Below are positions 1-64,000 of a stretch of DNA of 64,000 nt, piece by piece. Under the pieces are notes generated by a model. That model was not told the origin of the DNA. It searched no databases and saw only the letters and a list, made by a program, of their open reading frames with translations. Within the stretch, counting starts at the first letter, position 1, and each line of letters opens with the position of its first letter. Position numbers and translations under genes: made by a program. The DNA lies in contig NZ_RQUY01000002.1 in NCBI RefSeq assembly GCF_003992125.1, positions 62,001-126,000 of the forward strand, given 5' to 3'. The stretch is from Veillonella caviae. GTDB taxonomy: Bacteria; Bacillota; Negativicutes; Veillonellales; Veillonellaceae.

Positions 1-449
1 TAGAACAAGCTGGTGTAGATACACGGGTACAAACAGCTATTGAAATGCAAGAAATTGCTGAGCCATATATTCGTCGTCGCGCTATTCGTCATTTAGAGAA
101 GAAACGGATTGTTATTTTTGGCGCTGGCCTTGGTAAACCATATTTCTCAACAGACACTACAGCTGCATTGCGGGCTGCTGAAATTGAGGCAGATGCTATT
201 TTGATGGCTAAAAAATTCGCTGATGGTGTTTATGATTCTGATCCTAAAACGAATCCAAATGCTGTTAAATTTGATGAATTAACGTATAATGATATTATTA
301 CAAAGGAATTAAAAGTAATGGATTCCACATCGACTACTTTGTGTAAAGATAATAATATTCCAATTATCGTATTCAGTATGGATATTCCAGGTAATATTAC
401 AAAAGCAGCAAAGGGTGAAGAAGTGGGCACCATTGTGCGCGGAGAATAA
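1..449 (+). CDS. pyrH: UMP kinase, C-terminal part (5' truncated by window)
   Basis: UMP kinase phosphorylates UMP to UDP in de novo pyrimidine nucleotide synthesis in the cytoplasm. The reading frame is open from the first bases of the window, so the start lies upstream and about 148 C-terminal residues are visible. Recognisable are the [12 protein letters not shown] stretch, the [12 protein letters not shown] segment and the [15 protein letters not shown] nucleotide-binding loop typical of bacterial PyrH. The C-terminus GTIVRGE is also typical. It is followed after 41 bases by frr, the usual pyrH-frr pair. The family assignment is secure; only completeness is unknown. Confidence 0.97.
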
Positions 450-490
450 TTTATTGTGACATTCGGTTCACGTATTCAAGGAGACACAAA

Positions 491-1051
491 ATGGAGTTAA
501 AAGAATTATTACAAGACCAAGAACAACGCATGAATAAGTCTATCGAGTCTTTGAAACATGAATTTGCTTCTATTCGTACAGGTCGTGCTAGCGTTGCTTT
601 GCTTGATAAAGTAATGGTTGACTACTATGGTAGCCCAACACCAATTAATCAAGTGGCTAATATTTCTGTACCAGAACCACGCATGATTGTTGTAGCCCCT
701 TGGGATAAAAGCATGATTGGTGCTATTGAGAAGGCAATTTTACAGTCTGATTTGGGATTGAATCCAGGTAATGATGGTGCTCAAATTCGTTTAACTATTC
801 CTCAATTAACAGAAGAACGTCGTAAAGAAATTGTAAAAGTAGTACATAAAAAAGCTGAAGATGCAAAAGTAGCGATTCGTAATATTCGTCGTGATGCTAA
901 TGATGCATTGAAAAAAGAAGAGAAAGCTAAAACAATGACTGAAGACGTTGTAAAAGACGGTTTGGATCAAATTCAAAAATTAACAGATGCGAAAATCAAA
1001 CATATTGATGAATTAAAAGCCGTAAAAGAAAAGGACGTATTAGAAGTATAA
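491..1051 (+). CDS. frr: Ribosome recycling factor
   Basis: RRF, together with EF-G, splits post-termination ribosomes. The 186-residue length matches the family, about 185 residues. The sequence has the N-terminal helix, the conserved EFASIRTGRASVALLDKVMVDYYGSPTP-like region (residues 25-52) and the PQLTEERRKEIVKVVHKKAE helix. A Shine-Dalgarno AAGGAG lies about 6 bases before the ATG. It sits between pyrH and uppS as in many Firmicutes. The stop overlaps the start of the next small gene as TAATG, which suggests translational coupling. Confidence 0.98.
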   Translation: MELKELLQDQEQRMNKSIESLKHEFASIRTGRASVALLDKVMVDYYGSPTPINQVANISVPEPRMIVVAPWDKSMIGAIEKAILQSDLGLNPGNDGAQIRLTIPQLTEERRKEIVKVVHKKAEDAKVAIRNIRRDANDALKKEEKAKTMTEDVVKDGLDQIQKLTDAKIKHIDELKAVKEKDVLEV

Positions 1052-1302
1052 TGACTGACTCTAGTAGCCTTATTGGAATGCCATGGCAGCTTGCAAAGCC
1101 TCTTTTGCAGGCTGCCCAAATTCCTTTTAAGGTAATGATAGGTGATAATTTTAATCGCTTTTTTTATATAGCCCAGAGTGGCTATTATGTAGCACGCATC
1201 ACTAACCATGAAGAGGGGGTCTATGTTTTATTATATAGGCCTATGGTAGTAAGTGAATTTGGCCATGTACAGGAGGTCATGTATGCTGAAAACATTATTT
1301 AA
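1051..1302 (+). CDS. Small hypothetical protein between frr and uppS (83 aa)
   Basis: I do not recognise this gene securely. The ATG overlaps the frr stop (TAATG) and the 3' end overlaps the uppS start by 20 bases, so it appears translationally coupled on both sides. That argues for a real gene. The protein has no signal peptide or membrane segment. The start of the fold, SSLIGMPWQLAKPLLQAAQ, resembles the entry of PASTA-like or peptidase-inhibitor I78-like small domains (LIG-P-W-A-LL), followed by a tyrosine/valine-rich beta-strand half ending LLYRPM. That resemblance is weak and by eye only. Cytoplasmic location is inferred. No function is assigned. Confidence 0.7.
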   Translation: MTDSSSLIGMPWQLAKPLLQAAQIPFKVMIGDNFNRFFYIAQSGYYVARITNHEEGVYVLLYRPMVVSEFGHVQEVMYAENII

Positions 1303-2047
1303 AAGAAAACCCTCTAGTGAAACAATTTCATTAGAAGCCCAAAATATTCCTCGTCATGTTGCTATTATTATGGATGGCAATGGGCGTTGGGCAAAACAAA
1401 GAGGGTTACCACGATTTATGGGGCATCGTGCTGGTGCAGATGTGTTAAAACAAATCGTTCTTGGTGCTGATGAAATTGGTATTAAGGCGTTAACGGTATA
1501 CGGATTCTCTACAGAAAATTGGAAACGTCCAGAACAAGAAGTATCATTGTTGATGGAGCTTATTAAAGAATATCTTCAAAAAAATATATCCCATATGCAT
1601 GAGCATAATGTACGGATACGATTTATTGGCTATATTCAAGGCCTTTCACAGGAATTGCAAGACATTATTGCAGATGCAGAATCATTAACTAAGAATAATA
1701 CAGGTCTCACTTTACAGTTGGCTATCAACTATGGGGGGCGTGATGAAATAGTACGGACTATGCGCATTATGGCACAGTCTGTTGTAGATGGTACATTAAC
1801 AATCGATGATATCACTGAAGACTATGTAACTAGCCATTTATTTACAAAAGAATTTGGTGATGTAGATTTATTGATTAGACCAAGTCGCGATTATCGTATT
1901 AGTAATTTTCTCTTATGGCAGTTAGCGTATGCAGAATTTTGGTTTACAGATTTACATTGGCCTGATTTTACTAAAGAAACATTGTTGGAAGCTGTAGCAG
2001 CGTATCAACATCGTGAACGCCGATTTGGAGGCTTGCAAGAGGAGTAA
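1283..2047 (+). CDS. uppS: Isoprenyl transferase (undecaprenyl diphosphate synthase)
   Basis: This cis-prenyltransferase elongates farnesyl diphosphate with isopentenyl diphosphate to the C55 lipid carrier for cell-wall synthesis. It contains the family motif IMDGNGRWAKQRG with the catalytic Asp at about residue 31, plus GFSTENWKRP and the C-terminal RPSRDYRISNFLLWQLAYAE-type motif. The consensus RPSGE... is altered here to RPSRD. I chose the ATG at 1283 over a longer upstream frame (1253) because a full AGGAGG lies 6 bases before it (1271-1276) and it gives the usual length (254 aa). It is followed by cdsA after two bases. Confidence 0.95.
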   Translation: MLKTLFKRKPSSETISLEAQNIPRHVAIIMDGNGRWAKQRGLPRFMGHRAGADVLKQIVLGADEIGIKALTVYGFSTENWKRPEQEVSLLMELIKEYLQKNISHMHEHNVRIRFIGYIQGLSQELQDIIADAESLTKNNTGLTLQLAINYGGRDEIVRTMRIMAQSVVDGTLTIDDITEDYVTSHLFTKEFGDVDLLIRPSRDYRISNFLLWQLAYAEFWFTDLHWPDFTKETLLEAVAAYQHRERRFGGLQEE

Positions 2048-2049
2048 TT

Positions 2050-2871
2050 ATGCTTAAAACTCGTGTGATTACTGCCATCATAGGATTTATAATCGCCTTA
2101 GGGGCTATTACATATGGTGGATTTATTTATGATGTGTTAATTACTGCATTAGCATTATTAGGGTGGCGTGAGTTTGTGCTACTCAGCAAAGCAAAATGCA
2201 TTCGAGTACCGGTATTATGGGGCTATTTGGCTATATTAGGCATATTGATTCCATTGTGGTTTGATGTGTATATAATTAGTATAGCTATATTTGGATTTTT
2301 CCTTTTAGCTAATTATATGATATGTACCTTTGGAGAACATAAATATACTATGTCTAGTGTAGGACACAGTCTTTTTGGCTTCTTATATGTAGGTTTAGGT
2401 TTTCTATCATTACTTCTTATTAGACATAATGGTACTTATGAAAACTTGCATATGCCTGTTGATGGTGATGCTTGGGGCGTTGTTATTTTATGGTTGCTAT
2501 TATTCTCTACTTGGGCTAGCGATACTTTTGCGTATTTTGCAGGCAGTGCCTTTGGTAAACGCAAAATTGTACCTACCATTAGTCCAAATAAGACTTTAGA
2601 AGGTTTTATTGGTGGATTCATAGGTTGTATCATCACTGGTTGTGTATATGCATTAATAACATCTATTCCCGTATTATTAGGGTTATATGTAGGTATTATC
2701 TGTGGTGTATTGGCACCATTGGGTGATTTATTTGAATCAAAATTAAAACGTTTATGTAATGTTAAAGATTCTGGTATTTTGTTACCTGGTCATGGTGGTG
2801 TGTTAGATCGCTTTGATAGTTTACTTTTTACTGCACCTATTACATTATTATTGATGTTTTTATTCGCATAA
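2050..2871 (+). CDS. cdsA: Phosphatidate cytidylyltransferase
   Basis: CdsA makes CDP-diacylglycerol from phosphatidic acid and CTP at the cytoplasmic membrane. The 273-residue protein has several hydrophobic membrane segments across its length. It ends with the family signature region (residues about 180-265): SPNKTLEGFIGG, then APLGDLFESKLKR and KDSGILLPGHGGVLDRFDS. The start follows the uppS stop with a shared GAGGAGTAATT context, so it is translationally coupled. The position between uppS and dxr is the usual Firmicutes order. Confidence 0.96.
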   Translation: MLKTRVITAIIGFIIALGAITYGGFIYDVLITALALLGWREFVLLSKAKCIRVPVLWGYLAILGILIPLWFDVYIISIAIFGFFLLANYMICTFGEHKYTMSSVGHSLFGFLYVGLGFLSLLLIRHNGTYENLHMPVDGDAWGVVILWLLLFSTWASDTFAYFAGSAFGKRKIVPTISPNKTLEGFIGGFIGCIITGCVYALITSIPVLLGLYVGIICGVLAPLGDLFESKLKRLCNVKDSGILLPGHGGVLDRFDSLLFTAPITLLLMFLFA

Positions 2872-2899
2872 TCTTTGAAGAGATAGATAGAAGGAATAT

Positions 2900-4042
2900 A
2901 TGAAATATTTGAGTATATTAGGCAGCACCGGTTCTATTGGCACTCAAACTTTAGATGTAGTAAGACAACATCCAGAGTCCTTTGGTGTCGTAGCATTGGT
3001 GGCACATCATAATATTGATATATTAGAGGCTCAAATCAATGAATTTAACCCTCTTATAGCAGGTATTGTAGATGAACAAGCATATAAGGTTTTAGCTGCT
3101 AGATATACAGGGCCTACAAAACTTATTTGTGGTGAAGAAGCTTTAATCGCAGCTGCTACCATTCAAGAAGCGACTATGGTAATTACTGCTATTGTAGGTG
3201 CTGTTGGTATTCGACCTACTGTGGAAGCTATTAAGCACAAGAAAACGATTGGTCTTGCTAATAAGGAAACATTAGTTGCTGGTGGCCCATTAATTACATC
3301 ATTAGCGAAAGAGTATGGTATATCCATATTGCCTATTGATAGCGAGCATAGCGCTATATTTCAATGTTTGGAAGGTCAAGATAAGTCAAATGTTCATTCT
3401 CTCATATTAACTGCGTCCGGTGGCCCTCTTAGAAACTGGCCTAGTGAAAAAATTGCTACTGCTACTGCAGCCGATTGCTTACAACATCCTACATGGAATA
3501 TGGGAAATAAGATTACTATCGATTCGGCATCTTTATTTAATAAGGGATTAGAAGTTATCGAAGCACATTGGTTATTTGGTGTAGATTATGATCATATAGA
3601 TGTAGTTGTGCATCCTCAAAGTATTATCCATTCTATGATTCGATTACAGGATGGTGCTATATTAGCACAAATGGGTAATCCTGATATGCGCGAACCTATA
3701 CAGTATGCATTAACCTATCCGCGTAGATTGCCATTAGAAATGAATCACTTAGACTTTAAGGAACTTTTAACCCTTGAGTTTATACCGCCTAGATTTGATG
3801 ATTTTCCCGCTTTACGATTGGCTTATCAAGTGGGCAAAGAAGGTCATTTTATGCCTGCTGTATTTAATGCAGCCAATGAGACGGCCGTTTATGCCTTTTT
3901 AGAAGACGCTATAAAATTTGGTGATATTTATAAAATTGTTACTGCTGTGTTAGATCAATTTAATAACACAGGTGATTTTACATTAGACAATTTATTGGCT
4001 AACGACCAATGGGCTCGTGCTACGGCTAAGGAATTGATATAA
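2900..4042 (+). CDS. dxr: 1-deoxy-D-xylulose 5-phosphate reductoisomerase
   Basis: This is the second enzyme of the MEP isoprenoid pathway, converting DXP to MEP with NADPH. The N-terminus LSILGSTGSIGTQTLDV is the NADPH-binding Rossmann motif (GSTGSIG at residues 8-14). The central SEHSAIFQCL and ASGGPLRNW segments and WNMGNKITIDSASLFNKGLE form the metal and substrate site. The 380-residue length is normal. Together with ispG downstream and ispA at the other end of the window, it shows the cell uses the MEP route. Confidence 0.97.
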   Translation: MKYLSILGSTGSIGTQTLDVVRQHPESFGVVALVAHHNIDILEAQINEFNPLIAGIVDEQAYKVLAARYTGPTKLICGEEALIAAATIQEATMVITAIVGAVGIRPTVEAIKHKKTIGLANKETLVAGGPLITSLAKEYGISILPIDSEHSAIFQCLEGQDKSNVHSLILTASGGPLRNWPSEKIATATAADCLQHPTWNMGNKITIDSASLFNKGLEVIEAHWLFGVDYDHIDVVVHPQSIIHSMIRLQDGAILAQMGNPDMREPIQYALTYPRRLPLEMNHLDFKELLTLEFIPPRFDDFPALRLAYQVGKEGHFMPAVFNAANETAVYAFLEDAIKFGDIYKIVTAVLDQFNNTGDFTLDNLLANDQWARATAKELI

Positions 4043-4063
4043 AAGTAATAAATAGGAGATACT

Positions 4064-5080
4064 ATGATTACGGCTTTAGCCACAATATTTGTATTTGGCT
4101 TAATCGTGTTTATTCATGAATTAGGTCATTTTATTACAGCAAAACTCTCTGGTATGCAGGTGGATGAGTTTGCAATCGGTTTTGGACCTGTATTGGTGAA
4201 AGCGCAATATGGCGAAACATTATATTCAATTCGTTGTATTCCTTTAGGTGGGTTTAATCGCATTGCAGGGATGACACCAGATGAAGATTTGAATGAACGT
4301 TCTTTTTATAATAAAAAAGCATATCAAAAATTTATCGTTATTTCTGCAGGAGCTATATTTAATTTTATATTGGCTATAGTCATCTTTTTTAGTATTAATG
4401 TGACAGTTGGCACGTTAACTATGTCTGATAAACCTATTATAGGTGGCCTCGTTAGAGGCGAGCCAGCAGCAGTAGCTAATCTACAAGAAGGGGATACAAT
4501 TGTTTCAATAGATAATCATCCCATTACTAAATGGAACGAGATTAGCACTCATTTACAAGGTACAGCAGGACATGCTGTAGCTATGGTTATTAGCCGTGAT
4601 GGTAACGAATTTGAAGCTACCATTGTGCCTAAACAAGAACAAGATGCAGTGCGTATTGGTATTTACCCATCTTATGATAAAACACCTTTATCTATAAGCG
4701 AATCAATTACAAAAGCTATAGATCGAACAGTGTTAGTGATTCATTCTATGATAGAAGGTTTGTGGAACATGATTACAGGTACTGAAAAAGGTGAACTATC
4801 AGGGCCTGTAGGGATTTCGCAAATGGCAGGATCCATAGCGCAGCAAGGTTTTATACCACTTTTAGCATTTGCTGCTTTATTGAGTATTAATCTAGGTATT
4901 ATTAATTTATTACCTTTGCCTGTTCTAGATGGTGGTCATTTAGTGATAATTTTAGTAGAAGCTCTTACAAGACGTAAATTGCCTGCTAAAGCACTTATGT
5001 ACATTCAAATGGCAGGTGTAGTTTTAATGATTACTTTATTCGTTTATGTAACGACAAAAGATATAATTCGATTACTCTAA
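4064..5080 (+). CDS. rseP: RIP-type site-2 metalloprotease RseP
   Basis: This is an intramembrane zinc protease. The catalytic HELGH is at residues 18-22 inside the first membrane helix. A PDZ domain lies at roughly residues 125-185 (GGLVRGEPAAVANLQEGD). The third zinc-ligand motif NLLPLPVLDGGHL is near residue 280, within the C-terminal membrane segments. The 338-residue length suits the one-PDZ Firmicutes form (RasP/YluC). In the family it cleaves anti-sigma factors and remnant signal peptides. Its substrate here cannot be told. The position between dxr and ispG/proS is conserved in Firmicutes. Confidence 0.96.
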   Translation: MITALATIFVFGLIVFIHELGHFITAKLSGMQVDEFAIGFGPVLVKAQYGETLYSIRCIPLGGFNRIAGMTPDEDLNERSFYNKKAYQKFIVISAGAIFNFILAIVIFFSINVTVGTLTMSDKPIIGGLVRGEPAAVANLQEGDTIVSIDNHPITKWNEISTHLQGTAGHAVAMVISRDGNEFEATIVPKQEQDAVRIGIYPSYDKTPLSISESITKAIDRTVLVIHSMIEGLWNMITGTEKGELSGPVGISQMAGSIAQQGFIPLLAFAALLSINLGIINLLPLPVLDGGHLVIILVEALTRRKLPAKALMYIQMAGVVLMITLFVYVTTKDIIRLL

Positions 5081-5092
5081 TTAGTAATCGAA
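5067..5092 (+). other. Intercistronic hairpin at the rseP stop / ispG Shine-Dalgarno
   Basis: TTCGATTACT (5067-5076) and AGTAATCGAA (5083-5092) form a perfect 10-bp stem with a 6-base loop. The stem contains the rseP stop codon region, and its 3' arm ends on the first two A of the ispG AAAGGAG Shine-Dalgarno. No U-tract follows, so it is not a standard terminator. A role in transcript processing, 3'-end protection or tuning of ispG translation is inference. Confidence 0.6.
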
Positions 5093-5103
5093 AGGAGTAA
5101 GAA

Positions 5104-6180
5104 ATGATTACTAGAAAACCAACTAATGGTATCTATGTAGGAAATGTTAAAATCGGTGATTTTGCACCAGTAAGTATTCAGTCTATGATTACCACTGATC
5201 CGGTGCATACAGAAACAGCCATTGCAGAAATCAATCGATTGGCAGAATCTGGTTGCGAATTAGTACGCGTAGCAGTGCCCACAATGGCATCTGCAAAGGC
5301 ACTGAAAGCTGTACGAGCAGGTATTCAAATCCCTTTGATTGCAGATATTCATTTCGACTATAAATTGGCATTAGAAGCTATTGATAATAATGTTGATGGT
5401 CTTCGTATAAATCCAGGTAATATTGGTGGCGAAGATAAGGTGTTAGCCGTTATAGAAAAGGCTAAGCCAAAGCAAATTCCCATTCGTATTGGTGTTAATG
5501 CTGGTTCTTTACCTAAGCATATTTTAGAGGCCCACGGGGGACATCCTACAGCTGATGGTATGGTTGAAACAGCATTAGAACATGTTCGTATTTTAGAAAA
5601 ATTAGACTATCAGCATATGAAATTATCCATTAAAGCTACAGAAGTACCTTTAATGGTAGAAGCTTATCGTAAATTATCTGATAAAATACCGTATCCACTA
5701 CATCTCGGTGTTACTGAAGCGGGTACAATTAAACAAGGCACTATTAAGTCTGCTATGGGTATTGGAGCATTACTGTTGGATGGTATTGGTGATACCTTGC
5801 GGGTGTCTTTAACAGGTGATCCTATTCACGAAATAGAAGTAGGTAAAAGCATACTCAGTAGCTTAGGTCTACGTAATTTTGGTGCCACTATGATATCATG
5901 TCCTACATGTGGCCGTTGTCAAGTAAACTTGTTTGATATGGCTAGTATTGTAGAAGATCGTTTAGCATCTGTTACAGCCCCTATTAAGGTAGCTGTTATG
6001 GGGTGTGTTGTAAATGGCCCTGGAGAAGCACGAGAAGCAGATTTTGGTATTGCTGGTGGTAATGGACAAGGTATCATATTCCGTAAAGGTGAAATTATCA
6101 AGACCGTTCCTGAAGCAGAACTCGTAGATACATTATTTAGAGAAATTGATGAATATTTAGAAACACTTAGTAAGGAGTAA
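5104..6180 (+). CDS. ispG: (E)-4-hydroxy-3-methylbut-2-enyl-diphosphate synthase
   Basis: IspG (GcpE) carries out the sixth step of the MEP pathway, reducing MEcPP to HMBPP with a [4Fe-4S] cluster. The 358-residue bacterial form has the TIM-barrel N-terminal part and the cluster ligands: Cys in SCPTCGRCQ (C266, C269), C301 and E308 in MGCVVNGPGE. These line up with the known E. coli ligands (C270, C273, C305, E312). A good AAAGGAG precedes the ATG. It is followed by proS after three bases. Confidence 0.97.
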   Translation: MITRKPTNGIYVGNVKIGDFAPVSIQSMITTDPVHTETAIAEINRLAESGCELVRVAVPTMASAKALKAVRAGIQIPLIADIHFDYKLALEAIDNNVDGLRINPGNIGGEDKVLAVIEKAKPKQIPIRIGVNAGSLPKHILEAHGGHPTADGMVETALEHVRILEKLDYQHMKLSIKATEVPLMVEAYRKLSDKIPYPLHLGVTEAGTIKQGTIKSAMGIGALLLDGIGDTLRVSLTGDPIHEIEVGKSILSSLGLRNFGATMISCPTCGRCQVNLFDMASIVEDRLASVTAPIKVAVMGCVVNGPGEAREADFGIAGGNGQGIIFRKGEIIKTVPEAELVDTLFREIDEYLETLSKE

Positions 6181-6183
6181 ACT

Positions 6184-7902
6184 ATGTTAGCCAGTAAATT
6201 ATATGCCCCAACATTGCGTGAAGTACCTTCTGACGCAGATGTGGTGAGTCAACAATTGATGTTGCGTGCAGGTTTTATGCGTAAAGTTGCCAACGGACTA
6301 TATAGTTTCTTACCTTTAGGATGGCGAAGCATAAAAAAAATTGAAACTATCATTCGTGAAGAAATGGATGCATCTATGGCACAAGAAATTATGATGCCTA
6401 TTTTGCAACCTGCAGAAATTTGGAAAGAGTCTGGCCGATGGAATGCATATGGTGCAGAAATGATGCGTATTAATGATCGTCATGATGTGGAGTACTGTTT
6501 AGGACCTACACATGAAGAAATGATTACTACATTAGTTAAAAATGAAATTAACTCATATCGTCAATTGCCAGTTAATCTTTATCAAATTCAAAGCAAGTTC
6601 CGTGATGAACGTCGTCCGCGCTATGGTTTGATGCGTAGTCGCGAATTTATTATGAAAGATGGTTATTCTTTTGACGTTGATGAAGCAGGTGCTGATGCAT
6701 CTTATCAATCTATGTATGATGCTTATAGTCGTATTTTTAGTCGTTGTGGATTAACATTCAGACCAGTAGAAGCGGATAGTGGTGCTATCGGTGGTAGCAA
6801 TACACATGAGTTTATGGCAATTGCAGAAGCTGGCGAAGCGGATATCGTTCACTGTACTTCTTGTGAATATGCAGCCAATATTGAGATTGGTAAACCAGGT
6901 GTAATGAAACAAGATGAAGAAGCATTAGCTCCTTTAGAAGTAGTAGAGACTCCTCACGCGTCTACTATTGAAGCTGTAGCCGATATGCTCAAGCTTCCAT
7001 TAAATAAAACAATTAAAGCTGTTGTATTTTCTATTGAAGGTAAAGTTATCCTCGCTATGGTTCGTGGTGATCATGAAGTCAATGAAGTAGCGGTACAACA
7101 TGCTGTAAATGGTGCTGTAGAACCAGAAATGGCTACACCAGAACAATTAGAAGCCGTAGGTCTTACAGCTGGTTTTATTAGTCCTGTAGGATTAAAACAA
7201 ACAGAGGAATTTTCTATTGTAGTGGATGAATCTGTTATGGAAGCCTATAATGTATGTGGCGGTGCTAATAAGACAGATGCACATTATATTAATATCAATC
7301 CAAAACGCGATTTCAATATTGATGATATTGTAGTAGCACCTATTCGTTTAATTACAGATGAAGATGTATGTCCTCTTTGTGCAGCACCATTGGAACGCAG
7401 CAAAGGCATTGAGGTGGGGCAAGTATTTAAACTTGGTACAAAATATTCCGAAAGTTTACAGGCTACATTTTTAGACCAAAATGGGCGTCCTAATCCAATG
7501 GTTATGGGATGCTATGGTATCGGTGTAAGTCGTACATTAGCAGCAGCTATTGAACAATATCATGATGAAAATGGCATCATTTGGCCTCGTGCTATTGCAC
7601 CATTTGAAGTTGTTATCGTACCTATCAATGCTAAGGATGAAGCTTTGATGCAAGCAAGTACATCTATTTATAATACCTTATTGAGTGATAATGTGGATGT
7701 TCTTCTTGATGATCGTAAAGATCGAGCTGGTGTAAAATTCAAAGATGCGGATCTTATTGGTTACCCATTGCGTATCACAGTTAGCAAAAATACATTGGAA
7801 AGCGATGACGTAGAGATTCGTGTTCGCAAAACAGGGGAAACTATTAATTGTCCTATTTCAGAAGTTCTCATTACAGTGCAAGACTTATTAGCACAATTAT
7901 AG
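6184..7902 (+). CDS. proS: Prolyl-tRNA synthetase (bacterial type, with editing domain)
   Basis: This is a class II aminoacyl-tRNA synthetase charging tRNA-Pro. The 572-residue length and layout fit the bacterial type. They comprise the N-terminal catalytic core (GLYSFLPLGWRSIKKIE, motif 2 KFRDERRPRYGLMRSREFIMKD), a YbaK-like insertion at about residues 240-380 that hydrolyses Ala-tRNA-Pro, motif 3 (MGCYGIGVSRTLAA) and the C-terminal anticodon-binding domain. It is the last gene of the cluster from frr and is followed by a terminator. Confidence 0.98.
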   Translation: MLASKLYAPTLREVPSDADVVSQQLMLRAGFMRKVANGLYSFLPLGWRSIKKIETIIREEMDASMAQEIMMPILQPAEIWKESGRWNAYGAEMMRINDRHDVEYCLGPTHEEMITTLVKNEINSYRQLPVNLYQIQSKFRDERRPRYGLMRSREFIMKDGYSFDVDEAGADASYQSMYDAYSRIFSRCGLTFRPVEADSGAIGGSNTHEFMAIAEAGEADIVHCTSCEYAANIEIGKPGVMKQDEEALAPLEVVETPHASTIEAVADMLKLPLNKTIKAVVFSIEGKVILAMVRGDHEVNEVAVQHAVNGAVEPEMATPEQLEAVGLTAGFISPVGLKQTEEFSIVVDESVMEAYNVCGGANKTDAHYININPKRDFNIDDIVVAPIRLITDEDVCPLCAAPLERSKGIEVGQVFKLGTKYSESLQATFLDQNGRPNPMVMGCYGIGVSRTLAAAIEQYHDENGIIWPRAIAPFEVVIVPINAKDEALMQASTSIYNTLLSDNVDVLLDDRKDRAGVKFKDADLIGYPLRITVSKNTLESDDVEIRVRKTGETINCPISEVLITVQDLLAQL

Positions 7903-8018
7903 TTCTTAATAAGAACGATTACAGATGTGTTGATTTCTGATAATTTAGTATTTAATTTGTGTAGCATATCTAAATAGTTGTATATTATAAAAAATATAGC
8001 TCTACAAGTGTTTGACAT

Positions 8019-8056
8019 TGCGATTCTAGTGAATTGTTCATTAGAATCGCATTTTT
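8019..8056 (+). terminator. Intrinsic terminator after proS
   Basis: TGCGATTCTA (8019-8028) pairs perfectly with TAGAATCGCA (8042-8051) around a 13-base loop, and five T follow. It lies 117 bases after the proS stop. The surrounding 346-base gap (7903-8248) otherwise shows only AT-rich sequence, a short 6-bp hairpin just after the proS stop and a possible promoter close to the next gene. Confidence 0.8.
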
Positions 8057-8186
8057 ATATAATTTGATGAATCTAAATTGTTGTACTTATCTAATCCGCT
8101 TATGAGAGACTGTATGATGATTTATAATAGTTATTCAGAAGTATATGTGATATTATTACGTTACCTATACAGCCATATTCAAATAC

Positions 8187-8215
8187 TTGAATTTCCTTCT
8201 TCAATCAGTCATAAT
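8187..8215 (+). promoter_or_regulatory. Possible promoter of the PHP gene
   Basis: TTGAAT (8187-8192), a 17-base spacer and CATAAT (8210-8215) lie 33 bases before the ATG. The elements are imperfect and the region is AT-rich, so this is a tentative call from consensus only. Confidence 0.35.
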
Positions 8216-8248
8216 AAAGAGATAAGGTATTTGTAATAAGGGGGGACT

Positions 8249-9070
8249 ATGCTAGTTGATTTTCATATGCATTCTACATTTTCAGATGGTGTAGAAACAC
8301 CTCAATCATTATTACAACATGCTATGGAACATAATATTTCTATAATGGCTCTCACCGATCATGATGAAATTGATGGTATTGATGAGTTACTTTCACAGCC
8401 ATCAATTGTTAAAATTATTACTGGTTGTGAATTTAGTGGTCATTATAAAGGCAAAGATATTCATATTTTAGGTTATAATTTTGACCGTCGCCATAGGGGG
8501 ATATGTGAGTTTATAGATTTTTTCAAGAACAAACGGAAATCTCGCATCATTGAAATTATTAATCGATGCAATGAACATGGGTATCATATTTCCTTTGAAG
8601 AATTGCAAAAACTATACCCTCATACTAAGGCCTATGGTCGACCTCATGTGGCGCAACTGCTAATTAATCATGGATATGCTACAGATGTGCAAACGGTATT
8701 TAGCACGATTTTGAGCTCTAAAAGTCCTTGCTATGTACCAAAAGTGAAGCTATCAGTACCTGAGATTATTGATATTATTCACAATGCAAATGGGTTAGCT
8801 ATTATGGCACATCCGAAGTTAATTAATAATGATACTTATGTAGAAGAATTATTAGAATTCGATTTTGATGGCGTTGAAGTCTATCATTCTAAGCATACAA
8901 AGGACGATATAGATAAATATCTTACTCTAGCGAATCAACGAAGTTTAGTTGTTACCGGTGGTTCCGATTACCATGGTATTCCCAATCGCTATCCACATTT
9001 TTTAGGTGAATTTACGGTGCGTAGTGAGCAGTTAACTGATTTTTTAGGTCGTATTAGTGAAAATATTTAA
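8249..9070 (+). CDS. PHP-domain metal-dependent phosphoesterase
   Basis: The metal-binding PHP motifs are clear. They are DFHMHSTFSDG at residues 4-14, ALTDHDEIDG near 34, the central GRPHVAQLL, AHPKL near 187 and GSDYHG near 243. The 273-residue protein is the TrpH/YciV type. Characterised members include a 3',5'-nucleotide bisphosphate phosphatase and the 5'-3' exonuclease RNase AM, so it probably acts on small nucleotides or RNA 5' ends in the cytoplasm. The exact substrate cannot be read from the sequence. A purine-rich AAGGGGGG precedes the ATG. Confidence 0.88.
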   Translation: MLVDFHMHSTFSDGVETPQSLLQHAMEHNISIMALTDHDEIDGIDELLSQPSIVKIITGCEFSGHYKGKDIHILGYNFDRRHRGICEFIDFFKNKRKSRIIEIINRCNEHGYHISFEELQKLYPHTKAYGRPHVAQLLINHGYATDVQTVFSTILSSKSPCYVPKVKLSVPEIIDIIHNANGLAIMAHPKLINNDTYVEELLEFDFDGVEVYHSKHTKDDIDKYLTLANQRSLVVTGGSDYHGIPNRYPHFLGEFTVRSEQLTDFLGRISENI

Positions 9071-9102
9071 TTTATTATATGAACGTATTATGCCTTATTC
9101 GT

Positions 9103-9132
9103 TTGTTATAAAGTTCGCTTTGGTTATATAAT
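9103..9132 (+). promoter_or_regulatory. Putative sigma-70-type promoter before the P-loop/Asp23 gene
   Basis: TTGTTA (9103-9108), an 18-base spacer and a perfect TATAAT (9127-9132) end 28 bases before the chosen ATG. It could drive the P-loop/Asp23 gene together with miaB-mutS-mutL. The -10 is convincing; the -35 is weak. Confidence 0.45.
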
Positions 9133-9160
9133 CGTATTAATATCTGCTGTGAGGTTTACT

Positions 9161-10039
9161 ATGGAAGTCATTGCTTTTGTTGGCAGTAGTGGGACAGGTA
9201 AAAGCCATCGAGCCCTTGTATTAGCACACGAAAATAATATAGAGTGTATTATTGATGATGGAATTTTAATTCACGATAATAAAATTGTAGCTGGTTTTTC
9301 AGCGAAAAAAGAGTCAAGTCGACTTAAAGCAGTTCGTCGAGCTATTTTCCAAGACTCTGTACAAGTACAATCTGTGCGAGAGCAATTAGAGAAAATTAAT
9401 CCTCATAAACTTATGATTATCGGTACTTCCGATAATATGGTAAAAAAAATTACAAAGGCTTTAGGATTGCAGGAGCCCAATCGTTATATTCGTATTGAAG
9501 ATGTAGCGACACCGAAGGAGATTGAAAAGGCGCAACATGCACGATTAAAGGAAGGGAAACATATTATTCCTGTACCAACGATGGAATTAAAACCTCACTT
9601 TAAAGGATATTTAATTGATCCTATTAAAACGATTTGGCGTCGTCGTACATTACGTAAACAAGATCCAGATAAAATAGGTCAAATTGGTTCTGAAGGGTTT
9701 GAACGTTCTGTAGTGAGACCATCCTTTAGTTATTATGGTCGCCTTACTTTTGATGATGATGTAATTATTAAATTAATTCGCAATGGACTAAAAAAAGTAG
9801 CAGGCGTTGATGCGTCGTCAGATATTGCTTTCAATAAGAGCCCTAAAGGGCAAAATGGGTTAATTATTGATATGTCAGTTGTTATTGAGCACGGATATCC
9901 TGTAAAACCATTGATGCAACGAGTCCAAAAATCGGTTCGTAATGAATTAGAATATATTACTGGCATGTCTGTAGAGCGCATGTCTATTAAAGTTAAGAAT
10001 ATTATAGAAACTAAGCGTAAAATTATAAAACGTATGTAG
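9161..10039 (+). CDS. P-loop NTP-binding protein fused to an Asp23/Gls24 domain
   Basis: The N-terminus has a Walker A loop, FVGSSGTGKSHRA at about residues 5-17. A middle region ends near PTMELKPHFKGYLIDP (about 145-160). The C-terminal third, from about residue 180 (RPSFSYYGRLTFDDDVIIKL), has the alternating beta pattern and GYPVKPLMQRVQ helix of Asp23/Gls24 domains. Asp23 proteins are envelope- or alkaline-stress-associated scaffold proteins; the role of the fused NTPase is unknown to me. I chose the ATG at 9161 because GTGAGG sits 6 bases before it; a GTG at 9149 is less likely. It is probably cotranscribed with miaB, eight bases downstream. Confidence 0.8.
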   Translation: MEVIAFVGSSGTGKSHRALVLAHENNIECIIDDGILIHDNKIVAGFSAKKESSRLKAVRRAIFQDSVQVQSVREQLEKINPHKLMIIGTSDNMVKKITKALGLQEPNRYIRIEDVATPKEIEKAQHARLKEGKHIIPVPTMELKPHFKGYLIDPIKTIWRRRTLRKQDPDKIGQIGSEGFERSVVRPSFSYYGRLTFDDDVIIKLIRNGLKKVAGVDASSDIAFNKSPKGQNGLIIDMSVVIEHGYPVKPLMQRVQKSVRNELEYITGMSVERMSIKVKNIIETKRKIIKRM

Positions 10040-10047
10040 GAGCAAGA

Positions 10048-11364
10048 ATGAAGTCATATTATATTTATACTTATGGTTGTCAAATGAATACAGCAGATTC
10101 TGAACGTTTATCTCATCAATTGGAAATGGTAGGATATATTCCTACGGAAGAGGTAGAAACAGCGGATTTGATTATTTTGAATACTTGTGCTGTACGTGAA
10201 ACGGCAGAAACTAAGGTGTTTGGCCGTATAGGTGAGTTGAAACGATTAAAGCAAAAAAATAAAGATTTGATTATCGCTATTACAGGTTGCATGGCACAGA
10301 AAAACCAAGCAGACATGTTTAAAAGGGCCCCTCATATTGATATCGTGCTAGGTACACATAATATCCAACATATAAATGAAATGATTGATGAAGTACAGAG
10401 AACTCATCAACATCAAATTAATGTTGATATGGATAATACAGTGTTGCCTGAATTAAAAGCAAAACCAAATGGTACCTTTTTTGCATGGGTGCCCATTATG
10501 AATGGCTGTAATAAATTCTGCACCTATTGTATCGTACCACACGTACGTGGTCGTGAAATTAGTCGCCCTGTAGAAGCTATTGTAAAAGAAGTTACAGAGT
10601 TGGGGGCTAAAGGATTTAAAGAGATTACATTATTAGGTCAAAATGTAAATTCCTATGGTCTTGATTTCAAGAATGGTACAGATTTTGGTACTTTAGTGGA
10701 TGCCTTAGATGGTATTCCTGGTATTGAGCGTATTCGTTATATGACTAGTCATCCTCAAGATATGACAAAATCTATGATTGACGCTTTGGGGCGGTCTAGC
10801 AATATTGTGACACATTTACATTTACCAATACAATCTGGTTCTAATCGGATTTTGCAAAAAATGAACCGCCATTATACGGTAGAGCATTATAAAGAGTTAT
10901 TAGAGTATTGTAGAAAAACAATAAAAGATGTAGTTGTTACAACTGACATTATTGTTGGTTTTCCAGGTGAAACAGATGATGATTTTGCGGAAACATTACA
11001 ATTATTAAAAGATGTACGTTATGATATGGCATATACGTTCATTTACTCAAAACGTTCTGGTACACCGGCAGCAACCATGGATGAGCAAGTGCCTGAAGAA
11101 GTCAAACGCGTACGGCTACAGCAATTAATGGATGTTCAAAATGAGATTTCTTTAGATTTGAATAAAGAAATGGAAAATCATGTGTTTGATATAATCGTGG
11201 AAGGGCCAAGTGCAAAAGATGAGACTATGTGGTTTGGACGTACATCAGGAAATAAAATGGTATTATTTCCAAAAGATGAATCCCTTGCAGTAGGAATGAC
11301 TGTACCAGTTTATATCGATAAAGCACAGACATGGGTGTGCTACGGTACAATTCAAAAGAGGTAA
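10048..11364 (+). CDS. miaB: tRNA-2-methylthio-N6-isopentenyladenosine37 synthase
   Basis: This radical-SAM methylthiotransferase converts i6A37 to ms2i6A37 in tRNAs reading U-starting codons. The N-terminal UPF0004 domain has YTYGCQMN and NTCAVRETAE for the auxiliary cluster. The radical-SAM cysteines lie in GCNKFCTYC (C154, C158, C161). A C-terminal TRAM domain covers about 375-437. Its substrate is made by MiaA, encoded 5 kb downstream in the same gene group. Length is 438 residues, normal. Confidence 0.97.
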   Translation: MKSYYIYTYGCQMNTADSERLSHQLEMVGYIPTEEVETADLIILNTCAVRETAETKVFGRIGELKRLKQKNKDLIIAITGCMAQKNQADMFKRAPHIDIVLGTHNIQHINEMIDEVQRTHQHQINVDMDNTVLPELKAKPNGTFFAWVPIMNGCNKFCTYCIVPHVRGREISRPVEAIVKEVTELGAKGFKEITLLGQNVNSYGLDFKNGTDFGTLVDALDGIPGIERIRYMTSHPQDMTKSMIDALGRSSNIVTHLHLPIQSGSNRILQKMNRHYTVEHYKELLEYCRKTIKDVVVTTDIIVGFPGETDDDFAETLQLLKDVRYDMAYTFIYSKRSGTPAATMDEQVPEEVKRVRLQQLMDVQNEISLDLNKEMENHVFDIIVEGPSAKDETMWFGRTSGNKMVLFPKDESLAVGMTVPVYIDKAQTWVCYGTIQKR

Positions 11365-11366
11365 CA

Positions 11367-13994
11367 ATGGCAAAAAAACTAACACCTATGATGGAACAAT
11401 ATATGGATATTAAATCGCGTCATCCACATGAATTATTGTTCTTTCGTTTAGGTGATTTTTACGAGTTGTTTAATGATGATGCATTAGTGGCATCTAAAGA
11501 ATTGAATATTACTTTAACAGGACGCCCTGCAGGCAATGAGGAACGAACACCTATGTGTGGCGTTCCTTTTCATGCTGCCGAAGGTTATATAGATACATTA
11601 GTTAAGAAAGGTTATAAGGTTGCCATTTGTGAGCAATTAGAAGATCCTAAATCTGTAAAGGGCATTGTTAAGCGAGATGTAATTAAAGTGATTACACCGG
11701 GTACGGTAATGACGGAAAACGGGAATGATGCGCGGAGCAATAATTTCTTAGCTTTGTTTTATGCCGTTAAAGATGCATGGATTTTAATTTTTTCAGATAT
11801 TTCTACTGGTGAAGTTATTTGGGATCGTGTTAACCAAGATCAAATGAGTCATTTTTATGATGCGTTGAGTATGTATCGTCCATCGGAGATTATCATTCCT
11901 GAGGGCACTATTATACCTGCGCCTATTACCGATTTCATTGATAACCAATTTGATACAATGGTATTTTCTCCATTTTCCCCTATAGAGGGGGCAGGGGCAG
12001 CGCGTCAGAAAGCGAATAATCACTTCCAACACATGGGGCTTATGGAAGAAGATGTATTAGAAGCTCTTGGCTTTATGCTTCTTTATTTAGAAGAAGCTAT
12101 AAAAATTGAGACATCTCATATTAACTATGTACACCAATTAGACGTAGGGAATCGTCTTATTTTAGATACTGCTTCTTTACGCCATTTAGAAATTACTCAT
12201 AATTTACGGGATGGTGGTGTAAAAGGCACATTATTAGATGTACTAGATAGAACATTAACCCCTATGGGGGCTCGTTTATTAAAACAATGGTTAGAAAGTC
12301 CTCTTATTGATGTGCCTCACATTCAACGTCGACAAATGGCTATTTCTGAGTTAATTACGTGTATTAGTGAACGTAGTGAATTACAACATTATCTTGACAG
12401 TATTTATGATTTTGAGCGCATTGTAGGTCGTATTGAAACAGGTTCTGTATCGCCTCGAGATTTTACATCTCTTCGCGAGTCCTTGCAGGTATTACCTCAC
12501 ATTAAGCGTATATTAGGAGAGTTTTCTGGACTTGCTTTAACGTCTATAAATGAGCGTATCCATGATCATCAAGATATATATGATTTGTTATACCGTGCTA
12601 TTGCTGAGCAACCAGCATTAACATTAAAAGAAGGTCGTGTTATTCGCGACGGATATAATGAAGAACTTGATGAATTACGTTCCCTATCTACGAATAGTCA
12701 AGAATGGCTAAAGCGATTAGAGGATAAAGCCCGTGAAGAAACAGGAATCAAATTAAAAACAGGTTATAATAAAATATTTGGCTATTATTTTGAAGTGACT
12801 CGATTACATGCAGAAAATGTACCACCTTATTTTATTAGAAAGCAAACATTAGCCAATGCAGAACGATATATTACACCTGAATTAAAAGAATTTGAAATTA
12901 AGATTCTTAGTGCGAAAGAGAAAATAATTGCCTTAGAACAACGGTTGTACCAAGAATTACGTTTACATATTAAAGGTGTTATAAAAAGCGTACAAGAAAC
13001 AGCTCGTGCATTAGCCGAACTAGACGTATTAGCATCATTAAGCACTGTAGCATATGAATCTAATTATATTTGTCCAAGTATTGTTATGAATGGATCTATT
13101 AATATTAGAGATGGTCGTCACCCTGTTATCGAATCTTTTTTAAAGCGAGAAGTATTTGTACCTAATGATGTAGTACTCAATCATGACAATGAAGAATTTC
13201 TACTTATTACAGGTCCTAATATGGCAGGTAAATCTACATATATGCGTCAAGTGGCTATATTGATGATTATGGCTCAAATTGGGTCATTTATTCCCGCTCG
13301 AGAGGCTACGATTTCGCCAGTAGATCGCATCTTTACCCGCGTTGGTGCTAGTGATGATATTTCTACAGGGCAAAGTACATTCATGGTGGAAATGAAAGAG
13401 GTTGCTTATATTTTAGATAATGCTACTTCCAAAAGTTTAGTTATCCTCGATGAAATCGGTCGAGGCACTAGTACATTTGACGGTCTTAGCATTGCACAAG
13501 CTGTGGTGGAACATATTTGTAAACATATTCATGCTAAAACATTATTTGCTACTCATTATCATGAGTTAATACCTTTAGAAGGTGTATATCCACGGTTAAA
13601 AAATTATACAGTAGCGGTAAAAGAAAAAGGCAAGGATATTGCGTTTTTGCGTCGTATTATTAAGGGGGGCGCGGATCGAAGCTACGGTATTCATGTGGCT
13701 AAATTAGCAGGATTGCCTCCACAAGTATTAAAACGGGCAGAAATTATTTTGTCTACTTTAGAAGAGCCCGGCTCTAGTACAGAAGATTTACAAAGCCGTG
13801 TTGCTACAACAGAACTAGCATCACAAAAATCTATGCCTCAAATAGGATCTGAATCAGATGGGTTTGGTAACTTATTTACTCATTCTGTGGTGGATACATT
13901 ATTAGCACTGGATATAAATACTATGACCCCTATTGAAGCAATAAATGCTATTCATCAATTGCAATTGGAAGCTCGCAATGGAGGCGGTAAATAA
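11367..13994 (+). CDS. mutS: DNA mismatch repair protein MutS
   Basis: MutS recognises mismatches and small loops. Near the N-terminus is the mismatch-contacting motif in FFRLGDFYELF (Phe-Tyr-Glu). The core and clamp domains follow, then the ABC-type ATPase with GPNMAGKSTYMRQ around residue 616 and ILDEIGRGTSTFDG around 690. I chose the ATG at 11367 (MAKKLTPMMEQY), preceded by AAGAGG, over an upstream in-frame start overlapping miaB. It gives 875 aa, the usual size. The stop overlaps the mutL start (TAATG). Confidence 0.98.
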   Translation: MAKKLTPMMEQYMDIKSRHPHELLFFRLGDFYELFNDDALVASKELNITLTGRPAGNEERTPMCGVPFHAAEGYIDTLVKKGYKVAICEQLEDPKSVKGIVKRDVIKVITPGTVMTENGNDARSNNFLALFYAVKDAWILIFSDISTGEVIWDRVNQDQMSHFYDALSMYRPSEIIIPEGTIIPAPITDFIDNQFDTMVFSPFSPIEGAGAARQKANNHFQHMGLMEEDVLEALGFMLLYLEEAIKIETSHINYVHQLDVGNRLILDTASLRHLEITHNLRDGGVKGTLLDVLDRTLTPMGARLLKQWLESPLIDVPHIQRRQMAISELITCISERSELQHYLDSIYDFERIVGRIETGSVSPRDFTSLRESLQVLPHIKRILGEFSGLALTSINERIHDHQDIYDLLYRAIAEQPALTLKEGRVIRDGYNEELDELRSLSTNSQEWLKRLEDKAREETGIKLKTGYNKIFGYYFEVTRLHAENVPPYFIRKQTLANAERYITPELKEFEIKILSAKEKIIALEQRLYQELRLHIKGVIKSVQETARALAELDVLASLSTVAYESNYICPSIVMNGSINIRDGRHPVIESFLKREVFVPNDVVLNHDNEEFLLITGPNMAGKSTYMRQVAILMIMAQIGSFIPAREATISPVDRIFTRVGASDDISTGQSTFMVEMKEVAYILDNATSKSLVILDEIGRGTSTFDGLSIAQAVVEHICKHIHAKTLFATHYHELIPLEGVYPRLKNYTVAVKEKGKDIAFLRRIIKGGADRSYGIHVAKLAGLPPQVLKRAEIILSTLEEPGSSTEDLQSRVATTELASQKSMPQIGSESDGFGNLFTHSVVDTLLALDINTMTPIEAINAIHQLQLEARNGGGK

Positions 13995-16015
13995 TGGCTA
14001 CTATTCATGTGCTAGATGAAACAACGATTAACAAAATTGCCGCTGGTGAAGTAGTGGAACGCCCTGCATCTGTTATTAAGGAATTGGTAGAAAATTCTAT
14101 TGATGCTGGGTCAACTTCTATTGAGGTAGAAATTGGTGATGGCGGTACTAATTATATGCGTATTACTGATAATGGTAAGGGCATGACAGAAGAAGATGCT
14201 AGGCTGGCCGTGCTACGCCATGCGACTTCTAAAATTCAGCAAGTAGAGGATTTATTCGATATCGCATCTTTAGGGTTTCGCGGGGAGGCATTAGCCAGTA
14301 TCGCTTCTGTATCTCATTTTTCGTTGACTACAAGAACTGTAGATAATGATATGGCTACTCGTATTCTCATCGATGGCGGTGCTTTTACAGATTGTAGTCC
14401 CTATGGTGCGGCACCAGGTACGACTATAGAAGTTCGGGATCTATTTTATAACACTCCAGCGCGTCGTAAATTCTTAAAAACGGAGCGTACGGAAGCATCT
14501 AAAATTCAAGATATCCTAGGAAAGTTGGCTCTTAGTAATCCACATATTGCATTTAAATTAGTCGTGGATAAACGAATTGTCATTATTACACCAGGTAATG
14601 GTGAGTTGGTAGATACAGTAACGGCTCTGTATGGGTATAAAACGAAGCAAGATATTTTTCCTGTTGCCTATGAAAGTGAGCAGATTTATATCGAAGGGGT
14701 GGTATCAAAGCCTACCTTATTAAAAAGTACGCGCATATGGCAAACTATAATTGTAAATAATCGCGTCATTTCTGATAAAACTATTGCTAAGGCTATTGAT
14801 AATGCATATCATGCACTATTGCCCAAAACGGGGCATCCTTTAGTGGTACTACATATAACAGTTCCTCCTGACATGGTGGATATCAATGTACATCCTCGTA
14901 AAAGTGAAGTTAAATTCTCTGATGATAAGATTCTATTTAAAGCCGTATATCATGGGATTTTAAATGCTCTCAATAATCCACTACATGATCGATATCATCG
15001 CGAATCTTCGCAGTTTATTCCTCCTAGTCAGCATACTAGTGGCATGGAAAATTCTAATATTCACGGGCTGACACCGTATGATTCGTATCAATCAACACCA
15101 GTTGCCCGTGAGGGGATTAGCTCAAATTCTAATAGTAGAGATAGGGCAGAATACATTGCCACTACTATTGATTACGACAAGGTTTTTGGTGGTCGTCATA
15201 CAAAAGGATATGAAGTATTGCGCCATAATACTCGTGATTTTGTAGATTCTTTAAAAGAACATGGTTTTACACCACCGCCTACAAAGGCAACATATGAGCA
15301 AGAGGCCTTCGATGATGAAACCTTTACAGCGATTCCTACTGTACATAGCAGTTATACAGAAGAAGATAAGGAGAAATTCCGCACCTTATATTCGCAAGTT
15401 TTAGAGGATTCTTCGTTGCTAGATAATGAGCCTCGAAATATTCAAAATTCTGGATTTATTCCTATGGGCCAGGTAGCATCATGCTATATTTTAGCGAAAA
15501 AAGGTGATGATTTATATATTATCGATCAACACGCTGCTCATGAACGGGTGCGTTATGATACATTATGTAAGTCATCAGAGTCAATACCTATGCAAAACTT
15601 GTTGGTTGCCATCTATCATGAGGCTACAGAGGATGAGATAAATATTATAGAAACAGAACGGGATGCTCTATTAGACTTAGGTTTTGATGTAGAATTAGGA
15701 GGCCCTACACAAATGAAAATCGTCGGTACTCCCGTGGATCTTGTAGAGAGTAAAGCGCAAGAAATTTTACAATATGTATTTTCTTATTTACATGATAATG
15801 AACAGCCTACAAAAGCGCAATTACGCCATGAAATGTTGGCTTATGCTTCTTGTAGAGGAGCTATCAAAGCGGGGCATAATCTGAATATGTATCAAATCAC
15901 TACTTTAATAGAAGATTTATTTCATACGGAAAAACCCTATGTATGTCCTCATGGACGGCCAACGATCATTAAATTTACTCCTGATGAATTAGGTAAATTG
16001 TTCTTACGTTCTTAG
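13994..16015 (+). CDS. mutL: DNA mismatch repair protein MutL
   Basis: MutL is a GHKL ATPase linking MutS to strand incision. The N-terminal motifs are IAAGEVVERPASVIKELVENSIDAG-like (residues 14-38), DNGKGM and GFRGEALASI. The C-terminal domain carries the endonuclease site: DQHAAHERVRYD near residue 511 (family DQHA-x2-E-x4-E, with the last Glu as Asp here), ASCRGAIKAG and CPHGRPT. It is therefore the nicking type of MutL found in bacteria without MutH. It overlaps mutS by one base. Confidence 0.97.
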   Translation: MATIHVLDETTINKIAAGEVVERPASVIKELVENSIDAGSTSIEVEIGDGGTNYMRITDNGKGMTEEDARLAVLRHATSKIQQVEDLFDIASLGFRGEALASIASVSHFSLTTRTVDNDMATRILIDGGAFTDCSPYGAAPGTTIEVRDLFYNTPARRKFLKTERTEASKIQDILGKLALSNPHIAFKLVVDKRIVIITPGNGELVDTVTALYGYKTKQDIFPVAYESEQIYIEGVVSKPTLLKSTRIWQTIIVNNRVISDKTIAKAIDNAYHALLPKTGHPLVVLHITVPPDMVDINVHPRKSEVKFSDDKILFKAVYHGILNALNNPLHDRYHRESSQFIPPSQHTSGMENSNIHGLTPYDSYQSTPVAREGISSNSNSRDRAEYIATTIDYDKVFGGRHTKGYEVLRHNTRDFVDSLKEHGFTPPPTKATYEQEAFDDETFTAIPTVHSSYTEEDKEKFRTLYSQVLEDSSLLDNEPRNIQNSGFIPMGQVASCYILAKKGDDLYIIDQHAAHERVRYDTLCKSSESIPMQNLLVAIYHEATEDEINIIETERDALLDLGFDVELGGPTQMKIVGTPVDLVESKAQEILQYVFSYLHDNEQPTKAQLRHEMLAYASCRGAIKAGHNLNMYQITTLIEDLFHTEKPYVCPHGRPTIIKFTPDELGKLFLRS

Positions 16016-16025
16016 AAGGTTAATT

Positions 16026-16823
16026 ATGATTATTACTACTTCACAAAAAGCAGCAGAATCTGTTAAATCAGAGGCACGTCGTATAGCTCAATGCTGGTCA
16101 TTAGACTATGAGGAAAGAGGAAAACGCCCTCTTCGGGATTTTTTTAGTAGTGGTGATTCTATTGCTGTATTAAGTGGACAAGACCTATGTGTTCATTTTA
16201 ACGAAGAACAGCAATATACTTTTCATTTATCAATGGCTCAGTTACGTTTGCTACGGTTAAGTCGTGGTGAAGAAGACCATCTTATATCTGCAGTTCAAAG
16301 CTTGTATGGTAGTGAATCTCAATCTATTACAATACTAGATTGTACATTAGGACTTGGAAGTGATAGTATCGTAATGTCTTATGCTTGCCCTAATGCTCTC
16401 ATTGTAGGTGTAGAGGCATCATTCCCAATTTGGCTATCTACCTCATATGGATTAAGTCATTTTGACCATAGTGATGAACAAATTACTCGTGCATTACGTA
16501 GGATTAACACGATACATAGTGATTTTCATGATGTATTAGCATCTAAACCAGATGGCAGTATTGACATCATTTATTTTGATCCTATGTTTGAAGTACCGGT
16601 ACAGGAAAGTCCACAATTTAAACCTCTACGAGGGCATACCATGGAAAGTACCATTACCGATACAGTGATTCAAGAAGCACAACGCGTAGCTCGACTAGGT
16701 GTCATTATTAAAGAACGGCCTTTTAGTAACGTATTTAAGCAGTATCCACCACATCAATGGTATGGAGGTAAATATAGTCGTATAGGCTATGGTGTATATA
16801 AGGAGAGCATATGGAACGACTAA
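16026..16823 (+). CDS. RsmJ-like class I SAM-dependent methyltransferase
   Basis: The SAM-binding motif I is DCTLGLGSDSIVM (about residues 100-112), followed by an acidic end of strand 2 (VGVEAS) and a DIIYFDPMFEVP motif IV near 185. The DPMFP-like motif and the overall pattern match the RsmJ/DUF548 family, whose E. coli member methylates G1516 of 16S rRNA. Whether this copy does the same is inferred. The N-terminal 90 residues are less conserved. It sits between mutL and miaA, overlapping miaA by 13 bases, so it is part of this operon. Similar genes are not at this place in Bacillus. Confidence 0.8.
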   Translation: MIITTSQKAAESVKSEARRIAQCWSLDYEERGKRPLRDFFSSGDSIAVLSGQDLCVHFNEEQQYTFHLSMAQLRLLRLSRGEEDHLISAVQSLYGSESQSITILDCTLGLGSDSIVMSYACPNALIVGVEASFPIWLSTSYGLSHFDHSDEQITRALRRINTIHSDFHDVLASKPDGSIDIIYFDPMFEVPVQESPQFKPLRGHTMESTITDTVIQEAQRVARLGVIIKERPFSNVFKQYPPHQWYGGKYSRIGYGVYKESIWND

Positions 16824-17734
16824 TTACCATTGTAGGACCTACAGCAGTAGGAAAAACAGATTTAACATTATCTTTAGCACAGAGGCATAATGGTGAAGTT
16901 ATATCTGGAGATGCTTACCAAGTATATAAGGGGTTAAATATCGGTACTGCAAAACCGAGTCTCATTGAGTTACATACTGTTCCACACCATTTAATAGATA
17001 TTTTAGAACCTGATGATTCGTATAGTGTATCTCAGTTTCAGCAAGGGGCACGTCAACTGATTTCTGATATTAATAGGAAAGAAGGGCTTCCGATTCTTTC
17101 CGGTGGCACGGGACTATATGTACAATCATTATTGGAGAATTACAATTTTAATGATATACGTCCTAATGAGATTTTGCGTGCTGAATTAGATGCTTTATAT
17201 ACAAAATCTGGTATTGAAGGTTTACGTCGTAAGGCAGAATCATTAGCTATAAAAGGCAATATTGAAATTGTTTTTACAGATAAACACCGTTTATATCGTG
17301 CTATTGAGTTGATGGAGGCCGGCGAATATAAGTCATTAATTAACCAGACAAAGGAGGGCCTGTCATATAAGGGTCCTGTTATCGGTTTACACCGAGACCG
17401 CTCAGATTTATATAATCGCATTAATCTTAGGGTAGATATGATGGTAGAGCATGGTTTATTTGATGAAGTAGCATCACTCCTCAATAATGGTGTAAATCCA
17501 GATTGTCAGGCTTTCAAAGGAATTGGTTATAAAGAAGTGGTACAGTATTTACAAGGTCATATCAGTAAGGCAGAATCTATTGATTTAATTAAAAAAAATA
17601 CTCGCCATTTTGCGAAACGACAGATTACATGGTATAAAAGAATGCCTTATATTCAGTGGATTGATATAGACAAAACGACGTTACCGATGACTATTTTAGA
17701 AAAAGCGGAACGTATAATTGCGCAGTCTTTATAG
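16811..17734 (+). CDS. miaA: tRNA dimethylallyltransferase
   Basis: MiaA transfers the dimethylallyl group to A37 of tRNAs, making the substrate of MiaB. The protein starts ERLITIVGPTAVGKTDLTL, with the P-loop at residues 9-16. It has the SGDAYQVYKGLNIGTAKP motif, the GTGLYV stretch near 98 and the C-terminal KRQITWYKR motif. Length 307 is normal. The start lies inside the methyltransferase gene, with GGAGAGC upstream. Confidence 0.97.
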   Translation: MERLITIVGPTAVGKTDLTLSLAQRHNGEVISGDAYQVYKGLNIGTAKPSLIELHTVPHHLIDILEPDDSYSVSQFQQGARQLISDINRKEGLPILSGGTGLYVQSLLENYNFNDIRPNEILRAELDALYTKSGIEGLRRKAESLAIKGNIEIVFTDKHRLYRAIELMEAGEYKSLINQTKEGLSYKGPVIGLHRDRSDLYNRINLRVDMMVEHGLFDEVASLLNNGVNPDCQAFKGIGYKEVVQYLQGHISKAESIDLIKKNTRHFAKRQITWYKRMPYIQWIDIDKTTLPMTILEKAERIIAQSL

Positions 17735-17819
17735 TGACAACACCTTTTCTAATAGTATATATGTGTTGATAATTATAAGAATATATAATGATGTAATATA
17801 GGAGAGTTAAGGAAATATA

Positions 17820-19061
17820 ATGACATTAGAAGAAATACGTAGTAAAGCTTTAGAAATGGCGGAACCGCAGTTTAAACAATTTGAGCCTATTGCATTAGCG
17901 AATACTAAAAAAGTATTAGAAGCATTCAAAAAATGCCAAGTATCTGATTATCATTTTAATGGTACCACTGGTTATGGCTATAATGATAGTGGACGAGAAA
18001 AATTAGATGAAGTATTCGCCTATGTATTTAAAGGTGAAAAAGCACTCGTAAGACCTCATTTTGTATCAGGTACTCATGCATTGGCTACCACATTGATAGC
18101 TCTCATGGGGAATGGTTCCAATGGTTCAGAATTCATCTATGCTGTAGGGGCTCCTTATGATACGATGCAATCCGTCATTGGTGCTGCACGACCTGTTAGA
18201 GGCTCTTTAATAGAGAAAGGTTTTACTTATACAGAGGTACCATTAAAAGATAATACTTATGATTTAGAAGCTATTAGAAATGCAGTAAATTCTAATACGC
18301 GCACAGTTGTGATTCAACGATCCCGTGGATATAGCACTCGTGAACCATTATCTATTGGGGATATTAAATCTATCGTAGACGTAGTGAAAGCAAAGAATCC
18401 TAATACTATATGTTTTGTAGATAATTGTTACGGTGAATTTACAGAACTACAGGAACCATTAGAAGCCGGCGCTGATATTATGGCTGGATCGCTTATTAAA
18501 AATGCTGGTGGTGGATTGGCGCCAACAGGTGGTTATATTGTAGGTCGTCAGGACTTAGTAGAAGATGCTGCATATCAATTAACAGCTCCAGGACTAGGTG
18601 ATCACATGGGTTCTTACACACCAGGGTATCGTTTATTCTTCCAAGGTTTATTTATGGCTCCTCATGTTGTATTGCAAGCATTGAAAGGTGCTGTATATAC
18701 AGCGGCTGTAGGCGAATTATTAGGTTATGATGTATTCCCTAAGGTTGATGCAAAGCGCTATGATTTAATTCAAGCCATAAATCTTGCTAATGGGGATGAA
18801 ATGGAACAATTTTGCCGTGGTATGCAAGCCTATTCCCCGGTAGATGCTCATGTTCATCCCGTTCCAGGGGATATGCCTGGTTATGAGGATAAGATTATTA
18901 TGGCTGGTGGAACTTTCGTTCAAGGCTCTTCTATTGAGTTAAGTGCAGATGGTCCTGTTCGTTCACCATATACTATTTTTATGCAAGGTGGACTTGTATT
19001 TGAACATTCTATGCTTGGCATTCTCGGTGCAGCAGAAGAAATTTTGAAATATCGTTCTTAA
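17820..19061 (+). CDS. PLP-dependent methionine gamma-lyase-like protein (YnbB/aluminium-resistance family)
   Basis: The 413-residue protein belongs to the Cys/Met-metabolism PLP fold, in the subfamily annotated as aluminium resistance or YnbB. The PLP lysine is in AGSLIKNAGGGLAPTGGYI (about residue 225), preceded by FVDNCYGEF with the cofactor-binding Asp. The N-terminal YHFNGTTGYGYNDSGREKLD is highly typical. In Bacillus the homologue lies in the miaA-hfq-ynbB-glnR region, so its place after miaA is conserved. The physiological reaction is not settled. The 85-base gap upstream is AT-rich and ends in GGAGAGTTAAGG. Confidence 0.88.
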   Translation: MTLEEIRSKALEMAEPQFKQFEPIALANTKKVLEAFKKCQVSDYHFNGTTGYGYNDSGREKLDEVFAYVFKGEKALVRPHFVSGTHALATTLIALMGNGSNGSEFIYAVGAPYDTMQSVIGAARPVRGSLIEKGFTYTEVPLKDNTYDLEAIRNAVNSNTRTVVIQRSRGYSTREPLSIGDIKSIVDVVKAKNPNTICFVDNCYGEFTELQEPLEAGADIMAGSLIKNAGGGLAPTGGYIVGRQDLVEDAAYQLTAPGLGDHMGSYTPGYRLFFQGLFMAPHVVLQALKGAVYTAAVGELLGYDVFPKVDAKRYDLIQAINLANGDEMEQFCRGMQAYSPVDAHVHPVPGDMPGYEDKIIMAGGTFVQGSSIELSADGPVRSPYTIFMQGGLVFEHSMLGILGAAEEILKYRS

Positions 19062-19071
19062 ATGGTATAGT
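19044..19071 (+). promoter_or_regulatory. Putative extended -10 promoter for mnmA
   Basis: TTGAAA (19044-19049), a 16-base spacer, and TATAGT (19066-19071) preceded by TGG make an extended -10 promoter. It overlaps the 3' end of the preceding gene. Transcription would start near 19078, exactly at the first of two tandem hairpins. Confidence 0.5.
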
Positions 19072-19074
19072 ATT

Positions 19075-19138
19075 ACTACTCGGACTTTTACCCCGATTTA
19101 GTGTTTATCACGTCAGGCTTTCACCCTGATAGTTTTTT
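19075..19138 (+). promoter_or_regulatory. mnmA leader with two homologous tandem hairpins
   Basis: Two 18-base units, TCGGACTTTTACCCCGAT (19080-19097) and TCAGGCTTTCACCCTGAT (19113-19130), share 14 of 18 positions. All four differences are transitions. Each folds into a short stem closing a CTTTYACC loop. One stem pair changes from G-C to A-T between the copies (positions 3 and 15), and pair 5-13 is A/C in copy 1 but G-C in copy 2. Six T follow copy 2 (19133-19138), then AAAGGAG and mnmA. Conserved loops on covarying stems suggest a repeated RNA recognition element. I do not recognise the class. Confidence 0.6.
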
Positions 19139-19162
19139 GTCTAGTGACTTAAAGGAGAAAGA

Positions 19163-20224
19163 ATGGAAAAAGTTATTGCTGTAGCAATGAGTGGAGGCGT
19201 AGACAGTTCATTAACAGCTGCTATGCTATTAAAACAAGGTTATAAAGTATTTGGTATTACACTATGGCTCTGGGTGAGTGGTACACCGTATGATTCGGTC
19301 CCTCTAGCAGTTACAGATGCTAAAAAAATGTGTGATTTTCTCGGCATTGAACATCATGTTATCGATGCACGAGATATATTTTATGATAATGTGGTAGATT
19401 ATTTTGTAAAAGAATATGCTTATGGTCGTACACCAAATCCATGTGTATTCTGTAATAAAAATATTAAATTCGACCTCATGCTTAATAAAGCGTTAGAACT
19501 GGGTGCTACGCATATGGTGACTGGTCATTATGCACAGGTTAATTATAATGAAACTACAGGCCTTTATGAGTTACATAAGGGGATTGACCCTACTAAGGAT
19601 CAAAGTTATGTGATGTATAATATGAATCAACGCATTCTTAGTCATCTTATGTTCCCATTAGGTGGACAATGTAAGACTGAAACTCGTAAAATGGCAGCAG
19701 AATTTGATTTGCCCGTTGCGAAAAAACCAGATAGCGTCGATATTTGTTTCTTACCTCATGGAAATTATCAAAAATTAGTACAAGAGGAAATGAAATCTAA
19801 GCCTAAAGCTGGTAATATTGTTACTGAAGATGGTGAAGTCTTAGGTCGTCATACAGGTCTATTTAATTACACTATTGGGCAACGAAAAGGTCTTGGTATT
19901 GCTTATAAACATCCATTATACGTTATTGGATTTAATGGAGAGAAAAACGAAGTCATTGTAGGTCCTAATAATCGATTATTTACGAAGCGTATGATTTGTA
20001 AATTCTATAATTTTTTAGATGATACAATTCACAAAGAATTACATGCGGAGGGTAAAATTCGCTATGCTGCAAATCCATCCCCATGTGTAGCTCGTATATT
20101 AGATGATGAAACGATGGAAGTTATTTTTGAAGAACCTCAACGTGCTATTACACCTGGCCAATCTGTAGCATTCTATAACGGCACTCAATTGCTAGGAGGG
20201 GCTGTTATCGATCAGGTATGTTAG
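19163..20224 (+). CDS. mnmA: tRNA-specific 2-thiouridylase MnmA
   Basis: MnmA thiolates U34 of tRNA Lys, Glu and Gln using ATP and relayed sulfur. It has the PP-loop AMSGGVDSSLTA (residues 8-19). The two catalytic cysteines lie in TPNPCVFCNKNIKF (near residue 95) and SVDICFLPHGNY (near 194), both intact. The C-terminal domains include NYTIGQRKGLG. The 353-residue length is normal. AAAGGAG lies upstream, after a structured leader described separately. Confidence 0.97.
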   Translation: MEKVIAVAMSGGVDSSLTAAMLLKQGYKVFGITLWLWVSGTPYDSVPLAVTDAKKMCDFLGIEHHVIDARDIFYDNVVDYFVKEYAYGRTPNPCVFCNKNIKFDLMLNKALELGATHMVTGHYAQVNYNETTGLYELHKGIDPTKDQSYVMYNMNQRILSHLMFPLGGQCKTETRKMAAEFDLPVAKKPDSVDICFLPHGNYQKLVQEEMKSKPKAGNIVTEDGEVLGRHTGLFNYTIGQRKGLGIAYKHPLYVIGFNGEKNEVIVGPNNRLFTKRMICKFYNFLDDTIHKELHAEGKIRYAANPSPCVARILDDETMEVIFEEPQRAITPGQSVAFYNGTQLLGGAVIDQVC

Positions 20225-20252
20225 AAAGGAGACGGCAAATATCATATTTGCC
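20225..20252 (+). promoter_or_regulatory. lepA ribosome binding site displaced by a hairpin
   Basis: The only good Shine-Dalgarno, AAAGGAG (20225-20231), ends 29 bases before the lepA ATG (20261). Between them GGCAAATA (20234-20241) and TATTTGCC (20245-20252) form a perfect 8-bp stem with a 3-base loop. Folding removes 19 bases from the path and leaves an effective spacing of about 10. There is no ATG, GTG or TTG in frame closer to the Shine-Dalgarno; only an ATT at 20246. The structure seems to place the ribosome correctly. Confidence 0.65.
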
Positions 20253-20260
20253 CAAGTACT

Positions 20261-22060
20261 ATGTCAACGAAAAAAATTCGAAACTTTTGCATTATAGCCC
20301 ATATTGATCATGGTAAATCAACCATTGCAGATCGACTGATTGAATATACTGGAACTTTGCAAAAACGTGAAATGGAAGCGCAAGTTCTTGATTCCATGGA
20401 TCTTGAAAGAGAACGTGGTATCACTATTAAAGCTCAATCTGTGCGTATTTTATATAAAGCTCAAGATGGTGAGGAATATACATTAAACCTTATTGATACA
20501 CCAGGCCATGTAGACTTTAGTTATGAAGTATCTAGATCACTAGCTGCTTGTGAAGGGGCATTATTAGTAGTAGATGCTGCACAAGGTGTAGAAGCACAAA
20601 CGTTAGCGAATGTATATCTCGCTTTAGAACATGATTTGGAAATAATTCCGGTTATTAATAAAATTGATTTACCTTCAGCAGACCCAGATCGGGTAAAACA
20701 AGAAATTGAAGACATTATTGGTCTTGATGCTTCAGAGGCTGTACTATGTTCTGCTAAATCTGGTATCGGTATTCCTGATATTTTAGAAGCTATTGTCAAT
20801 AAAGTACCAGCACCACCAGATAAATCTGATGAACCTACACGGGCACTTATTTTTGACTCTCGATTTGACGCATATAAAGGCGCTATTGCTTATGTGCGTG
20901 TAAAGGAAGGTTCTCTAAAATTAAAAGATACTATTCGTATGATGCATGATAAAAAAGATTTTGATGTTACGGAGCTTGGTATATTTACACCTAATCTTCT
21001 GCCTGTAGACGAACTACCTTGTGGTTCTGTAGGTTGTATCGCAGCGAGTATTAAAAATGTAGCTGATTGTCATGTAGGTGATACGGTAACATTAGCATCA
21101 AATCCTGCGCCAGAACCATTACCAGGGTATCGCAAAGCTGTATCTATGGTATATTGTGGCTTATACCCTACAGAGTCTAAGGACTATGAAAATCTTCGCG
21201 ACGCATTGGAAAAATTACAGCTTAACGATGCAGCTTTAGAATATGAGGCAGAAACATCTTTGGCATTAGGTTTTGGTTTCCGATGTGGTTTCTTAGGTCT
21301 TTTACATATGGATGTTATTCAAGAGCGTTTGGAACGAGAATACAATTTAACACTCATTACAACGGCACCATCTGTAAATTATAAAGTGTATAAGACAAAT
21401 GGTGAAATGTTAGAAGTAGATAATCCCGCAAAATTACCACCACCGACGGAAATCGATTATGTGGAAGAACCATATGTAAAAGCGACCACTATTGTACCAA
21501 AGGATTTTGTAGGTACTATTATGGAACTTTCGCAAGAAAAACGTGGTGAATATCAATCTATGGAATACCTTGATGAAACACGTGTATCGGTAGTGTATCA
21601 CTTGCCATTAAGTGAAATCATTTATGACTATTTTGACAAATTGAAATCCGCTACAAAAGGCTATGCATCATTAGATTATGAATTGATTGGTTATCAACAA
21701 TCACCAATGGTGAAAATGGATATTCTCTTAAATGGAGACCCTGTAGATGCATTGTCTATTATCGTTCATAAAGATCGAGCTGCTACACGTGGTCGTGCAT
21801 TAGCTGAAAAATTAAAAGAACTCATTCCGCGTCAAATGTTTGAAATTCCGATTCAAGCTGCAGTGGGGACTAAAATTGTAGCTCGTGAAACGGTAAAAGC
21901 ATGGCGCAAGGATGTATTAGCAAAATGTTATGGCGGCGATATTTCTCGTAAACGCAAATTGTTAGAGAAACAAAAAGCTGGTAAGAAACGTATGAAATCA
22001 GTAGGTTCTGTAGAAATTCCACAAGAAGCATTTATGGCTATCTTAAAGGTAGAAGATTAA
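20261..22060 (+). CDS. lepA: Elongation factor 4 (LepA GTPase)
   Basis: LepA is a ribosome-associated translational GTPase implicated in back-translocation and ribosome assembly. The start [21 protein letters not shown] has the P-loop in its usual place near residue 15. DTPGHVDF and [19 protein letters not shown] follow. The C-terminal domain ends [21 protein letters not shown], diagnostic of LepA. The 599-residue length is normal. Its stop abuts the hemW ATG. Its translation start is unusual (see the hairpin-displaced ribosome binding site). Confidence 0.98.
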
Positions 22061-23239
22061 ATGAATAATATAGAATCATCACTACTTGTACAGCGGGATA
22101 TGGGGATTTACATCCATATCCCGTTTTGTAAACAAAAATGTATCTATTGTGACTTCCCTGCATACCAAAATTTACAGGACTATTACGATACATACCTCTA
22201 TGCATTATTACAAGAAATGACGATGTTCGTTGATGCACATCCAGAAGTATGTCAAAAACCTGTTGATACAGTCTATTTTGGTGGGGGCACTCCGACAGAA
22301 TTATCTATTGAACAATTATATTCTATATTGAATCAAATTAAGGCGCTTTTCAATATTACGGATGATTGTCAATTTACTATTGAATCGAATCCAGGCGAGT
22401 TGACAAAAGCTTATATAGCTGAACTGGTTCAGCTTGGATTTAGTCGGATTAGTTTTGGTGTTCAAACATTTAATGATAAGAATCTAGTAGCATTGCATCG
22501 CAGTCATAGGGGACAAGATGCTATACAGGCAGTGAATTGGGCTCATGAAGTAGGTTTTAAGGATATTAATTTAGACCTTATTTATGGATTACCTAACCAA
22601 GTTATTGAACATATTGAACAAGATTTAGATATGGTATCACAATTGCCTATCAATCATATTTCTACTTATGGTTTACAAGTAGAAAAAGGAACGTATTTAT
22701 ATCATTTAGTTCATAGAAATCTCATTACCTTGCCTAGCGAGCATGTAGAAGATGCTCTGTATGAAACGATGATGATGGGGATTGAAGCATTAGGATTTGA
22801 ACGATATGAAATTTCTAATTTTGCTAAAGACAGAGCTTATAGTAAACATAATTTGAAATATTGGCAATATAGTGATTACTTAGGATTTGGTGCTGGCGCA
22901 CATTCTTTTTATGATGGTGTGCGACGCGCCAACAATCGAAATGTTATGCCTTATGCGAGAACCATCGATAATTTTATACTCCCAATTATTGAAGAAGAGA
23001 TCATTGATGAAAGTCGAGCTATTGAAGATTATTGCTTTTTAGCATTACGAACTAAATGGGGGATACAGGAACAGTTATTTTATAAAAAGTTTGGTATAGC
23101 TATACAGTCTAAGTATAATGATGTTCTCATGAATTTGATAGATAAACAATTATTAGTTTATCGGGATAATGCGTATATAATGACACCTGAGGGGATCAAG
23201 CATGGAAACTATGTGTTTTCTCAATTTATAGATATGTAA
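22061..23239 (+). CDS. hemW: HemW-type radical SAM haem chaperone
   Basis: The N-terminal IYIHIPFCKQKCIYCDF has the CxxxCxxC cluster motif (C23, C27, C30) followed by Asp-Phe. It lacks the fourth Cys of true HemN coproporphyrinogen dehydrogenase, so it is HemW-type. The family binds haem and is thought to deliver it to respiratory enzymes. TVYFGGGTPTEL and the C-terminal HemN domain are present; length 392. The ATG directly abuts the lepA stop, with AAAGG 11 bases upstream. An internal ATG at 22100 (MGIYIHIPFC) has no Shine-Dalgarno. A strong hairpin lies in codons 11-22. Confidence 0.95.
   Translation: MNNIESSLLVQRDMGIYIHIPFCKQKCIYCDFPAYQNLQDYYDTYLYALLQEMTMFVDAHPEVCQKPVDTVYFGGGTPTELSIEQLYSILNQIKALFNITDDCQFTIESNPGELTKAYIAELVQLGFSRISFGVQTFNDKNLVALHRSHRGQDAIQAVNWAHEVGFKDINLDLIYGLPNQVIEHIEQDLDMVSQLPINHISTYGLQVEKGTYLYHLVHRNLITLPSEHVEDALYETMMMGIEALGFERYEISNFAKDRAYSKHNLKYWQYSDYLGFGAGAHSFYDGVRRANNRNVMPYARTIDNFILPIIEEEIIDESRAIEDYCFLALRTKWGIQEQLFYKKFGIAIQSKYNDVLMNLIDKQLLVYRDNAYIMTPEGIKHGNYVFSQFIDM
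22092..22128 (+). other. Terminator-shaped hairpin inside the 5' end of hemW
   Basis: CGGGATATGG (22094-22103) and CCATATCCCG (22114-22123) form a perfect 10-bp stem. It is extended by a G-U and an A-U pair to 12, with a 10-base loop, and followed by TTTTG. It starts 32 bases after the lepA stop and lies within hemW codons 11-22. Shape and position fit an intrinsic terminator or attenuator of lepA that a ribosome translating hemW could suppress. The coding constraint of the conserved HIPFC region contributes, so function is inferred. Confidence 0.5.
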
Positions 23240-23318
23240 GGCTTTTTACAGTTTCTCAATATAAATCATGATATGATAATTAGGATGATGATGAATATGC
23301 ATGTTTATAGGAGGAACG

Positions 23319-23921
23319 ATGAAAACATCTGTTATATTACACGGTTTACATAATGAATTTTCTATAGAACAAATGAAATCATGTATTGCGTTAGCTGAAA
23401 AATATGGAGAATCCTTTCGTCATGTAGTGACAGGTATACAGATTACAGGTATAGAGAAAGAAGATAAAGAATTACTTATTGCTGAATTGCCTGATGGTGT
23501 AGTACCAGTCATACATCGTGGTGTAAATTCTCTCATTGCTTGTGTGGGTAAAGGACATTGTAAAAATGGACAAATGGACACCTCTGAATTAGCTGACTAT
23601 ATAGAACAACATCATTATGGACGTAAAACAAGTCATAAATGTAAAATTGGCGTTAGTGGATGTGGTCGGAATTGTCCAGATTCGATGGTGAAAGACATTG
23701 CTTTTATTGGAACCTCTCAAGGTTTCATGCTTGCTGTTGGCGGCAATACAGGAATGAGGCCAGAAGCAGGAACTATATTAGCTAGAAATTTGACTATAAA
23801 TCAATCTAAAAAAGCTGCTGATATACTTATCAATTGGTATGCAGAAAATGGAGAGCCCCGCGAACGGATGGGAAAATTGTTATTGCGTTTAGGAAATCCA
23901 TTAGAGGATATTGAATTATAA
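23319..23921 (+). CDS. Stand-alone siroheme [4Fe-4S] domain protein (nitrite/sulfite reductase-like)
   Basis: The 200-residue protein corresponds to one half-repeat of the nitrite/sulfite reductase family. An N-terminal ferredoxin-like half covers residues 1-70. The cluster/siroheme ligands follow: C75 and C81 (CVGKGHC), then C115 and C119 (SGCGRNC), and a DIAFIG strand and a GG-N-x-G-MRPEAG loop. The four cysteines match the family pattern C-x5-C...C-x3-C. It lacks the second repeat and any flavin domain, so it would need partners. Substrate is unknown. I chose the ATG at 23319, which has AGGAGG upstream, over 23301. It lies alone between hemW and hrcA. Confidence 0.82.
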   Translation: MKTSVILHGLHNEFSIEQMKSCIALAEKYGESFRHVVTGIQITGIEKEDKELLIAELPDGVVPVIHRGVNSLIACVGKGHCKNGQMDTSELADYIEQHHYGRKTSHKCKIGVSGCGRNCPDSMVKDIAFIGTSQGFMLAVGGNTGMRPEAGTILARNLTINQSKKAADILINWYAENGEPRERMGKLLLRLGNPLEDIEL

Positions 23922-24124
23922 TAGAAAATATCATGAAACAACTAAGGAGTATAGTTGCGAATCTCATATGTTTAATATTTAAAAATTAAATTATATGAGG
24001 GAGCCGTCCTATATTTCTTAGTTTTTGTGTATAGTGATGAGTCTGTGTATGTTATTATGATTATTTTCACTCTATATCATGCTATGGGGAATTTGCTTTT
24101 TATTAATTTCGTCTAGCATTATTC
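23922..24124. other. Non-coding stretch upstream of the hrcA control region
   Basis: The gap between the siroheme protein gene and hrcA is 403 bases, unusually long for this window. This first half is AT-rich. It holds an imperfect hairpin, CTCATAT (23963-23969) with ATATGAG (23993-23999) and inner TTAAT/ATTAA pairs, without a U-tract. A 16-to-18-codon frame from 23933 lacks a ribosome binding site. I see no supported gene here. Confidence 0.5.
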
Positions 24125-24207
24125 TTGTCTTTTTGACTAACTTTGATAGATCAATAATTGTCTTTTTGATTAATTGTTTGTAAATCTGGAATTGTCTTTT
24201 TGACTAA
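24125..24207. repeat. Three phased 16-base direct repeats upstream of the hrcA promoter
   Basis: TTGTCTTTTTGACTAA occurs at 24125-24140 and 24192-24207, with a one-base variant (GATTAA end) at 24158-24173. Start-to-start distances are 33 and 34 bases, about three helical turns, so the copies face the same side of DNA. Each is also an imperfect dyad, GTC-TTTTT-GAC. The last ends 35 bases before the -35 hexamer. The spacing and position suggest an activator or second repressor. A looser TTTGACTTTTTAAG lies at 24218-24231. Confidence 0.6.
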
Positions 24208-24242
24208 ACTGATTTTATTTGACTTTTTAAGGATATTTTGAC

Positions 24243-24308
24243 TTGACATTTATTTTCTGTGTGGTAATATTATACATGCGATTAGCACTCAAACTTTATG
24301 AGTGCTAA
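24243..24308 (+). promoter_or_regulatory. hrcA operon promoter with CIRCE operator
   Basis: A -35 TTGACA (24243-24248), a 16-base spacer and TAATAT (24265-24270) are followed by a perfect CIRCE element, TTAGCACTC (24282-24290), nine bases, GAGTGCTAA (24300-24308). CIRCE is the operator of HrcA, encoded directly downstream, so the hrcA-grpE-dnaK-dnaJ operon is autoregulated. HrcA is released when GroEL is titrated by unfolded protein, as known for this family. The operator sits at the transcription start. Confidence 0.95.
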
Positions 24309-24324
24309 CAAGTGAGGTGTCATT

Positions 24325-25341
24325 ATGGATGAAAGAAAACAACGCATCTTACGAGCAATAATAGAAGATTATGTGAAGTCTGCGGAACCTGTGGGGTCTA
24401 GGACAATTGCTAAAAATTATAATTTGGGTATCAGTCCTGCTACTGTTCGAAATGAAATGTCTGATTTAGAAGAACAAGGTTATTTAGAACAGCCACATAC
24501 GTCATCAGGTCGCATACCATCTACTAAAGGTTATCGTTTATATGTTGATTCTATGATGCATCAAGGTCCAGTACCTTTTGAGGACGCTGAGCGGATACGT
24601 TCATTGTGGGATATATCTCGTGGTGAAAGTACCGAACTATTTTTAAATATGGCTAAATTGATTTCCCAAGTGAGCCATAGTATGAGTTTATTCTTAGCGC
24701 CGGCTCATGATCGAGTGTTACTAAAATATATTCATATTCTACCGTTAGATACTTATCAAGCAGTAATGGTTGTTATTACTGCTACGGGAGCATTAGATAA
24801 TGAGTTGATTATATTTAGTGAAGCTGTAGAGGCAGATGAATTACAGCGCATGGCAATGCAATTTTCTAAGGCTGTACAAAACTGGCTGTTACAAGATATA
24901 ACGGCTGAATCAATTGGTGTCATCATATCTCGCATCAATGGGTCTCATGCAATATTATTACAAATTGGTGAGTCCTTGCTTCGGGCGATTACGAAACGCA
25001 AACTATTTTATTCCGTAGGTGCTACAGAATTATTAAATCAACCAGAATTCAAATCTGTTGAGAAAGTACAATCAGTGCTTTCATTATTAGAAGAGCAACA
25101 TCAGTTAGGCAAAGTTTTGGAAGATGATTCACCTCATCCTATTAGGGTAAAAATCGGATCTGAAAATAATGCTGCTGTGTTAAATGACATGAGCCTAATA
25201 CAAGCTGATTTTTCACATCAAGATAAGAGTCTTGGTACTTTAGCAATTTTAGGCCCTATTAGAATGGAATATGGTCGCATAATTAATATGTTGACATATA
25301 TGAAACAATTAATGGAATCCATAGCAAGACATCAATCATAG
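24325..25341 (+). CDS. hrcA: Heat-inducible transcription repressor HrcA
   Basis: HrcA represses the dnaK and groE operons by binding CIRCE. The N-terminal winged helix is clear: RKQRILRAIIEDYVKSAEPVGSR, then GISPATVRNEMSDLEEQGYLEQPHTSSGRIPS-like sequence up to about residue 67. The rest is the GAF-like effector/dimerisation part, ending MVIRMEYGRI-like. Length 338 is normal. GAGGTG precedes the ATG, and its own operator lies 17 bases upstream. First gene of the heat-shock operon. Confidence 0.97.
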   Translation: MDERKQRILRAIIEDYVKSAEPVGSRTIAKNYNLGISPATVRNEMSDLEEQGYLEQPHTSSGRIPSTKGYRLYVDSMMHQGPVPFEDAERIRSLWDISRGESTELFLNMAKLISQVSHSMSLFLAPAHDRVLLKYIHILPLDTYQAVMVVITATGALDNELIIFSEAVEADELQRMAMQFSKAVQNWLLQDITAESIGVIISRINGSHAILLQIGESLLRAITKRKLFYSVGATELLNQPEFKSVEKVQSVLSLLEEQHQLGKVLEDDSPHPIRVKIGSENNAAVLNDMSLIQADFSHQDKSLGTLAILGPIRMEYGRIINMLTYMKQLMESIARHQS

Positions 25342-25353
25342 AAAGGTAAAGGC

Positions 25354-25884
25354 ATGGCTGAAGAACAAGTAAAAGAAGAAATTCTTGAAGAGGAAGTCAC
25401 AGAGTCTACAGAAGAGCAAAATGCTGCTGATGCTGTAGTAGATGCAGGTCAAGTATTAGAAGAGCTAAAAGCAGATTTTGATAATCGCTATAAGCGCTTA
25501 CAAGCGGATTTTGAAAATTTTAAAAGACGCACTAATCAAGAGAAAGAACAGTTGGCAGGTTTTGTAAAAGGCGATGTGCTAAAAGATTTGCTACCTGTGT
25601 TAGATAATTTTGAGCGAGCTGTACAAGCTCCCGCTGAAGGAGATGCGAAAGTATTCCTTGATGGATTTATAATGATTCATCAAAATTTAATGGCTATGTT
25701 ATCAAAACATGGAGTGGCACCTATTGAAGCAGTAGGTCAACCATTTGATCCAAATTTACATCAAGCTATTATGCGTGTGCCGTCTGAAGATTTTGAATCC
25801 GATACGGTCTGTGAAGTATTGCAAACTGGCTATACTGTTGATGGTCGATGCATTCGTCCAGCGATGGTAAAGGTTGTAGAATAA
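25354..25884 (+). CDS. grpE: Nucleotide exchange factor GrpE
   Basis: GrpE releases ADP from DnaK. The 176-residue protein has a long acidic N-terminal tail (residues 1-30, rich in Glu), a coiled-coil segment with the conserved RYKRLQADFENFKRRT (about 47-62) and a C-terminal beta domain ending VLQTGYTVDGRCIRPAMVKV, the family signature. AGAAAGG lies before the ATG. Twelve bases separate it from hrcA. Confidence 0.97.
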   Translation: MAEEQVKEEILEEEVTESTEEQNAADAVVDAGQVLEELKADFDNRYKRLQADFENFKRRTNQEKEQLAGFVKGDVLKDLLPVLDNFERAVQAPAEGDAKVFLDGFIMIHQNLMAMLSKHGVAPIEAVGQPFDPNLHQAIMRVPSEDFESDTVCEVLQTGYTVDGRCIRPAMVKVVE

Positions 25885-25910
25885 AGAATTAATGTAGGAG
25901 GTCATATATT

Positions 25911-27749
25911 ATGGCAAAAGTAATTGGTATTGATTTAGGTACAACAAACTCTTGTGTAGCAGTTATGGAAGGCGGCGAACCAGTCGTTATTACGAACCAA
26001 GAAGGGGCGCGTACAACTCCTTCCGTTGTGGGATTTGCGAAAAATGGTGAACGTTTAGTTGGTCAATTGGCTAAACGTCAGGCTGTATCCAATCCTGAAA
26101 ACACAATTATTTCTATTAAACGTCATATGGGTACTGACTACAAAGTGAATGTAGAAGGTAAAGCATATACCCCACAAGAAATTTCTGCTATGATTCTTCA
26201 AAAAATCAAATCCGATGCAGAAGCATATTTAGGGGAAACTGTAAGCCAAGCAGTTATTACTGTTCCAGCTTACTTTACAGATTCTCAACGTCAAGCTACA
26301 AAAGATGCTGGTGCTATTGCTGGTCTTGAAGTACTTCGTATTATTAACGAACCAACTGCAGCTGCATTGGCATATGGCGTAGATAAAGACGAAGATGGTA
26401 AAATCCTCGTATTCGACCTTGGTGGGGGTACATTCGACGTATCTATCCTTGAATTAGGCGATGGCGTATTTGAAGTATTAGCTACTTCTGGTAATAACCA
26501 TCTTGGTGGTGATGATTTTGACCAACGCATTATGAACTACTTAATTGAAGAGTTCAAAAAAGAAACGGGTATTGATTTGTCCAATGATAAATTGGCGGAT
26601 CAACGTTTGAAAGAGGCCGCAGAAAAAGCGAAAATCGAATTATCTGGCGTAGCAAGTACTAACATCAATTTACCATTCATCACTGCTGATGCAACTGGTC
26701 CTAAACATTTAGACGTAACATTAACTCGTGCTAAATTCGATGAATTGACTGCAGATCTTGTACAAGCTACTATCGAACCAACTCGCAAAGCTATGTCTGA
26801 TGCTGATTTGAAGGCTTCTGATATCGATAAAGTATTGTTGGTAGGCGGTTCTACTCGTATCCCTGCAGTACAAGAAGCAATTAAACGCGAACTTGGTAAA
26901 GAACCAACTAAAAATGTTAACCCTGATGAATGTGTAGCTATTGGTGCTGCTATTCAAGGCGGTGTATTAGTAGGTGAAGTGAAAGATGTATTGCTTCTCG
27001 ACGTAACTCCATTGTCCTTAGGTATTGAAACTATGGGTGGTGTATTTACTCGTATTATTGATCGTAATACAACAATTCCTACTTCTAAATCTCAAGTATT
27101 CTCCACCGCAGCAGATAACCAACCATCTGTAGATATTCATGTATTGCAAGGTGAACGAGAATTTGCAGCAGATAACAAGACATTAGGTCGATTCAATTTG
27201 GATGGTATTCCTGCAGCTCCTCGTGGGGTTCCTCAAATCGAAGTTACTTTCGATATCGATGCGAATGGTATCGTGCATGTAAAAGCTAAAGATTTAGGTA
27301 CTCAAAAAGAACAAAAAATCACTATTACATCTTCTAGTGGTTTGCAACAAGAAGAAATTGACCGCATGGTAAAAGAAGCCGAAGCTCATGCAGCGGAAGA
27401 TAAAGCTAAAAAAGAAGAATTAGATGTGAAAAATAATGCTGATTCCTTAGTATATCAAGCGGAAAAAGCTTTGAAAGACCTTGAAGGTAAAGGCGATGCT
27501 GCATTGATGAAAGAAGTTGAAGAAGCAAAAGATAAACTTAAAAAATCTATTGAATCTGGCAATATTGAAGATATCAAAAAAGATAGCGAAGCTTTGACTG
27601 CACCATTGCACAAATTGGCTGAACAAATGTATGCAGCAGCTCAACAAGCACAACAAGCAGCTGGTGAAGCTGGTGCAGATAATAGTGCAAAATCTGATGA
27701 TAATGTAGTAGATGCAGACTATACTGTAGTGGATGACGAAAAGAAATAA
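25911..27749 (+). CDS. dnaK: Chaperone DnaK (Hsp70)
   Basis: An ATP-dependent chaperone. The N-terminal ATPase domain begins [20 protein letters not shown] and has [29 protein letters not shown] and [10 protein letters not shown]. The substrate-binding domain starts near [17 protein letters not shown] (about 360). The lid is followed by a Gln/Ala-rich stretch and an acidic C-terminal tail. The 612-residue length is normal for Firmicutes, which lack about 24 residues in the ATPase domain. Codon use looks biased to favoured codons, as expected for an abundant protein. AGGAGG precedes the ATG. Confidence 0.99.
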
Positions 27750-27765
27750 GAAGGGTTGGTAAACA

Positions 27766-28923
27766 ATGGCAAGAGATTATTATGACATCCTAGGGGTTAG
27801 CAAAAATGCATCTCAGGATGAAATCAAAAAAGCCTTTCGTAAAAAGGCTCGCCAATACCATCCAGATGTAAATAAAGATAATCCAAAAGAAGCGGAAGAG
27901 AAATTTAAAGAAGCTAATGAAGCTTACGAAGTTTTGTCTGATGAAACTAAAAAAGCTCAATATGACCAATTTGGCCACGACGCCTTCAAACAAGGAGGCG
28001 GCGCTGGGGCCGGTGGTTTCCAAGGTGGCTTTGGTGGTTTCGGCGGTTTCGGAGGCGGCGCTGGCGGTTTTGATAATATCTTTGATATGTTCTTTGGCGG
28101 CGGTGGTCGTGGACAACAAGGCCCGCAAAAGGGCAATGATCTTCGCGAAGACATCGATATCTCTTTTGAAGATGCTGCTTTTGGTAAATCTATGGATATT
28201 GAAATCACTCGTCACGAAGAATGTGACCATTGTCATGGCACAGGGGCTGAGCCTGGAACAAAGGTAGACATTTGCCCAAATTGTCATGGTTCTGGTCAAG
28301 AAACGGTGATTCAAAATACACCATTCGGTCGTATGCAATCAGCTCGAACATGTTCGCGATGCCATGGATCTGGTAAAAGCATTGAAAAGCCATGCACTAA
28401 GTGTCGTGGTACAGGTGAAATGTTGGCAAAACGTAAGATTGCCATTAAAATCCCACCAGGAGTGGATAATGGATCTCGTTTACGCGTAGCCAATGAAGGT
28501 GAACCAGGTGTTTTAGGTGGTCCTAAAGGTGATTTGTACGTATATATTTATGTTCGACCTCATAAGGAATTTGAGCGTTCTGGCAATGATGTAATTAGCC
28601 ATGTTAATATTAGCTTTGCTCAAGCTGCTTTAGGTGCTACTGTACAAGTAAATACCTTAGATGGTAAAGTAGAACTAAAGATTCCGGAAGGTACTCAAAC
28701 AGGTACAGCGTTCCGTGTTAAGGGCAAAGGTATTCCATATTTACGCAATCCAAAACAACGTGGTGATCAACATATTGTTGTAACAGTTCAAACACCTAAA
28801 AAGTTAACTGATGCACAACGTGAATTATTGCTTCGTTTTGCTAATGAAAGTAATGAAGATGTTAATAATTTACAAGTAAGTAAAAGTTTGTTTGAAAAAA
28901 TAAAAGATTGCCTAACTAAATGA
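27766..28923 (+). CDS. dnaJ: Co-chaperone DnaJ (Hsp40, class A)
   Basis: DnaJ stimulates DnaK ATPase and delivers substrates. The J domain (residues 1-70) has YHPDVNKDN with the essential HPD. A Gly/Phe-rich linker covers about 75-125. Four zinc-binding CxxCxGxG repeats ([32 protein letters not shown]) lie at about 150-220. The peptide-binding C-terminal domains complete the 385 residues. It is the last canonical heat-shock gene of the operon. The large opposite-strand frame through the Gly-rich linker is a composition artefact. Confidence 0.98.
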
Positions 28924-28978
28924 ACAGCTCTTGTACAGGAATGTTTTTTTCCTATGCGTATATAGTAAAGGAGCCCTT

Positions 28979-29848
28979 ATGCAATGGATAGAAATATCTA
29001 TTGTCTGCGAAAGAGTAGCCACCGATAAGGTGACTACTCTTTTTAGCGATTATGCAGATAATGGAATTATAGAAGAAAATCTGGACCAGGAACCAGAAAA
29101 ACAAAAGTTTGTTGTCTACGTTGATAGCAGTTGTGATGAAGAAGCAATTAAATCAGATATACGATTACGTTTTAAAGAGGCTCAAATTAATATAGATAGT
29201 ATAGAAAGCCATATATTAGATGAATCTACGTGGTATAATTCTTGGCAACAATATATTGAACCTACAGAAATCTTACCTAATCTCATAATTAAACCGGCTT
29301 GGCAGGATTATGATAATGTAGACAATAAAGAGATTATAGAAATTGATTCTGATCTATCCTTTGGTACTGGTAGTCATGAAACAACACGTAGTTGTGCTCG
29401 ATTGCTTCAAGAGTATGTCCATAGACGAGGTGATGCAATCCAAAATGATATATGCCTTGATATAGGCACTGGAACAGGTATTTTATTACTTATTGCTGCT
29501 AAATTAGGTATTACGAACTTAATAGGTATTGATATTGACGAGAATGCAGCTAATCAAGCACGCATTAATGCAAGTAACAATAATGTGGATGCTACTATTA
29601 TTCATGGTGATTTAGCGCATGATTTTAATGGTCGTGCCGCTATTATTATAGCCAATTTAACAGTGGATCCATTAAAAATTTTACTACCCATTATAGGTGA
29701 TAAATTAGAGGTGGATGGAGCATTGATTATTAGTGGGATTATTGATGATCGCTATGACGAAATTATGCCTTACATTACACAACATTGGCAGATAAAAACA
29801 GAGTTAGTGGAAGGATCCTGGCATACCTTTGCTCTACAGAAACTGTAA
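28979..29848 (+). CDS. prmA: Ribosomal protein L11 methyltransferase
   Basis: PrmA trimethylates ribosomal protein L11. The 289-residue protein has the N-terminal L11-recognition domain and a SAM-binding domain with ICLDIGTGTGILLLIAAKLG (about 160-179) and the GTGSHETT segment before it. The ATG at 28979 has AAAGGAG five bases upstream. A longer frame from 28931 is unlikely because it would ignore that site. A strong terminator-like hairpin lies in its first codons. Downstream order prmA-rsmE-mtaB is conserved in Firmicutes. Confidence 0.95.
   Translation: MQWIEISIVCERVATDKVTTLFSDYADNGIIEENLDQEPEKQKFVVYVDSSCDEEAIKSDIRLRFKEAQINIDSIESHILDESTWYNSWQQYIEPTEILPNLIIKPAWQDYDNVDNKEIIEIDSDLSFGTGSHETTRSCARLLQEYVHRRGDAIQNDICLDIGTGTGILLLIAAKLGITNLIGIDIDENAANQARINASNNNVDATIIHGDLAHDFNGRAAIIIANLTVDPLKILLPIIGDKLEVDGALIISGIIDDRYDEIMPYITQHWQIKTELVEGSWHTFALQKL
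29009..29045 (+). other. Terminator-shaped hairpin inside the 5' end of prmA
   Basis: AAAGAGTAG (29010-29018), a mismatched C, CACC, a GATAA loop, GGTG, a mismatched A, and CTACTCTTT (29034-29042) make a 13-bp stem with one mismatch. It runs straight into five T. It lies about 86 bases after the dnaJ stop and within codons 11-22 of prmA. It looks like an intrinsic terminator of the heat-shock operon embedded in the next gene, which would lower prmA expression relative to dnaJ unless ribosomes mask it. Function is inferred. Confidence 0.55.
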
Positions 29849-29960
29849 TTTATACCCCAGCATTACAGTATAATATATACTAGTAGTACATTGTATATTT
29901 ATATATCCGAGTCTAATAGCTTATCAACTATTATGGTTATAAACATATAAGGTAAGAATT

Positions 29961-30683
29961 ATGAAAAAAATATTTATTCCTACACCTTTAGATACTGAAA
30001 TAGTGTTACCAAAAGAGACAACCCATCATGTGCTACATGTATTTCGTCATAATATCAATAAGCCCATCATGGTTACAGGTAGTGATCAACGTTGTGGATT
30101 ATATACTATTGTGGAAGAAGTACAAGGTGAAGCACGGGCTGAATTAATAGAATTTATTGAAATAAATCCAGCTTCATATCGTATAGTCCTAGTACAATCT
30201 TTATTAAAAGGTGATAAATTAGAATGGGTACTACAAAAAGCTACTGAGCTTAATGTGGACACTATTTATTTAGTGGCTACAGCTAACAATGTAGTTAAAT
30301 ATGATAGAAAAAAACTAGAGGCAAAATATAGTCGTTGGGAAAAGATTATGTTAGAAGCGGCACAACAATGCGGTCGCACCCAATTACCAACTCTTGTAAT
30401 TGATGAAACATTACCATCGGTATTGGCAATTGAAAAAAAAGCGTTACAATTAGTGGCTTATGAAAATGAATGTGGATATTCAATTAAACACGCGTTGCAA
30501 AATAATAAGAATAGCCAAGATGTATTAATTTGCATTGGCCCTGAAGGGGGCTTTCAAGAGAATGAAATCAATGATATTATAAAAAGTGGAGGTCAATCTG
30601 TTACATTAGGGTCTACCATATTACGGGCTGAAACTGCTGCTATAACTGCACTAGCTATGATGCAGTATGAATTAGAGTTATAA
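29961..30683 (+). CDS. rsmE: 16S rRNA (uracil1498-N3)-methyltransferase
   Basis: This is a SPOUT-fold methyltransferase of 240 residues. The N-terminal PUA-like domain includes THHVLHVFRHN. The C-terminal knot has LVQSLLKGDKLEWVLQKATELNV, the CIGPEGGFQENEI SAM loop and TLGSTILRAETAAI at the end, all diagnostic of RsmE. The 112-base gap upstream has a possible weak promoter (TTGTAT, 17 bases, TAATAG ending at 29920). It precedes mtaB as in Bacillus. Confidence 0.96.
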   Translation: MKKIFIPTPLDTEIVLPKETTHHVLHVFRHNINKPIMVTGSDQRCGLYTIVEEVQGEARAELIEFIEINPASYRIVLVQSLLKGDKLEWVLQKATELNVDTIYLVATANNVVKYDRKKLEAKYSRWEKIMLEAAQQCGRTQLPTLVIDETLPSVLAIEKKALQLVAYENECGYSIKHALQNNKNSQDVLICIGPEGGFQENEINDIIKSGGQSVTLGSTILRAETAAITALAMMQYELEL

Positions 30684-30715
30684 AATATATACAATGGTAT
30701 AGAAGTGGAGGTGCA

Positions 30716-32011
30716 ATGAAAACCGTTGCCTTTACGACCTTAGGGTGCCGTGTGAATCAATATGACACAGATGCTATGAAAGGTCTTTTTTTACAAAATA
30801 ATTATGAAGCCGTAGGTTTCGATGAGAAGGCGGATATTTACGTTATTAATACATGTTCTGTTACGAATATGGGGGAGAAAAAATCTCGTCAATTAATTCG
30901 TAAAGCGAAACGTCAAAATAGCAATGCTTATGTCATTGTTACAGGATGCTATGCTCAGCTTGCACCAGATGCTATTGCTGCTATTGAAGGCGTTAATCTT
31001 GTTATTGGTACTAATAATCGCTCTAAAATCGTTGAACTAGTAGAACAATTAGAATCTACAGAGCGCCAAATCAATGCTGTTCGGGATATTATGAAAGAAT
31101 CGAATTTTGAAGAAATGCCATTGTTTGGTAATGAATCTGACAAAGCACGAGCTTTCATGAAAATCCAAGAAGGTTGTAATAATTATTGTGCTTTCTGTAT
31201 CATTCCCTACACACGAGGTAAATTAAAATCTCGTAAAATTGATGATATTGTGAACGAAGCAAATCGTTTGGTGAATAATGGTTTCCATGAAATTGTACTC
31301 ACTGGAATTCACTTAGGTAATTACGGTGTGGAATTGCCAGGCCGTCCTACATTGGCGGATGTGGTAAAAGCCTTATTGGATATTCCAGATCTTCATCGCA
31401 TACGTTTTGGTTCCATTGAGTCTGTAGAGGTGTCTGATGAATTAGTAGAATTAATGGCTACTAATAAGCGAGTCTGTCCACATTTGCATTTGCCATTGCA
31501 AGCCGGTTCAGATCATGTATTATCTTTAATGAGACGTCATTATACATTACAAGAGTACAAAGATTTAATCAAGAATTTGCGTAAACGTATTCCTGATTTG
31601 TCTATTACAACAGATATTATTGCAGGATTTCCACAAGAGACAGATGAAGATTTTGATGAAACTATAGATACAGTACGAGACATCGGTTTTACTCATATTC
31701 ATGCATTCCCATATTCTATTCGTGAAGGTACACCTGCGGCTACTATGCATGATCAAGTACCTGAAGCTGTTAAAAAGACTCGTGTAGCTCTTTTAAATAG
31801 TCTTAGTGAGTCCGGATATACTGCATATGCTATGTCGCGCATTGGCAAGCATGGAGAGATTCTCATCGAAAAAGAAGAAGATGGCTATTATATAGGCTTA
31901 ACAAATGAGTATATTCATGGTAAAGTTAAATCTGATCAACAACATAATGTAGGCGATTTAATTGGTGGTACAGTTGTGTCCGTAGAAAATGGCTTTGTTA
32001 TTATCGAATAA
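30716..32011 (+). CDS. mtaB: tRNA (N6-threonylcarbamoyladenosine37-C2)-methylthiotransferase
   Basis: MtaB makes ms2t6A37 in tRNA. It is a paralogue of MiaB with the same three-part layout. The N-terminal domain has TLGCRVNQYDTD and NTCSVTNMGEKKSRQ. The radical-SAM cysteines are in GCNNYCAFCIIPYTRGKLKSR (about 155-175) and a TRAM domain is C-terminal. TLGCRVNQ and the RGKLKSR motif mark it as MtaB rather than MiaB. Length 431; GGAGGTG precedes the ATG. Confidence 0.95.
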   Translation: MKTVAFTTLGCRVNQYDTDAMKGLFLQNNYEAVGFDEKADIYVINTCSVTNMGEKKSRQLIRKAKRQNSNAYVIVTGCYAQLAPDAIAAIEGVNLVIGTNNRSKIVELVEQLESTERQINAVRDIMKESNFEEMPLFGNESDKARAFMKIQEGCNNYCAFCIIPYTRGKLKSRKIDDIVNEANRLVNNGFHEIVLTGIHLGNYGVELPGRPTLADVVKALLDIPDLHRIRFGSIESVEVSDELVELMATNKRVCPHLHLPLQAGSDHVLSLMRRHYTLQEYKDLIKNLRKRIPDLSITTDIIAGFPQETDEDFDETIDTVRDIGFTHIHAFPYSIREGTPAATMHDQVPEAVKKTRVALLNSLSESGYTAYAMSRIGKHGEILIEKEEDGYYIGLTNEYIHGKVKSDQQHNVGDLIGGTVVSVENGFVIIE

Positions 32012-32031
32012 TATACCTAGGAGGTCAATCT

Positions 32032-32376
32032 ATGAGTGATTGTATTTTTTGTAAAATTGTAAATGGTGAAATTCCATCTAACAAAGTATTAGAAAATGAT
32101 AAATTTTATGCTTTTCATGATATTAGTCCTGTAAAAAAAGTACATGTATTGATTGTCCCTAAAAAGCATGTTGCTAATATTGCTCATTTAACAGAGAAAA
32201 ATGAAGAGTATGTAGATGGTTTCTTGCCATTTGTTCGGGATGTAGCAAAAGAATTAGGCATTAGCAAATCTGGCTATCGATTGATTTTCAATACTGGCAG
32301 TGAAGCAGGTCAAACTGTATTCCATATGCATGCTCATTTGCTTGGTGGTGAACCTATGGGATGGCCTGAGGTATAG
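32032..32376 (+). CDS. HIT-family (HINT-like) nucleotide hydrolase
   Basis: A 114-residue histidine-triad protein. It begins DCIFCKIVNGEIPS, includes DISPVKKVHVLIVPKKH and ends with the triad QTVFHMHAHLLGG. HINT proteins hydrolyse nucleotide phosphoramidates such as AMP-lysine. The cellular substrate is unknown. AGGAGG precedes the ATG. It is the last gene before the rpsU promoter. Confidence 0.95.
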   Translation: MSDCIFCKIVNGEIPSNKVLENDKFYAFHDISPVKKVHVLIVPKKHVANIAHLTEKNEEYVDGFLPFVRDVAKELGISKSGYRLIFNTGSEAGQTVFHMHAHLLGGEPMGWPEV

Positions 32377-32430
32377 ATTAATTTTACATAAAATTTTCTA
32401 TAAAATTCCTATAAAATATGCTGGTATATA

Positions 32431-32459
32431 TTGACAGAATGTAGTGTTCTACATATAAT
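32431..32459 (+). promoter_or_regulatory. Consensus promoter of rpsU with an internal dyad
   Basis: TTGACA (32431-32436), a 17-base spacer and TATAAT (32454-32459) are a perfect sigma-70-type match, fitting a highly expressed ribosomal protein gene. Inside the spacer ATGTAG (32439-32444) and CTACAT (32449-32454) form a 6-bp inverted repeat around TGTT. That is in the right place for a repressor operator, though no regulator is known to me. Confidence 0.85.
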
Positions 32460-32482
32460 ATGTATATGTGCGTATGTTAAAT

Positions 32483-32518
32483 TATCAGCACTTCCCTGAT
32501 ATTATTTTTGGAGGGAGG
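32483..32518 (+). promoter_or_regulatory. Possible bistable rpsU leader covering the Shine-Dalgarno
   Basis: TATCAG (32483-32488) can pair with CTGATA (32496-32501). Alternatively CTTCCCT (32491-32497) can pair with AGGGAGG (32512-32518), part of the rpsU Shine-Dalgarno, including one G-U. The two stems share bases 32496-32497 and the first overlaps the loop of the second, so they compete. One state would hide the ribosome binding site. This is by-eye pairing only. Confidence 0.4.
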
Positions 32519-32525
32519 GATATAG

Positions 32526-32705
32526 ATGTCTGAAATTAAAGTCGGTAAAAACGAGACGCTTGAAAGTGCTCTTCGTCGATTCAAACGCTCCTGCCAAAAA
32601 GCAGGTGTTTTGTCTGAAGTAAGAAAACGCGAACACTACGAAAAACCAAGCGTTAAAAGAAAGAAAAAATCTGAAGCAGCAAGAAAACGCAAATTCAGAG
32701 CATAA
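32526..32705 (+). CDS. rpsU: Small ribosomal subunit protein bS21
   Basis: A 59-codon gene. The protein begins [20 protein letters not shown], has the [21 protein letters not shown] core and a Lys/Arg-rich tail ending RKRKFRA, typical of S21. It sits in the 30S platform near the anti-Shine-Dalgarno helix. A very strong GGAGGGAGGG lies before the ATG. It has its own promoter and is followed by an intrinsic terminator, so it is probably a one-gene unit within the conserved mtaB-rpsU-yqeY order. Confidence 0.97.
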
Positions 32706-32712
32706 GAATGAT

Positions 32713-32757
32713 AACCCTAATTCTAATCTATTTAAGAAATGAATTAGGGTTTCTTTA
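32713..32757 (+). terminator. Intrinsic terminator after rpsU
   Basis: AACCCTAATTC (32713-32723) pairs perfectly with GAATTAGGGTT (32741-32751), an 11-bp stem with a 17-base loop, followed by TCTTTAT. It starts eight bases after the rpsU stop. Confidence 0.85.
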
Positions 32758-32768
32758 TAATTAATCTC

Positions 32769-32808
32769 ATGTACATCCTATAAAACTGCAGTTTTATAGG
32801 ATGTACAT
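32769..32808. repeat. Perfect 40-base palindrome upstream of yqeY
   Basis: Each arm is 20 bases (32769-32788 and 32789-32808), with no spacer and no mismatch. The centre is CTGCAG and both ends read ATGTACAT. As RNA it would fold into a long hairpin with at most a minimal loop; as DNA it could extrude a cruciform. No T-run follows. It starts 12 bases after the rpsU terminator and ends 23 bases before the yqeY ATG. It may be a processing site, a protein-binding site or a remnant of a small palindromic repeat element. Confidence 0.9.
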
Positions 32809-32831
32809 CAATGTGTATATAGGAGGCTATA

Positions 32832-33275
32832 ATGAGCTTAAAAGATCAATTAAAAGAAGATATGAAAACAGCGATGAAAGCCCGTGAAGAAGGTAAAGTA
32901 GCTTTGTCTGTTATTCGTATGGTTAACAGTGCTATTAAAAATACTGAAATTAATGATAAAGTAGAATTAGATGATGCTGGTATTTTAGGAATTTTAGCGA
33001 AAGAAATGAAAACTCGTCAAGATTCCTTAGAAGAGTTTGAAAAAGCTGGGCGTGAAGATTTAATCGTTCACGTAAAGGATGAGATAACAGTATTACAAAA
33101 ATATATGCCAGCTCAATTAACAGAAGAAGAAATTCGTACTATCGTTAAAGAAGCTATTGTTGAATGTGGTGATGCCGTAAATATGGGTAATGTTATGAAA
33201 CACGTTATGCCACACACAAAAGGCCGTGCAGATGGCAAGATTGTAAATGCTATTGTAAAAGAATTACTTGGCTAA
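32832..33275 (+). CDS. yqeY: GatB/YqeY domain protein
   Basis: This 147-residue protein has the YqeY domain found at the C-terminus of the GatB subunit of tRNA amidotransferase, where it touches tRNA. The N-terminal LKDQLKEDMKTAMKAREEGKVALSVIRM and YMPAQLTEEEIRTIVKEAI are typical, as is the ending GRADGKIVNAIVKELLG. The function of the stand-alone form is not established. AGGAGG precedes the ATG. Its position after rpsU is conserved in Firmicutes. Confidence 0.94.
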   Translation: MSLKDQLKEDMKTAMKAREEGKVALSVIRMVNSAIKNTEINDKVELDDAGILGILAKEMKTRQDSLEEFEKAGREDLIVHVKDEITVLQKYMPAQLTEEEIRTIVKEAIVECGDAVNMGNVMKHVMPHTKGRADGKIVNAIVKELLG

Positions 33276-33390
33276 TGATTCATTTTATATAAGCTCACCT
33301 TTAAAATGCGATATATAATGCCATTATACATTCCATCGCTGTAGTATTTAATACGTAGCTTATTAAATTATAAAATTCTATAGAAAGTTA

Positions 33391-33420
33391 TTGACAGATA
33401 TTTTTATTTTGTGCTAATAT
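33391..33420 (+). promoter_or_regulatory. Promoter of glnA
   Basis: TTGACA (33391-33396), an 18-base spacer and TAATAT (33415-33420) preceded by TGC give an extended -10. The transcript would begin near 33427 and carry a leader of about 98 bases that contains a terminator hairpin. The rest of the 249-base gap after yqeY is AT-rich without a visible gene. Confidence 0.75.
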
Positions 33421-33438
33421 GTACTCAAGAAAATAATT

Positions 33439-33503
33439 AGTCAATGAAGACTCCACTCAGTAGATATATATTTGTATATCTATGTTGTTGGGGTCTTTTT
33501 TTA
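33439..33503 (+). terminator. Leader terminator/attenuator before glnA with a competing hairpin
   Basis: AAGACTCCA (33447-33455) pairs with TGGGGTCTT (33489-33497, one G-U). Inside it TAGATATA (33461-33468) pairs with TATATCTA (33475-33482), and T follows to 33502. This is an intrinsic terminator between promoter and gene. Upstream, AGTC (33439-33442) can pair with GACT (33449-33452) across an AATGAA hexaloop, using the same bases as the terminator 5' arm. A hexaloop with A at 1 and G at 4 is what ANTAR antiterminators bind, and ANTAR control of glutamine synthetase is known in clostridia. The stem here is only 4 bp. Confidence 0.6.
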
Positions 33504-33524
33504 TATATTTTTAGGAGGCACATT

Positions 33525-35426
33525 ATGGCTACAAAAGATTTATTGTACTACATTCCTGCAGGTCAATATGGTAAAGAAGGTGTTCTTGCATTATTAGAAC
33601 AACATCCGGAAATTAAGTTTGTATCCTTAGTAGGTATAGATTTAGCTGGTAATGATACAGATGAAAAAATTCCAATGTCTGCATTTTTTGATGATTATGA
33701 ATCTTTTTTTGAAGGTCGTGCCGTTCAAACTGATGGTTCTTCCGTTGTATTAACTAATATTGCTACATTGAACAACGCTCGTGTAGATATGTGGGGGGAC
33801 CCAAGTGTAAATTGGTTCGTAGATTATAATTATGAAAATATCGATGAAGCAACTGGATTACCAACTGGTACCTTGCGTATTCCTGCATTCTTGATGCACA
33901 ACTACCGCTATGTAGACTCTCGTTCCATTTTAAAACGCAGTTGTGATTATGTACGTAATGAAATGCTTTCTTTAATTAAAGAAAAAGGTTTGCCAAGCAT
34001 GCCTCATGTGAAAGCAGAAGACGTGGTAGATATTATTTTCACATCTGCTACAGAACTTGAATTTTGGGTAAAAAAACCTACCAAAAGTATTACTAAAAAA
34101 GAATTGTCCGTATCTCAACGATTACAAGAACAATATTGGCAACGTACACATGGTTCCGTTCGTACTGCTCTTGAACAAGCTGTGGAACGCCTTGATCAAT
34201 ACGGTATGGTTGCTGAAATGGGTCATAAAGAAGTAGGTGGTGTTAAAGCAAAACTTGACGAAGATGGTCATGAAGATGCAGTATTGGAACAATTAGAAAT
34301 CGACTGGAAATTCTCCAATAATCCATTGCAAACTGCAGATAATGAATTACAAGCTCGAATTATCGTTCGTGAAGTATTCCGTGAAAATGGTTTGGATGTT
34401 ACTTTCAATGCAAAACCTATTATCGGTGTAGCAGGTTCTGGTGAACATACTCACTTTGGTGTTATGGCTAAATTGAAAAATGGCAAAATGGTCAACTTGT
34501 TTAGCCCAGAAGATATGAAAAAAGAAGCGGCTAGCGCCTTGGGGATTGGTGCTATTATGGGCTTGTTAAAACATTACGAAGCTATTAACCCATTCATTAG
34601 TTCTACAACAGATTCCCTAAATCGTTTGAAACCAGGGTTTGAAGCACCTGTATGTATCGTAACCTCCCTTGGCACAGACCCTTCTGAACCAAGTCGTAAC
34701 CGTACAATCCTTTGTGGTTTGATTCGCGATATTGACAATCCTATGGCAACTCGTTATGAATTGCGCTCTCCGAATCCTTATACTAATACTTACACTGCAT
34801 TAGCATTGATATTTATTTCTGCATTTGATGGTATGAAATACGCTATTAACAGCGGTAAAACACAAGCTCAATTAGTGGCTGAATTATCTAAAGAAGTAGG
34901 CGAATCAGCTGACTATTTAGATACAAATCGAGCATATCGTTCTGAAAAAGATGTATTTGAAGATTTTACTCAAGAAGAACGTAATCAAATGTTCGGTGTA
35001 GCACCTGCTACTGTATGGGAAAATATCTTAGGTTATAAAAATAATCCTGAATTGGTAGAAACATTGTGTCAAGGTGATGCATTTAGCCGTGATTTGATGG
35101 AATCGTTTATTGCATCTATTTTGAAACGTTGGAAACTTGTATTAGCTCATCGTATTATTCCTAACAATTTGGAAATCGTACGAAATATGGTTGCTATTCA
35201 TACTGATAGTCGCAACAGCATTGATGATAAACGTTTTGCGGAAGTAAACGACTTGCGTTTTTACCTTGCAAAAGATAGCGATGATCGCAAATCCTTGTTT
35301 ACTCGTATTGTAGACGCATTACGTAGCGGTGACTATGACACAGCTTCTGAATTACAAATCGAAATGAACGATAAAATGGAAGAATTAGAAGATAAATATG
35401 CTAATTACAGTAAAAATATTTTCTAA
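33525..35426 (+). CDS. glnA: Glutamine synthetase, long form (about 633 aa)
   Basis: This enzyme makes glutamine from glutamate, ammonia and ATP. The catalytic-domain motifs are recognisable. They include MGHKEVGGVKAKL (about residue 237), AGSGEHTHFGVMAKL (around 306, the His-containing ATP/glutamate site), SRNRTILCG (about 390) and RYELRSPNPYTNTYTALALI (about 410). The protein is much longer than GSI (about 450) and has an extra 150-residue helical C-terminus, similar to the long clostridial form. I chose the ATG at 33525 (MATKDLLYY), with AGGAGG upstream, because the earlier frame runs through the leader terminator. A terminator follows. Confidence 0.92.
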   Translation: MATKDLLYYIPAGQYGKEGVLALLEQHPEIKFVSLVGIDLAGNDTDEKIPMSAFFDDYESFFEGRAVQTDGSSVVLTNIATLNNARVDMWGDPSVNWFVDYNYENIDEATGLPTGTLRIPAFLMHNYRYVDSRSILKRSCDYVRNEMLSLIKEKGLPSMPHVKAEDVVDIIFTSATELEFWVKKPTKSITKKELSVSQRLQEQYWQRTHGSVRTALEQAVERLDQYGMVAEMGHKEVGGVKAKLDEDGHEDAVLEQLEIDWKFSNNPLQTADNELQARIIVREVFRENGLDVTFNAKPIIGVAGSGEHTHFGVMAKLKNGKMVNLFSPEDMKKEAASALGIGAIMGLLKHYEAINPFISSTTDSLNRLKPGFEAPVCIVTSLGTDPSEPSRNRTILCGLIRDIDNPMATRYELRSPNPYTNTYTALALIFISAFDGMKYAINSGKTQAQLVAELSKEVGESADYLDTNRAYRSEKDVFEDFTQEERNQMFGVAPATVWENILGYKNNPELVETLCQGDAFSRDLMESFIASILKRWKLVLAHRIIPNNLEIVRNMVAIHTDSRNSIDDKRFAEVNDLRFYLAKDSDDRKSLFTRIVDALRSGDYDTASELQIEMNDKMEELEDKYANYSKNIF

Positions 35427-35440
35427 TTAATTTAGAAATA

Positions 35441-35470
35441 TAAAAGACCGGTCCTTTGGCCGGTCTTTTA
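35441..35470. terminator. Bidirectional terminator after glnA
   Basis: AAAAGACCGG (35442-35451) and CCGGTCTTTT (35460-35469) form a perfect 10-bp stem with an 8-base loop. It is flanked by A- and T-runs, so it can stop transcription from glnA and from the opposing gene on the right. Confidence 0.9.
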
Positions 35471-35569
35471 TATATTGTATTATGATAAATGTCTTAGTAA
35501 ATCATTATTAATATTAGCATTATGATATTGTTATATACTCAGTTTATACTTTCAAAATAAAGAATGAAA

Positions 35570-35971
35570 TTAATCTCGTTGTACAAATTTTTCAACTAAT
35601 AATAGGCTAATCACAAGGACTAAAATAGAAATAGACCATATGAGTATATCTGTTGATAAATCATGAGATACAATGATGAGACGGACAATAGCGGTAATAC
35701 CTATATAAAGGAAATAGTGGAGAGGGAAATGGAAGTTGTTTTTAAAATATTTTGTAATGAGTGCTAAGAATTCGAAGTATAGGAAAAATGTAATTAATTC
35801 TTCTACAATTTTATTATAATCATCATGAACAAAGAATTTGTCCCATGCGGTAATGCATAAAGTGATTAAAGAATCGATGAGCGCCGCACATAATGCAATA
35901 CCGACAATAAAAATGGCAATATTCATAATTACTGTGAGACTACGAGATATTTTAATAAACATAGATTGCAC
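35570..35971 (-). CDS. PsiE-family small membrane protein
   Basis: A 133-residue protein with about four hydrophobic segments (residues 10-33, 60-80, 88-105, 110-128). It has the motif [37 protein letters not shown]-like, of which the [14 protein letters not shown] part is typical of the PsiE (phosphate-starvation-inducible E) family. The biochemical role of the family is unknown. The start is GTG at 35971, with AAGAGG six bases upstream; an internal ATG at 35962 has a poorer spacing. It is one of only three genes on this strand. Confidence 0.8.
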
Positions 35972-36072
35972 GATAAACCTCTTAATAAAACGTATATTGA
36001 ATCATGGTATCTATATGTAATTAGATACATACTATAGTGCGGGAGGAAATCCCTAAATATTGATTGTAGATA

Positions 36073-36106
36073 AATAAAAGCTAACTCTAATGAGTTAGCT
36101 TTTATT
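36073..36106. terminator. Strong bidirectional terminator after tpx
   Basis: A perfect 15-bp stem (36073-36087 with 36092-36106) around the loop TAAT, with A-run and T-run ends. The core is AGCTAACTC / GAGTTAGCT. It terminates tpx on the minus strand and isolates it from the PsiE-like gene. Confidence 0.92.
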
Positions 36107-36124
36107 GTACGCTGAAATTTAGTA

Positions 36125-36640
36125 TTAGATATCAGCTTTGATTGCTTCTAAAGCTGCATCGAAGTTAACTGCTTGAGTTACTTCTGGAACATATTCAACA
36201 TATGTTACTTTGTTGTCTTTGTTAATAATAACAACGCCACGAGTTAAAAGGCGAAGTTCTTCGATTAAGAAACCATAGTTTGTACCAAAGGAAGCATCGC
36301 GATGGTCAGATAAAGTTTCTACTTTATCAACACCAGCAGCGCCACACCAACGTTTTTGGGCAAATGGAAGATCCATAGATACAGTTAAAACTACAACCTC
36401 ATCAGACAGTTTTGTAGCATCTTGATTGAACCAACGAGTTTGTGCATCACAAACACCAGTATCAAGGGATGGTACTACGGAAATTACTTTTACTTTACCT
36501 TCGTAATCTTTTAATGTTTTTGGTTGTAAATCATTGGACAATAAAGTGAAATCAGGTGCTTGTTGACCTACTTTTACTTCTGGACCTACTAAAGTGATAG
36601 GGCCGCCTGCAAATGTTACAATGCCTGTACGTTTTTCCAT
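36125..36640 (-). CDS. tpx: Thiol peroxidase (Tpx, atypical 2-Cys peroxiredoxin)
   Basis: Tpx reduces hydroperoxides using thioredoxin. The peroxidatic Cys64 is in [14 protein letters not shown] and the resolving Cys99 in KRWCGA, both present and spaced as in the family. Other motifs are [10 protein letters not shown] and [11 protein letters not shown]. The 171-residue length is normal. It stands alone on the minus strand, with AGGAGG upstream and a strong terminator. Favoured codons throughout suggest high expression, fitting defence against peroxide on brief oxygen exposure in an anaerobe. Confidence 0.96.
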
Positions 36641-36696
36641 GTTTCATTCCTCCTAAGAGTGTAATTGTATAATTGATAGATTTAATATCTATATGT

Positions 36697-36725
36697 AGTA
36701 TATCATTTCTGTATGCAATAGTAAA
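36697..36725 (-). promoter_or_regulatory. Putative tpx promoter
   Basis: On the minus strand TTTACT (36725-36720), 17 bases and TATACT (36702-36697) form a plausible promoter. Just downstream, at the expected start, ATAGAT and ATCTAT (36676-36692) form a 6-bp inverted repeat that could be an operator. It does not match a PerR box. The remainder of the 281-base gap to the ABC genes is AT-rich with nothing I can name. Confidence 0.35.
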
Positions 36726-36921
36726 CTAATAATTTCGATGTACTTCGATAAATATAAATTTATTATTGATATATACTATTGCTATATTCAATTCCAAAAT
36801 AGACGGTAATATATATAATAGTTAGTGTAATATAGTAGGAAATTAGAAGAGATATATTAATTTAGTAGTAGATGAAATACGATGTCCGTGATAGGATACA
36901 TATGTAAGAGAGGGGGATTGC

Positions 36922-38652
36922 ATGAAGACATCTGCTATTTTTAAAGAATTTTTTCGTGTCGAAGGTTGGCGTTATGGTATTGGTTTATTAATGCTCATTG
37001 CCATTGATATAGCCTTTTTATTTGTGCCTCAATTGATTGGGGATGCTATCGATACATTAAGTAATGATAAAATTGGTTTAGTTAATTATATATTATATTT
37101 TGTTGGCCTTTTCCTTATAGTTACCTTATTAAAGGTTGTTTCAAGGCGTACCTTATTAGGATCGATACGTCGTATGGAATATGTATTTCGGCAAAAAATA
37201 TGTACTCATGCACTACATATACCGACTACTTATTACGAAGCAAATGGTCCTGGTAAGGTTATGGCACTCATGACTAATGATGTAACCTCTCTACGTGTTG
37301 CTCTCGGTTTAGGTGTTATGATTATTGTGGATATGATGTTTTATTCGATATTAGGATCTATCATATTAATACAAAAAATAGATTTTGCATTAGTAGGAAA
37401 AATCATGACGCCTATATTCTTCATATTATGCGCTATTTTTGTGCTTGGACGTCAATTGCGTAAGAAACAGCGTCAAGCACAAAATACTTATAGCGATATG
37501 ACAGAGTTTGGCCAAGAATTATTCCAAGGTATGGATGTTATTCGTGCTTTTAACAAAGAAAACATTATCACCAATCTATTTAATTCTATAAATCATCGAA
37601 ATTATGTGCATAATATGCAAGTCGCTATGTATGATTCTGTTTTGTCTCCATTGACTATGATTGCTCCTTTTATTTGTATTAGTATTAGCATGTATTTGTG
37701 TGGTCAATTAGCCGTCGATGGACTTATGTCGGTTGGTGAATTTATAACGATTAATGCTTTTATCATGCTTATTGTAGGACCTCTTATCGGCTTTGGGTCT
37801 TTAGTGGCTATTATGCAAAAAGGTCTTGCTTCTTTAGATCGAATCGTAGATTTTATGAAATTGCCCTACGAGGATAATGAACCTGGTGAAAACCAATTAC
37901 CATTAAGTTCTATAGATATTCGTTATTTAAATTTTTCTTATCCCGATGCTAAAAATACATCATTAAAGCAAATTAATCTCACAATAAAACCGAATCAATT
38001 TATTGGTATTGTGGGAAAGCCAGGTTCGGGTAAAACTACATTATTTAAATTATTACTAAGATTACAGAAAACACCTGCTAAGTCAATTTACATTAACAAT
38101 ATTGACATTACTACTATCCCACTAGGTACTTTGCGTAATTCTATTGCATATGTACCAACACAGTCATATTTATTAAGTACATCTATTAGGGATAATATTA
38201 CTTTTGGTCATCTTAATAATAATCATTTGTCTGTAGAGGAATCAGCACAGATGGCTACCTTATATCGTGATTTAGGAGATTGCTTAGAAGATAATTTTCA
38301 TTTGTTAGAAGAGGAAGGTAGAGATTTGTCAGGTGGGCAAAAGCAAAGAATCAATATAGCTAGAGGATTTTACAAAAATGCGCCATATTTATTATTAGAT
38401 GATTGCTTTTCCGCATTAGATGCTATCACAGTAGATACAATAGTTCATACATTGCGCCGATTAGAGAATAAAACTATACTTTGTATTTCTCAACGATTAG
38501 AAATAATTAAAGAAGCGGATATGATAATTGTTTTTGATGATGGTTCTATTCGTGAAATAGGTACTCATGATGAATTAATAACCTCTCATGGTCTCTATTC
38601 TGAGTTATATGAAGCACAATATAGGAGGGCTATACATGAAACAGCACAATGA
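36922..38652 (+). CDS. Heterodimeric ABC exporter, subunit with degenerate catalytic site
   Basis: A membrane-ATPase half-transporter of 576 residues with six membrane helices (about 15-310) and one ATPase domain. Walker A is GIVGKPGSGKTTLF (about 360-373), the signature LSGGQKQRI is intact, and Walker B reads YLLLDDCFSALD with Asp in place of the catalytic Glu. The switch His is replaced (ISQRLE). Such asymmetry is typical of heterodimeric multidrug-type exporters (BmrCD, LmrCD, TM287/288). The partner overlaps its 3' end. Substrate is unknown. Confidence 0.92.
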   Translation: MKTSAIFKEFFRVEGWRYGIGLLMLIAIDIAFLFVPQLIGDAIDTLSNDKIGLVNYILYFVGLFLIVTLLKVVSRRTLLGSIRRMEYVFRQKICTHALHIPTTYYEANGPGKVMALMTNDVTSLRVALGLGVMIIVDMMFYSILGSIILIQKIDFALVGKIMTPIFFILCAIFVLGRQLRKKQRQAQNTYSDMTEFGQELFQGMDVIRAFNKENIITNLFNSINHRNYVHNMQVAMYDSVLSPLTMIAPFICISISMYLCGQLAVDGLMSVGEFITINAFIMLIVGPLIGFGSLVAIMQKGLASLDRIVDFMKLPYEDNEPGENQLPLSSIDIRYLNFSYPDAKNTSLKQINLTIKPNQFIGIVGKPGSGKTTLFKLLLRLQKTPAKSIYINNIDITTIPLGTLRNSIAYVPTQSYLLSTSIRDNITFGHLNNNHLSVEESAQMATLYRDLGDCLEDNFHLLEEEGRDLSGGQKQRINIARGFYKNAPYLLLDDCFSALDAITVDTIVHTLRRLENKTILCISQRLEIIKEADMIIVFDDGSIREIGTHDELITSHGLYSELYEAQYRRAIHETAQ

Positions 38653-40363
38653 TGTAGCTCTATTTGCGTATTTGACGAGATTTATAAAACCTCATCTTGG
38701 GTTTCTCGTCGTAGCGGCAATTTTTTTATTTTCCAATTTATTTTTATCTTTGTGCCGACCATATATTTCAAAACAAGCTATTGATTTTGGATTTGCTCTT
38801 AAAGATAGTAATACTATATATTATTATGCTGGTGTATATGCATTAACTATAGGTCTAAGCATAATTTGTATTTTGTTACAAAATTATCTACTAAGCACCT
38901 TTGGACAGAACATCATTTATCATATTCGTAGTACAGTATTTGAAAAGATTTTACATAAAAGTGCTGGCGATTTTCAATCAGTACCAATTGGTAATTGGGT
39001 GACACGCATTACTAATGATGTGGAATCATTGCGTACTTTATATACAGAGGTTATTTTAAAACTCATCAGTAATGGTATTATGATTGTCGGTATACTATGT
39101 TTTATGTATGCTATCAATGTTCCACTAGCTTTAGTTATGACCTTATTATTGCCTATTATGGGGGGGATTATTTGGGTTTATCAAAAATTTTCACGGCGCG
39201 CTTTTCGTCAGGTGAGGACTTCTGTAGCTACTTCCAATTCAAGTATTAAGGAATTATTGAATTATATAGTTATCGTTAAAACCTATGTGGGGGAAAAGCT
39301 CATTGAAAATCGATATGATTCTGTTAATAAGGCGTTTTTAAATGCTGGATTATTCGAGGTGACTACATTCTCCATCTTTAGACCTTTAGTAGATGGCTTA
39401 TTTTTTGTGGCTCTTATCGTCATATTTACGATGACCAATCTATTAGATTCTGTAGCAGATGCAGGTACCGTATTTGCTTTTATTCAATATATGGATCGTT
39501 TTTTTCAACCTATGAAAGAAATAGCAGAAAAATATAATTCACTACAAAGTGCCTTGGCTGGTGCAGAACGATTAATTCCTGTATTAGATGAACCAAAAAG
39601 AGAATTAATCACTACTGTACCAGAGGAATTCAAAACTATTGATAGTATTGTCTTTGATCATGTGTTTTATTCATATCATAATGACGATATGTATGCATTA
39701 GAGGACTTTAATCTTACTATTAATAGAGGAGAATATATCGGCATCGTCGGTTTATCAGGAAGTGGAAAGTCTACATTACTTTCATTATTGATGGGCATAT
39801 TACAACCTACGAGAGGCTCCATTTATATTAATGGCTATAATCTAGCTGATTACGATAGTTCTATGATACGCAATATTATGGGATATGTATTTCAAAATGC
39901 ATACTTATTTAAAGGATCTATTGAAGATAATTTAAACCTCTATGATTCTACTATTGATAGGGAAACTATCATACATGCTACTAAAAAAGTTAATCTACAT
40001 AGTATGATAGAAAAGTTGCCGAAAGGATATCATACACCTGTTGGCTACCTTGGGGCTTTGCTATCAGATGGACAAAAGCAATTATTAGCTTTTGCAAGAA
40101 CCTTGATTTTAAACAAACCTATTTTACTATTAGATGAAGCTACGTCGAATATTGATAGTCATACGGAACATCAAATTCAACAAAGTATTGAAACAATACG
40201 TGGTGAAAAAACTATTATCAATGTAGCACATCGACTATCCACTGTGGAACAGGCAGATCGTATTGTTGTACTGTCTTATGGTAATATCGTAGAAGTCGGT
40301 ACGTTTACAGAGCTTATGAATCGTAAAGGAGCATTCTATCAATTATGGAATCACCAAAATTAG
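38636..40363 (+). CDS. Heterodimeric ABC exporter, partner subunit
   Basis: The 575-residue partner of the upstream subunit, with six membrane helices and an ATPase domain. Walker A is GIVGLSGSGKSTLLSL and Walker B is ILLLDEATSNID with the catalytic Glu. The switch His is in VAHRLST. The signature is altered to LLSDGQKQ (LSGGQ expected). Its altered signature would face the altered Walker B of the partner, so both defects fall in the same non-hydrolytic site, as in known heterodimers. I chose the ATG at 38636 with GGAGGG upstream; it overlaps the first gene by 17 bases. Confidence 0.93.
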   Translation: MKQHNDVALFAYLTRFIKPHLGFLVVAAIFLFSNLFLSLCRPYISKQAIDFGFALKDSNTIYYYAGVYALTIGLSIICILLQNYLLSTFGQNIIYHIRSTVFEKILHKSAGDFQSVPIGNWVTRITNDVESLRTLYTEVILKLISNGIMIVGILCFMYAINVPLALVMTLLLPIMGGIIWVYQKFSRRAFRQVRTSVATSNSSIKELLNYIVIVKTYVGEKLIENRYDSVNKAFLNAGLFEVTTFSIFRPLVDGLFFVALIVIFTMTNLLDSVADAGTVFAFIQYMDRFFQPMKEIAEKYNSLQSALAGAERLIPVLDEPKRELITTVPEEFKTIDSIVFDHVFYSYHNDDMYALEDFNLTINRGEYIGIVGLSGSGKSTLLSLLMGILQPTRGSIYINGYNLADYDSSMIRNIMGYVFQNAYLFKGSIEDNLNLYDSTIDRETIIHATKKVNLHSMIEKLPKGYHTPVGYLGALLSDGQKQLLAFARTLILNKPILLLDEATSNIDSHTEHQIQQSIETIRGEKTIINVAHRLSTVEQADRIVVLSYGNIVEVGTFTELMNRKGAFYQLWNHQN

Positions 40364-41190
40364 AATATATACAGTCTAAGGATAATCGGACAATTAAACG
40401 AGCAATGTCATTAAAACAACGTAAACAACGTCAAAAACTAGGAGAGTATTTAGTGGAAGGGTTACGTTTAGTTTGCGATATTGCTAAGAACGGGGTATTA
40501 CGTGTTTTGTTGGTGAAGGAATCTAAATGCGATGCTGCAGATATACAAGCGCTTATTGAATTAGCGGTAACGAAAGGAATATCTACATACATAGTACAAG
40601 ACCCTTTATTTGCAAAACTAGAGGATACGCAACATAGTCAAGGGATTATTGGTATTGCACAAAAGCCTATGCATATGTTAAGCCATATGGAATTTGCAGA
40701 TGGATTATATATAGCTATTGATGGAGTACAAGATCCAGGCAATCTTGGTACTATTATACGAACAGCAGTGGCCGCTGGTGTGAGAGCCGTATTTTTGTTA
40801 AAAGGTACAGTAGATGTATATAATGAAAAATGTGTACGTAGTACTATGAGTGCATTACATCATATTCCGATTTTTGAGGATGTAGGTATTTCTGAGTTTT
40901 ATGATGTGGTTAAAGAGAATGATATTACTACATATGTGACAACACTTGATAATGCTATGCCTTATGATGAGGTGCAGTACAGCTATAAATCTATGATTAT
41001 CGTAGGTAATGAAGGAAATGGTGTATCAAGTGATATACTGCAATTAGCAGATCAAGGTATTACAATTCCTATGTATGGAAACATTGAATCTCTTAATGTA
41101 TCAGTAGCAGCTGCTCTTTGTATGTATAAGGTGAGAGAACAGCTGCCATTAGATTGCAATGCGATTTATAAGTCGAAATGTAATATATAA
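40345..41190 (+). CDS. TrmH/SpoU-family RNA 2'-O-methyltransferase
   Basis: A SPOUT methyltransferase of 281 residues. An N-terminal substrate-binding domain (RQKLGEYLVEGLRLV) is followed by the knot domain: VQDPGNLGTIIRTAVAAG (about 127-144), IVGNEGNGVS and IPMYGNIESLNVSVAAALCMY, the three family motifs. It probably methylates a ribose in 23S rRNA or tRNA; which site cannot be told. The ATG lies inside the ABC gene (19-base overlap), so expression is coupled. Confidence 0.92.
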   Translation: MESPKLEYIQSKDNRTIKRAMSLKQRKQRQKLGEYLVEGLRLVCDIAKNGVLRVLLVKESKCDAADIQALIELAVTKGISTYIVQDPLFAKLEDTQHSQGIIGIAQKPMHMLSHMEFADGLYIAIDGVQDPGNLGTIIRTAVAAGVRAVFLLKGTVDVYNEKCVRSTMSALHHIPIFEDVGISEFYDVVKENDITTYVTTLDNAMPYDEVQYSYKSMIIVGNEGNGVSSDILQLADQGITIPMYGNIESLNVSVAAALCMYKVREQLPLDCNAIYKSKCNI

Positions 41191-41288
41191 TATACACTCT
41201 GTTGGTTATGTATAACAAAATTAGATTAATTGTATTTCTAAATGATATAAAAAGTCCTTATGTAGTATACAAATGTTTATAAATTGTA

Positions 41289-41361
41289 TTGATTTTATAT
41301 GCTTGTATTTGTTAAAATAACATATATCCTTTCTGGGAGAACATTGTTCTCCCTTTTTTTT
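41289..41361 (+). promoter_or_regulatory. Promoter with an immediate intrinsic terminator before the ChbG-like gene
   Basis: TTGATT (41289-41294), 18 bases and TAAAAT (41313-41318) look like a promoter. GGGAGAAC (41335-41342), ATT, GTTCTCCC (41346-41353) and eight T make a strong terminator that would begin about ten bases into that transcript and end 18 bases before the ATG. It may end the preceding methyltransferase transcript 145 bases after its stop, or attenuate the next gene. The terminator is certain; the promoter is tentative. Confidence 0.6.
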
Positions 41362-41379
41362 ATAAAAAGGAAATAGAAT

Positions 41380-42234
41380 ATGTTCAAATTAATTATTAAT
41401 GCCGATGATTTTGGTTTGCATTCAATGGTAAATGATGGAATCATTCAAGGGCATACAAAAGGTATTATAACGAGCACATCGCTATTAGCAAGTGGTAGTG
41501 CTTTTGATGAAGCTGTTTCAATGGCGCAGCAATACCCAAAATTGGGAATCGGTGTACATATTGCATTGGTAGGTGGCATATCTCCTGTTAGTGACCCTAG
41601 CGAAGTACCGAGTTTGGTTACTAAGGATGGCGTTTTTGTAGATAATTATATTGAATTTATGAAACGCATATATAGTGGTCATATTAACTATTCTGAAGTG
41701 AGCAAGGAGATAGAGGCACAAATACAAAAAATTGTAGATACTGGATTACGTATCACTCACATAGATGGGCATCAACATATGCATATTTTGCCAACTATTT
41801 TGCCAATAGTTATAGAAAAGTCATTAGCTCATCACATTAAAGCTATGCGAGTACCTAATGAAAAAATTAATTTTTTGAATGGTGTGCATAATCCTGTACG
41901 TATACTAGGAAAAACAGGTTTAAGCGCAGTAGCTAGTCAAGCTATGCCAATAGCTCGACGAAATGGTATTCGGTTTAATCAATATTTTTGGGGTATGATT
42001 AATGGTGGTCAATTAACGGAAACAGCACTTATTGGGATTCTAAAAAAAGTATCTAATTATGGTGGTGTTCATGAAATCATGACTCATCCTGGTTCTAATA
42101 ATTTGGAATTGAACCATAAATATAATTGGAACTATCACTGGGAAGAAGAACTAAGTGGTCTTATATCTGACCATGTACGAAGATATATCACACAACACGA
42201 CATAGAATTAGTCAATTATGGTGATTTATTATGA
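41380..42234 (+). CDS. ChbG/HpnK-family carbohydrate deacetylase (YdjC type)
   Basis: The 284-residue protein starts FKLIINADDFGLH, the metal-binding Asp-Asp motif of the YdjC fold. It has GVHIALVGG (His near residue 62) and THIDGHQHMHILP (about 127-139), which complete the metal site. The C-terminal EIMTHPG contains another conserved His. Family members remove acetyl groups from diacetylchitobiose or hopanoid-linked sugars. The product overlaps the next gene, a flippase-like membrane protein, by four bases, so a lipid-linked or envelope sugar substrate is a reasonable inference. Confidence 0.9.
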   Translation: MFKLIINADDFGLHSMVNDGIIQGHTKGIITSTSLLASGSAFDEAVSMAQQYPKLGIGVHIALVGGISPVSDPSEVPSLVTKDGVFVDNYIEFMKRIYSGHINYSEVSKEIEAQIQKIVDTGLRITHIDGHQHMHILPTILPIVIEKSLAHHIKAMRVPNEKINFLNGVHNPVRILGKTGLSAVASQAMPIARRNGIRFNQYFWGMINGGQLTETALIGILKKVSNYGGVHEIMTHPGSNNLELNHKYNWNYHWEEELSGLISDHVRRYITQHDIELVNYGDLL

Positions 42235-43217
42235 GTAAAATGATAAAACGGGGCATAGCTATGTTCCTCTTGCTGTTTTTAGTGTCGATAGGGATTATCT
42301 ATTACACCATAGATATAGAGGCATTGAAAACAATATCAACCTTTAATGAAGAATCATTATTGTTATCTGTTGTAGCATTGACATTAGGCATGTACTTTGA
42401 TGGATTACGGTTACAACGACTTGTAAAAATTGGTGGGTATCATCTATCTATAAAAGCTGTGTTGCGGGTTATTTTTAGTAATTATTTTATGGCTATGTTA
42501 ACTCCTGGCGCCAGTGGTGGTGCTGTAGCGCAAGTGTTAGTATTAAAAAGCTATGGCATTCCCTTGGGAAAAGGGACACCTATCGTTTTAATCCGCACTG
42601 TATTTTCTATTATGTTCCTTGTTATCATGTTGCCCTTAGTATTTATGTATGACAATATTGAAATCCCTTATATTTCACGGGATATGTTGTTAATTCTTTC
42701 GTTCTTAGCTGTTATAGCTACATTATTAGGAACATATTTATTACAAACTAAATATATGCGACAATTTGTATATACCCTAGCGCATCGATTTAAAGCTCAT
42801 AAAACAAAAGACTGGTTAGCTAAATTAGAAACATTAAATCAAGGTCTTGGTTTATTGTATAAAAAACCCATGCAATCGTTGATCGTTTTTATCGAATCGG
42901 GATTAAGCTTGATTTGTCTTTATGGCATAGCACCAGCTTTAATGTTTGCGTTTACTACAGATGTTCCTATCATACAAGTATTGGACCGTATGATTCTGCT
43001 CAATTTAATTCTTTATTTTGCGCCAACGCCTGGTGGGGCAGGGATTGCAGAAGGGTTATTTGTAGTATTATTTGCCCCTTATGTACCATCTGGTACTGTT
43101 GGTATCATAGCTGTAGCATGGCGCGTTATGGCTGAATATATACCATTTTTTATCGGTATGTATGGCACATTAACCTTATATGGCCGTCAATTCGTTGCTC
43201 GTAAGACATCAAATTAA
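42231..43217 (+). CDS. Lysylphosphatidylglycerol synthase-type/flippase-like membrane protein (UPF0104)
   Basis: A 328-residue membrane protein with about eight hydrophobic segments. It has the family motifs NYFMAMLTPGASGGAVAQVLVL (about 84-105, key residues P-G-x-x-G-G) and FAPTPGGAGIAEG (about 263-275). It corresponds to the membrane part of MprF without its aminoacyl-transferase domain, and such proteins are annotated as flippase-like. It probably moves or modifies a lipid at the cytoplasmic membrane, perhaps together with the deacetylase it overlaps (ATGA). Confidence 0.88.
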   Translation: MSKMIKRGIAMFLLLFLVSIGIIYYTIDIEALKTISTFNEESLLLSVVALTLGMYFDGLRLQRLVKIGGYHLSIKAVLRVIFSNYFMAMLTPGASGGAVAQVLVLKSYGIPLGKGTPIVLIRTVFSIMFLVIMLPLVFMYDNIEIPYISRDMLLILSFLAVIATLLGTYLLQTKYMRQFVYTLAHRFKAHKTKDWLAKLETLNQGLGLLYKKPMQSLIVFIESGLSLICLYGIAPALMFAFTTDVPIIQVLDRMILLNLILYFAPTPGGAGIAEGLFVVLFAPYVPSGTVGIIAVAWRVMAEYIPFFIGMYGTLTLYGRQFVARKTSN

Positions 43218-43232
43218 GTAAGGAGAATTAGT

Positions 43233-43682
43233 ATGTCTAAACCAAAGAAAGATAAATTTTATTTAGTACAAGAAGATATTTTGCCGGAAGCTATAAAGAA
43301 AACAATTAAAGTAAAGGAAATCTTGAAATTAGGGGAAGTAAAAACGATTAATGAAGCGGTAGAAAAAATGGATCTCAGCCGTTCAGCGTATTACAAATAC
43401 AAGGATTATGTATTCCCATTTTTTGAGATTGCGCAAGGAAAAATCGTTAGTATTACCGTCTCCATGTCAAATGAATCGGGTATGTTATCTAGCGTATTGA
43501 AAGCTATTGCCGATCGTAACGGCAGCATTTTGACAATTAATCAAGATATTCCATTACAAGGTATTGCTAATAGTAGTATTTCCTTTGAAACTAAAAACTT
43601 ACAAGGTTCTTTAGAAGATTTATTGCTTGATATCCGTTCTATGAAAGGTATTATCAAGGTTGAAATTTTAGGCCAAGCGTAG
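43233..43682 (+). CDS. ACT-domain protein, ThrR/PheB-like
   Basis: The 149-residue protein has an N-terminal helical DNA-binding-like region (VKEILKLGEVKTINEAVEKMDLSRSAYYKYKDYVFPF, helix-turn-helix core near NEAVEKMDLSRSAYYKY). A C-terminal ACT domain follows (about 70-147, VSMSNESGMLSSVLKAIADRNGSILTINQ-like). In Bacillus subtilis the homologue YszB/ThrR represses threonine-biosynthesis genes. Here hom and thrB follow directly, so control of threonine synthesis is a well-supported inference. AAGGAG precedes the ATG. Confidence 0.88.
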   Translation: MSKPKKDKFYLVQEDILPEAIKKTIKVKEILKLGEVKTINEAVEKMDLSRSAYYKYKDYVFPFFEIAQGKIVSITVSMSNESGMLSSVLKAIADRNGSILTINQDIPLQGIANSSISFETKNLQGSLEDLLLDIRSMKGIIKVEILGQA

Positions 43683-43708
43683 TCGTAGGTATAGAGAGTA
43701 GGACTATT

Positions 43709-44998
43709 ATGAAGACTGTAAAAATCGCCCTTTTAGGTTTTGGTACCGTTTCTCAAGGTACATTTAATTTGTTGCGTGACAATGCAGAATTGATTGCTAA
43801 TCGTTCTGATGTGCATATTGAGATTTCAAAAATTTTTGTACGCAATCCAGATAAATACAAAGATATTACATTGCCTGGTACAGCTCAATATGTTACAGAT
43901 ATTCAAGATGTTTTAACAGATAACTCCATCAGTATAGTTGTAGAGTTAATGGGGGGAACTACATTTGCTAAAGAATGTGTAGAAGCCGCATTAAAGCATA
44001 AAAAATCCGTTGTTACAGCTAATAAAGATTTATTAGCTGAATCAGGTCCATATTTACTCGACTTAGCTCATAAAAATGGTGTAGACATACGTTTCGAAGC
44101 TTCAGTATTAGGTGGTATTCCTATTATTAAAACATTGTATGACTCTTTAGGTGGCAATCGTATTACTGAATTAGTAGGTATTATGAATGGTACTACTAAT
44201 TTTATTTTATCTAAAATGACAGATGAAGGCCTTAGTTATAACGATGTATTAAAAGAAGCGCAAGCGTTAGGTTATGCAGAAGCAGATCCTACTGCTGATG
44301 TAGAAGGCCTTGATGCAGCTAGAAAGCTTGCTATTTTAGCTTCTATTAGTTTTAATCGCCGCATTTTTTTTGAAGATGTATCTGTTGAAGGAATTACTAA
44401 AATCGATACAGAAGATATCGATTTCGGTAAAGAGTTTGGTTATAATATTAAACTTATTGGTATTGCAAAAGAGACTAATAAAGGCTTGTCCTTAAATGTA
44501 TATCCAGCATTTGTACCATTAACACATCCTCTTGCATCCGTGCGAGGCTCTTATAATGCGATTTATATTAAAGGTAATGGTATTGATGATGCTATGTTCT
44601 ATGGCCGCGGTGCAGGTAGTTTGCCAACAGGTAGTTCTGTAGTGAGCGATATTATGGAAGTGGCAAAAAATATTGCTTTTGATTCTACTGGACGATTCAA
44701 ACCATTCTATTTCGATCAAAAAAATATTTATGCGCCTGGAAAAATTGAATCCAGCTATTATATTCGTTTAGCTGTAGATAATAAAACAGGTGTATTAGCT
44801 AAAATTGCAGCAAAAATGGCAGAGCAAAAAATATCGGTGTTATCCATTGTACAACGCAATATGGATCCGGAAACAGCTGTATTAGCTATCGTAACATCTA
44901 AATGCCCACGTTCTTATATCCTTAATTTAATAGATTCCTTTAACAGTTTACGTTCTGTACAAGAAGTAAACAGTGTTATCCGAATCATGGAAGCATAA
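43709..44998 (+). CDS. hom: Homoserine dehydrogenase
   Basis: The enzyme reduces aspartate semialdehyde to homoserine for threonine and methionine. The NAD(P)-binding loop is LLGFGTVSQGTFNLL (residues 8-22). The catalytic core has GIMNGTTNFILSKM and AQALGYAEADPTADVEGLDAARKLAILASI-like sequence. A C-terminal ACT domain (about 350-429) suggests feedback by threonine. Length 429 is normal. It lies between the ThrR-like gene and thrB. Confidence 0.97.
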   Translation: MKTVKIALLGFGTVSQGTFNLLRDNAELIANRSDVHIEISKIFVRNPDKYKDITLPGTAQYVTDIQDVLTDNSISIVVELMGGTTFAKECVEAALKHKKSVVTANKDLLAESGPYLLDLAHKNGVDIRFEASVLGGIPIIKTLYDSLGGNRITELVGIMNGTTNFILSKMTDEGLSYNDVLKEAQALGYAEADPTADVEGLDAARKLAILASISFNRRIFFEDVSVEGITKIDTEDIDFGKEFGYNIKLIGIAKETNKGLSLNVYPAFVPLTHPLASVRGSYNAIYIKGNGIDDAMFYGRGAGSLPTGSSVVSDIMEVAKNIAFDSTGRFKPFYFDQKNIYAPGKIESSYYIRLAVDNKTGVLAKIAAKMAEQKISVLSIVQRNMDPETAVLAIVTSKCPRSYILNLIDSFNSLRSVQEVNSVIRIMEA

Positions 44999-45001
44999 TT
45001 T

Positions 45002-45916
45002 ATGAATACAATTCGCGTACAAGTGCCGGCTACTAGTGCTAACTGTGGACCTGGATTTGATTGCTTAGGACTAGCTTTAAACTTATATAATATATTTTCC
45101 TTTACACCTAATAGTGATGCTAAAGAATTTACCTATACCTTTACAGGATATGGTGCCGAATTATTAGAGCAAGAAGATCCTAAAACAAATCTCATTGGTA
45201 TTGCTATAGAACAAGTTTTTGCAAAAGCTCAAGAACCTATTCAATATGGTCATATTACATCGGATACATTAATTCCACCATCTCGTGGTTTAGGAAGCAG
45301 TAGTACAGCTATTGTTGGTGGGTTATTGTTAGCCAATCAGTTAGTGAGTACACCATTATCTAAAGAAGAATTATTAGTGATTGCTAACCGTATGGAAGGA
45401 CACCCAGATAATGTAGCTCCAGCTATTTATGGTAATCTATGCTGTGCCACAGGATTAAAAGACCGCGTGTTAAATACAGTTATTCCCGTACCTGAAACAC
45501 TTTGTTTTGCCGTGGTAGTGCCAGAAGTTTTAGTATCAACAGAATATGCTCGTTCTGTATTACCAAATCATGTACCATTTAAAGAGGCTGTGCAAAATGT
45601 CAGCCATGCATCTTTGTTTGTAACGAGTTTAATTACGAATCAATTAGATAATTTATCTATTGCCTTAGAAGATAATTTACATGTACCATACCGCAAAACA
45701 TTGATTCCATATTGTGATGAGGTTTTTGCTGCTGCCAAAGCAACTGGTGCTTATGGGGCTACTATCAGCGGTTCTGGGTCCACATTAATTGCTTATGCAG
45801 ATAAAGAGCATGTAAAAAATGTAGCTGATGCAATGGGACAGGTTTTTTCGCTTCACGGTATCGATAATAAAGTATACATCTTAGTGGCTGATACAAAAGG
45901 AGCCACAACTATTTAA
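45002..45916 (+). CDS. thrB: Homoserine kinase
   Basis: A GHMP-family kinase phosphorylating homoserine. It begins IRVQVPATSANCGPGFDCLGLALN. It has the ATP-binding loop IPPSRGLGSSSTAIVGG (about 96-112) and the C-terminal GAYGATISGSGSTLIAYA. It follows hom after three bases. A threonine synthase gene is not in the window. Length 304 is normal. Confidence 0.97.
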   Translation: MNTIRVQVPATSANCGPGFDCLGLALNLYNIFSFTPNSDAKEFTYTFTGYGAELLEQEDPKTNLIGIAIEQVFAKAQEPIQYGHITSDTLIPPSRGLGSSSTAIVGGLLLANQLVSTPLSKEELLVIANRMEGHPDNVAPAIYGNLCCATGLKDRVLNTVIPVPETLCFAVVVPEVLVSTEYARSVLPNHVPFKEAVQNVSHASLFVTSLITNQLDNLSIALEDNLHVPYRKTLIPYCDEVFAAAKATGAYGATISGSGSTLIAYADKEHVKNVADAMGQVFSLHGIDNKVYILVADTKGATTI

Positions 45917-45920
45917 TTTG

Positions 45921-45929
45921 TGGTATAAT
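45921..45929 (+). promoter_or_regulatory. Extended -10 promoter of htpX
   Basis: TGGTATAAT (a TGn extended -10 joined to a perfect TATAAT) begins five bases after the thrB stop. No good -35 is visible 16-18 bases upstream. The htpX ATG is 46 bases downstream, preceded by TTGGAGG. Confidence 0.6.
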
Positions 45930-45974
45930 AATAACAGTTATGGCATAGTCCAAAAACAAGTGTTGGAGGAATCT

Positions 45975-46832
45975 ATGAACAATTTAAAAACTACTATGTT
46001 ATTAGCTTTGCTAACAGCGCTTCTTGTAGCATTAGGTAATGCCTTTGCAGGTGCAAAAGGGGCTATGATGATGTTCGTCATGTCAGCTGCTATGTCATTT
46101 ATGTCTTATTGGTATAGTGACAAGATAGTACTTGCTCAATACAATGCACAAGAAGTAACTGCACATTCAAACCCTAAACTTTACGGTATGGTTCAACGTT
46201 TGGTTAACAATGGCAATTTGCCAATGCCAAAAGTGTATATCATTCCTAGTGACGTACCTAATGCCTTTGCAACAGGTCGTAATCCACAGCATGCGGCAGT
46301 GGCTGTTACAGCAGGTATTCAACAATTATTAACAGATGAAGAATTGGAAGGTGTACTAGGGCACGAATTAACGCATATTAAAAATCGTGATACTCTGATT
46401 AGTACCATTGCAGCCATCATTGGTGGCGCTATTTCTACGATTGCTCAATTCGGTATGTTCTTTGGCGGTCGTTCCGACGAACGCGAAGAAGGTTCTAATC
46501 CATTGGTACTCATTGGTATGATGATTTTAGCTCCTATTGCGGCTATGATTATTCAAATGAGTATCTCTCGAACTCGCGAATTTGGTGCTGATGAGGGGGG
46601 CGCTAGACTTTCAAAAAATCCTATGGCATTAGCATCAGCATTGGCAAAAATTGACCATTATTCTAAATATGGTTCCTTGCCAAATGCGAGTAATGCTACG
46701 GCACATATGTTTATCATTAATCCAATGGTAGGCATTGGTGAAAGCTTATCCAATCTTTTTAGTACGCATCCACGCACAGAAGATCGTATTGCGAGGTTAA
46801 AACAATTAGCTCAAAATCAAAAGTATAGATAG
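45975..46832 (+). CDS. htpX: Membrane zinc protease HtpX
   Basis: HtpX degrades misfolded membrane proteins. The 285-residue protein starts with two membrane segments (about 7-25 and 30-48) and has the catalytic HELTH in LGHELTHIKNRD (about 135-147). Two further hydrophobic stretches and the Glu-containing SRTREFGADE motif (about 205-214) complete the active site. The ATG at 45975 with TTGGAGG upstream is preferred to an upstream in-frame start that overlaps the promoter. Confidence 0.95.
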   Translation: MNNLKTTMLLALLTALLVALGNAFAGAKGAMMMFVMSAAMSFMSYWYSDKIVLAQYNAQEVTAHSNPKLYGMVQRLVNNGNLPMPKVYIIPSDVPNAFATGRNPQHAAVAVTAGIQQLLTDEELEGVLGHELTHIKNRDTLISTIAAIIGGAISTIAQFGMFFGGRSDEREEGSNPLVLIGMMILAPIAAMIIQMSISRTREFGADEGGARLSKNPMALASALAKIDHYSKYGSLPNASNATAHMFIINPMVGIGESLSNLFSTHPRTEDRIARLKQLAQNQKYR

Positions 46833-46851
46833 TAGAACAGGAGGCATACTA

Positions 46852-47259
46852 ATGCAAGAAACATTAGTTTTAATAAAACCAGATGGCGTACGTCGTCAAC
46901 TATGTGGCGAAATTCTAAGCCGATATGAGCGCAAAGGACTCGTCATTAAAGCAATGAAATTGTTAGAAGCATCAAAAGAATTGGCTGAAGAACATTATGT
47001 TGAACATAAAGGCAAATCATTTTTTGGTGAACTCGTTGATTTCATTACATCTGGCTCGGTATTAGCCTTTGTATTAGCAGGTGAAAATGCTATTGTTTCT
47101 GTTCGAGCTATCAATGGTGCAACAAATCCAGTAGATGCAGCACCAGGTAGTATTCGTGGTGACTATGCCTTAACTATGGACTCTAATGTAGTACACGCGT
47201 CAGATTCCGTGGAATCTGCTAGTCGAGAGATCCATCTATGGTTTCCAGAATATAAATAA
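46852..47259 (+). CDS. ndk: Nucleoside-diphosphate kinase
   Basis: Ndk balances nucleoside triphosphates via a phosphohistidine. The 135-residue protein starts QETLVLIKPDGVRRQL, has the active-site His (about residue 115) in SNVVHASDSVESA and includes GSIRGDYA. The Lys-Pro-Asp-Gly motif and length are normal. GGAGGC precedes the ATG. It sits between htpX and the cobalamin adenosyltransferase. Confidence 0.97.
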   Translation: MQETLVLIKPDGVRRQLCGEILSRYERKGLVIKAMKLLEASKELAEEHYVEHKGKSFFGELVDFITSGSVLAFVLAGENAIVSVRAINGATNPVDAAPGSIRGDYALTMDSNVVHASDSVESASREIHLWFPEYK

Positions 47260-47273
47260 TAGGAGGTCGGCAA

Positions 47274-47789
47274 ATGGGTAGTAGCGTTTATACAAAAACA
47301 GGTGATAAAGGAACCACAGGCCTTTATACAGGAGAACGCGTTCAAAAATCTTCACTTCGCGTGGAGGCCTATGGTACGATTGACGAATTACAAGCCTTTT
47401 TAGGCTTAGCAAGAGCACATGCGCATAACAAAAAGGTTCAAACTGAATTACTCGATATTGAGCGTACGTTGTGGACCTTGATGGCTGATGTAGCAAGCTT
47501 GGGACAGATTGCAAAAGTAACAGATCAACAAGTTAAACATTTGGAAAAAGTAATTGATCGGTTTGATGAATCGTTAGAGCCACTTACACAATTTGTAGTT
47601 CCTGGCGATAATGTAGCATCGTCGTATTTGCATGTAGCTAGAACTGTTGTGCGCCGTGCAGAACGTGCATTGTGGCGCGTTTTAGACAATGGTGAAGAAG
47701 TGCATGAATCAAATTTAAAATATTTAAATCGTTTATCTGATTTATGTTTTATATTAGGTCGTGTAGAAGAAGAACTAGGTGCAGAATAA
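47274..47789 (+). CDS. Cob(I)alamin adenosyltransferase, PduO type
   Basis: The enzyme makes adenosylcobalamin by transferring the adenosyl group of ATP to cob(I)alamin. The N-terminal VYTKTGDKGTTGLYTGERV (residues 5-23) is the ATP-binding signature. YGTIDELQAFLGLAR and the C-terminal ARTVVRRAERALW (about 120-133) complete the PduO pattern. Length 171 is normal. AGGAGG precedes the ATG. It is the first cobalamin gene of the region, separated from the main cluster by a terminator and an unknown gene on the other strand. Confidence 0.94.
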   Translation: MGSSVYTKTGDKGTTGLYTGERVQKSSLRVEAYGTIDELQAFLGLARAHAHNKKVQTELLDIERTLWTLMADVASLGQIAKVTDQQVKHLEKVIDRFDESLEPLTQFVVPGDNVASSYLHVARTVVRRAERALWRVLDNGEEVHESNLKYLNRLSDLCFILGRVEEELGAE

Positions 47790-47790
47790 C

Positions 47791-47829
47791 AAATAAAAAA
47801 GCTATGTGAATGACATAGCTTTTTTATTT
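47791..47829. terminator. Bidirectional terminator after the adenosyltransferase gene
   Basis: A perfect 17-bp stem (47791-47807 with 47813-47829) around a GAATG loop, core AGCTATGT/ACATAGCT flanked by A and T runs. It lies two bases after the stop and serves both the adenosyltransferase and the opposing unknown gene. Confidence 0.93.
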
Positions 47830-47891
47830 GTTATCTATTTAATTGTAATTCAATATAATACGTCTATTGGATTGTGTAAAATAGGTAGTAT

Positions 47892-48230
47892 TTAGTTTTG
47901 CGTAATTTCTTGATTCAGCACATCTTGTGGGCTGGGGTAGAAGAAAAAAATGTGTGGGATTTCATATCTGAATTTTTCTCGTAATAAATCAGATAAGGTC
48001 GTTTCAAATCGAATGATATCATTAGCGCAAAATTTAAAATCTTCTACCAATACAAATAATTGTGGTTCTACTTGGGGGGCGTTAGGTGGCAATTCCGATG
48101 GGTCAATGGGAACATTGACTACGGCACGAACAGTAGCAATATAACCGCCTTGGCCATCTTCAATTGCTACACGATAGGTATTTTCCCACAATGTAGACAT
48201 CAATTTTAATTTCATGTTCATAATTTCCAT
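47892..48230 (-). CDS. Hypothetical protein (112 aa) within the cobalamin region
   Basis: I do not recognise this protein. The reading frame is supported by AAAGGAG seven bases before the ATG and by the shared terminator at its 3' side. It appears soluble, with no signal peptide. The N-terminal half looks beta-rich (ENTYRVAIEDGQGGYIATVRAVV). A proline-rich turn (DPSELPPNAPQVEP) follows, then strand and helix (LFVLVEDFKFCANDIIRFETTLSDLLREKF) and an aromatic stretch IPHIFFFYP. One Cys. It is divergent from cobU with 63 bases between the starts. A link to cobalamin is only positional. Confidence 0.75.
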   Translation of the reverse strand: MEIMNMKLKLMSTLWENTYRVAIEDGQGGYIATVRAVVNVPIDPSELPPNAPQVEPQLFVLVEDFKFCANDIIRFETTLSDLLREKFRYEIPHIFFFYPSPQDVLNQEITQN

Positions 48231-48293
48231 AGTACATCTCCTTTGTTATACTAATAATGATACAGAAATTATATATACTTGTATAGGTGATTT

Positions 48294-48872
48294 ATGAAAT
48301 CAAAAATTATATTGTGCACCGGTGGTGCACGAAGTGGAAAAAGTGAATTTGCAGAACGTCTGAGCTTGTCTTACACGGGGAAAAAAGCCTATGTGGCAAC
48401 AGGTCAAGCTTTTGACAATGAAATGAGAGACCGTATTGCTAAGCATAAAGCGCGTCGTGGTATAGAGTGGAATAATTTTGAAATCCCTTATGATTTACAT
48501 GGTTATTGGCAACAGATTTCTAATGATAGCGATATTATTTTAATAGATTGTTTAACTATGTTCACTACTAACCATATGCTAAATTTTGGTTCTATTGAAA
48601 ATCAAGATGATGCTAATCATCTTGAGTCACAAATTATGGAACATATTCATAATCTATTACAAGATATCAAGCAGTCTCATAATAAGGTTATTATATTTGT
48701 AACTAATGAAATCGGTCTTGGTATCGTACCAGATAATAAATTGGCACGATATTTTAGAGATATTGCAGGTCGTGTCAATCGCGAAGTAGCTACAGCTGCT
48801 GATCAAGTATATCTCACCATTAGTGGTGTTACTATAGAATTAAAATCCCAGGAGGCTCACATAGATGGCTAA
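48294..48872 (+). CDS. cobU: Adenosylcobinamide kinase / guanylyltransferase
   Basis: CobU phosphorylates adenosylcobinamide and then adds GMP to give adenosylcobinamide-GDP. The protein starts with the P-loop TGGARSGKSEFAERL (residues 9-23) and has the conserved guanylylated-His region near IAKHKARRGIEW (about 45-56). IILIDCLTMFTTNHML and FVTNEIGLGIVPDN follow. Length 192 (family about 180). It overlaps cobQ by eight bases. I see no cobalamin riboswitch in the short upstream gap. Confidence 0.95.
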   Translation: MKSKIILCTGGARSGKSEFAERLSLSYTGKKAYVATGQAFDNEMRDRIAKHKARRGIEWNNFEIPYDLHGYWQQISNDSDIILIDCLTMFTTNHMLNFGSIENQDDANHLESQIMEHIHNLLQDIKQSHNKVIIFVTNEIGLGIVPDNKLARYFRDIAGRVNREVATAADQVYLTISGVTIELKSQEAHIDG

Positions 48873-50391
48873 GAAAATTATGTTCCAAGGTACTAGTTCT
48901 AATGTAGGAAAAAGTATATTATGTACAGCCTTGTGCCGTATTTTATATCGTAAAGGATTTAAAACGGTTCCTTTTAAGGCTCAGAATATGGCTCTTAATT
49001 CTTATGTTACTAAATGGGGCGATGAAATTGGACGAGCTCAAGTAGCACAAGCTGAAGCAGCTGGTATAGATCCAATTGTACAAATGAATCCTGTTTTATT
49101 AAAACCAACAGGTAATCAATCATCACAAGTAGTATTGATGGGTAAACCAGTAGGCGTATTTTCGGCAAAAGAATATCACACACAATATTCTTTAACAGCA
49201 TTAGATAAAGTTAAAGAATCATTAGCCTTTTTAGATGACCATTTTGAAATGATTGTCATTGAAGGAGCCGGTAGCCCAGCAGAAGTTAATTTAAAAGCTA
49301 ATGATATTGTAAATATGCGCATCGCCAAAATGACACAAGCCCCAGTATTCCTTATTGCTGATATTGATAGAGGCGGTGCTATTGCATCGATTGTAGGCAC
49401 GTTGGAATTGTTAGAACCAGAGGAACGAGATTTAATTAAAGGTATTGTAATCAATAAATTTAGAGGTGACATTAAACTTCTTGAACCAGCTCTTACTTTC
49501 ATAGAAGAAAAAACAGGTAAAAAGGTGGTAGGTGTTATTCCTGCTATTGAAAATCTAGATATTGATGAAGAAGATTCTGTGGCATTAGAAAATAAGAAAT
49601 ATGAGGGCACAAAGGAAATTCAAATTGCTGTATTACAAACGCCAAAAATTTCTAATTTTACCGATTTTGATGCGTTAAATTACGAACCAGATGTGTCGGT
49701 TCGATTTGTAGGCCCTGGTGATCTATTAGGTACTCCCGACTTGATAATTTTACCAGGTTCAAAAAATACATTATCGGACTTAAAGTACTTACAAGAGACT
49801 GGGTTTGCCGATGAAATCAAATCATTAGCAGTTAAGGGGACACCAATTATCGGCGTATGTGGTGGCAATCAAATGTTAGGTACTACCATTTATGACCCTC
49901 ATCATATGGAAGGTGACATCGAAGAGAGTACAGGTTTAGGTTTAGTTCAATCTACTACAACAATGAAAGATAAAAAAACAACACACCAAGTTACTTTTGA
50001 TGTAGAAAATCTTCATTTCTTAAATGGTGTGTACAGTGGCAAGAATCTTGTAGGATATGAAATTCATATGGGGGATACTACTCCAAATGATGCTTCTGTA
50101 CAACGTTGTTTCAATATTACTAGTCGCAGTGAACAATCGGTAGATGTAGTTGATGGTTTTATTGATGGTACACACCGCATCATGGGCACTTATGTTCATG
50201 GTGTATTTGATAATGATGAATTCCGTCGCTTTATTATCAATCAATTACGATTGGCGAAAGGGTTGGATGAAAAGCCTGTACTATTCCGTTATTTTAAACA
50301 TAAGAATGATGCTTATAATCGACTGGCTGATATTGTAGAAGAACATCTCGATATGGACTATATCATGTCTATATTAAAGGATATGCGGTGA
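48865..50391 (+). CDS. cobQ: Cobyric acid synthase
   Basis: CobQ (CbiP) amidates four side chains of adenosylcobyrinic a,c-diamide. The N-terminal P-loop-like domain starts KIMFQGTSSNVGKSILCTAL. The central region has PVFLIADIDRGGAIASIVGTLELL (key residues DIDRGG). The C-terminal glutaminase-like domain has the nucleophile Cys in GVCGGNQMLG (about 330) and the His in GTYVHGVFDN (about 433). Length 508 is normal. AGGAGG lies inside cobU, upstream of the ATG. The stop overlaps the cbiB start. Confidence 0.96.
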   Translation: MAKKIMFQGTSSNVGKSILCTALCRILYRKGFKTVPFKAQNMALNSYVTKWGDEIGRAQVAQAEAAGIDPIVQMNPVLLKPTGNQSSQVVLMGKPVGVFSAKEYHTQYSLTALDKVKESLAFLDDHFEMIVIEGAGSPAEVNLKANDIVNMRIAKMTQAPVFLIADIDRGGAIASIVGTLELLEPEERDLIKGIVINKFRGDIKLLEPALTFIEEKTGKKVVGVIPAIENLDIDEEDSVALENKKYEGTKEIQIAVLQTPKISNFTDFDALNYEPDVSVRFVGPGDLLGTPDLIILPGSKNTLSDLKYLQETGFADEIKSLAVKGTPIIGVCGGNQMLGTTIYDPHHMEGDIEESTGLGLVQSTTTMKDKKTTHQVTFDVENLHFLNGVYSGKNLVGYEIHMGDTTPNDASVQRCFNITSRSEQSVDVVDGFIDGTHRIMGTYVHGVFDNDEFRRFIINQLRLAKGLDEKPVLFRYFKHKNDAYNRLADIVEEHLDMDYIMSILKDMR

Positions 50392-51389
50392 TAGCTATGG
50401 AATTACAAGTAGTACTCGACTGGTTCACCAAACATAGTTATGTTTGTATTCCTATACTGGCATTCATCCTAGATATGATTCTCGGTGACCCACGATCTAA
50501 TTTGCATCCTGTAGTACTCATTGGACGAGTAATTAGTTTTTTTGAAGCTGTATTTTATAAAGACACCGATAATGATACTAAAAAATTATGGTATGGAGGT
50601 ATTACTGTCGGATTTATCCTTCTTACTATTTATATCATTACTTCTCTTATCTTGTGGTTAGCAGGCCTTATCAATGAATGGGTATACTATCTTGTAGAAG
50701 TAGTGCTTGTGTATGTCACGATTTCACCCCGTTCTTTAGGTGGTGCTGGGTTTGAAATTACTCGATTGTTAAAACAAGGTTTCATCGATGATGCGCGAAA
50801 ACGCGTATCTTGGATTGTAGGTCGTGATACGGAACATTTGGATGAAAGTGAAATCACCCGTGCTACAGTAGAAACTATTGCAGAAAATACTGTGGATGGT
50901 ATTGTAGCACCGTTGTTTTTCTTCCTTATCGCAGGCCCCATTGGTTCTATTTTATACCGCACAGCGAATACTATGGATTCTATGATGGGGTATAAAAATG
51001 ATAAATATATGTACTTTGGTCGCGTTGCTGCTCGTTTAGATGATATATTAAATTGGATTCCAGCACGTATTACCTTTCTATTGTTTGTTATAACGGCATT
51101 TATTATGCGCTTTGATGCCCCAGAAGCTTTACGTATTGGATTGCGTGATGCATGGAAGCATCCTAGTCCTAATGGCGGTTATGCAGAAGCTCCTGTGGCA
51201 GGTGCATTACATATTCGTTTAGGTGGTTTTAATCAATATTTTAATAAACGTACATTCCGTGAATACATGGGGGACCCAAAAGAAACCATGAATCGTTTGC
51301 ATATTACTAGAACTATTTATATGATGTATGGTGCGACGTTTCTTGCGATACTCATATCTACAGCGGTTATTTGGGGCACAATGAATTAA
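50388..51389 (+). CDS. cbiB: Adenosylcobinamide-phosphate synthase
   Basis: CbiB attaches aminopropanol (phosphate) to adenosylcobyric acid. The 333-residue membrane protein has ILDMILGDPRSNLHPVVLIGR at the N-terminus, the conserved ETIAENTVDGIVAPLFFF (about 163-180), YRTANTMDSMMGYKND and WKHPSPNGGYAEAPVAGAL near 260. I chose GTG at 50388, which overlaps the cobQ stop as GTGA and has AAAGG seven bases upstream. The ATG three codons later is possible. The linker comes from CobD and the threonine kinase encoded downstream. Confidence 0.94.
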   Translation: MIAMELQVVLDWFTKHSYVCIPILAFILDMILGDPRSNLHPVVLIGRVISFFEAVFYKDTDNDTKKLWYGGITVGFILLTIYIITSLILWLAGLINEWVYYLVEVVLVYVTISPRSLGGAGFEITRLLKQGFIDDARKRVSWIVGRDTEHLDESEITRATVETIAENTVDGIVAPLFFFLIAGPIGSILYRTANTMDSMMGYKNDKYMYFGRVAARLDDILNWIPARITFLLFVITAFIMRFDAPEALRIGLRDAWKHPSPNGGYAEAPVAGALHIRLGGFNQYFNKRTFREYMGDPKETMNRLHITRTIYMMYGATFLAILISTAVIWGTMN

Positions 51390-51475
51390 GAACCTAATAG
51401 AAGGTATAGAAGGTATCTAGTAATAAATAATATATGTAAACAAGTAAAGTGGTATTTTGATGGAGTAACTGTATA

Positions 51476-52363
51476 ATGACACCATTTTTTATAGCATTAC
51501 AGTTTTTAACGAGATTAAAAATCGTAAATCAAACAGAATGGACTATGGAGGATTTTGGTAAATCAGTAGCCGCATTCCCTTATGTAGGTCTTATTATAGG
51601 TATATTTCTCACTATCGTATATGGCATAGGCTCTCAGTTTTTACCAACTACACCGCTGATGCTTGTCATAGTCATTAGTGAATTTCTATTCACCGGAGGA
51701 CTTCATGCAGATGGGCTGATGGATACTAGTGATGGTATTTTTTCTGGTAGAGACAGAGAAAAGCAATTAGAGATTATGAAGGATAGCCGTATTGGATCCT
51801 TCGGAGTGGTAGCGTTTGTATTTGTTACATTATTAAAATGGCAATTGCTAACAGCTATTCCAATTCCAGAGTTTATTCCAATCATTTTAATTATGATGCC
51901 ATTGATGAGTCGTTATACATTGGTCCATAGTATTCGATCTTATCCATATGCAAGAAAAACAGGTATGGGCCAAGCCTTCGCGGAATTGGCTCCCAAGAAT
52001 GTTATCACATGGAATACTATTTCTACATTCTGTATGCCTATATGTTTATGTATTGTTATTGGGTTTTTATATGGTATAGTATGGTTGATAACGAGCCTCA
52101 TGCAAATACCTATTATATCGCCTAATATAGCTCTATTCGGCATATCCTATGTATTGGTAGGCATGATGGAAATTAATGTTTTTTCCATGATAATAAGCTT
52201 TCTTATTAATCGTTTATTAAATCACTACATTGTAAAACAATTAGGTGGTACTACAGGCGATACATATGGATTTGTTGTAGAAGTAACAGAAGTAATTTTG
52301 TTGCTGGTATATATCATAACATTAACGGTTTTATCTGCTTATATACCAACTGGAATTTTATAA
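51476..52363 (+). CDS. cobS: Adenosylcobinamide-GDP ribazoletransferase (cobalamin synthase)
   Basis: CobS joins adenosylcobinamide-GDP and alpha-ribazole at the membrane. The 295-residue protein has about seven hydrophobic segments. The family motif GGLHADGLMDTSDGIFSGRDREKQLEIMKDSRIG (residues about 75-108, key residues HADG-MDT-DG) carries the metal-binding acids. QLGGTTGDTYG near 258 is also diagnostic. The 86 bases upstream include a tandem 9-base repeat TAGAAGGTA (51398-51415). Confidence 0.95.
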   Translation: MTPFFIALQFLTRLKIVNQTEWTMEDFGKSVAAFPYVGLIIGIFLTIVYGIGSQFLPTTPLMLVIVISEFLFTGGLHADGLMDTSDGIFSGRDREKQLEIMKDSRIGSFGVVAFVFVTLLKWQLLTAIPIPEFIPIILIMMPLMSRYTLVHSIRSYPYARKTGMGQAFAELAPKNVITWNTISTFCMPICLCIVIGFLYGIVWLITSLMQIPIISPNIALFGISYVLVGMMEINVFSMIISFLINRLLNHYIVKQLGGTTGDTYGFVVEVTEVILLLVYIITLTVLSAYIPTGIL

Positions 52364-52404
52364 TATTCAACCTATAATGGTTATCCTTATAGCTAAACCA
52401 ATAG

Positions 52405-52428
52405 TATGTGGCAATATATTGCCCATAA
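52405..52428. promoter_or_regulatory. Dyad upstream of the threonine kinase gene
   Basis: A perfect 14-base palindrome GGCAATATATTGCC (52410-52423) is extended on both sides by TATG and CATA with one mismatch between, giving a 24-base dyad. It lies 60 bases before the GTG start in the 124-base gap after cobS. It looks like a protein-binding site; no regulator is known. Confidence 0.45.
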
Positions 52429-52487
52429 ATTGTGAAAGTATATAGCCTAGGTATCTTAGAATTTGTATGAGTCTTAAGGAGGGCATT

Positions 52488-53420
52488 GTGGCCTATTATG
52501 TACGAGCACCTGGTACATGTGGTGAATTCATTCAAGGATCTATCGACGGACAATCATTTCTTGTTACATGTCCCATTAATCGCTATTCGTATGCTCTTAG
52601 CGATGTGATGTATCCTTTGCCTTTTTATCACTGTTCATTACAACCTAAGGCTCAAGAAGCACATCGTATTGTATTCCGTACATTACAAGGTGCCAATACA
52701 ATGGATATTGACTCTATTAGGCTCAATGATTTTTCATCATGTTATGAAGAATCATTTAATACACCTATATATGTGCGCTCTGATATTGTGCAAGGAAAAG
52801 GCATGGCCTCTAGTTCTGCAGATATTTCTGTAACTGCTATGGCCACCGCATTGGCTTTGCAAAAAACATTGACCTTAAAAGAATTAGAGTCTATCTGTTT
52901 ATCTGTAGAACCTACAGATGCAGCCTTTTATCCTGGCATTACACAATTTGATTATATTACGGGATCTATTAGCCAACATTTAGGTCAATGCCCACCATTA
53001 AAAATTCTTATTTTTGATGAAGGGGGTATCATCGATACGGTAGCTTTTAACCAACAAGCGGATTTACAAAAAAAGATAGAAGAAAAAGAATCTATTATCC
53101 GCGAAGCTCTAGATATATTTAAAGAAGGATTAGTAGCTCACGATATTAGACTCATCGGTCAAGCTGCTACATTAAGTGCCTTCGCCAATCAAAGAATATT
53201 ATATAAACCTCATTTATATGACTTTCACGAAATTGGTATAGCTTTTCAGAGTGTAGGTACCATTATCGCCCATAGTGGCACCATCATGGGGTTATTATTT
53301 CCTACTGATTATAATGGTATTTCGGATTGCAAACGGTATATAGAACGTAAACTACCAAGCATCCAATTTGTTGATATTGTAGAAACTACAAATGAAGGAT
53401 TAACATATATAAAACGATAG
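52488..53420 (+). CDS. PduX-like L-threonine kinase (GHMP family)
   Basis: The family makes L-threonine O-3-phosphate, the precursor of the cobalamin linker. The protein begins YYVRAPGTCGEFIQGSIDG, and the ATP loop is VQGKGMASSSADISVTA (about 103-119). It ends with a GHMP C-terminal domain. Length 310 compares with about 300 for PduX. The start is GTG at 52488, with AAGGAGG five bases upstream; an earlier in-frame ATG (52467) would place the Shine-Dalgarno inside the coding sequence. Next to cobD, which uses its product. Confidence 0.9.
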   Translation: MAYYVRAPGTCGEFIQGSIDGQSFLVTCPINRYSYALSDVMYPLPFYHCSLQPKAQEAHRIVFRTLQGANTMDIDSIRLNDFSSCYEESFNTPIYVRSDIVQGKGMASSSADISVTAMATALALQKTLTLKELESICLSVEPTDAAFYPGITQFDYITGSISQHLGQCPPLKILIFDEGGIIDTVAFNQQADLQKKIEEKESIIREALDIFKEGLVAHDIRLIGQAATLSAFANQRILYKPHLYDFHEIGIAFQSVGTIIAHSGTIMGLLFPTDYNGISDCKRYIERKLPSIQFVDIVETTNEGLTYIKR

Positions 53421-53433
53421 AAAGGAATATATT

Positions 53434-54561
53434 ATGCCCAATATACATGGAGGCAATATTTTCTCTTTTGCCCATGAACATAGTATTGAACCTAGAGATG
53501 TCATCGATTTTAGTGCTAATATCAATCCTCTTGGTCCTAGTCAAAAAGGAATCGATGCATTACAAGACAAAATAGCTTATATTTCTCATTATCCAGATAT
53601 TACTAATGATGATGTATTGAATACAGTAGCTGATGTATATGGTGTGCCAAAAGAATCCATCCTCTTAGGTAACGGTGCAGCAGAGTTGTTATATGCAATC
53701 GGACGCCTACCGAATTTTACAGGCTCCTTTGTACCAGCCCCAGGGTTTTCTGAGTATCAAGCATCTATGGATGCTGCTTGTATTCCCGCTCGTTCTATTT
53801 ATTACAAACAACGAGAAGAACAAAATGGTACACCGTATTTTGAAATTCCTTATTTAGCATTGCAAACTTTTGCAGCAGAATTAAAAGGACAGGATGGACG
53901 AATTATTGTATTCTTAGGGAATCCTAATAACCCGGACGGTACATTATTAGATATAGCCTATGTACGAGAGCTGGCGGCTATGCTAAGAGATGCTCGGAGT
54001 TTATTAGTTATCGATGAGTCATTTATTGATTTTATAGGCACTGAATCATTACAAGATAATTCATATTCTATGCGTTCTTTGATTAACAATTTCGACAATG
54101 TTATCATTGTTCATTCTTTTACAAAATTTTATGCTGTTCCAGGTTTACGTCTTGGCGCGGTATTTGCAGATCCTAAACTAATAAATGAATTACGACCATT
54201 TATCCCAGCTTGGTCGGTTAATACACTGGCACAAGCTTATGCTGTAGCAGCTATTAATGATAGTGAATATATTAAGAAAAGCAAACAATTTTTAGCTGAA
54301 GAACAGCGATTTATGTATGACGCGTTACATTCTATTGATGGTCTTAATGTATATAAGCCAACAGCTAACTATATGCTCATAGAAGTGCAGCATGCATCGA
54401 TAGATCTTGAGTTTATACAAAAGGAACTGGAAAAAGAATATATTATGATTCGTAACTGTGCTCACTACAAAGGTCTAGGGCCTAATTGGATGCGTGTGGC
54501 CATAAAAAATCGTGAACAAAATAAAAAGATTGTTGAGTTACTAACAGCTCTTTTCAAATGA
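53434..54561 (+). CDS. cobD: L-threonine-O-3-phosphate decarboxylase
   Basis: A PLP enzyme of the class II aminotransferase fold, giving aminopropanol phosphate for CbiB. It begins NIHGGNIFSFAHEH and has DFSANINPLGPS. Other motifs are FLGNPNNPDGT near 160, VIDESFIDF near 190 and the PLP Lys in VHSFTKFYAVPGLRLGA (about 230). Histidinol-phosphate aminotransferase is the nearest confusable family, but the context with the threonine kinase and the cob genes favours CobD. Length 375. Confidence 0.92.
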   Translation: MPNIHGGNIFSFAHEHSIEPRDVIDFSANINPLGPSQKGIDALQDKIAYISHYPDITNDDVLNTVADVYGVPKESILLGNGAAELLYAIGRLPNFTGSFVPAPGFSEYQASMDAACIPARSIYYKQREEQNGTPYFEIPYLALQTFAAELKGQDGRIIVFLGNPNNPDGTLLDIAYVRELAAMLRDARSLLVIDESFIDFIGTESLQDNSYSMRSLINNFDNVIIVHSFTKFYAVPGLRLGAVFADPKLINELRPFIPAWSVNTLAQAYAVAAINDSEYIKKSKQFLAEEQRFMYDALHSIDGLNVYKPTANYMLIEVQHASIDLEFIQKELEKEYIMIRNCAHYKGLGPNWMRVAIKNREQNKKIVELLTALFK

Positions 54562-54604
54562 TTTTCCAATAGCGGATAGATAAATAATTGTATAAGGAAG
54601 TTGC

Positions 54605-55243
54605 ATGAAAACATTATATATTGTAAGACATGGCGAAACAGACTGGAATAAAATGGGTAAATACCAGGGGATTACAGATGTTCCGTTAAATAAAAATGGT
54701 CTTGCACAAGCTGTAGCTTGTGGTAAAGCATTAGAACATATTCAATTTAATCGCATTCTTTCTAGTGATCTATCAAGAGCATTAGTGACCGCTGAATCTA
54801 TACGAGGAAATCGCAGTGTAGATATTAAAATAGATGAGAGATTGCGAGAACTCAATTTTGGCGATTGGGAGGCTCTATTGTTTTCTGAAATCGAAGATCG
54901 TTGGCCTGGTCTAATCGATGAAATGTACCGCCGTCCAGATACGGTAAAGGTACCTAATGGTGAAAGCTTTAAAGAGCTACAAGATCGAGCTTGGGCTGGT
55001 GTATTTGAGTTCATTTCGGAAAATGACGACGATGAAACCTTGCTTATCACCTGTCACGGTGGTACTATTCGTACTATTTTATGTAAATTACTAAATATTC
55101 CGATTAGCCATTGTTGGAATTTTAGTCAAGGTAACACAGCTATAAATCGCGTATTCTATAATGGTATGGGAGAGTATGATCATAATATTCTTAATTTACT
55201 AAATGATACGGCTCATGTAGAACTATTACAAGGCCACGCTTAA
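54605..55243 (+). CDS. cobC: Histidine phosphatase, probable alpha-ribazole phosphatase
   Basis: The phosphohistidine motif is LYIVRHGETDWNKMGKYQG (residues 3-21), with the second His in ITCHGGTIRTIL (about 147-158). ELNFGDWEALLF is typical of the phosphoglycerate mutase-like family. The 212-residue protein follows cobD, so a role as CobC (removing phosphate from alpha-ribazole 5'-phosphate or adenosylcobalamin 5'-phosphate) is inferred from context. Sequence alone gives only the broad family. Confidence 0.82.
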   Translation: MKTLYIVRHGETDWNKMGKYQGITDVPLNKNGLAQAVACGKALEHIQFNRILSSDLSRALVTAESIRGNRSVDIKIDERLRELNFGDWEALLFSEIEDRWPGLIDEMYRRPDTVKVPNGESFKELQDRAWAGVFEFISENDDDETLLITCHGGTIRTILCKLLNIPISHCWNFSQGNTAINRVFYNGMGEYDHNILNLLNDTAHVELLQGHA

Positions 55244-55256
55244 TCTAGGAGCCACT

Positions 55257-55955
55257 ATGAGATTGGATAAACTGTTATCGAATAAAGCTTTTGGTAGTCG
55301 CAAAGAGGTTCATCAACTTATCAAAGATGGGCGTGTTCTAGTCAACGGTGTAAAAGCAACTAAGAAAGATTATTCCATATCTTTAAAAACAGATATAATA
55401 ACCGTTGATGGTGTTCGAGTTTCTACAGAACAACAATATTATATTAAATTTCATAAACCTGCTGGTTATGTTACGGCCGTAGAAGACCCAGTTCACCCAG
55501 TTGTTATGGATCTGTTACCGCTAGAGTTTAAAAAGATGGGCGTTTTTCCTGTAGGAAGATTGGATAAGGATACCGAAGGTTTATTATTGCTAACTAACGA
55601 TGGCGTGTGGGGACATTCTATCATCAATGGACATAAACATGTTCCCAAAGTGTATGATCTAACTTATACAGGTACATTATCAGATGAAGGTATACAACGA
55701 ATTCGAGAAGGCATTCTGTTAGGTGATGGCACGCAATGTAAACCGGCACAGATTGAAGTATTTGATTCCAATCAAGCGCGTATTACTATTCAAGAGGGAA
55801 AATATCACCAAGTTAAACGTATGATTGGTGCAGCTGGTGGAGAAGTTACATATCTAAAGAGGTTATCGGTGGGACCTATTACATTAGACGGTGTTGAAAA
55901 ACCAGGTCAATTTACTAAAATAGATACAGTTGAGATAGATGGATTCCGCAAGTAG
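55257..55955 (+). CDS. RsuA-family 16S rRNA pseudouridine synthase
   Basis: The 232-residue protein has an N-terminal S4 RNA-binding domain (MRLDKLLSNKAFGSRKEVHQL) and a catalytic domain with the active-site Asp in VGRLDKDTEGLLLLTNDG (about 101-118). GKYHQVKRMIGAAGGEV is near 182. The size and HQVKRM motif fit the RsuA branch, whose E. coli member modifies 16S U516. The exact target is inferred. TAGGAG precedes the ATG. Confidence 0.9.
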   Translation: MRLDKLLSNKAFGSRKEVHQLIKDGRVLVNGVKATKKDYSISLKTDIITVDGVRVSTEQQYYIKFHKPAGYVTAVEDPVHPVVMDLLPLEFKKMGVFPVGRLDKDTEGLLLLTNDGVWGHSIINGHKHVPKVYDLTYTGTLSDEGIQRIREGILLGDGTQCKPAQIEVFDSNQARITIQEGKYHQVKRMIGAAGGEVTYLKRLSVGPITLDGVEKPGQFTKIDTVEIDGFRK

Positions 55956-56018
55956 TTCTACCCAATATAGGCATTTTGTGGTATTATAAGGTGTACTCTA
56001 TAGACTAGGAGCATGATT

Positions 56019-57092
56019 ATGAATGGATTAAATCGGCTACAACAGTATATTAAAGAGCAAGAATTGACAGGTATTATTATTACTAACCCTACCAACCTTC
56101 ATTATTTCGCTGGTTTTACAGGTTCTACAGGATTTGCTTTTGTAACGGCTACATCGGCTTTTATCATTACTGATTTTCGTTATACAGAGCAAGCTACCGA
56201 TCAATGTGAAGGGTATGAAGTCATTCAATATACTACCACCATTATGGATGCATTAGTTGATATTTTTAATGATTATCACATTCATGAAGGTATGTTTGGT
56301 ATTGAAGGTAAGTTTATGCCTGTAGATACATATGAATTATTATGTGATACCTTAGATGAGCGATTTAACTTTACATCTGTAGATCTTGCTAAATTGCGAG
56401 CTGTAAAAGAAGAGTTTGAACTTGAGTATATGCGCAAGGCTGCTCAAATTGGTGATGACGCCTTTGCTGCTTTATTACCTCAGTTGCGAGTTGGTATGAC
56501 AGAAAATGAAGTGCGCATTATTTTAGAAAGCGAAATGTTGCAACGCGGTTCAGAAGAGCCATCTTTCACAACTATTGTAGCATCAGGTCATCGTTCTAGC
56601 ATGCCTCATGGTGTAGCTAGTGATAAGGTTATCGAAGTTGGTGATTTTGTTACTTTTGATTTTGGCGCCGTTTACAAAGGGTATCACTCAGATATGACGC
56701 GTACTATCGTTATGGGCCCTGCAAATGAGCAACAAAAAGAATTATACGATATTGTCTTAACAGCTCAGAAAAAAGGAGTATCTGCTGTAAAATCAGGTAT
56801 AACTGGTGTTGAGTTAGACAATATATGTCGTCAATATATTACAGATAAGGGCTATGGAGATGCCTTTAATCATGGCTTAGGTCATGGGGTAGGACTAGAT
56901 ATTCATGAATACCCAGTGGCGAGCCCTAAATCTGATTCCATATTAGAAGAAAATATGATCATTACGGTAGAGCCAGGTATCTATTTATTTGGTGAAATCG
57001 GATTGAGAATAGAGGATAGTGTTATCGTCAAAGCCAATGGCTGTGAAGTGTTAACGCATAGTCCAAAAGAATTAATTGAAATAGGTATTTAG
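56019..57092 (+). CDS. M24-family Xaa-Pro peptidase
   Basis: This metallopeptidase removes N-terminal residues before proline. Its metal ligands are visible: Asp in VTFDFGAVYKGYHSDMTRT (about 213-231), His in FNHGLGHGVGLDIHE (about 286-300), Glu in ITVEPGIYL (about 315) and Glu in GLRIEDS (about 330). The N-terminal creatinase-like domain begins LNRLQQYIKEQELTGIIITNP. I chose the ATG at 56019 (seven bases from AGGAG) over 56013, whose spacing of one base is too short. Adjacent efp is a common pairing; EF-P helps ribosomes with polyproline. Confidence 0.92.
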   Translation: MNGLNRLQQYIKEQELTGIIITNPTNLHYFAGFTGSTGFAFVTATSAFIITDFRYTEQATDQCEGYEVIQYTTTIMDALVDIFNDYHIHEGMFGIEGKFMPVDTYELLCDTLDERFNFTSVDLAKLRAVKEEFELEYMRKAAQIGDDAFAALLPQLRVGMTENEVRIILESEMLQRGSEEPSFTTIVASGHRSSMPHGVASDKVIEVGDFVTFDFGAVYKGYHSDMTRTIVMGPANEQQKELYDIVLTAQKKGVSAVKSGITGVELDNICRQYITDKGYGDAFNHGLGHGVGLDIHEYPVASPKSDSILEENMIITVEPGIYLFGEIGLRIEDSVIVKANGCEVLTHSPKELIEIGI

Positions 57093-57107
57093 AAGGAGAA
57101 GAGTTAG

Positions 57108-57665
57108 ATGATTTCCAGTAATGATTTTCGTCCAGGTGTAACCGTTGAAATCGACGGTAATGTATGGCAAGTAGTTGATTTCCAACATGTAAAACCAGGT
57201 AAAGGTGCGGCTTTCGTTCGTACAAAAATGAAAAATTTACAAACTGGTTCCGTTGTAGAACGTACCTTCAACGCTGGTGAGAAAGTGCCAAAAGCACATG
57301 TAGACCGTCGTCGTATGCAATACTTGTATGAATCCGACGGGGCTTACACATTCATGGATAACGAAACTTATGATCAAGTAGAATTAACACTTGAACAATT
57401 AGGTGAAGCTAAAAACTTCCTTCTTGAAAATATGGAAGTATCCATCATGTTCTTCCAAGGTATCGTAATCGGTATTGATTTACCAGTGGCTGTAGAACTT
57501 CGTGTTGTTGAAACTGATCCTGGTATTCGTGGCGATACTGCAACAGGTGGTAATAAACCAGCTAAATTAGAAACAGGTTACACTGTAAAAGTACCTCTCT
57601 TCATCGAAGTGGATGATGTGCTTCGTATTGATACTCGTACTGGTCAATACATTGAACGTGCCTAG
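57108..57665 (+). CDS. efp: Elongation factor P
   Basis: EF-P relieves stalling at polyproline sequences. The 185-residue protein has the three beta-barrel domains. The loop that enters the peptidyl-transferase centre is [14 protein letters not shown], with the modifiable Lys near residue 32. The Pro-Gly-Lys-Gly context matches Firmicutes [19 protein letters not shown] near the C-terminus is typical. AAGGAG precedes the ATG. Favoured codon use suggests strong expression. Confidence 0.97.
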
Positions 57666-57716
57666 TACTATTTCATAGATGTAGTGTGGCTCCTCAGCTC
57701 TTTATACAAGAAAATA

Positions 57717-57779
57717 GTCCCTATATCAATGCTTATATGAGCACTTGTCATCTATTTTTTAGGGACAAGTGCTCTTTTT
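57717..57779 (+). terminator. Terminator after efp with a competing upstream pairing
   Basis: GAGCACTTGTC (57739-57749) and GACAAGTGCTC (57764-57774) form an 11-bp stem with a T-rich loop, followed by five T. This is a clear intrinsic terminator. Upstream GTCCCTA (57717-57723) is complementary to TAGGGAC (57760-57766), which overlaps the 3' arm. The two pairings compete, or could coexist partly as a pseudoknot. The structure lies between efp and the Asp23 gene. Confidence 0.8.
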
Positions 57780-57839
57780 ACAAAAGTACTAATTAGCTAT
57801 ATTAACATTATATGATAGTTGGTATTGAAAGAGGCGTAT

Positions 57840-58232
57840 ATGACTAAAAAAGTAACAGAACTTGAGTCAGGTAAAATTAAAATTAGTGAAGATGTATATG
57901 CTACTATTGCCAGTATTACCGCGTTAGATACAAAAGGGGTTCATCATATGAGCACCACCTTTAACGATGGGGTTAATACATTTTTCCGTCGAAAAACAGA
58001 TCATGAAGGAGTAAAAATTTCTTTTAATGATGATGGTGCTATTGTGGTTGTATTATACGTAAGTATCGCCTATGGCTATCGTATTCCGGATATAGCTTTA
58101 AGGCTGCAAGAACGGATTAAAACGGCTCTAGTTAACTATACGGAAATCGAAGTAGAAGCAGTAGATATTGTGGTGCAAGATATTATATTTGATGATTTTG
58201 GACCTGAATGTTCACCATCGATGGAGGAATAG
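57840..58232 (+). CDS. Asp23/Gls24-family protein 1
   Basis: A 130-residue protein of the Asp23 (alkaline shock) family. It begins with GKIKISEDVYATIASITALDTKGVHHM and has the repeated central ISFNDDGAIVVVLYVSIAYGYRIPDIALRLQERIKTAL pattern (key residues I-P near 84), ending with VEVDIVVQDI-like strands. In Bacillus the homologue YqhY lies just before nusB and is linked to acetyl-CoA carboxylase and fatty-acid synthesis. The same neighbourhood here supports a YqhY-like identity. I chose the ATG at 57840 after AAAGAGG rather than a TTG at 57819. Confidence 0.88.
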   Translation: MTKKVTELESGKIKISEDVYATIASITALDTKGVHHMSTTFNDGVNTFFRRKTDHEGVKISFNDDGAIVVVLYVSIAYGYRIPDIALRLQERIKTALVNYTEIEVEAVDIVVQDIIFDDFGPECSPSMEE

Positions 58233-58240
58233 AAGATATT

Positions 58241-58612
58241 ATGGACCAAGATAATACATTAAACTATGGTTTACATACAGATATCATTGATATTGAAGAT
58301 TCTGTTATTATCGATGTAGCTACAAAAACTTTGACTACTATACCTGGTATTCATTCTCTAAGTCCTCGATTATATGATGAAATCGTAGATGGCATTACCC
58401 ATGCCTTTGGTCAGAAAAATTTGCCTGGTATCAATGTAAAACATCGTAAAGGATTTTTGGAAATCAATATATATATTCGGGTTCTTTATGGTATCAATAT
58501 CATCGATCTAGCTAAACAATTACAATCGGAAATTAAACAAACCTTAAAAAATGTACTAGATTTAGATCATGTAAAAGTTGATGTTCATATAGAAGGAATT
58601 GTGAAAGAGTAA
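58241..58612 (+). CDS. Asp23/Gls24-family protein 2 (divergent)
   Basis: A 123-residue second copy of the same fold directly after the first. The family pattern is visible in VIIDVATKTLTTIPGIHSL and in FLEINIYIRVLYGINIIDLAKQLQSEIKQTL. The YGINI-DLA region corresponds to YGYRIPDIA of the first copy. A tandem pair suggests a hetero-oligomer. An ATG at 58208 would overlap gene 1; I prefer 58241 because it removes the overlap, although its ribosome binding site (AGAAG) is weak. nusB follows after ten bases. Confidence 0.82.
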   Translation: MDQDNTLNYGLHTDIIDIEDSVIIDVATKTLTTIPGIHSLSPRLYDEIVDGITHAFGQKNLPGINVKHRKGFLEINIYIRVLYGINIIDLAKQLQSEIKQTLKNVLDLDHVKVDVHIEGIVKE

Positions 58613-58622
58613 AGGAGTCTTT

Positions 58623-59024
58623 ATGAAACGAAATAGACGTGACGCCCGTCAATATGCGTTCCAAACTATTTATGCTAATGAATTTCACCAGCAATTTGAT
58701 GAGGTGATTTTTCCAGATGGTGAAATTAATCACGCCATGGATTATGAATATGCTAGTCAAATTGTAAAAGGTGTATTAGCACATATAGAAGAAATCGATA
58801 CGCGATTAGAATCGTTCTGTCAAAAACGTAAATTAGACCGTATGGATCGAGTGGATAGAGCGATTTTACGCATTGCCGTATGGGAATTAACTTATAATGA
58901 TAAAGATATTTCACCTGCTATCATTATTAACGAAGCCGTACAATTAGCTAAATCTTTTGGCACAGATGCATCTTATAAATTAGTGAATGCAATTTTAGAT
59001 AATTATCACAAGAGTCAACAATGA
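58623..59024 (+). CDS. nusB: Transcription antitermination factor NusB
   Basis: NusB works with S10 (NusE) at boxA sequences in rRNA transcripts. The all-helical 133-residue protein begins KRNRRDARQYAFQTIYANEF. It has RLDRMDRVDRAILRIAVWELTY (key residues D-R-AILRIA-WE) and ends PAIIINEAVQLAKSFGTDASYKLVNAILDN, diagnostic of the family. AAAGGAG lies before the ATG. It overlaps the next gene by four bases (ATGA). Confidence 0.97.
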   Translation: MKRNRRDARQYAFQTIYANEFHQQFDEVIFPDGEINHAMDYEYASQIVKGVLAHIEEIDTRLESFCQKRKLDRMDRVDRAILRIAVWELTYNDKDISPAIIINEAVQLAKSFGTDASYKLVNAILDNYHKSQQ

Positions 59025-59965
59025 GAACATATTATCTAGGCATTGATACAAGTTGTTATACCACTAGTTGCGCTATTATAGATAATAATGGATGTATCAT
59101 TGGAGAAGCTCGAAAATTATTAGATGTTAAACCCGGCATGAAGGGGTTACAGCAGTCGAATATGGTATTTCAACATACTAAGGTGTTATCACGTTTGCTA
59201 GAAGAATTGCCACAGGTACCAATCACTTCTATTGGTGTTAGCGCTTTTCCTCGCCGTGAAGAAAACTCTTATATGCCTACATTTCTTGTAGGTCATGGTA
59301 TGGCACGCGGACTAGGGCATCTATTACAGGTGCCTGTCTATGAGTTTTCGCACCAAGAAAATCATATCTTAGCTGCTTTGCGCTTAATCGATACGATTCC
59401 TACAGACCCTTTTCTTAGTCTTCATGTATCAGGTGGAACTACTGAGTTAGCATTGTATCATTACACTGGTAAGGGAATATTTACAAGTTCTATCGTTGGT
59501 GGTTCTAAGGATTTACAAGGGGGGCAATTTATTGATCGTGTCGGTGTAGCTCTAGGATTACAGTTTCCTGCAGGTAGGACACTAGAACAGCTTGCTGTTG
59601 AAGCTACTGATTATGATCCTTTACCATCGTCTGTAAAGGATGGATGGATTAGCTTTGCTGGTCCATGTAGCGAAGCACTGCGCCGCATTGAAAAAGGCGT
59701 AGTCCCAAGCTCTATGGCTAAATCATTATTTTCTTGCATCGGTAATTCATTAGAAAAGTTATTATCCTATCACATAGAGAAGCTGGGTATTCACACTTTG
59801 ATTGCTGTAGGTGGTGTAATGAGCAATTCTATATTACGCAATCGCATTAATGGTATGTGTCATAAAAAACAAGTAGCAATCCATTTTGCAGAGCCTTATT
59901 ATTCTGTAGATAATGCGACAGGTAATGCTTTTGGTGCGCTATTAGCCAGTGGAGATTTGAGATGA
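59021..59965 (+). CDS. TsaD/Kae1-family paralogue of unknown function
   Basis: An ASKHA-fold protein of 314 residues related to TsaD, the t6A-synthesis subunit. Family signatures are YLGIDTSCYTTSCAIID, the metal-binding pair in SHQENH (TsaD has H-x-E-G-H), SLHVSGGTTELAL and VGGVMSNSILRNRI. A terminal Asp is in SVDNATGNAFG. The Gly-to-Asn change in the His motif and the shorter length (TsaD about 340) suggest this is not the t6A enzyme but a Firmicutes paralogue, often annotated O-sialoglycoprotein endopeptidase. It is coupled to nusB and xseA by overlaps on both sides. Confidence 0.82.
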   Translation: MRTYYLGIDTSCYTTSCAIIDNNGCIIGEARKLLDVKPGMKGLQQSNMVFQHTKVLSRLLEELPQVPITSIGVSAFPRREENSYMPTFLVGHGMARGLGHLLQVPVYEFSHQENHILAALRLIDTIPTDPFLSLHVSGGTTELALYHYTGKGIFTSSIVGGSKDLQGGQFIDRVGVALGLQFPAGRTLEQLAVEATDYDPLPSSVKDGWISFAGPCSEALRRIEKGVVPSSMAKSLFSCIGNSLEKLLSYHIEKLGIHTLIAVGGVMSNSILRNRINGMCHKKQVAIHFAEPYYSVDNATGNAFGALLASGDLR

Positions 59966-61188
59966 ATGTTTTAACCATAAGCCAATTGAATAGCTTAATA
60001 AAACGCACATTAGAACGGGAATATTTGCTAAAAAATCTCTATGTTACCGGTACTATCATCAACGCTAAGCGCCATAGTAGTGGACACGTTTATTTTTCTT
60101 TAAAAGATGAAGAATCTTCTATTGATGTCACTATGTGGTCTAATACGGTTTTAGCTAAAGGCCTTGTGAATGAAATTCAAAATGGTTTATTAGTAACCAT
60201 TAAAGCATCTGTTAATTTTTACAATAAAATGGGGCGTCTCAATCTCGTTGCATCGGATATGCAGATTGGAAATAAAAGTCCTTTACAGCTTGAATTTGAT
60301 GCATTACAAAAAGAGTTATCTGCACTAGGGTATTTCGATGAAACTCATAAACAGATGATTCCTGTTTTATCAAGCTGCATTGGTATTGTTACATCTCCAT
60401 CTGGCGCCGTATTACATGATATTTTACATGTAAGTAAACAGCGCAATCCATTGATGAAATTCAAATTATTTTCTGTTTCTGTACAAGGGCCTGATGCAGG
60501 TCCGATTATTGCAAAAGGCATAGCAGAAGCAGATAGAGATTCTGATATAGATGTTATTATTGTAGGCCGTGGTGGTGGTTCTATGGAAGATTTATGGTGT
60601 TTTAATGACCGCGCCGTAGTTGAAGCTATCTATACAGCGAATACGCCTATTATATCAGCGGTTGGTCATGAAACAGATTATACATTAGCAGATTATGCTG
60701 CTGATATGCGCGGTGCTACTCCGAGTCATGCTGCAGAAATAGCGGTTATTCCATTAACTACATTACAAGAAGATTTAAAGAAAAAAGAAGAATATATTCA
60801 TTATGTTATGAATCAAGTATTGCAACAAAAACGCAGTGAGTTATCTACTATATTTAATCGAAAACTCGGCATTCCGGCGTTACAAATGATTCACAAGCAA
60901 AAATCTGCACTAGAGAATATTAAAAATACATTACAGCATAAAAGCAGTACTCTGATTCAACATAAAAAACATGTACTTTCACTGATAGCCAAAGAATTGG
61001 ATATGCAAAATCCATTGCATATTATGATGAAAGGCTATTCAAAAGTAGAATCACATAATCACCCTATATCATCAGTGCTAGATGTACAAGTTGGTGATGA
61101 GCTCACTATTACCGTATCTGATGGCAATATATCTGCACAAGCTACAGGCATATATCACAAACCAAATGATATTAATTCACATAGTTAA
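59962..61188 (+). CDS. xseA: Exodeoxyribonuclease VII large subunit
   Basis: The catalytic subunit of exonuclease VII, degrading single-stranded DNA. An N-terminal OB fold (about 1-100) contains YVTGTIINAKRHSSGHVYFSLKDE. The catalytic domain has GIVTSPSGAVLHDI, VIIVGRGGGSMEDLWCFNDRAVVEAI (key residues GRGGGS-EDLW-FN) and SAVGHETDYTLADYAADMRGATPSHAAE. A coiled-coil C-terminus binds XseB, encoded next. Length 408 is normal. It overlaps the TsaD paralogue by four bases. Confidence 0.97.
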   Translation: MNVLTISQLNSLIKRTLEREYLLKNLYVTGTIINAKRHSSGHVYFSLKDEESSIDVTMWSNTVLAKGLVNEIQNGLLVTIKASVNFYNKMGRLNLVASDMQIGNKSPLQLEFDALQKELSALGYFDETHKQMIPVLSSCIGIVTSPSGAVLHDILHVSKQRNPLMKFKLFSVSVQGPDAGPIIAKGIAEADRDSDIDVIIVGRGGGSMEDLWCFNDRAVVEAIYTANTPIISAVGHETDYTLADYAADMRGATPSHAAEIAVIPLTTLQEDLKKKEEYIHYVMNQVLQQKRSELSTIFNRKLGIPALQMIHKQKSALENIKNTLQHKSSTLIQHKKHVLSLIAKELDMQNPLHIMMKGYSKVESHNHPISSVLDVQVGDELTITVSDGNISAQATGIYHKPNDINSHS

Positions 61189-61285
61189 TAGTATAAGGGA
61201 AATTACTACATGCTAGAGAGTATATGTTAATGTTTGAGTACGCTATATCCATACAATGATATTATGATACATGAGGTTTATGATA

Positions 61286-61492
61286 ATGGCCGCATCATTA
61301 AAAAATTATGAAAAGAAATATAAAGCCTTAGAGGATGTTGTTCGTCAGTTAAATGATGATGATTTAACGATTTCTGAGATGTTAACACAATACAAAAAAG
61401 GTCTTACTTTAGTTAAGGAATGCGCAGATATGCTTAATTCCGTAGAGACGGAGATCCAACAAATTATTGAAGAAGTTCGTATTAGCGAATAG
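61286..61492 (+). CDS. xseB: Exodeoxyribonuclease VII small subunit
   Basis: The 68-residue helical protein has the XseB pattern: NYEKKYKALEDVVRQLNDDDLTISEMLTQYKKGL followed by a helix with KECADMLNSVE. It pairs with XseA. I chose the ATG at 61286 (MAASLKNYEKK), nine bases after GAGG; ATGs at 61271 and 61280 are possible but place the ribosome binding site too close or inside. The 97-base gap after xseA has no recognisable element. Confidence 0.93.
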   Translation: MAASLKNYEKKYKALEDVVRQLNDDDLTISEMLTQYKKGLTLVKECADMLNSVETEIQQIIEEVRISE

Positions 61493-61501
61493 GGAGGTTC
61501 C

Positions 61502-62380
61502 ATGTTACAAGCCTATTTAATAAACAGCAAACATAGTATAGAGCAATGGCTAGGGAATATGTTACAAAGTCCTATCGTTGAGTTTGAACCCTTATATGAG
61601 TCTATGAATTATAGTTTATTATTAGGGGGCAAGCGCATACGTCCAATATTAACAAAAGCTGTATTAGAGTCGCTATCAATAGATGCGGAGCAATATAAAG
61701 AATTTCTCTGTGCTATGGAATGTATTCATACATATTCTTTGATTCATGATGACTTACCAGCTATGGATAATGATGATTATCGTCGCGGTAAATTGACAAA
61801 TCACAAAGTCTATGGTGAAGGTTTAGCTATTTTGGCAGGTGATGGATTATTGACATATGCATTTCAGTTGTGTTCTCAAAATACTACAGCTACGCCAGAA
61901 CAACAAATTAAGGCCATTCACTGTTTAGCAAGAGCAGCTGGTCCAGAAGGTATGGTTGGGGGGCAAGCTTTTGATATGTTATCAGAGGATAAACAGATTC
62001 CCCTAGAAGAATTAAAAGTATTGCATAGCGGCAAAACCGGTGCTTTGTTTAATGCTTCTGTAGAATTAGGACTGATTTTAGGAAAAGCAGATTCACAAAC
62101 ATACACTCATTATATGACATATGCGAATCGTTTAGGATTACTTTTCCAAATTACAGATGATATATTGGATGTAATAGGTACTATAGAAGAGCTTGGTAAA
62201 ACACCAGGAAGCGATATTCGTCAACATAAATCCACCTATGTATCTTTACTTGGCTTAGAAGGTGCTCGTGCAGAAGCGAAAAAAACAGCTGATGAAGCAC
62301 ATCAAGCATTATCTCAATTAAATAGAAATACAGAGATATTAGGGGCCATTATAGATTATCTAATGGAACGCACTAACTAG
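61502..62380 (+). CDS. ispA: Farnesyl/geranyl-type polyprenyl diphosphate synthase
   Basis: This trans-prenyltransferase makes the C15 starter used by UppS. The first Asp-rich motif is LIHDDLPAMDNDDYRRGK (about 82-99) and the second is ITDDILDVIG (about 222-231). LLLGGKRIRPIL lies near residue 40. The DDxxxxD form of the first motif marks the bacterial FPP-synthase class. Length 292 is normal. It follows xseB as in other Firmicutes, but dxs, often next, is absent here. Confidence 0.95.
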   Translation: MLQAYLINSKHSIEQWLGNMLQSPIVEFEPLYESMNYSLLLGGKRIRPILTKAVLESLSIDAEQYKEFLCAMECIHTYSLIHDDLPAMDNDDYRRGKLTNHKVYGEGLAILAGDGLLTYAFQLCSQNTTATPEQQIKAIHCLARAAGPEGMVGGQAFDMLSEDKQIPLEELKVLHSGKTGALFNASVELGLILGKADSQTYTHYMTYANRLGLLFQITDDILDVIGTIEELGKTPGSDIRQHKSTYVSLLGLEGARAEAKKTADEAHQALSQLNRNTEILGAIIDYLMERTN

Positions 62381-62445
62381 GGATTTTCTCGTTCCTACAA
62401 GAGAAATGATTAAGTATATAGATTATCAATATATAAGGATAGATT

Positions 62446-62931
62446 ATGTGGCAAGTAATATATGAACTCAGTCAAAACTATATAGCACAAGCAGCTTTTT
62501 GGGGTTGGTTTGCGGCACAAACGATCAAGTTTTTATGGCAATTATTACGCTATAGAACTTTACGCGTGGAAAGATTAGTCGGACCTGGTGGATTTCCCAG
62601 CTCACATACATCCTTTGTTATATCCACTACAACAGCGTTATACTTAGAACATGGAGGGGTAACTGATATATTTATCGTGGCTCTTGTTTTTTCCATCGTA
62701 GTTATGTATGATGCATCAGGTGTTAGACGTGAGGCGGGGCGTCAAGCACAGGTACTCAATCAAATTGTAGAATATTTTGAAAAGAAAAATATTCCTGTCA
62801 TTCTAAAAGGCCGCGAAATGGTGTTAAAAGAATTATTAGGTCATACACCAATAGAAGTGCTTGGTGGATTAATATTAGGTATTATCGTAGCATATATTCA
62901 ATTTTATTATGTATATAATGGTGCATTATGA
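62446..62931 (+). CDS. Divergent PAP2-family membrane protein (DUF212, YuiD type)
   Basis: The 161-residue membrane protein has about four hydrophobic segments. It has the phosphatase-like motifs GGFPSSHTSFVISTTTAL (about 47-64) and VMYDASGVRREAGRQAQVLNQ (about 88-108), the DUF212 signature. The family resembles PAP2 phosphatases but its substrate is unknown. Adjacent prenyl-diphosphate synthase might suggest a prenyl phosphate; that is speculation. Its stop overlaps tlyA (ATGA). Confidence 0.88.
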   Translation: MWQVIYELSQNYIAQAAFWGWFAAQTIKFLWQLLRYRTLRVERLVGPGGFPSSHTSFVISTTTALYLEHGGVTDIFIVALVFSIVVMYDASGVRREAGRQAQVLNQIVEYFEKKNIPVILKGREMVLKELLGHTPIEVLGGLILGIIVAYIQFYYVYNGAL

Positions 62932-63731
62932 GTAGTAAGGAACGTTTAGACATTCTTCTTGTTAATCGTGGGCTTTTTGAAAGTCGCGAAAAGGCTAAGG
63001 CTGCTATTATGGCAGGTCAAATTTATATGGATACAACTCGCGTTGATAAAGCGGGGACAAAGATTCCTGTAGATGCTAATTTAATTGTGAAAGGCAATAC
63101 ATTGCCTTATGTAAGTCGTGGTGGGCTCAAATTAGAGAAAGCTATTCAAATTTACCCTATTGATTTAAGAGATGCAGTGATGGTTGATATAGGGGCGAGT
63201 ACAGGTGGTTTTACAGACTGTGCGCTTCAAAATGGTGCAGCAAAGGTATTTGCCATTGATGTAGGCTATAATCAATTAGCTTGGAAATTACGACAAGATG
63301 AACGGGTTATTAACATGGAAAAACAAAATATCCGAACCGTTACACCTGAGCAATTAGGTGAGTTAGTAGATTTTATTTCCATCGATGTAGCTTTTATTTC
63401 TTTAGATAAGGTATTACCAGTTGCTACTACATTGCTAAAGGACAGCGGTTCATTAGTTGCTCTCATTAAGCCACAATTTGAAGCAGGTAAGGAAAATGTC
63501 GGCAAAGGTGGAATCGTTCGTGATAGAGCTATTCATGAAGAGGTATTGCAACGTATTTTAAAGGTAGCTTACGATTGTCATCTATATTTACATGGACTCA
63601 CATTTTCACCCATAAAAGGTATGGAGGGCAATATTGAGTTCTTAGGATATTTTACAAAATCAGAAGAAAATGCATTACCTATTACTGATGAGTTGATTCA
63701 ATCTATTGTGACAGAAGCACATTCTTTATAG
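62928..63731 (+). CDS. tlyA: TlyA-family rRNA 2'-O-methyltransferase
   Basis: The 267-residue protein has an N-terminal S4 domain (KERLDILLVNRGLFESREKAKAAIMAGQI, residues about 4-32) and an FtsJ-like SAM domain. The latter has MVDIGASTGGFTDCALQNGA (about 86-105), VFAIDVGYNQLAWKLR and LIKPQFEAGKENVGKGGIVRD. Mycobacterial TlyA methylates 16S C1409 and 23S C1920; many annotations still call it hemolysin. The exact targets here are inferred. It precedes nadK as in other Firmicutes. Confidence 0.94.
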   Translation: MSSKERLDILLVNRGLFESREKAKAAIMAGQIYMDTTRVDKAGTKIPVDANLIVKGNTLPYVSRGGLKLEKAIQIYPIDLRDAVMVDIGASTGGFTDCALQNGAAKVFAIDVGYNQLAWKLRQDERVINMEKQNIRTVTPEQLGELVDFISIDVAFISLDKVLPVATTLLKDSGSLVALIKPQFEAGKENVGKGGIVRDRAIHEEVLQRILKVAYDCHLYLHGLTFSPIKGMEGNIEFLGYFTKSEENALPITDELIQSIVTEAHSL

Positions 63732-63741
63732 GAGATATAGT

Positions 63742-64000
63742 ATGCGTATTGGATTTTTTCCCAATATGGGAAAGAGTAATATTATGGCAGTCTTAAAAAT
63801 GGCTGCTCATATTTGTAAAGAGGAACAAATCGATGTTTATGTACCAGATGATTTAGAAATACCTGATACGTATAAAAAATTACAACTGCCCAAAGAGCGG
63901 GTATTACCTCGTCCTGAAATTTTTAAAAATATTGATGTAGCATTTAGTTTTGGTGGCGATGGAACTATTATTCATTTAGCAAGACAAATTTATTCTTACA
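63742..64000 (+). CDS. nadK: NAD kinase, N-terminal part (3' truncated by window)
   Basis: NAD kinase makes NADP from NAD and ATP. The first 86 codons are present. The protein begins RIGFFPNMGKSNIMAVLKMA, and the GGDGT catalytic motif appears in FSFGGDGTIIHLAR near residue 75. AGGAGA lies before the ATG. The reading frame is open to the end of the window. The position after tlyA supports the call. Confidence 0.95.
   Translation, partial: MRIGFFPNMGKSNIMAVLKMAAHICKEEQIDVYVPDDLEIPDTYKKLQLPKERVLPRPEIFKNIDVAFSFGGDGTIIHLARQIYSY

Follow-up and report, generated by a model that had tools for sequence, protein, structure and literature searches.

A conserved hairpin upstream of mnmA in Veillonellaceae and a sister family resembles the anticodon arm of MnmA substrates and is probably an autoregulatory operator

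Introduction

Anticodon-arm mimics autoregulate ThrRS in E. coli, where the thrS operator, upstream of the enzyme gene, contains two leader hairpins shaped like an anticodon arm, in imitation of the tRNA on which the enzyme itself acts (PMC9976931). In yeast, an anticodon-like mimic autoregulates HisRS, and repression is relieved by the substrate tRNA (PMC6542539). MnmA thiolates U34 of the Glu, Gln and Lys tRNAs, recognizing the anticodon through its C-terminal domain and the minor groove of the stacked D and anticodon stems through its central domain (PMC8584467). Candidate motifs have also been published for Veillonella, at potE, ilvD, gltD and ldh2 (PMC8632094), and they share with the element described here that they are RNA elements found by comparative genomics upstream of Veillonellales/Negativicutes genes; the main text of that paper describes no motif at mnmA and mentions neither mnmA nor trmU.

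The mnmA leader analyzed here lies in a Veillonella window, by which we mean the whole 64-kb stretch of DNA. Like the thrS operator, it has a seven-base loop matching the loop of a substrate tRNA, conserved in the leader of a gene for a tRNA-binding enzyme. In contrast to ThrRS, MnmA is a tRNA-modifying U34 thiolase and not an aminoacyl-tRNA synthetase, and the leader is hence a variant of the thrS kind that falls outside the synthetase set; moreover, the two leaders have no sequence relation, binding by MnmA is proposed from likeness, and one arm suffices in most relatives. The yeast system shares with mnmA an enzyme and an anticodon-like hairpin in the enzyme's own mRNA, and relief by substrate tRNA is likewise proposed for mnmA, but HisRS is eukaryotic and a synthetase, and its hairpin lies in the coding region. 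Among the open papers searched, we found no report of MnmA autoregulation or of anticodon mimics of modification enzymes. What would be new here, judging from the leader and by analogy, is an anticodon-mimic operator for a tRNA-modifying enzyme, a device already known for synthetases.

Results

The features of the leader and the gene are listed below.

19044..19071, + strand: predicted mnmA promoter (consensus scan), -35 TTGAAA 19044-19049, extended -10 TATAGT 19066-19071
19080..19096, + strand: putative anticodon-arm mimic 1, stem TCGGA/CCCGA, loop CTTTTAC 19085-19091; covariance model 26.7 bits
19113..19129, + strand: putative anticodon-arm mimic 2, stem TCAGG/CCTGA, loop CTTTCAC 19118-19124; covariance model 29.0 bits
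19133..19138, + strand: six-T run 3' of mimic 2, terminator-like by consensus scan, in this genome only
19151..19161, + strand: Shine-Dalgarno AAAGGAG 19151-19157, running into GAAAG 19157-19161 (sequence)
19163..20224, + strand: mnmA, tRNA 2-thiouridine(34) synthase, 353 aa, CxxC-C type (PNPCVFCN ... DICF), by NCBIfam equivalogs

The gene was identified by the NCBIfam equivalogs PRK00143 and trmU, both over cut-off, and the PDB relatives of its product include 2der. An extended -10 promoter, already proposed in a preliminary description of this DNA, was recovered by the consensus scan with TTGAAA-16-TATAGT spacing and TG ahead of the -10; it overlaps the 3' part of the upstream ORF, and the transcript is predicted to start at about 19078. 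The upstream neighbor (17820-19061) encodes a PLP-dependent enzyme that is a remote relative of cystathionine/methionine lyases and scores under all curated cut-offs. The MnmA proteins of the window and of the other Veillonellaceae have the CxxC-C (iron-sulfur type) motif PNPCVFCN, and a simple motif search did not find the CxxC-C pattern in the MnmA proteins of the sister family.

The preliminary description had reported two homologous 18-base units in this leader, and a recount agrees: the units, 19080-19097 (TCGGACTTTTACCCCGAT) and 19113-19130 (TCAGGCTTTCACCCTGAT), are 33 bases apart from start to start and 14/18 identical, the four differences are all transitions, and the swap of one stem pair from G-C to A-T (pair 82-94 versus 115-127) is genuine. 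The conserved loop needs a small correction, as CTTTYAC stands but the loop proper has seven bases and not the eight of CTTTYACC. The six T after the second unit also reappeared, as a terminator-like site at unit 2 in the consensus scan, and the Shine-Dalgarno downstream of that unit is present. Perfect matches to the degenerate unit pattern in the 64 kb are only these two units, and with three or fewer mismatches there are 4 matches against 0.28 expected. When the window was scanned with a covariance model, unit 2 scored 29.0 bits, unit 1 26.7 and the next match 9.6. Folding of the whole leader was no better than that of shuffled sequence (z = -0.75), and the support for an RNA element is comparative, not energetic.

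As RNA, each unit has the seven-base loop CUUUYAC on a stem of four or five pairs, which is the anticodon-arm layout C32 U33 U34 U35 Y36 A37 C38. Mimic 1 has four pairs plus an A.C mismatch at the fifth and a Lys-like anticodon triplet, UUU (19087-19089), while mimic 2 has five pairs, the fifth being G-C, and the triplet UUC (19120-19122). The corresponding tRNA arms of this genome are ccgcc-CTTTCAC-ggcgg for Glu, cctga-CTTTTAA-tcagg for Lys and acgga-CTTTGAC-tccgt for Gln. Loop 2 (CTTTCAC) and the tRNA-Glu(UUC) loop have the same sequence, and loop 1 (CTTTTAC) is intermediate between the Glu and Lys loops. The likeness to the tRNA-Glu(UUC), Lys(UUU) and Gln(UUG) arms consists of the seven-base loop, U33-U34-U35, A37, C32 and C28-G42. 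The preliminary description had missed this point: to judge from the sequence, the element is an anticodon arm of tRNA, and the arm in question is the one found in the substrates of MnmA itself. Unlike these tRNAs, the leader arm lacks D, T and acceptor arms and is therefore not a tRNA gene, and RF00005 gave no match at the mnmA leader locus, in the genome itself or in the window. The stem differs from that of tRNA-Glu and is closest to that of tRNA-Gln; because a CGGA/TCCG stem is also found in tRNA-Leu(UAA) and Phe, the specificity of the match rests on the loop.

A covariance model trained on mnmA leaders only, with no tRNA information (R1), gave 17.6 bits for tRNA-Gln, 13.6 for the two tRNA-Lys genes and 11.6 for tRNA-Glu when applied to the tRNA loci of this genome, making these the best three sense-strand tRNAs. 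tRNA-Met (11.4 bits) and Gly(UCC) (11.1 bits) follow just behind tRNA-Glu, and some of this ranking is built in by the loop.

The description of a duplicated, conserved and covarying RNA element held up in related genomes, where at least one unit was present upstream of mnmA in 40/40 genomes of two families. These comprise 29 genomes of Veillonellaceae (four genera including the window's, with Veillonella infantium among the relatives; all 29 upstream sequences read) and 11 genomes with mnmA of a sister family, presumably the Dialister group (ten leaders read, the eleventh, G035, placed by the R1 model position). A CTTTYAM hairpin precedes mnmA in 29/29 and 11/11 of them, against a background of 13 such hairpins per 800,000 strand-bases. 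In the sister family, the arm is CGGA-CTTTCAM-TCCG and lies near the start of the predicted transcript; the window's MnmA is ~45% identical to those of that family, and the rest of the leader is unalignable between the families. It is mimic 2 that has a counterpart in all 40 genomes, always in the same orientation. Two arms occur in 13/15 genomes of the window's genus, and one arm in G007 of that genus and in the other three genera of Veillonellaceae, so duplication is not essential. In another Veillonella genome (G002, leader L014), arm 2 is kept and the place of arm 1 is taken by an unrelated hairpin of seven pairs, GTATTCC-TAGTAT-GGAATAC.

The tally of variation covers 17 distinct arm sequences. 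All leaders share C32, U33, U34, U35 and A37 and the C-G pair 28-42, as do all three MnmA-substrate tRNAs; the leaders vary at 36 (C/U) and 38 (C/A), loop positions where the substrate tRNAs differ. Pair 29-41 is G-C, A-U or G.U, pair 31-39 is A-U or G-C, and the outermost stem pair is often unformed. The covariation score was above all 500 shuffles and every slid register. In the genera of Veillonellaceae other than the window's, a small internal loop separates the arm from a second helix beneath it, six to seven pairs long (ATACAT/ATGTAT), much as an anticodon arm sits on a D stem.

Across 381 genomes of the class, strong R1 matches occurred only at mnmA in the two families, where, among the matches examined, the element was the top genome-wide match only at mnmA and at no other gene. 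The few matches away from mnmA in other genomes include tRNA-Gln genes; 20 scattered matches were retrieved, and those that were read lay inside ORFs, were lone intergenic hairpins away from mnmA, or were tRNA-Gln genes. One intergenic locus away from mnmA (L131, G154:C2:210208) is a near-perfect inverted repeat (ccaaaacaATTCGGA...TCCGATTgttttgg) whose loop reads CTTTCTA.

The arm was not found upstream of mnmA in 74 other Negativicutes, namely 16 of the family that includes Megasphaera, 4 of a further family (f4) and 54 others, whose leaders had no match above 14.2 bits compared with 24-34 bits for true copies. The preliminary description had held that an absence from other Negativicutes would speak against it: the element is conserved in Veillonellaceae and the sister family, and it is absent in Megasphaera and the remaining Negativicutes. 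A generic YUUUNRN anticodon-like hairpin upstream of mnmA was no more frequent than expected in 77 diverse bacteria of many phyla (3 versus 1.7). These absences argue that the arm device is an invention of one Veillonellales branch, retained where mnmA is equipped with a promoter and leader of its own. In the Megasphaera family, mnmA directly follows an ORF that by eye resembles the end of a cysteine desulfurase (SAGSAC), which corresponds to the yrvO-mnmA arrangement known from Bacillus (PMC5372745); unlike there, mnmA in the window is not preceded by a cysteine desulfurase gene.

Discussion

The preliminary description suggested that the element binds a protein and controls mnmA, which the comparison supports as probable, and the match to the substrate arms points to a likely binder. 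We think it likely that the mnmA leader is an autoregulatory operator that mimics the anticodon arm of MnmA's substrates. The leader would carry one or two mimics of the tRNA-Glu/Lys/Gln anticodon arm; when MnmA outnumbers unmodified substrate tRNA, it would bind the mimic in its own mRNA and translation would be lowered, and when unmodified tRNA-Glu, Lys and Gln are abundant or MnmA is scarce, the tRNAs would compete MnmA away and mnmA would be translated. We infer the binding by MnmA, the repressive sign and translation (not termination) as the controlled step by analogy with the thrS operator and yeast HisRS. The arm is a good fit to the known tRNA contacts of MnmA.

To our knowledge, how the levels of tRNA-modifying enzymes are set in cells is largely unknown. 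If our reading is true, the leader would couple mnmA expression by direct feedback to the need for s2U34 on tRNA-Glu, Lys and Gln, and modification enzymes would join synthetases as users of the thrS principle. The mimic is also a small (17-base) natural RNA for studying recognition by MnmA, and it offers a search rule, as the leaders of other tRNA-modifying enzymes may hold their own substrate arms.

The output part of the leader seems to differ between clades. The arm lies about 20 to 65 bases from the start codon in Veillonellaceae and about 20 to 95 over all leaders, and therefore simple steric occlusion cannot be the rule. In one genus of Veillonellaceae the end of the arm adjoins the Shine-Dalgarno, and in several leaders of that family ensemble folding left the Shine-Dalgarno as free or slightly freer with the arm folded, the latter of which would fit activation. 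In about half of the leaders of the sister family, an ATCCTT just 5' of the arm is predicted to pair with the Shine-Dalgarno AAGGAT. In four leaders of that family (L088, L089, L090 and L092), strong variable hairpins between the arm and the ribosome site bring these two segments close, which suggests a junction of several helices with the Shine-Dalgarno pairing as the closing helix.

It is also conceivable, if rather unlikely, that the mimic is itself thiolated, with MnmA converting U34 of the leader to 2-thiouridine, so that the mRNA would report thiolation capacity (sulfur supply, MnmA activity). If so, the modified base would change pairing or enzyme retention, and the leader would be a self-reporting, chemically modified switch.

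Proteins other than MnmA also recognize these anticodon arms, among them MnmE-MnmG, a glutamyl-tRNA synthetase with tRNA-Gln as a second substrate, or an anticodon nuclease, and any such binder of UU-N anticodon arms could control mnmA in trans. With its closest loop match in Glu and a Gln-like stem, the element would suit such a protein, but the protein's own operator would be expected at its own gene, and the element is found only at mnmA. MnmE-MnmG act also on anticodons without U35, which makes MnmA the better explanation of the invariant U35, and we consider control by another of these proteins improbable.

We give little credence to a purely cis-acting structure in which the CUUUC loop or the 5' flank would pair with the purine-rich ribosome-binding site and so adjust translation, for instance according to temperature, with no protein involved. 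The GAAAG at 19157-19161 is the complement of the CTTTC in the mimic loop, and GAAAG is overrepresented by the Shine-Dalgarno, as it occurs in the mnmA ribosome-binding site of two of the four genera of Veillonellaceae (the window's and g4) and of the sister family compared with 7-17% of sampled genes; pairing between it and the loop is frequent among predicted folds, and the ATCCTT/AAGGAT pairing points the same way. However, GAAAG is absent in the two other genera of Veillonellaceae, which keep the arm, and pairing in cis does not account for why A37 is invariant, why the loop has exactly seven bases, why stem changes compensate each other or why the arm matches MnmA substrates. As a general mechanism, a loop-to-Shine-Dalgarno switch was rejected, the ensemble folding effects being weak and inconsistent between clades.

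A conserved loop on a covarying leader stem is typical of small-molecule riboswitches and of sites for RNA-binding proteins at large, and the likeness to an anticodon arm could then be coincidental. It is very doubtful that this applies here, as the chance that a seven-base loop equals one of the three substrate loops is about 3 in 16,384 by a simple count with equal bases, and 15-17 conserved bases are few for an aptamer. No Rfam family, including mini-ykkC, the PyrR site and T-box, gave a match at gathering score in the window, in agreement with the earlier view that the element is distinct from these three.

Attenuation, which the preliminary description had considered and by which hairpin 2 and the six T would end transcription before mnmA, can hardly be maintained, since the terminator-like site is called in this genome but all other leaders keep the hairpin with the T-run broken or absent (other Veillonella have GTTTTATG at that position, where a T-run is lacking in the remaining genera), so that no U-tract conserved in relatives accompanies the hairpin. 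A DNA operator for a transcription factor would suit two imperfect, near-palindromic units just after the promoter that overlap the transcription start, but is scarcely credible when the conserved part is an asymmetric loop, the orientation is fixed, the stems contain G.U pairs and no such site was found at any other gene.

In most Veillonella genomes (leaders L003-L013), a further inverted repeat lies 5' of arm 1, about 114 bases upstream of mnmA (e.g., TTGCTATAATTTCATAGCAA), with a compensating change from TTGCTAT/ATAGCAA to TTACTAT/ATAGTGA; it is absent in the window. As this repeat overlaps an extended -10 sequence, it may be an RNA hairpin of a transcript from an upstream start or a feature of the promoter.
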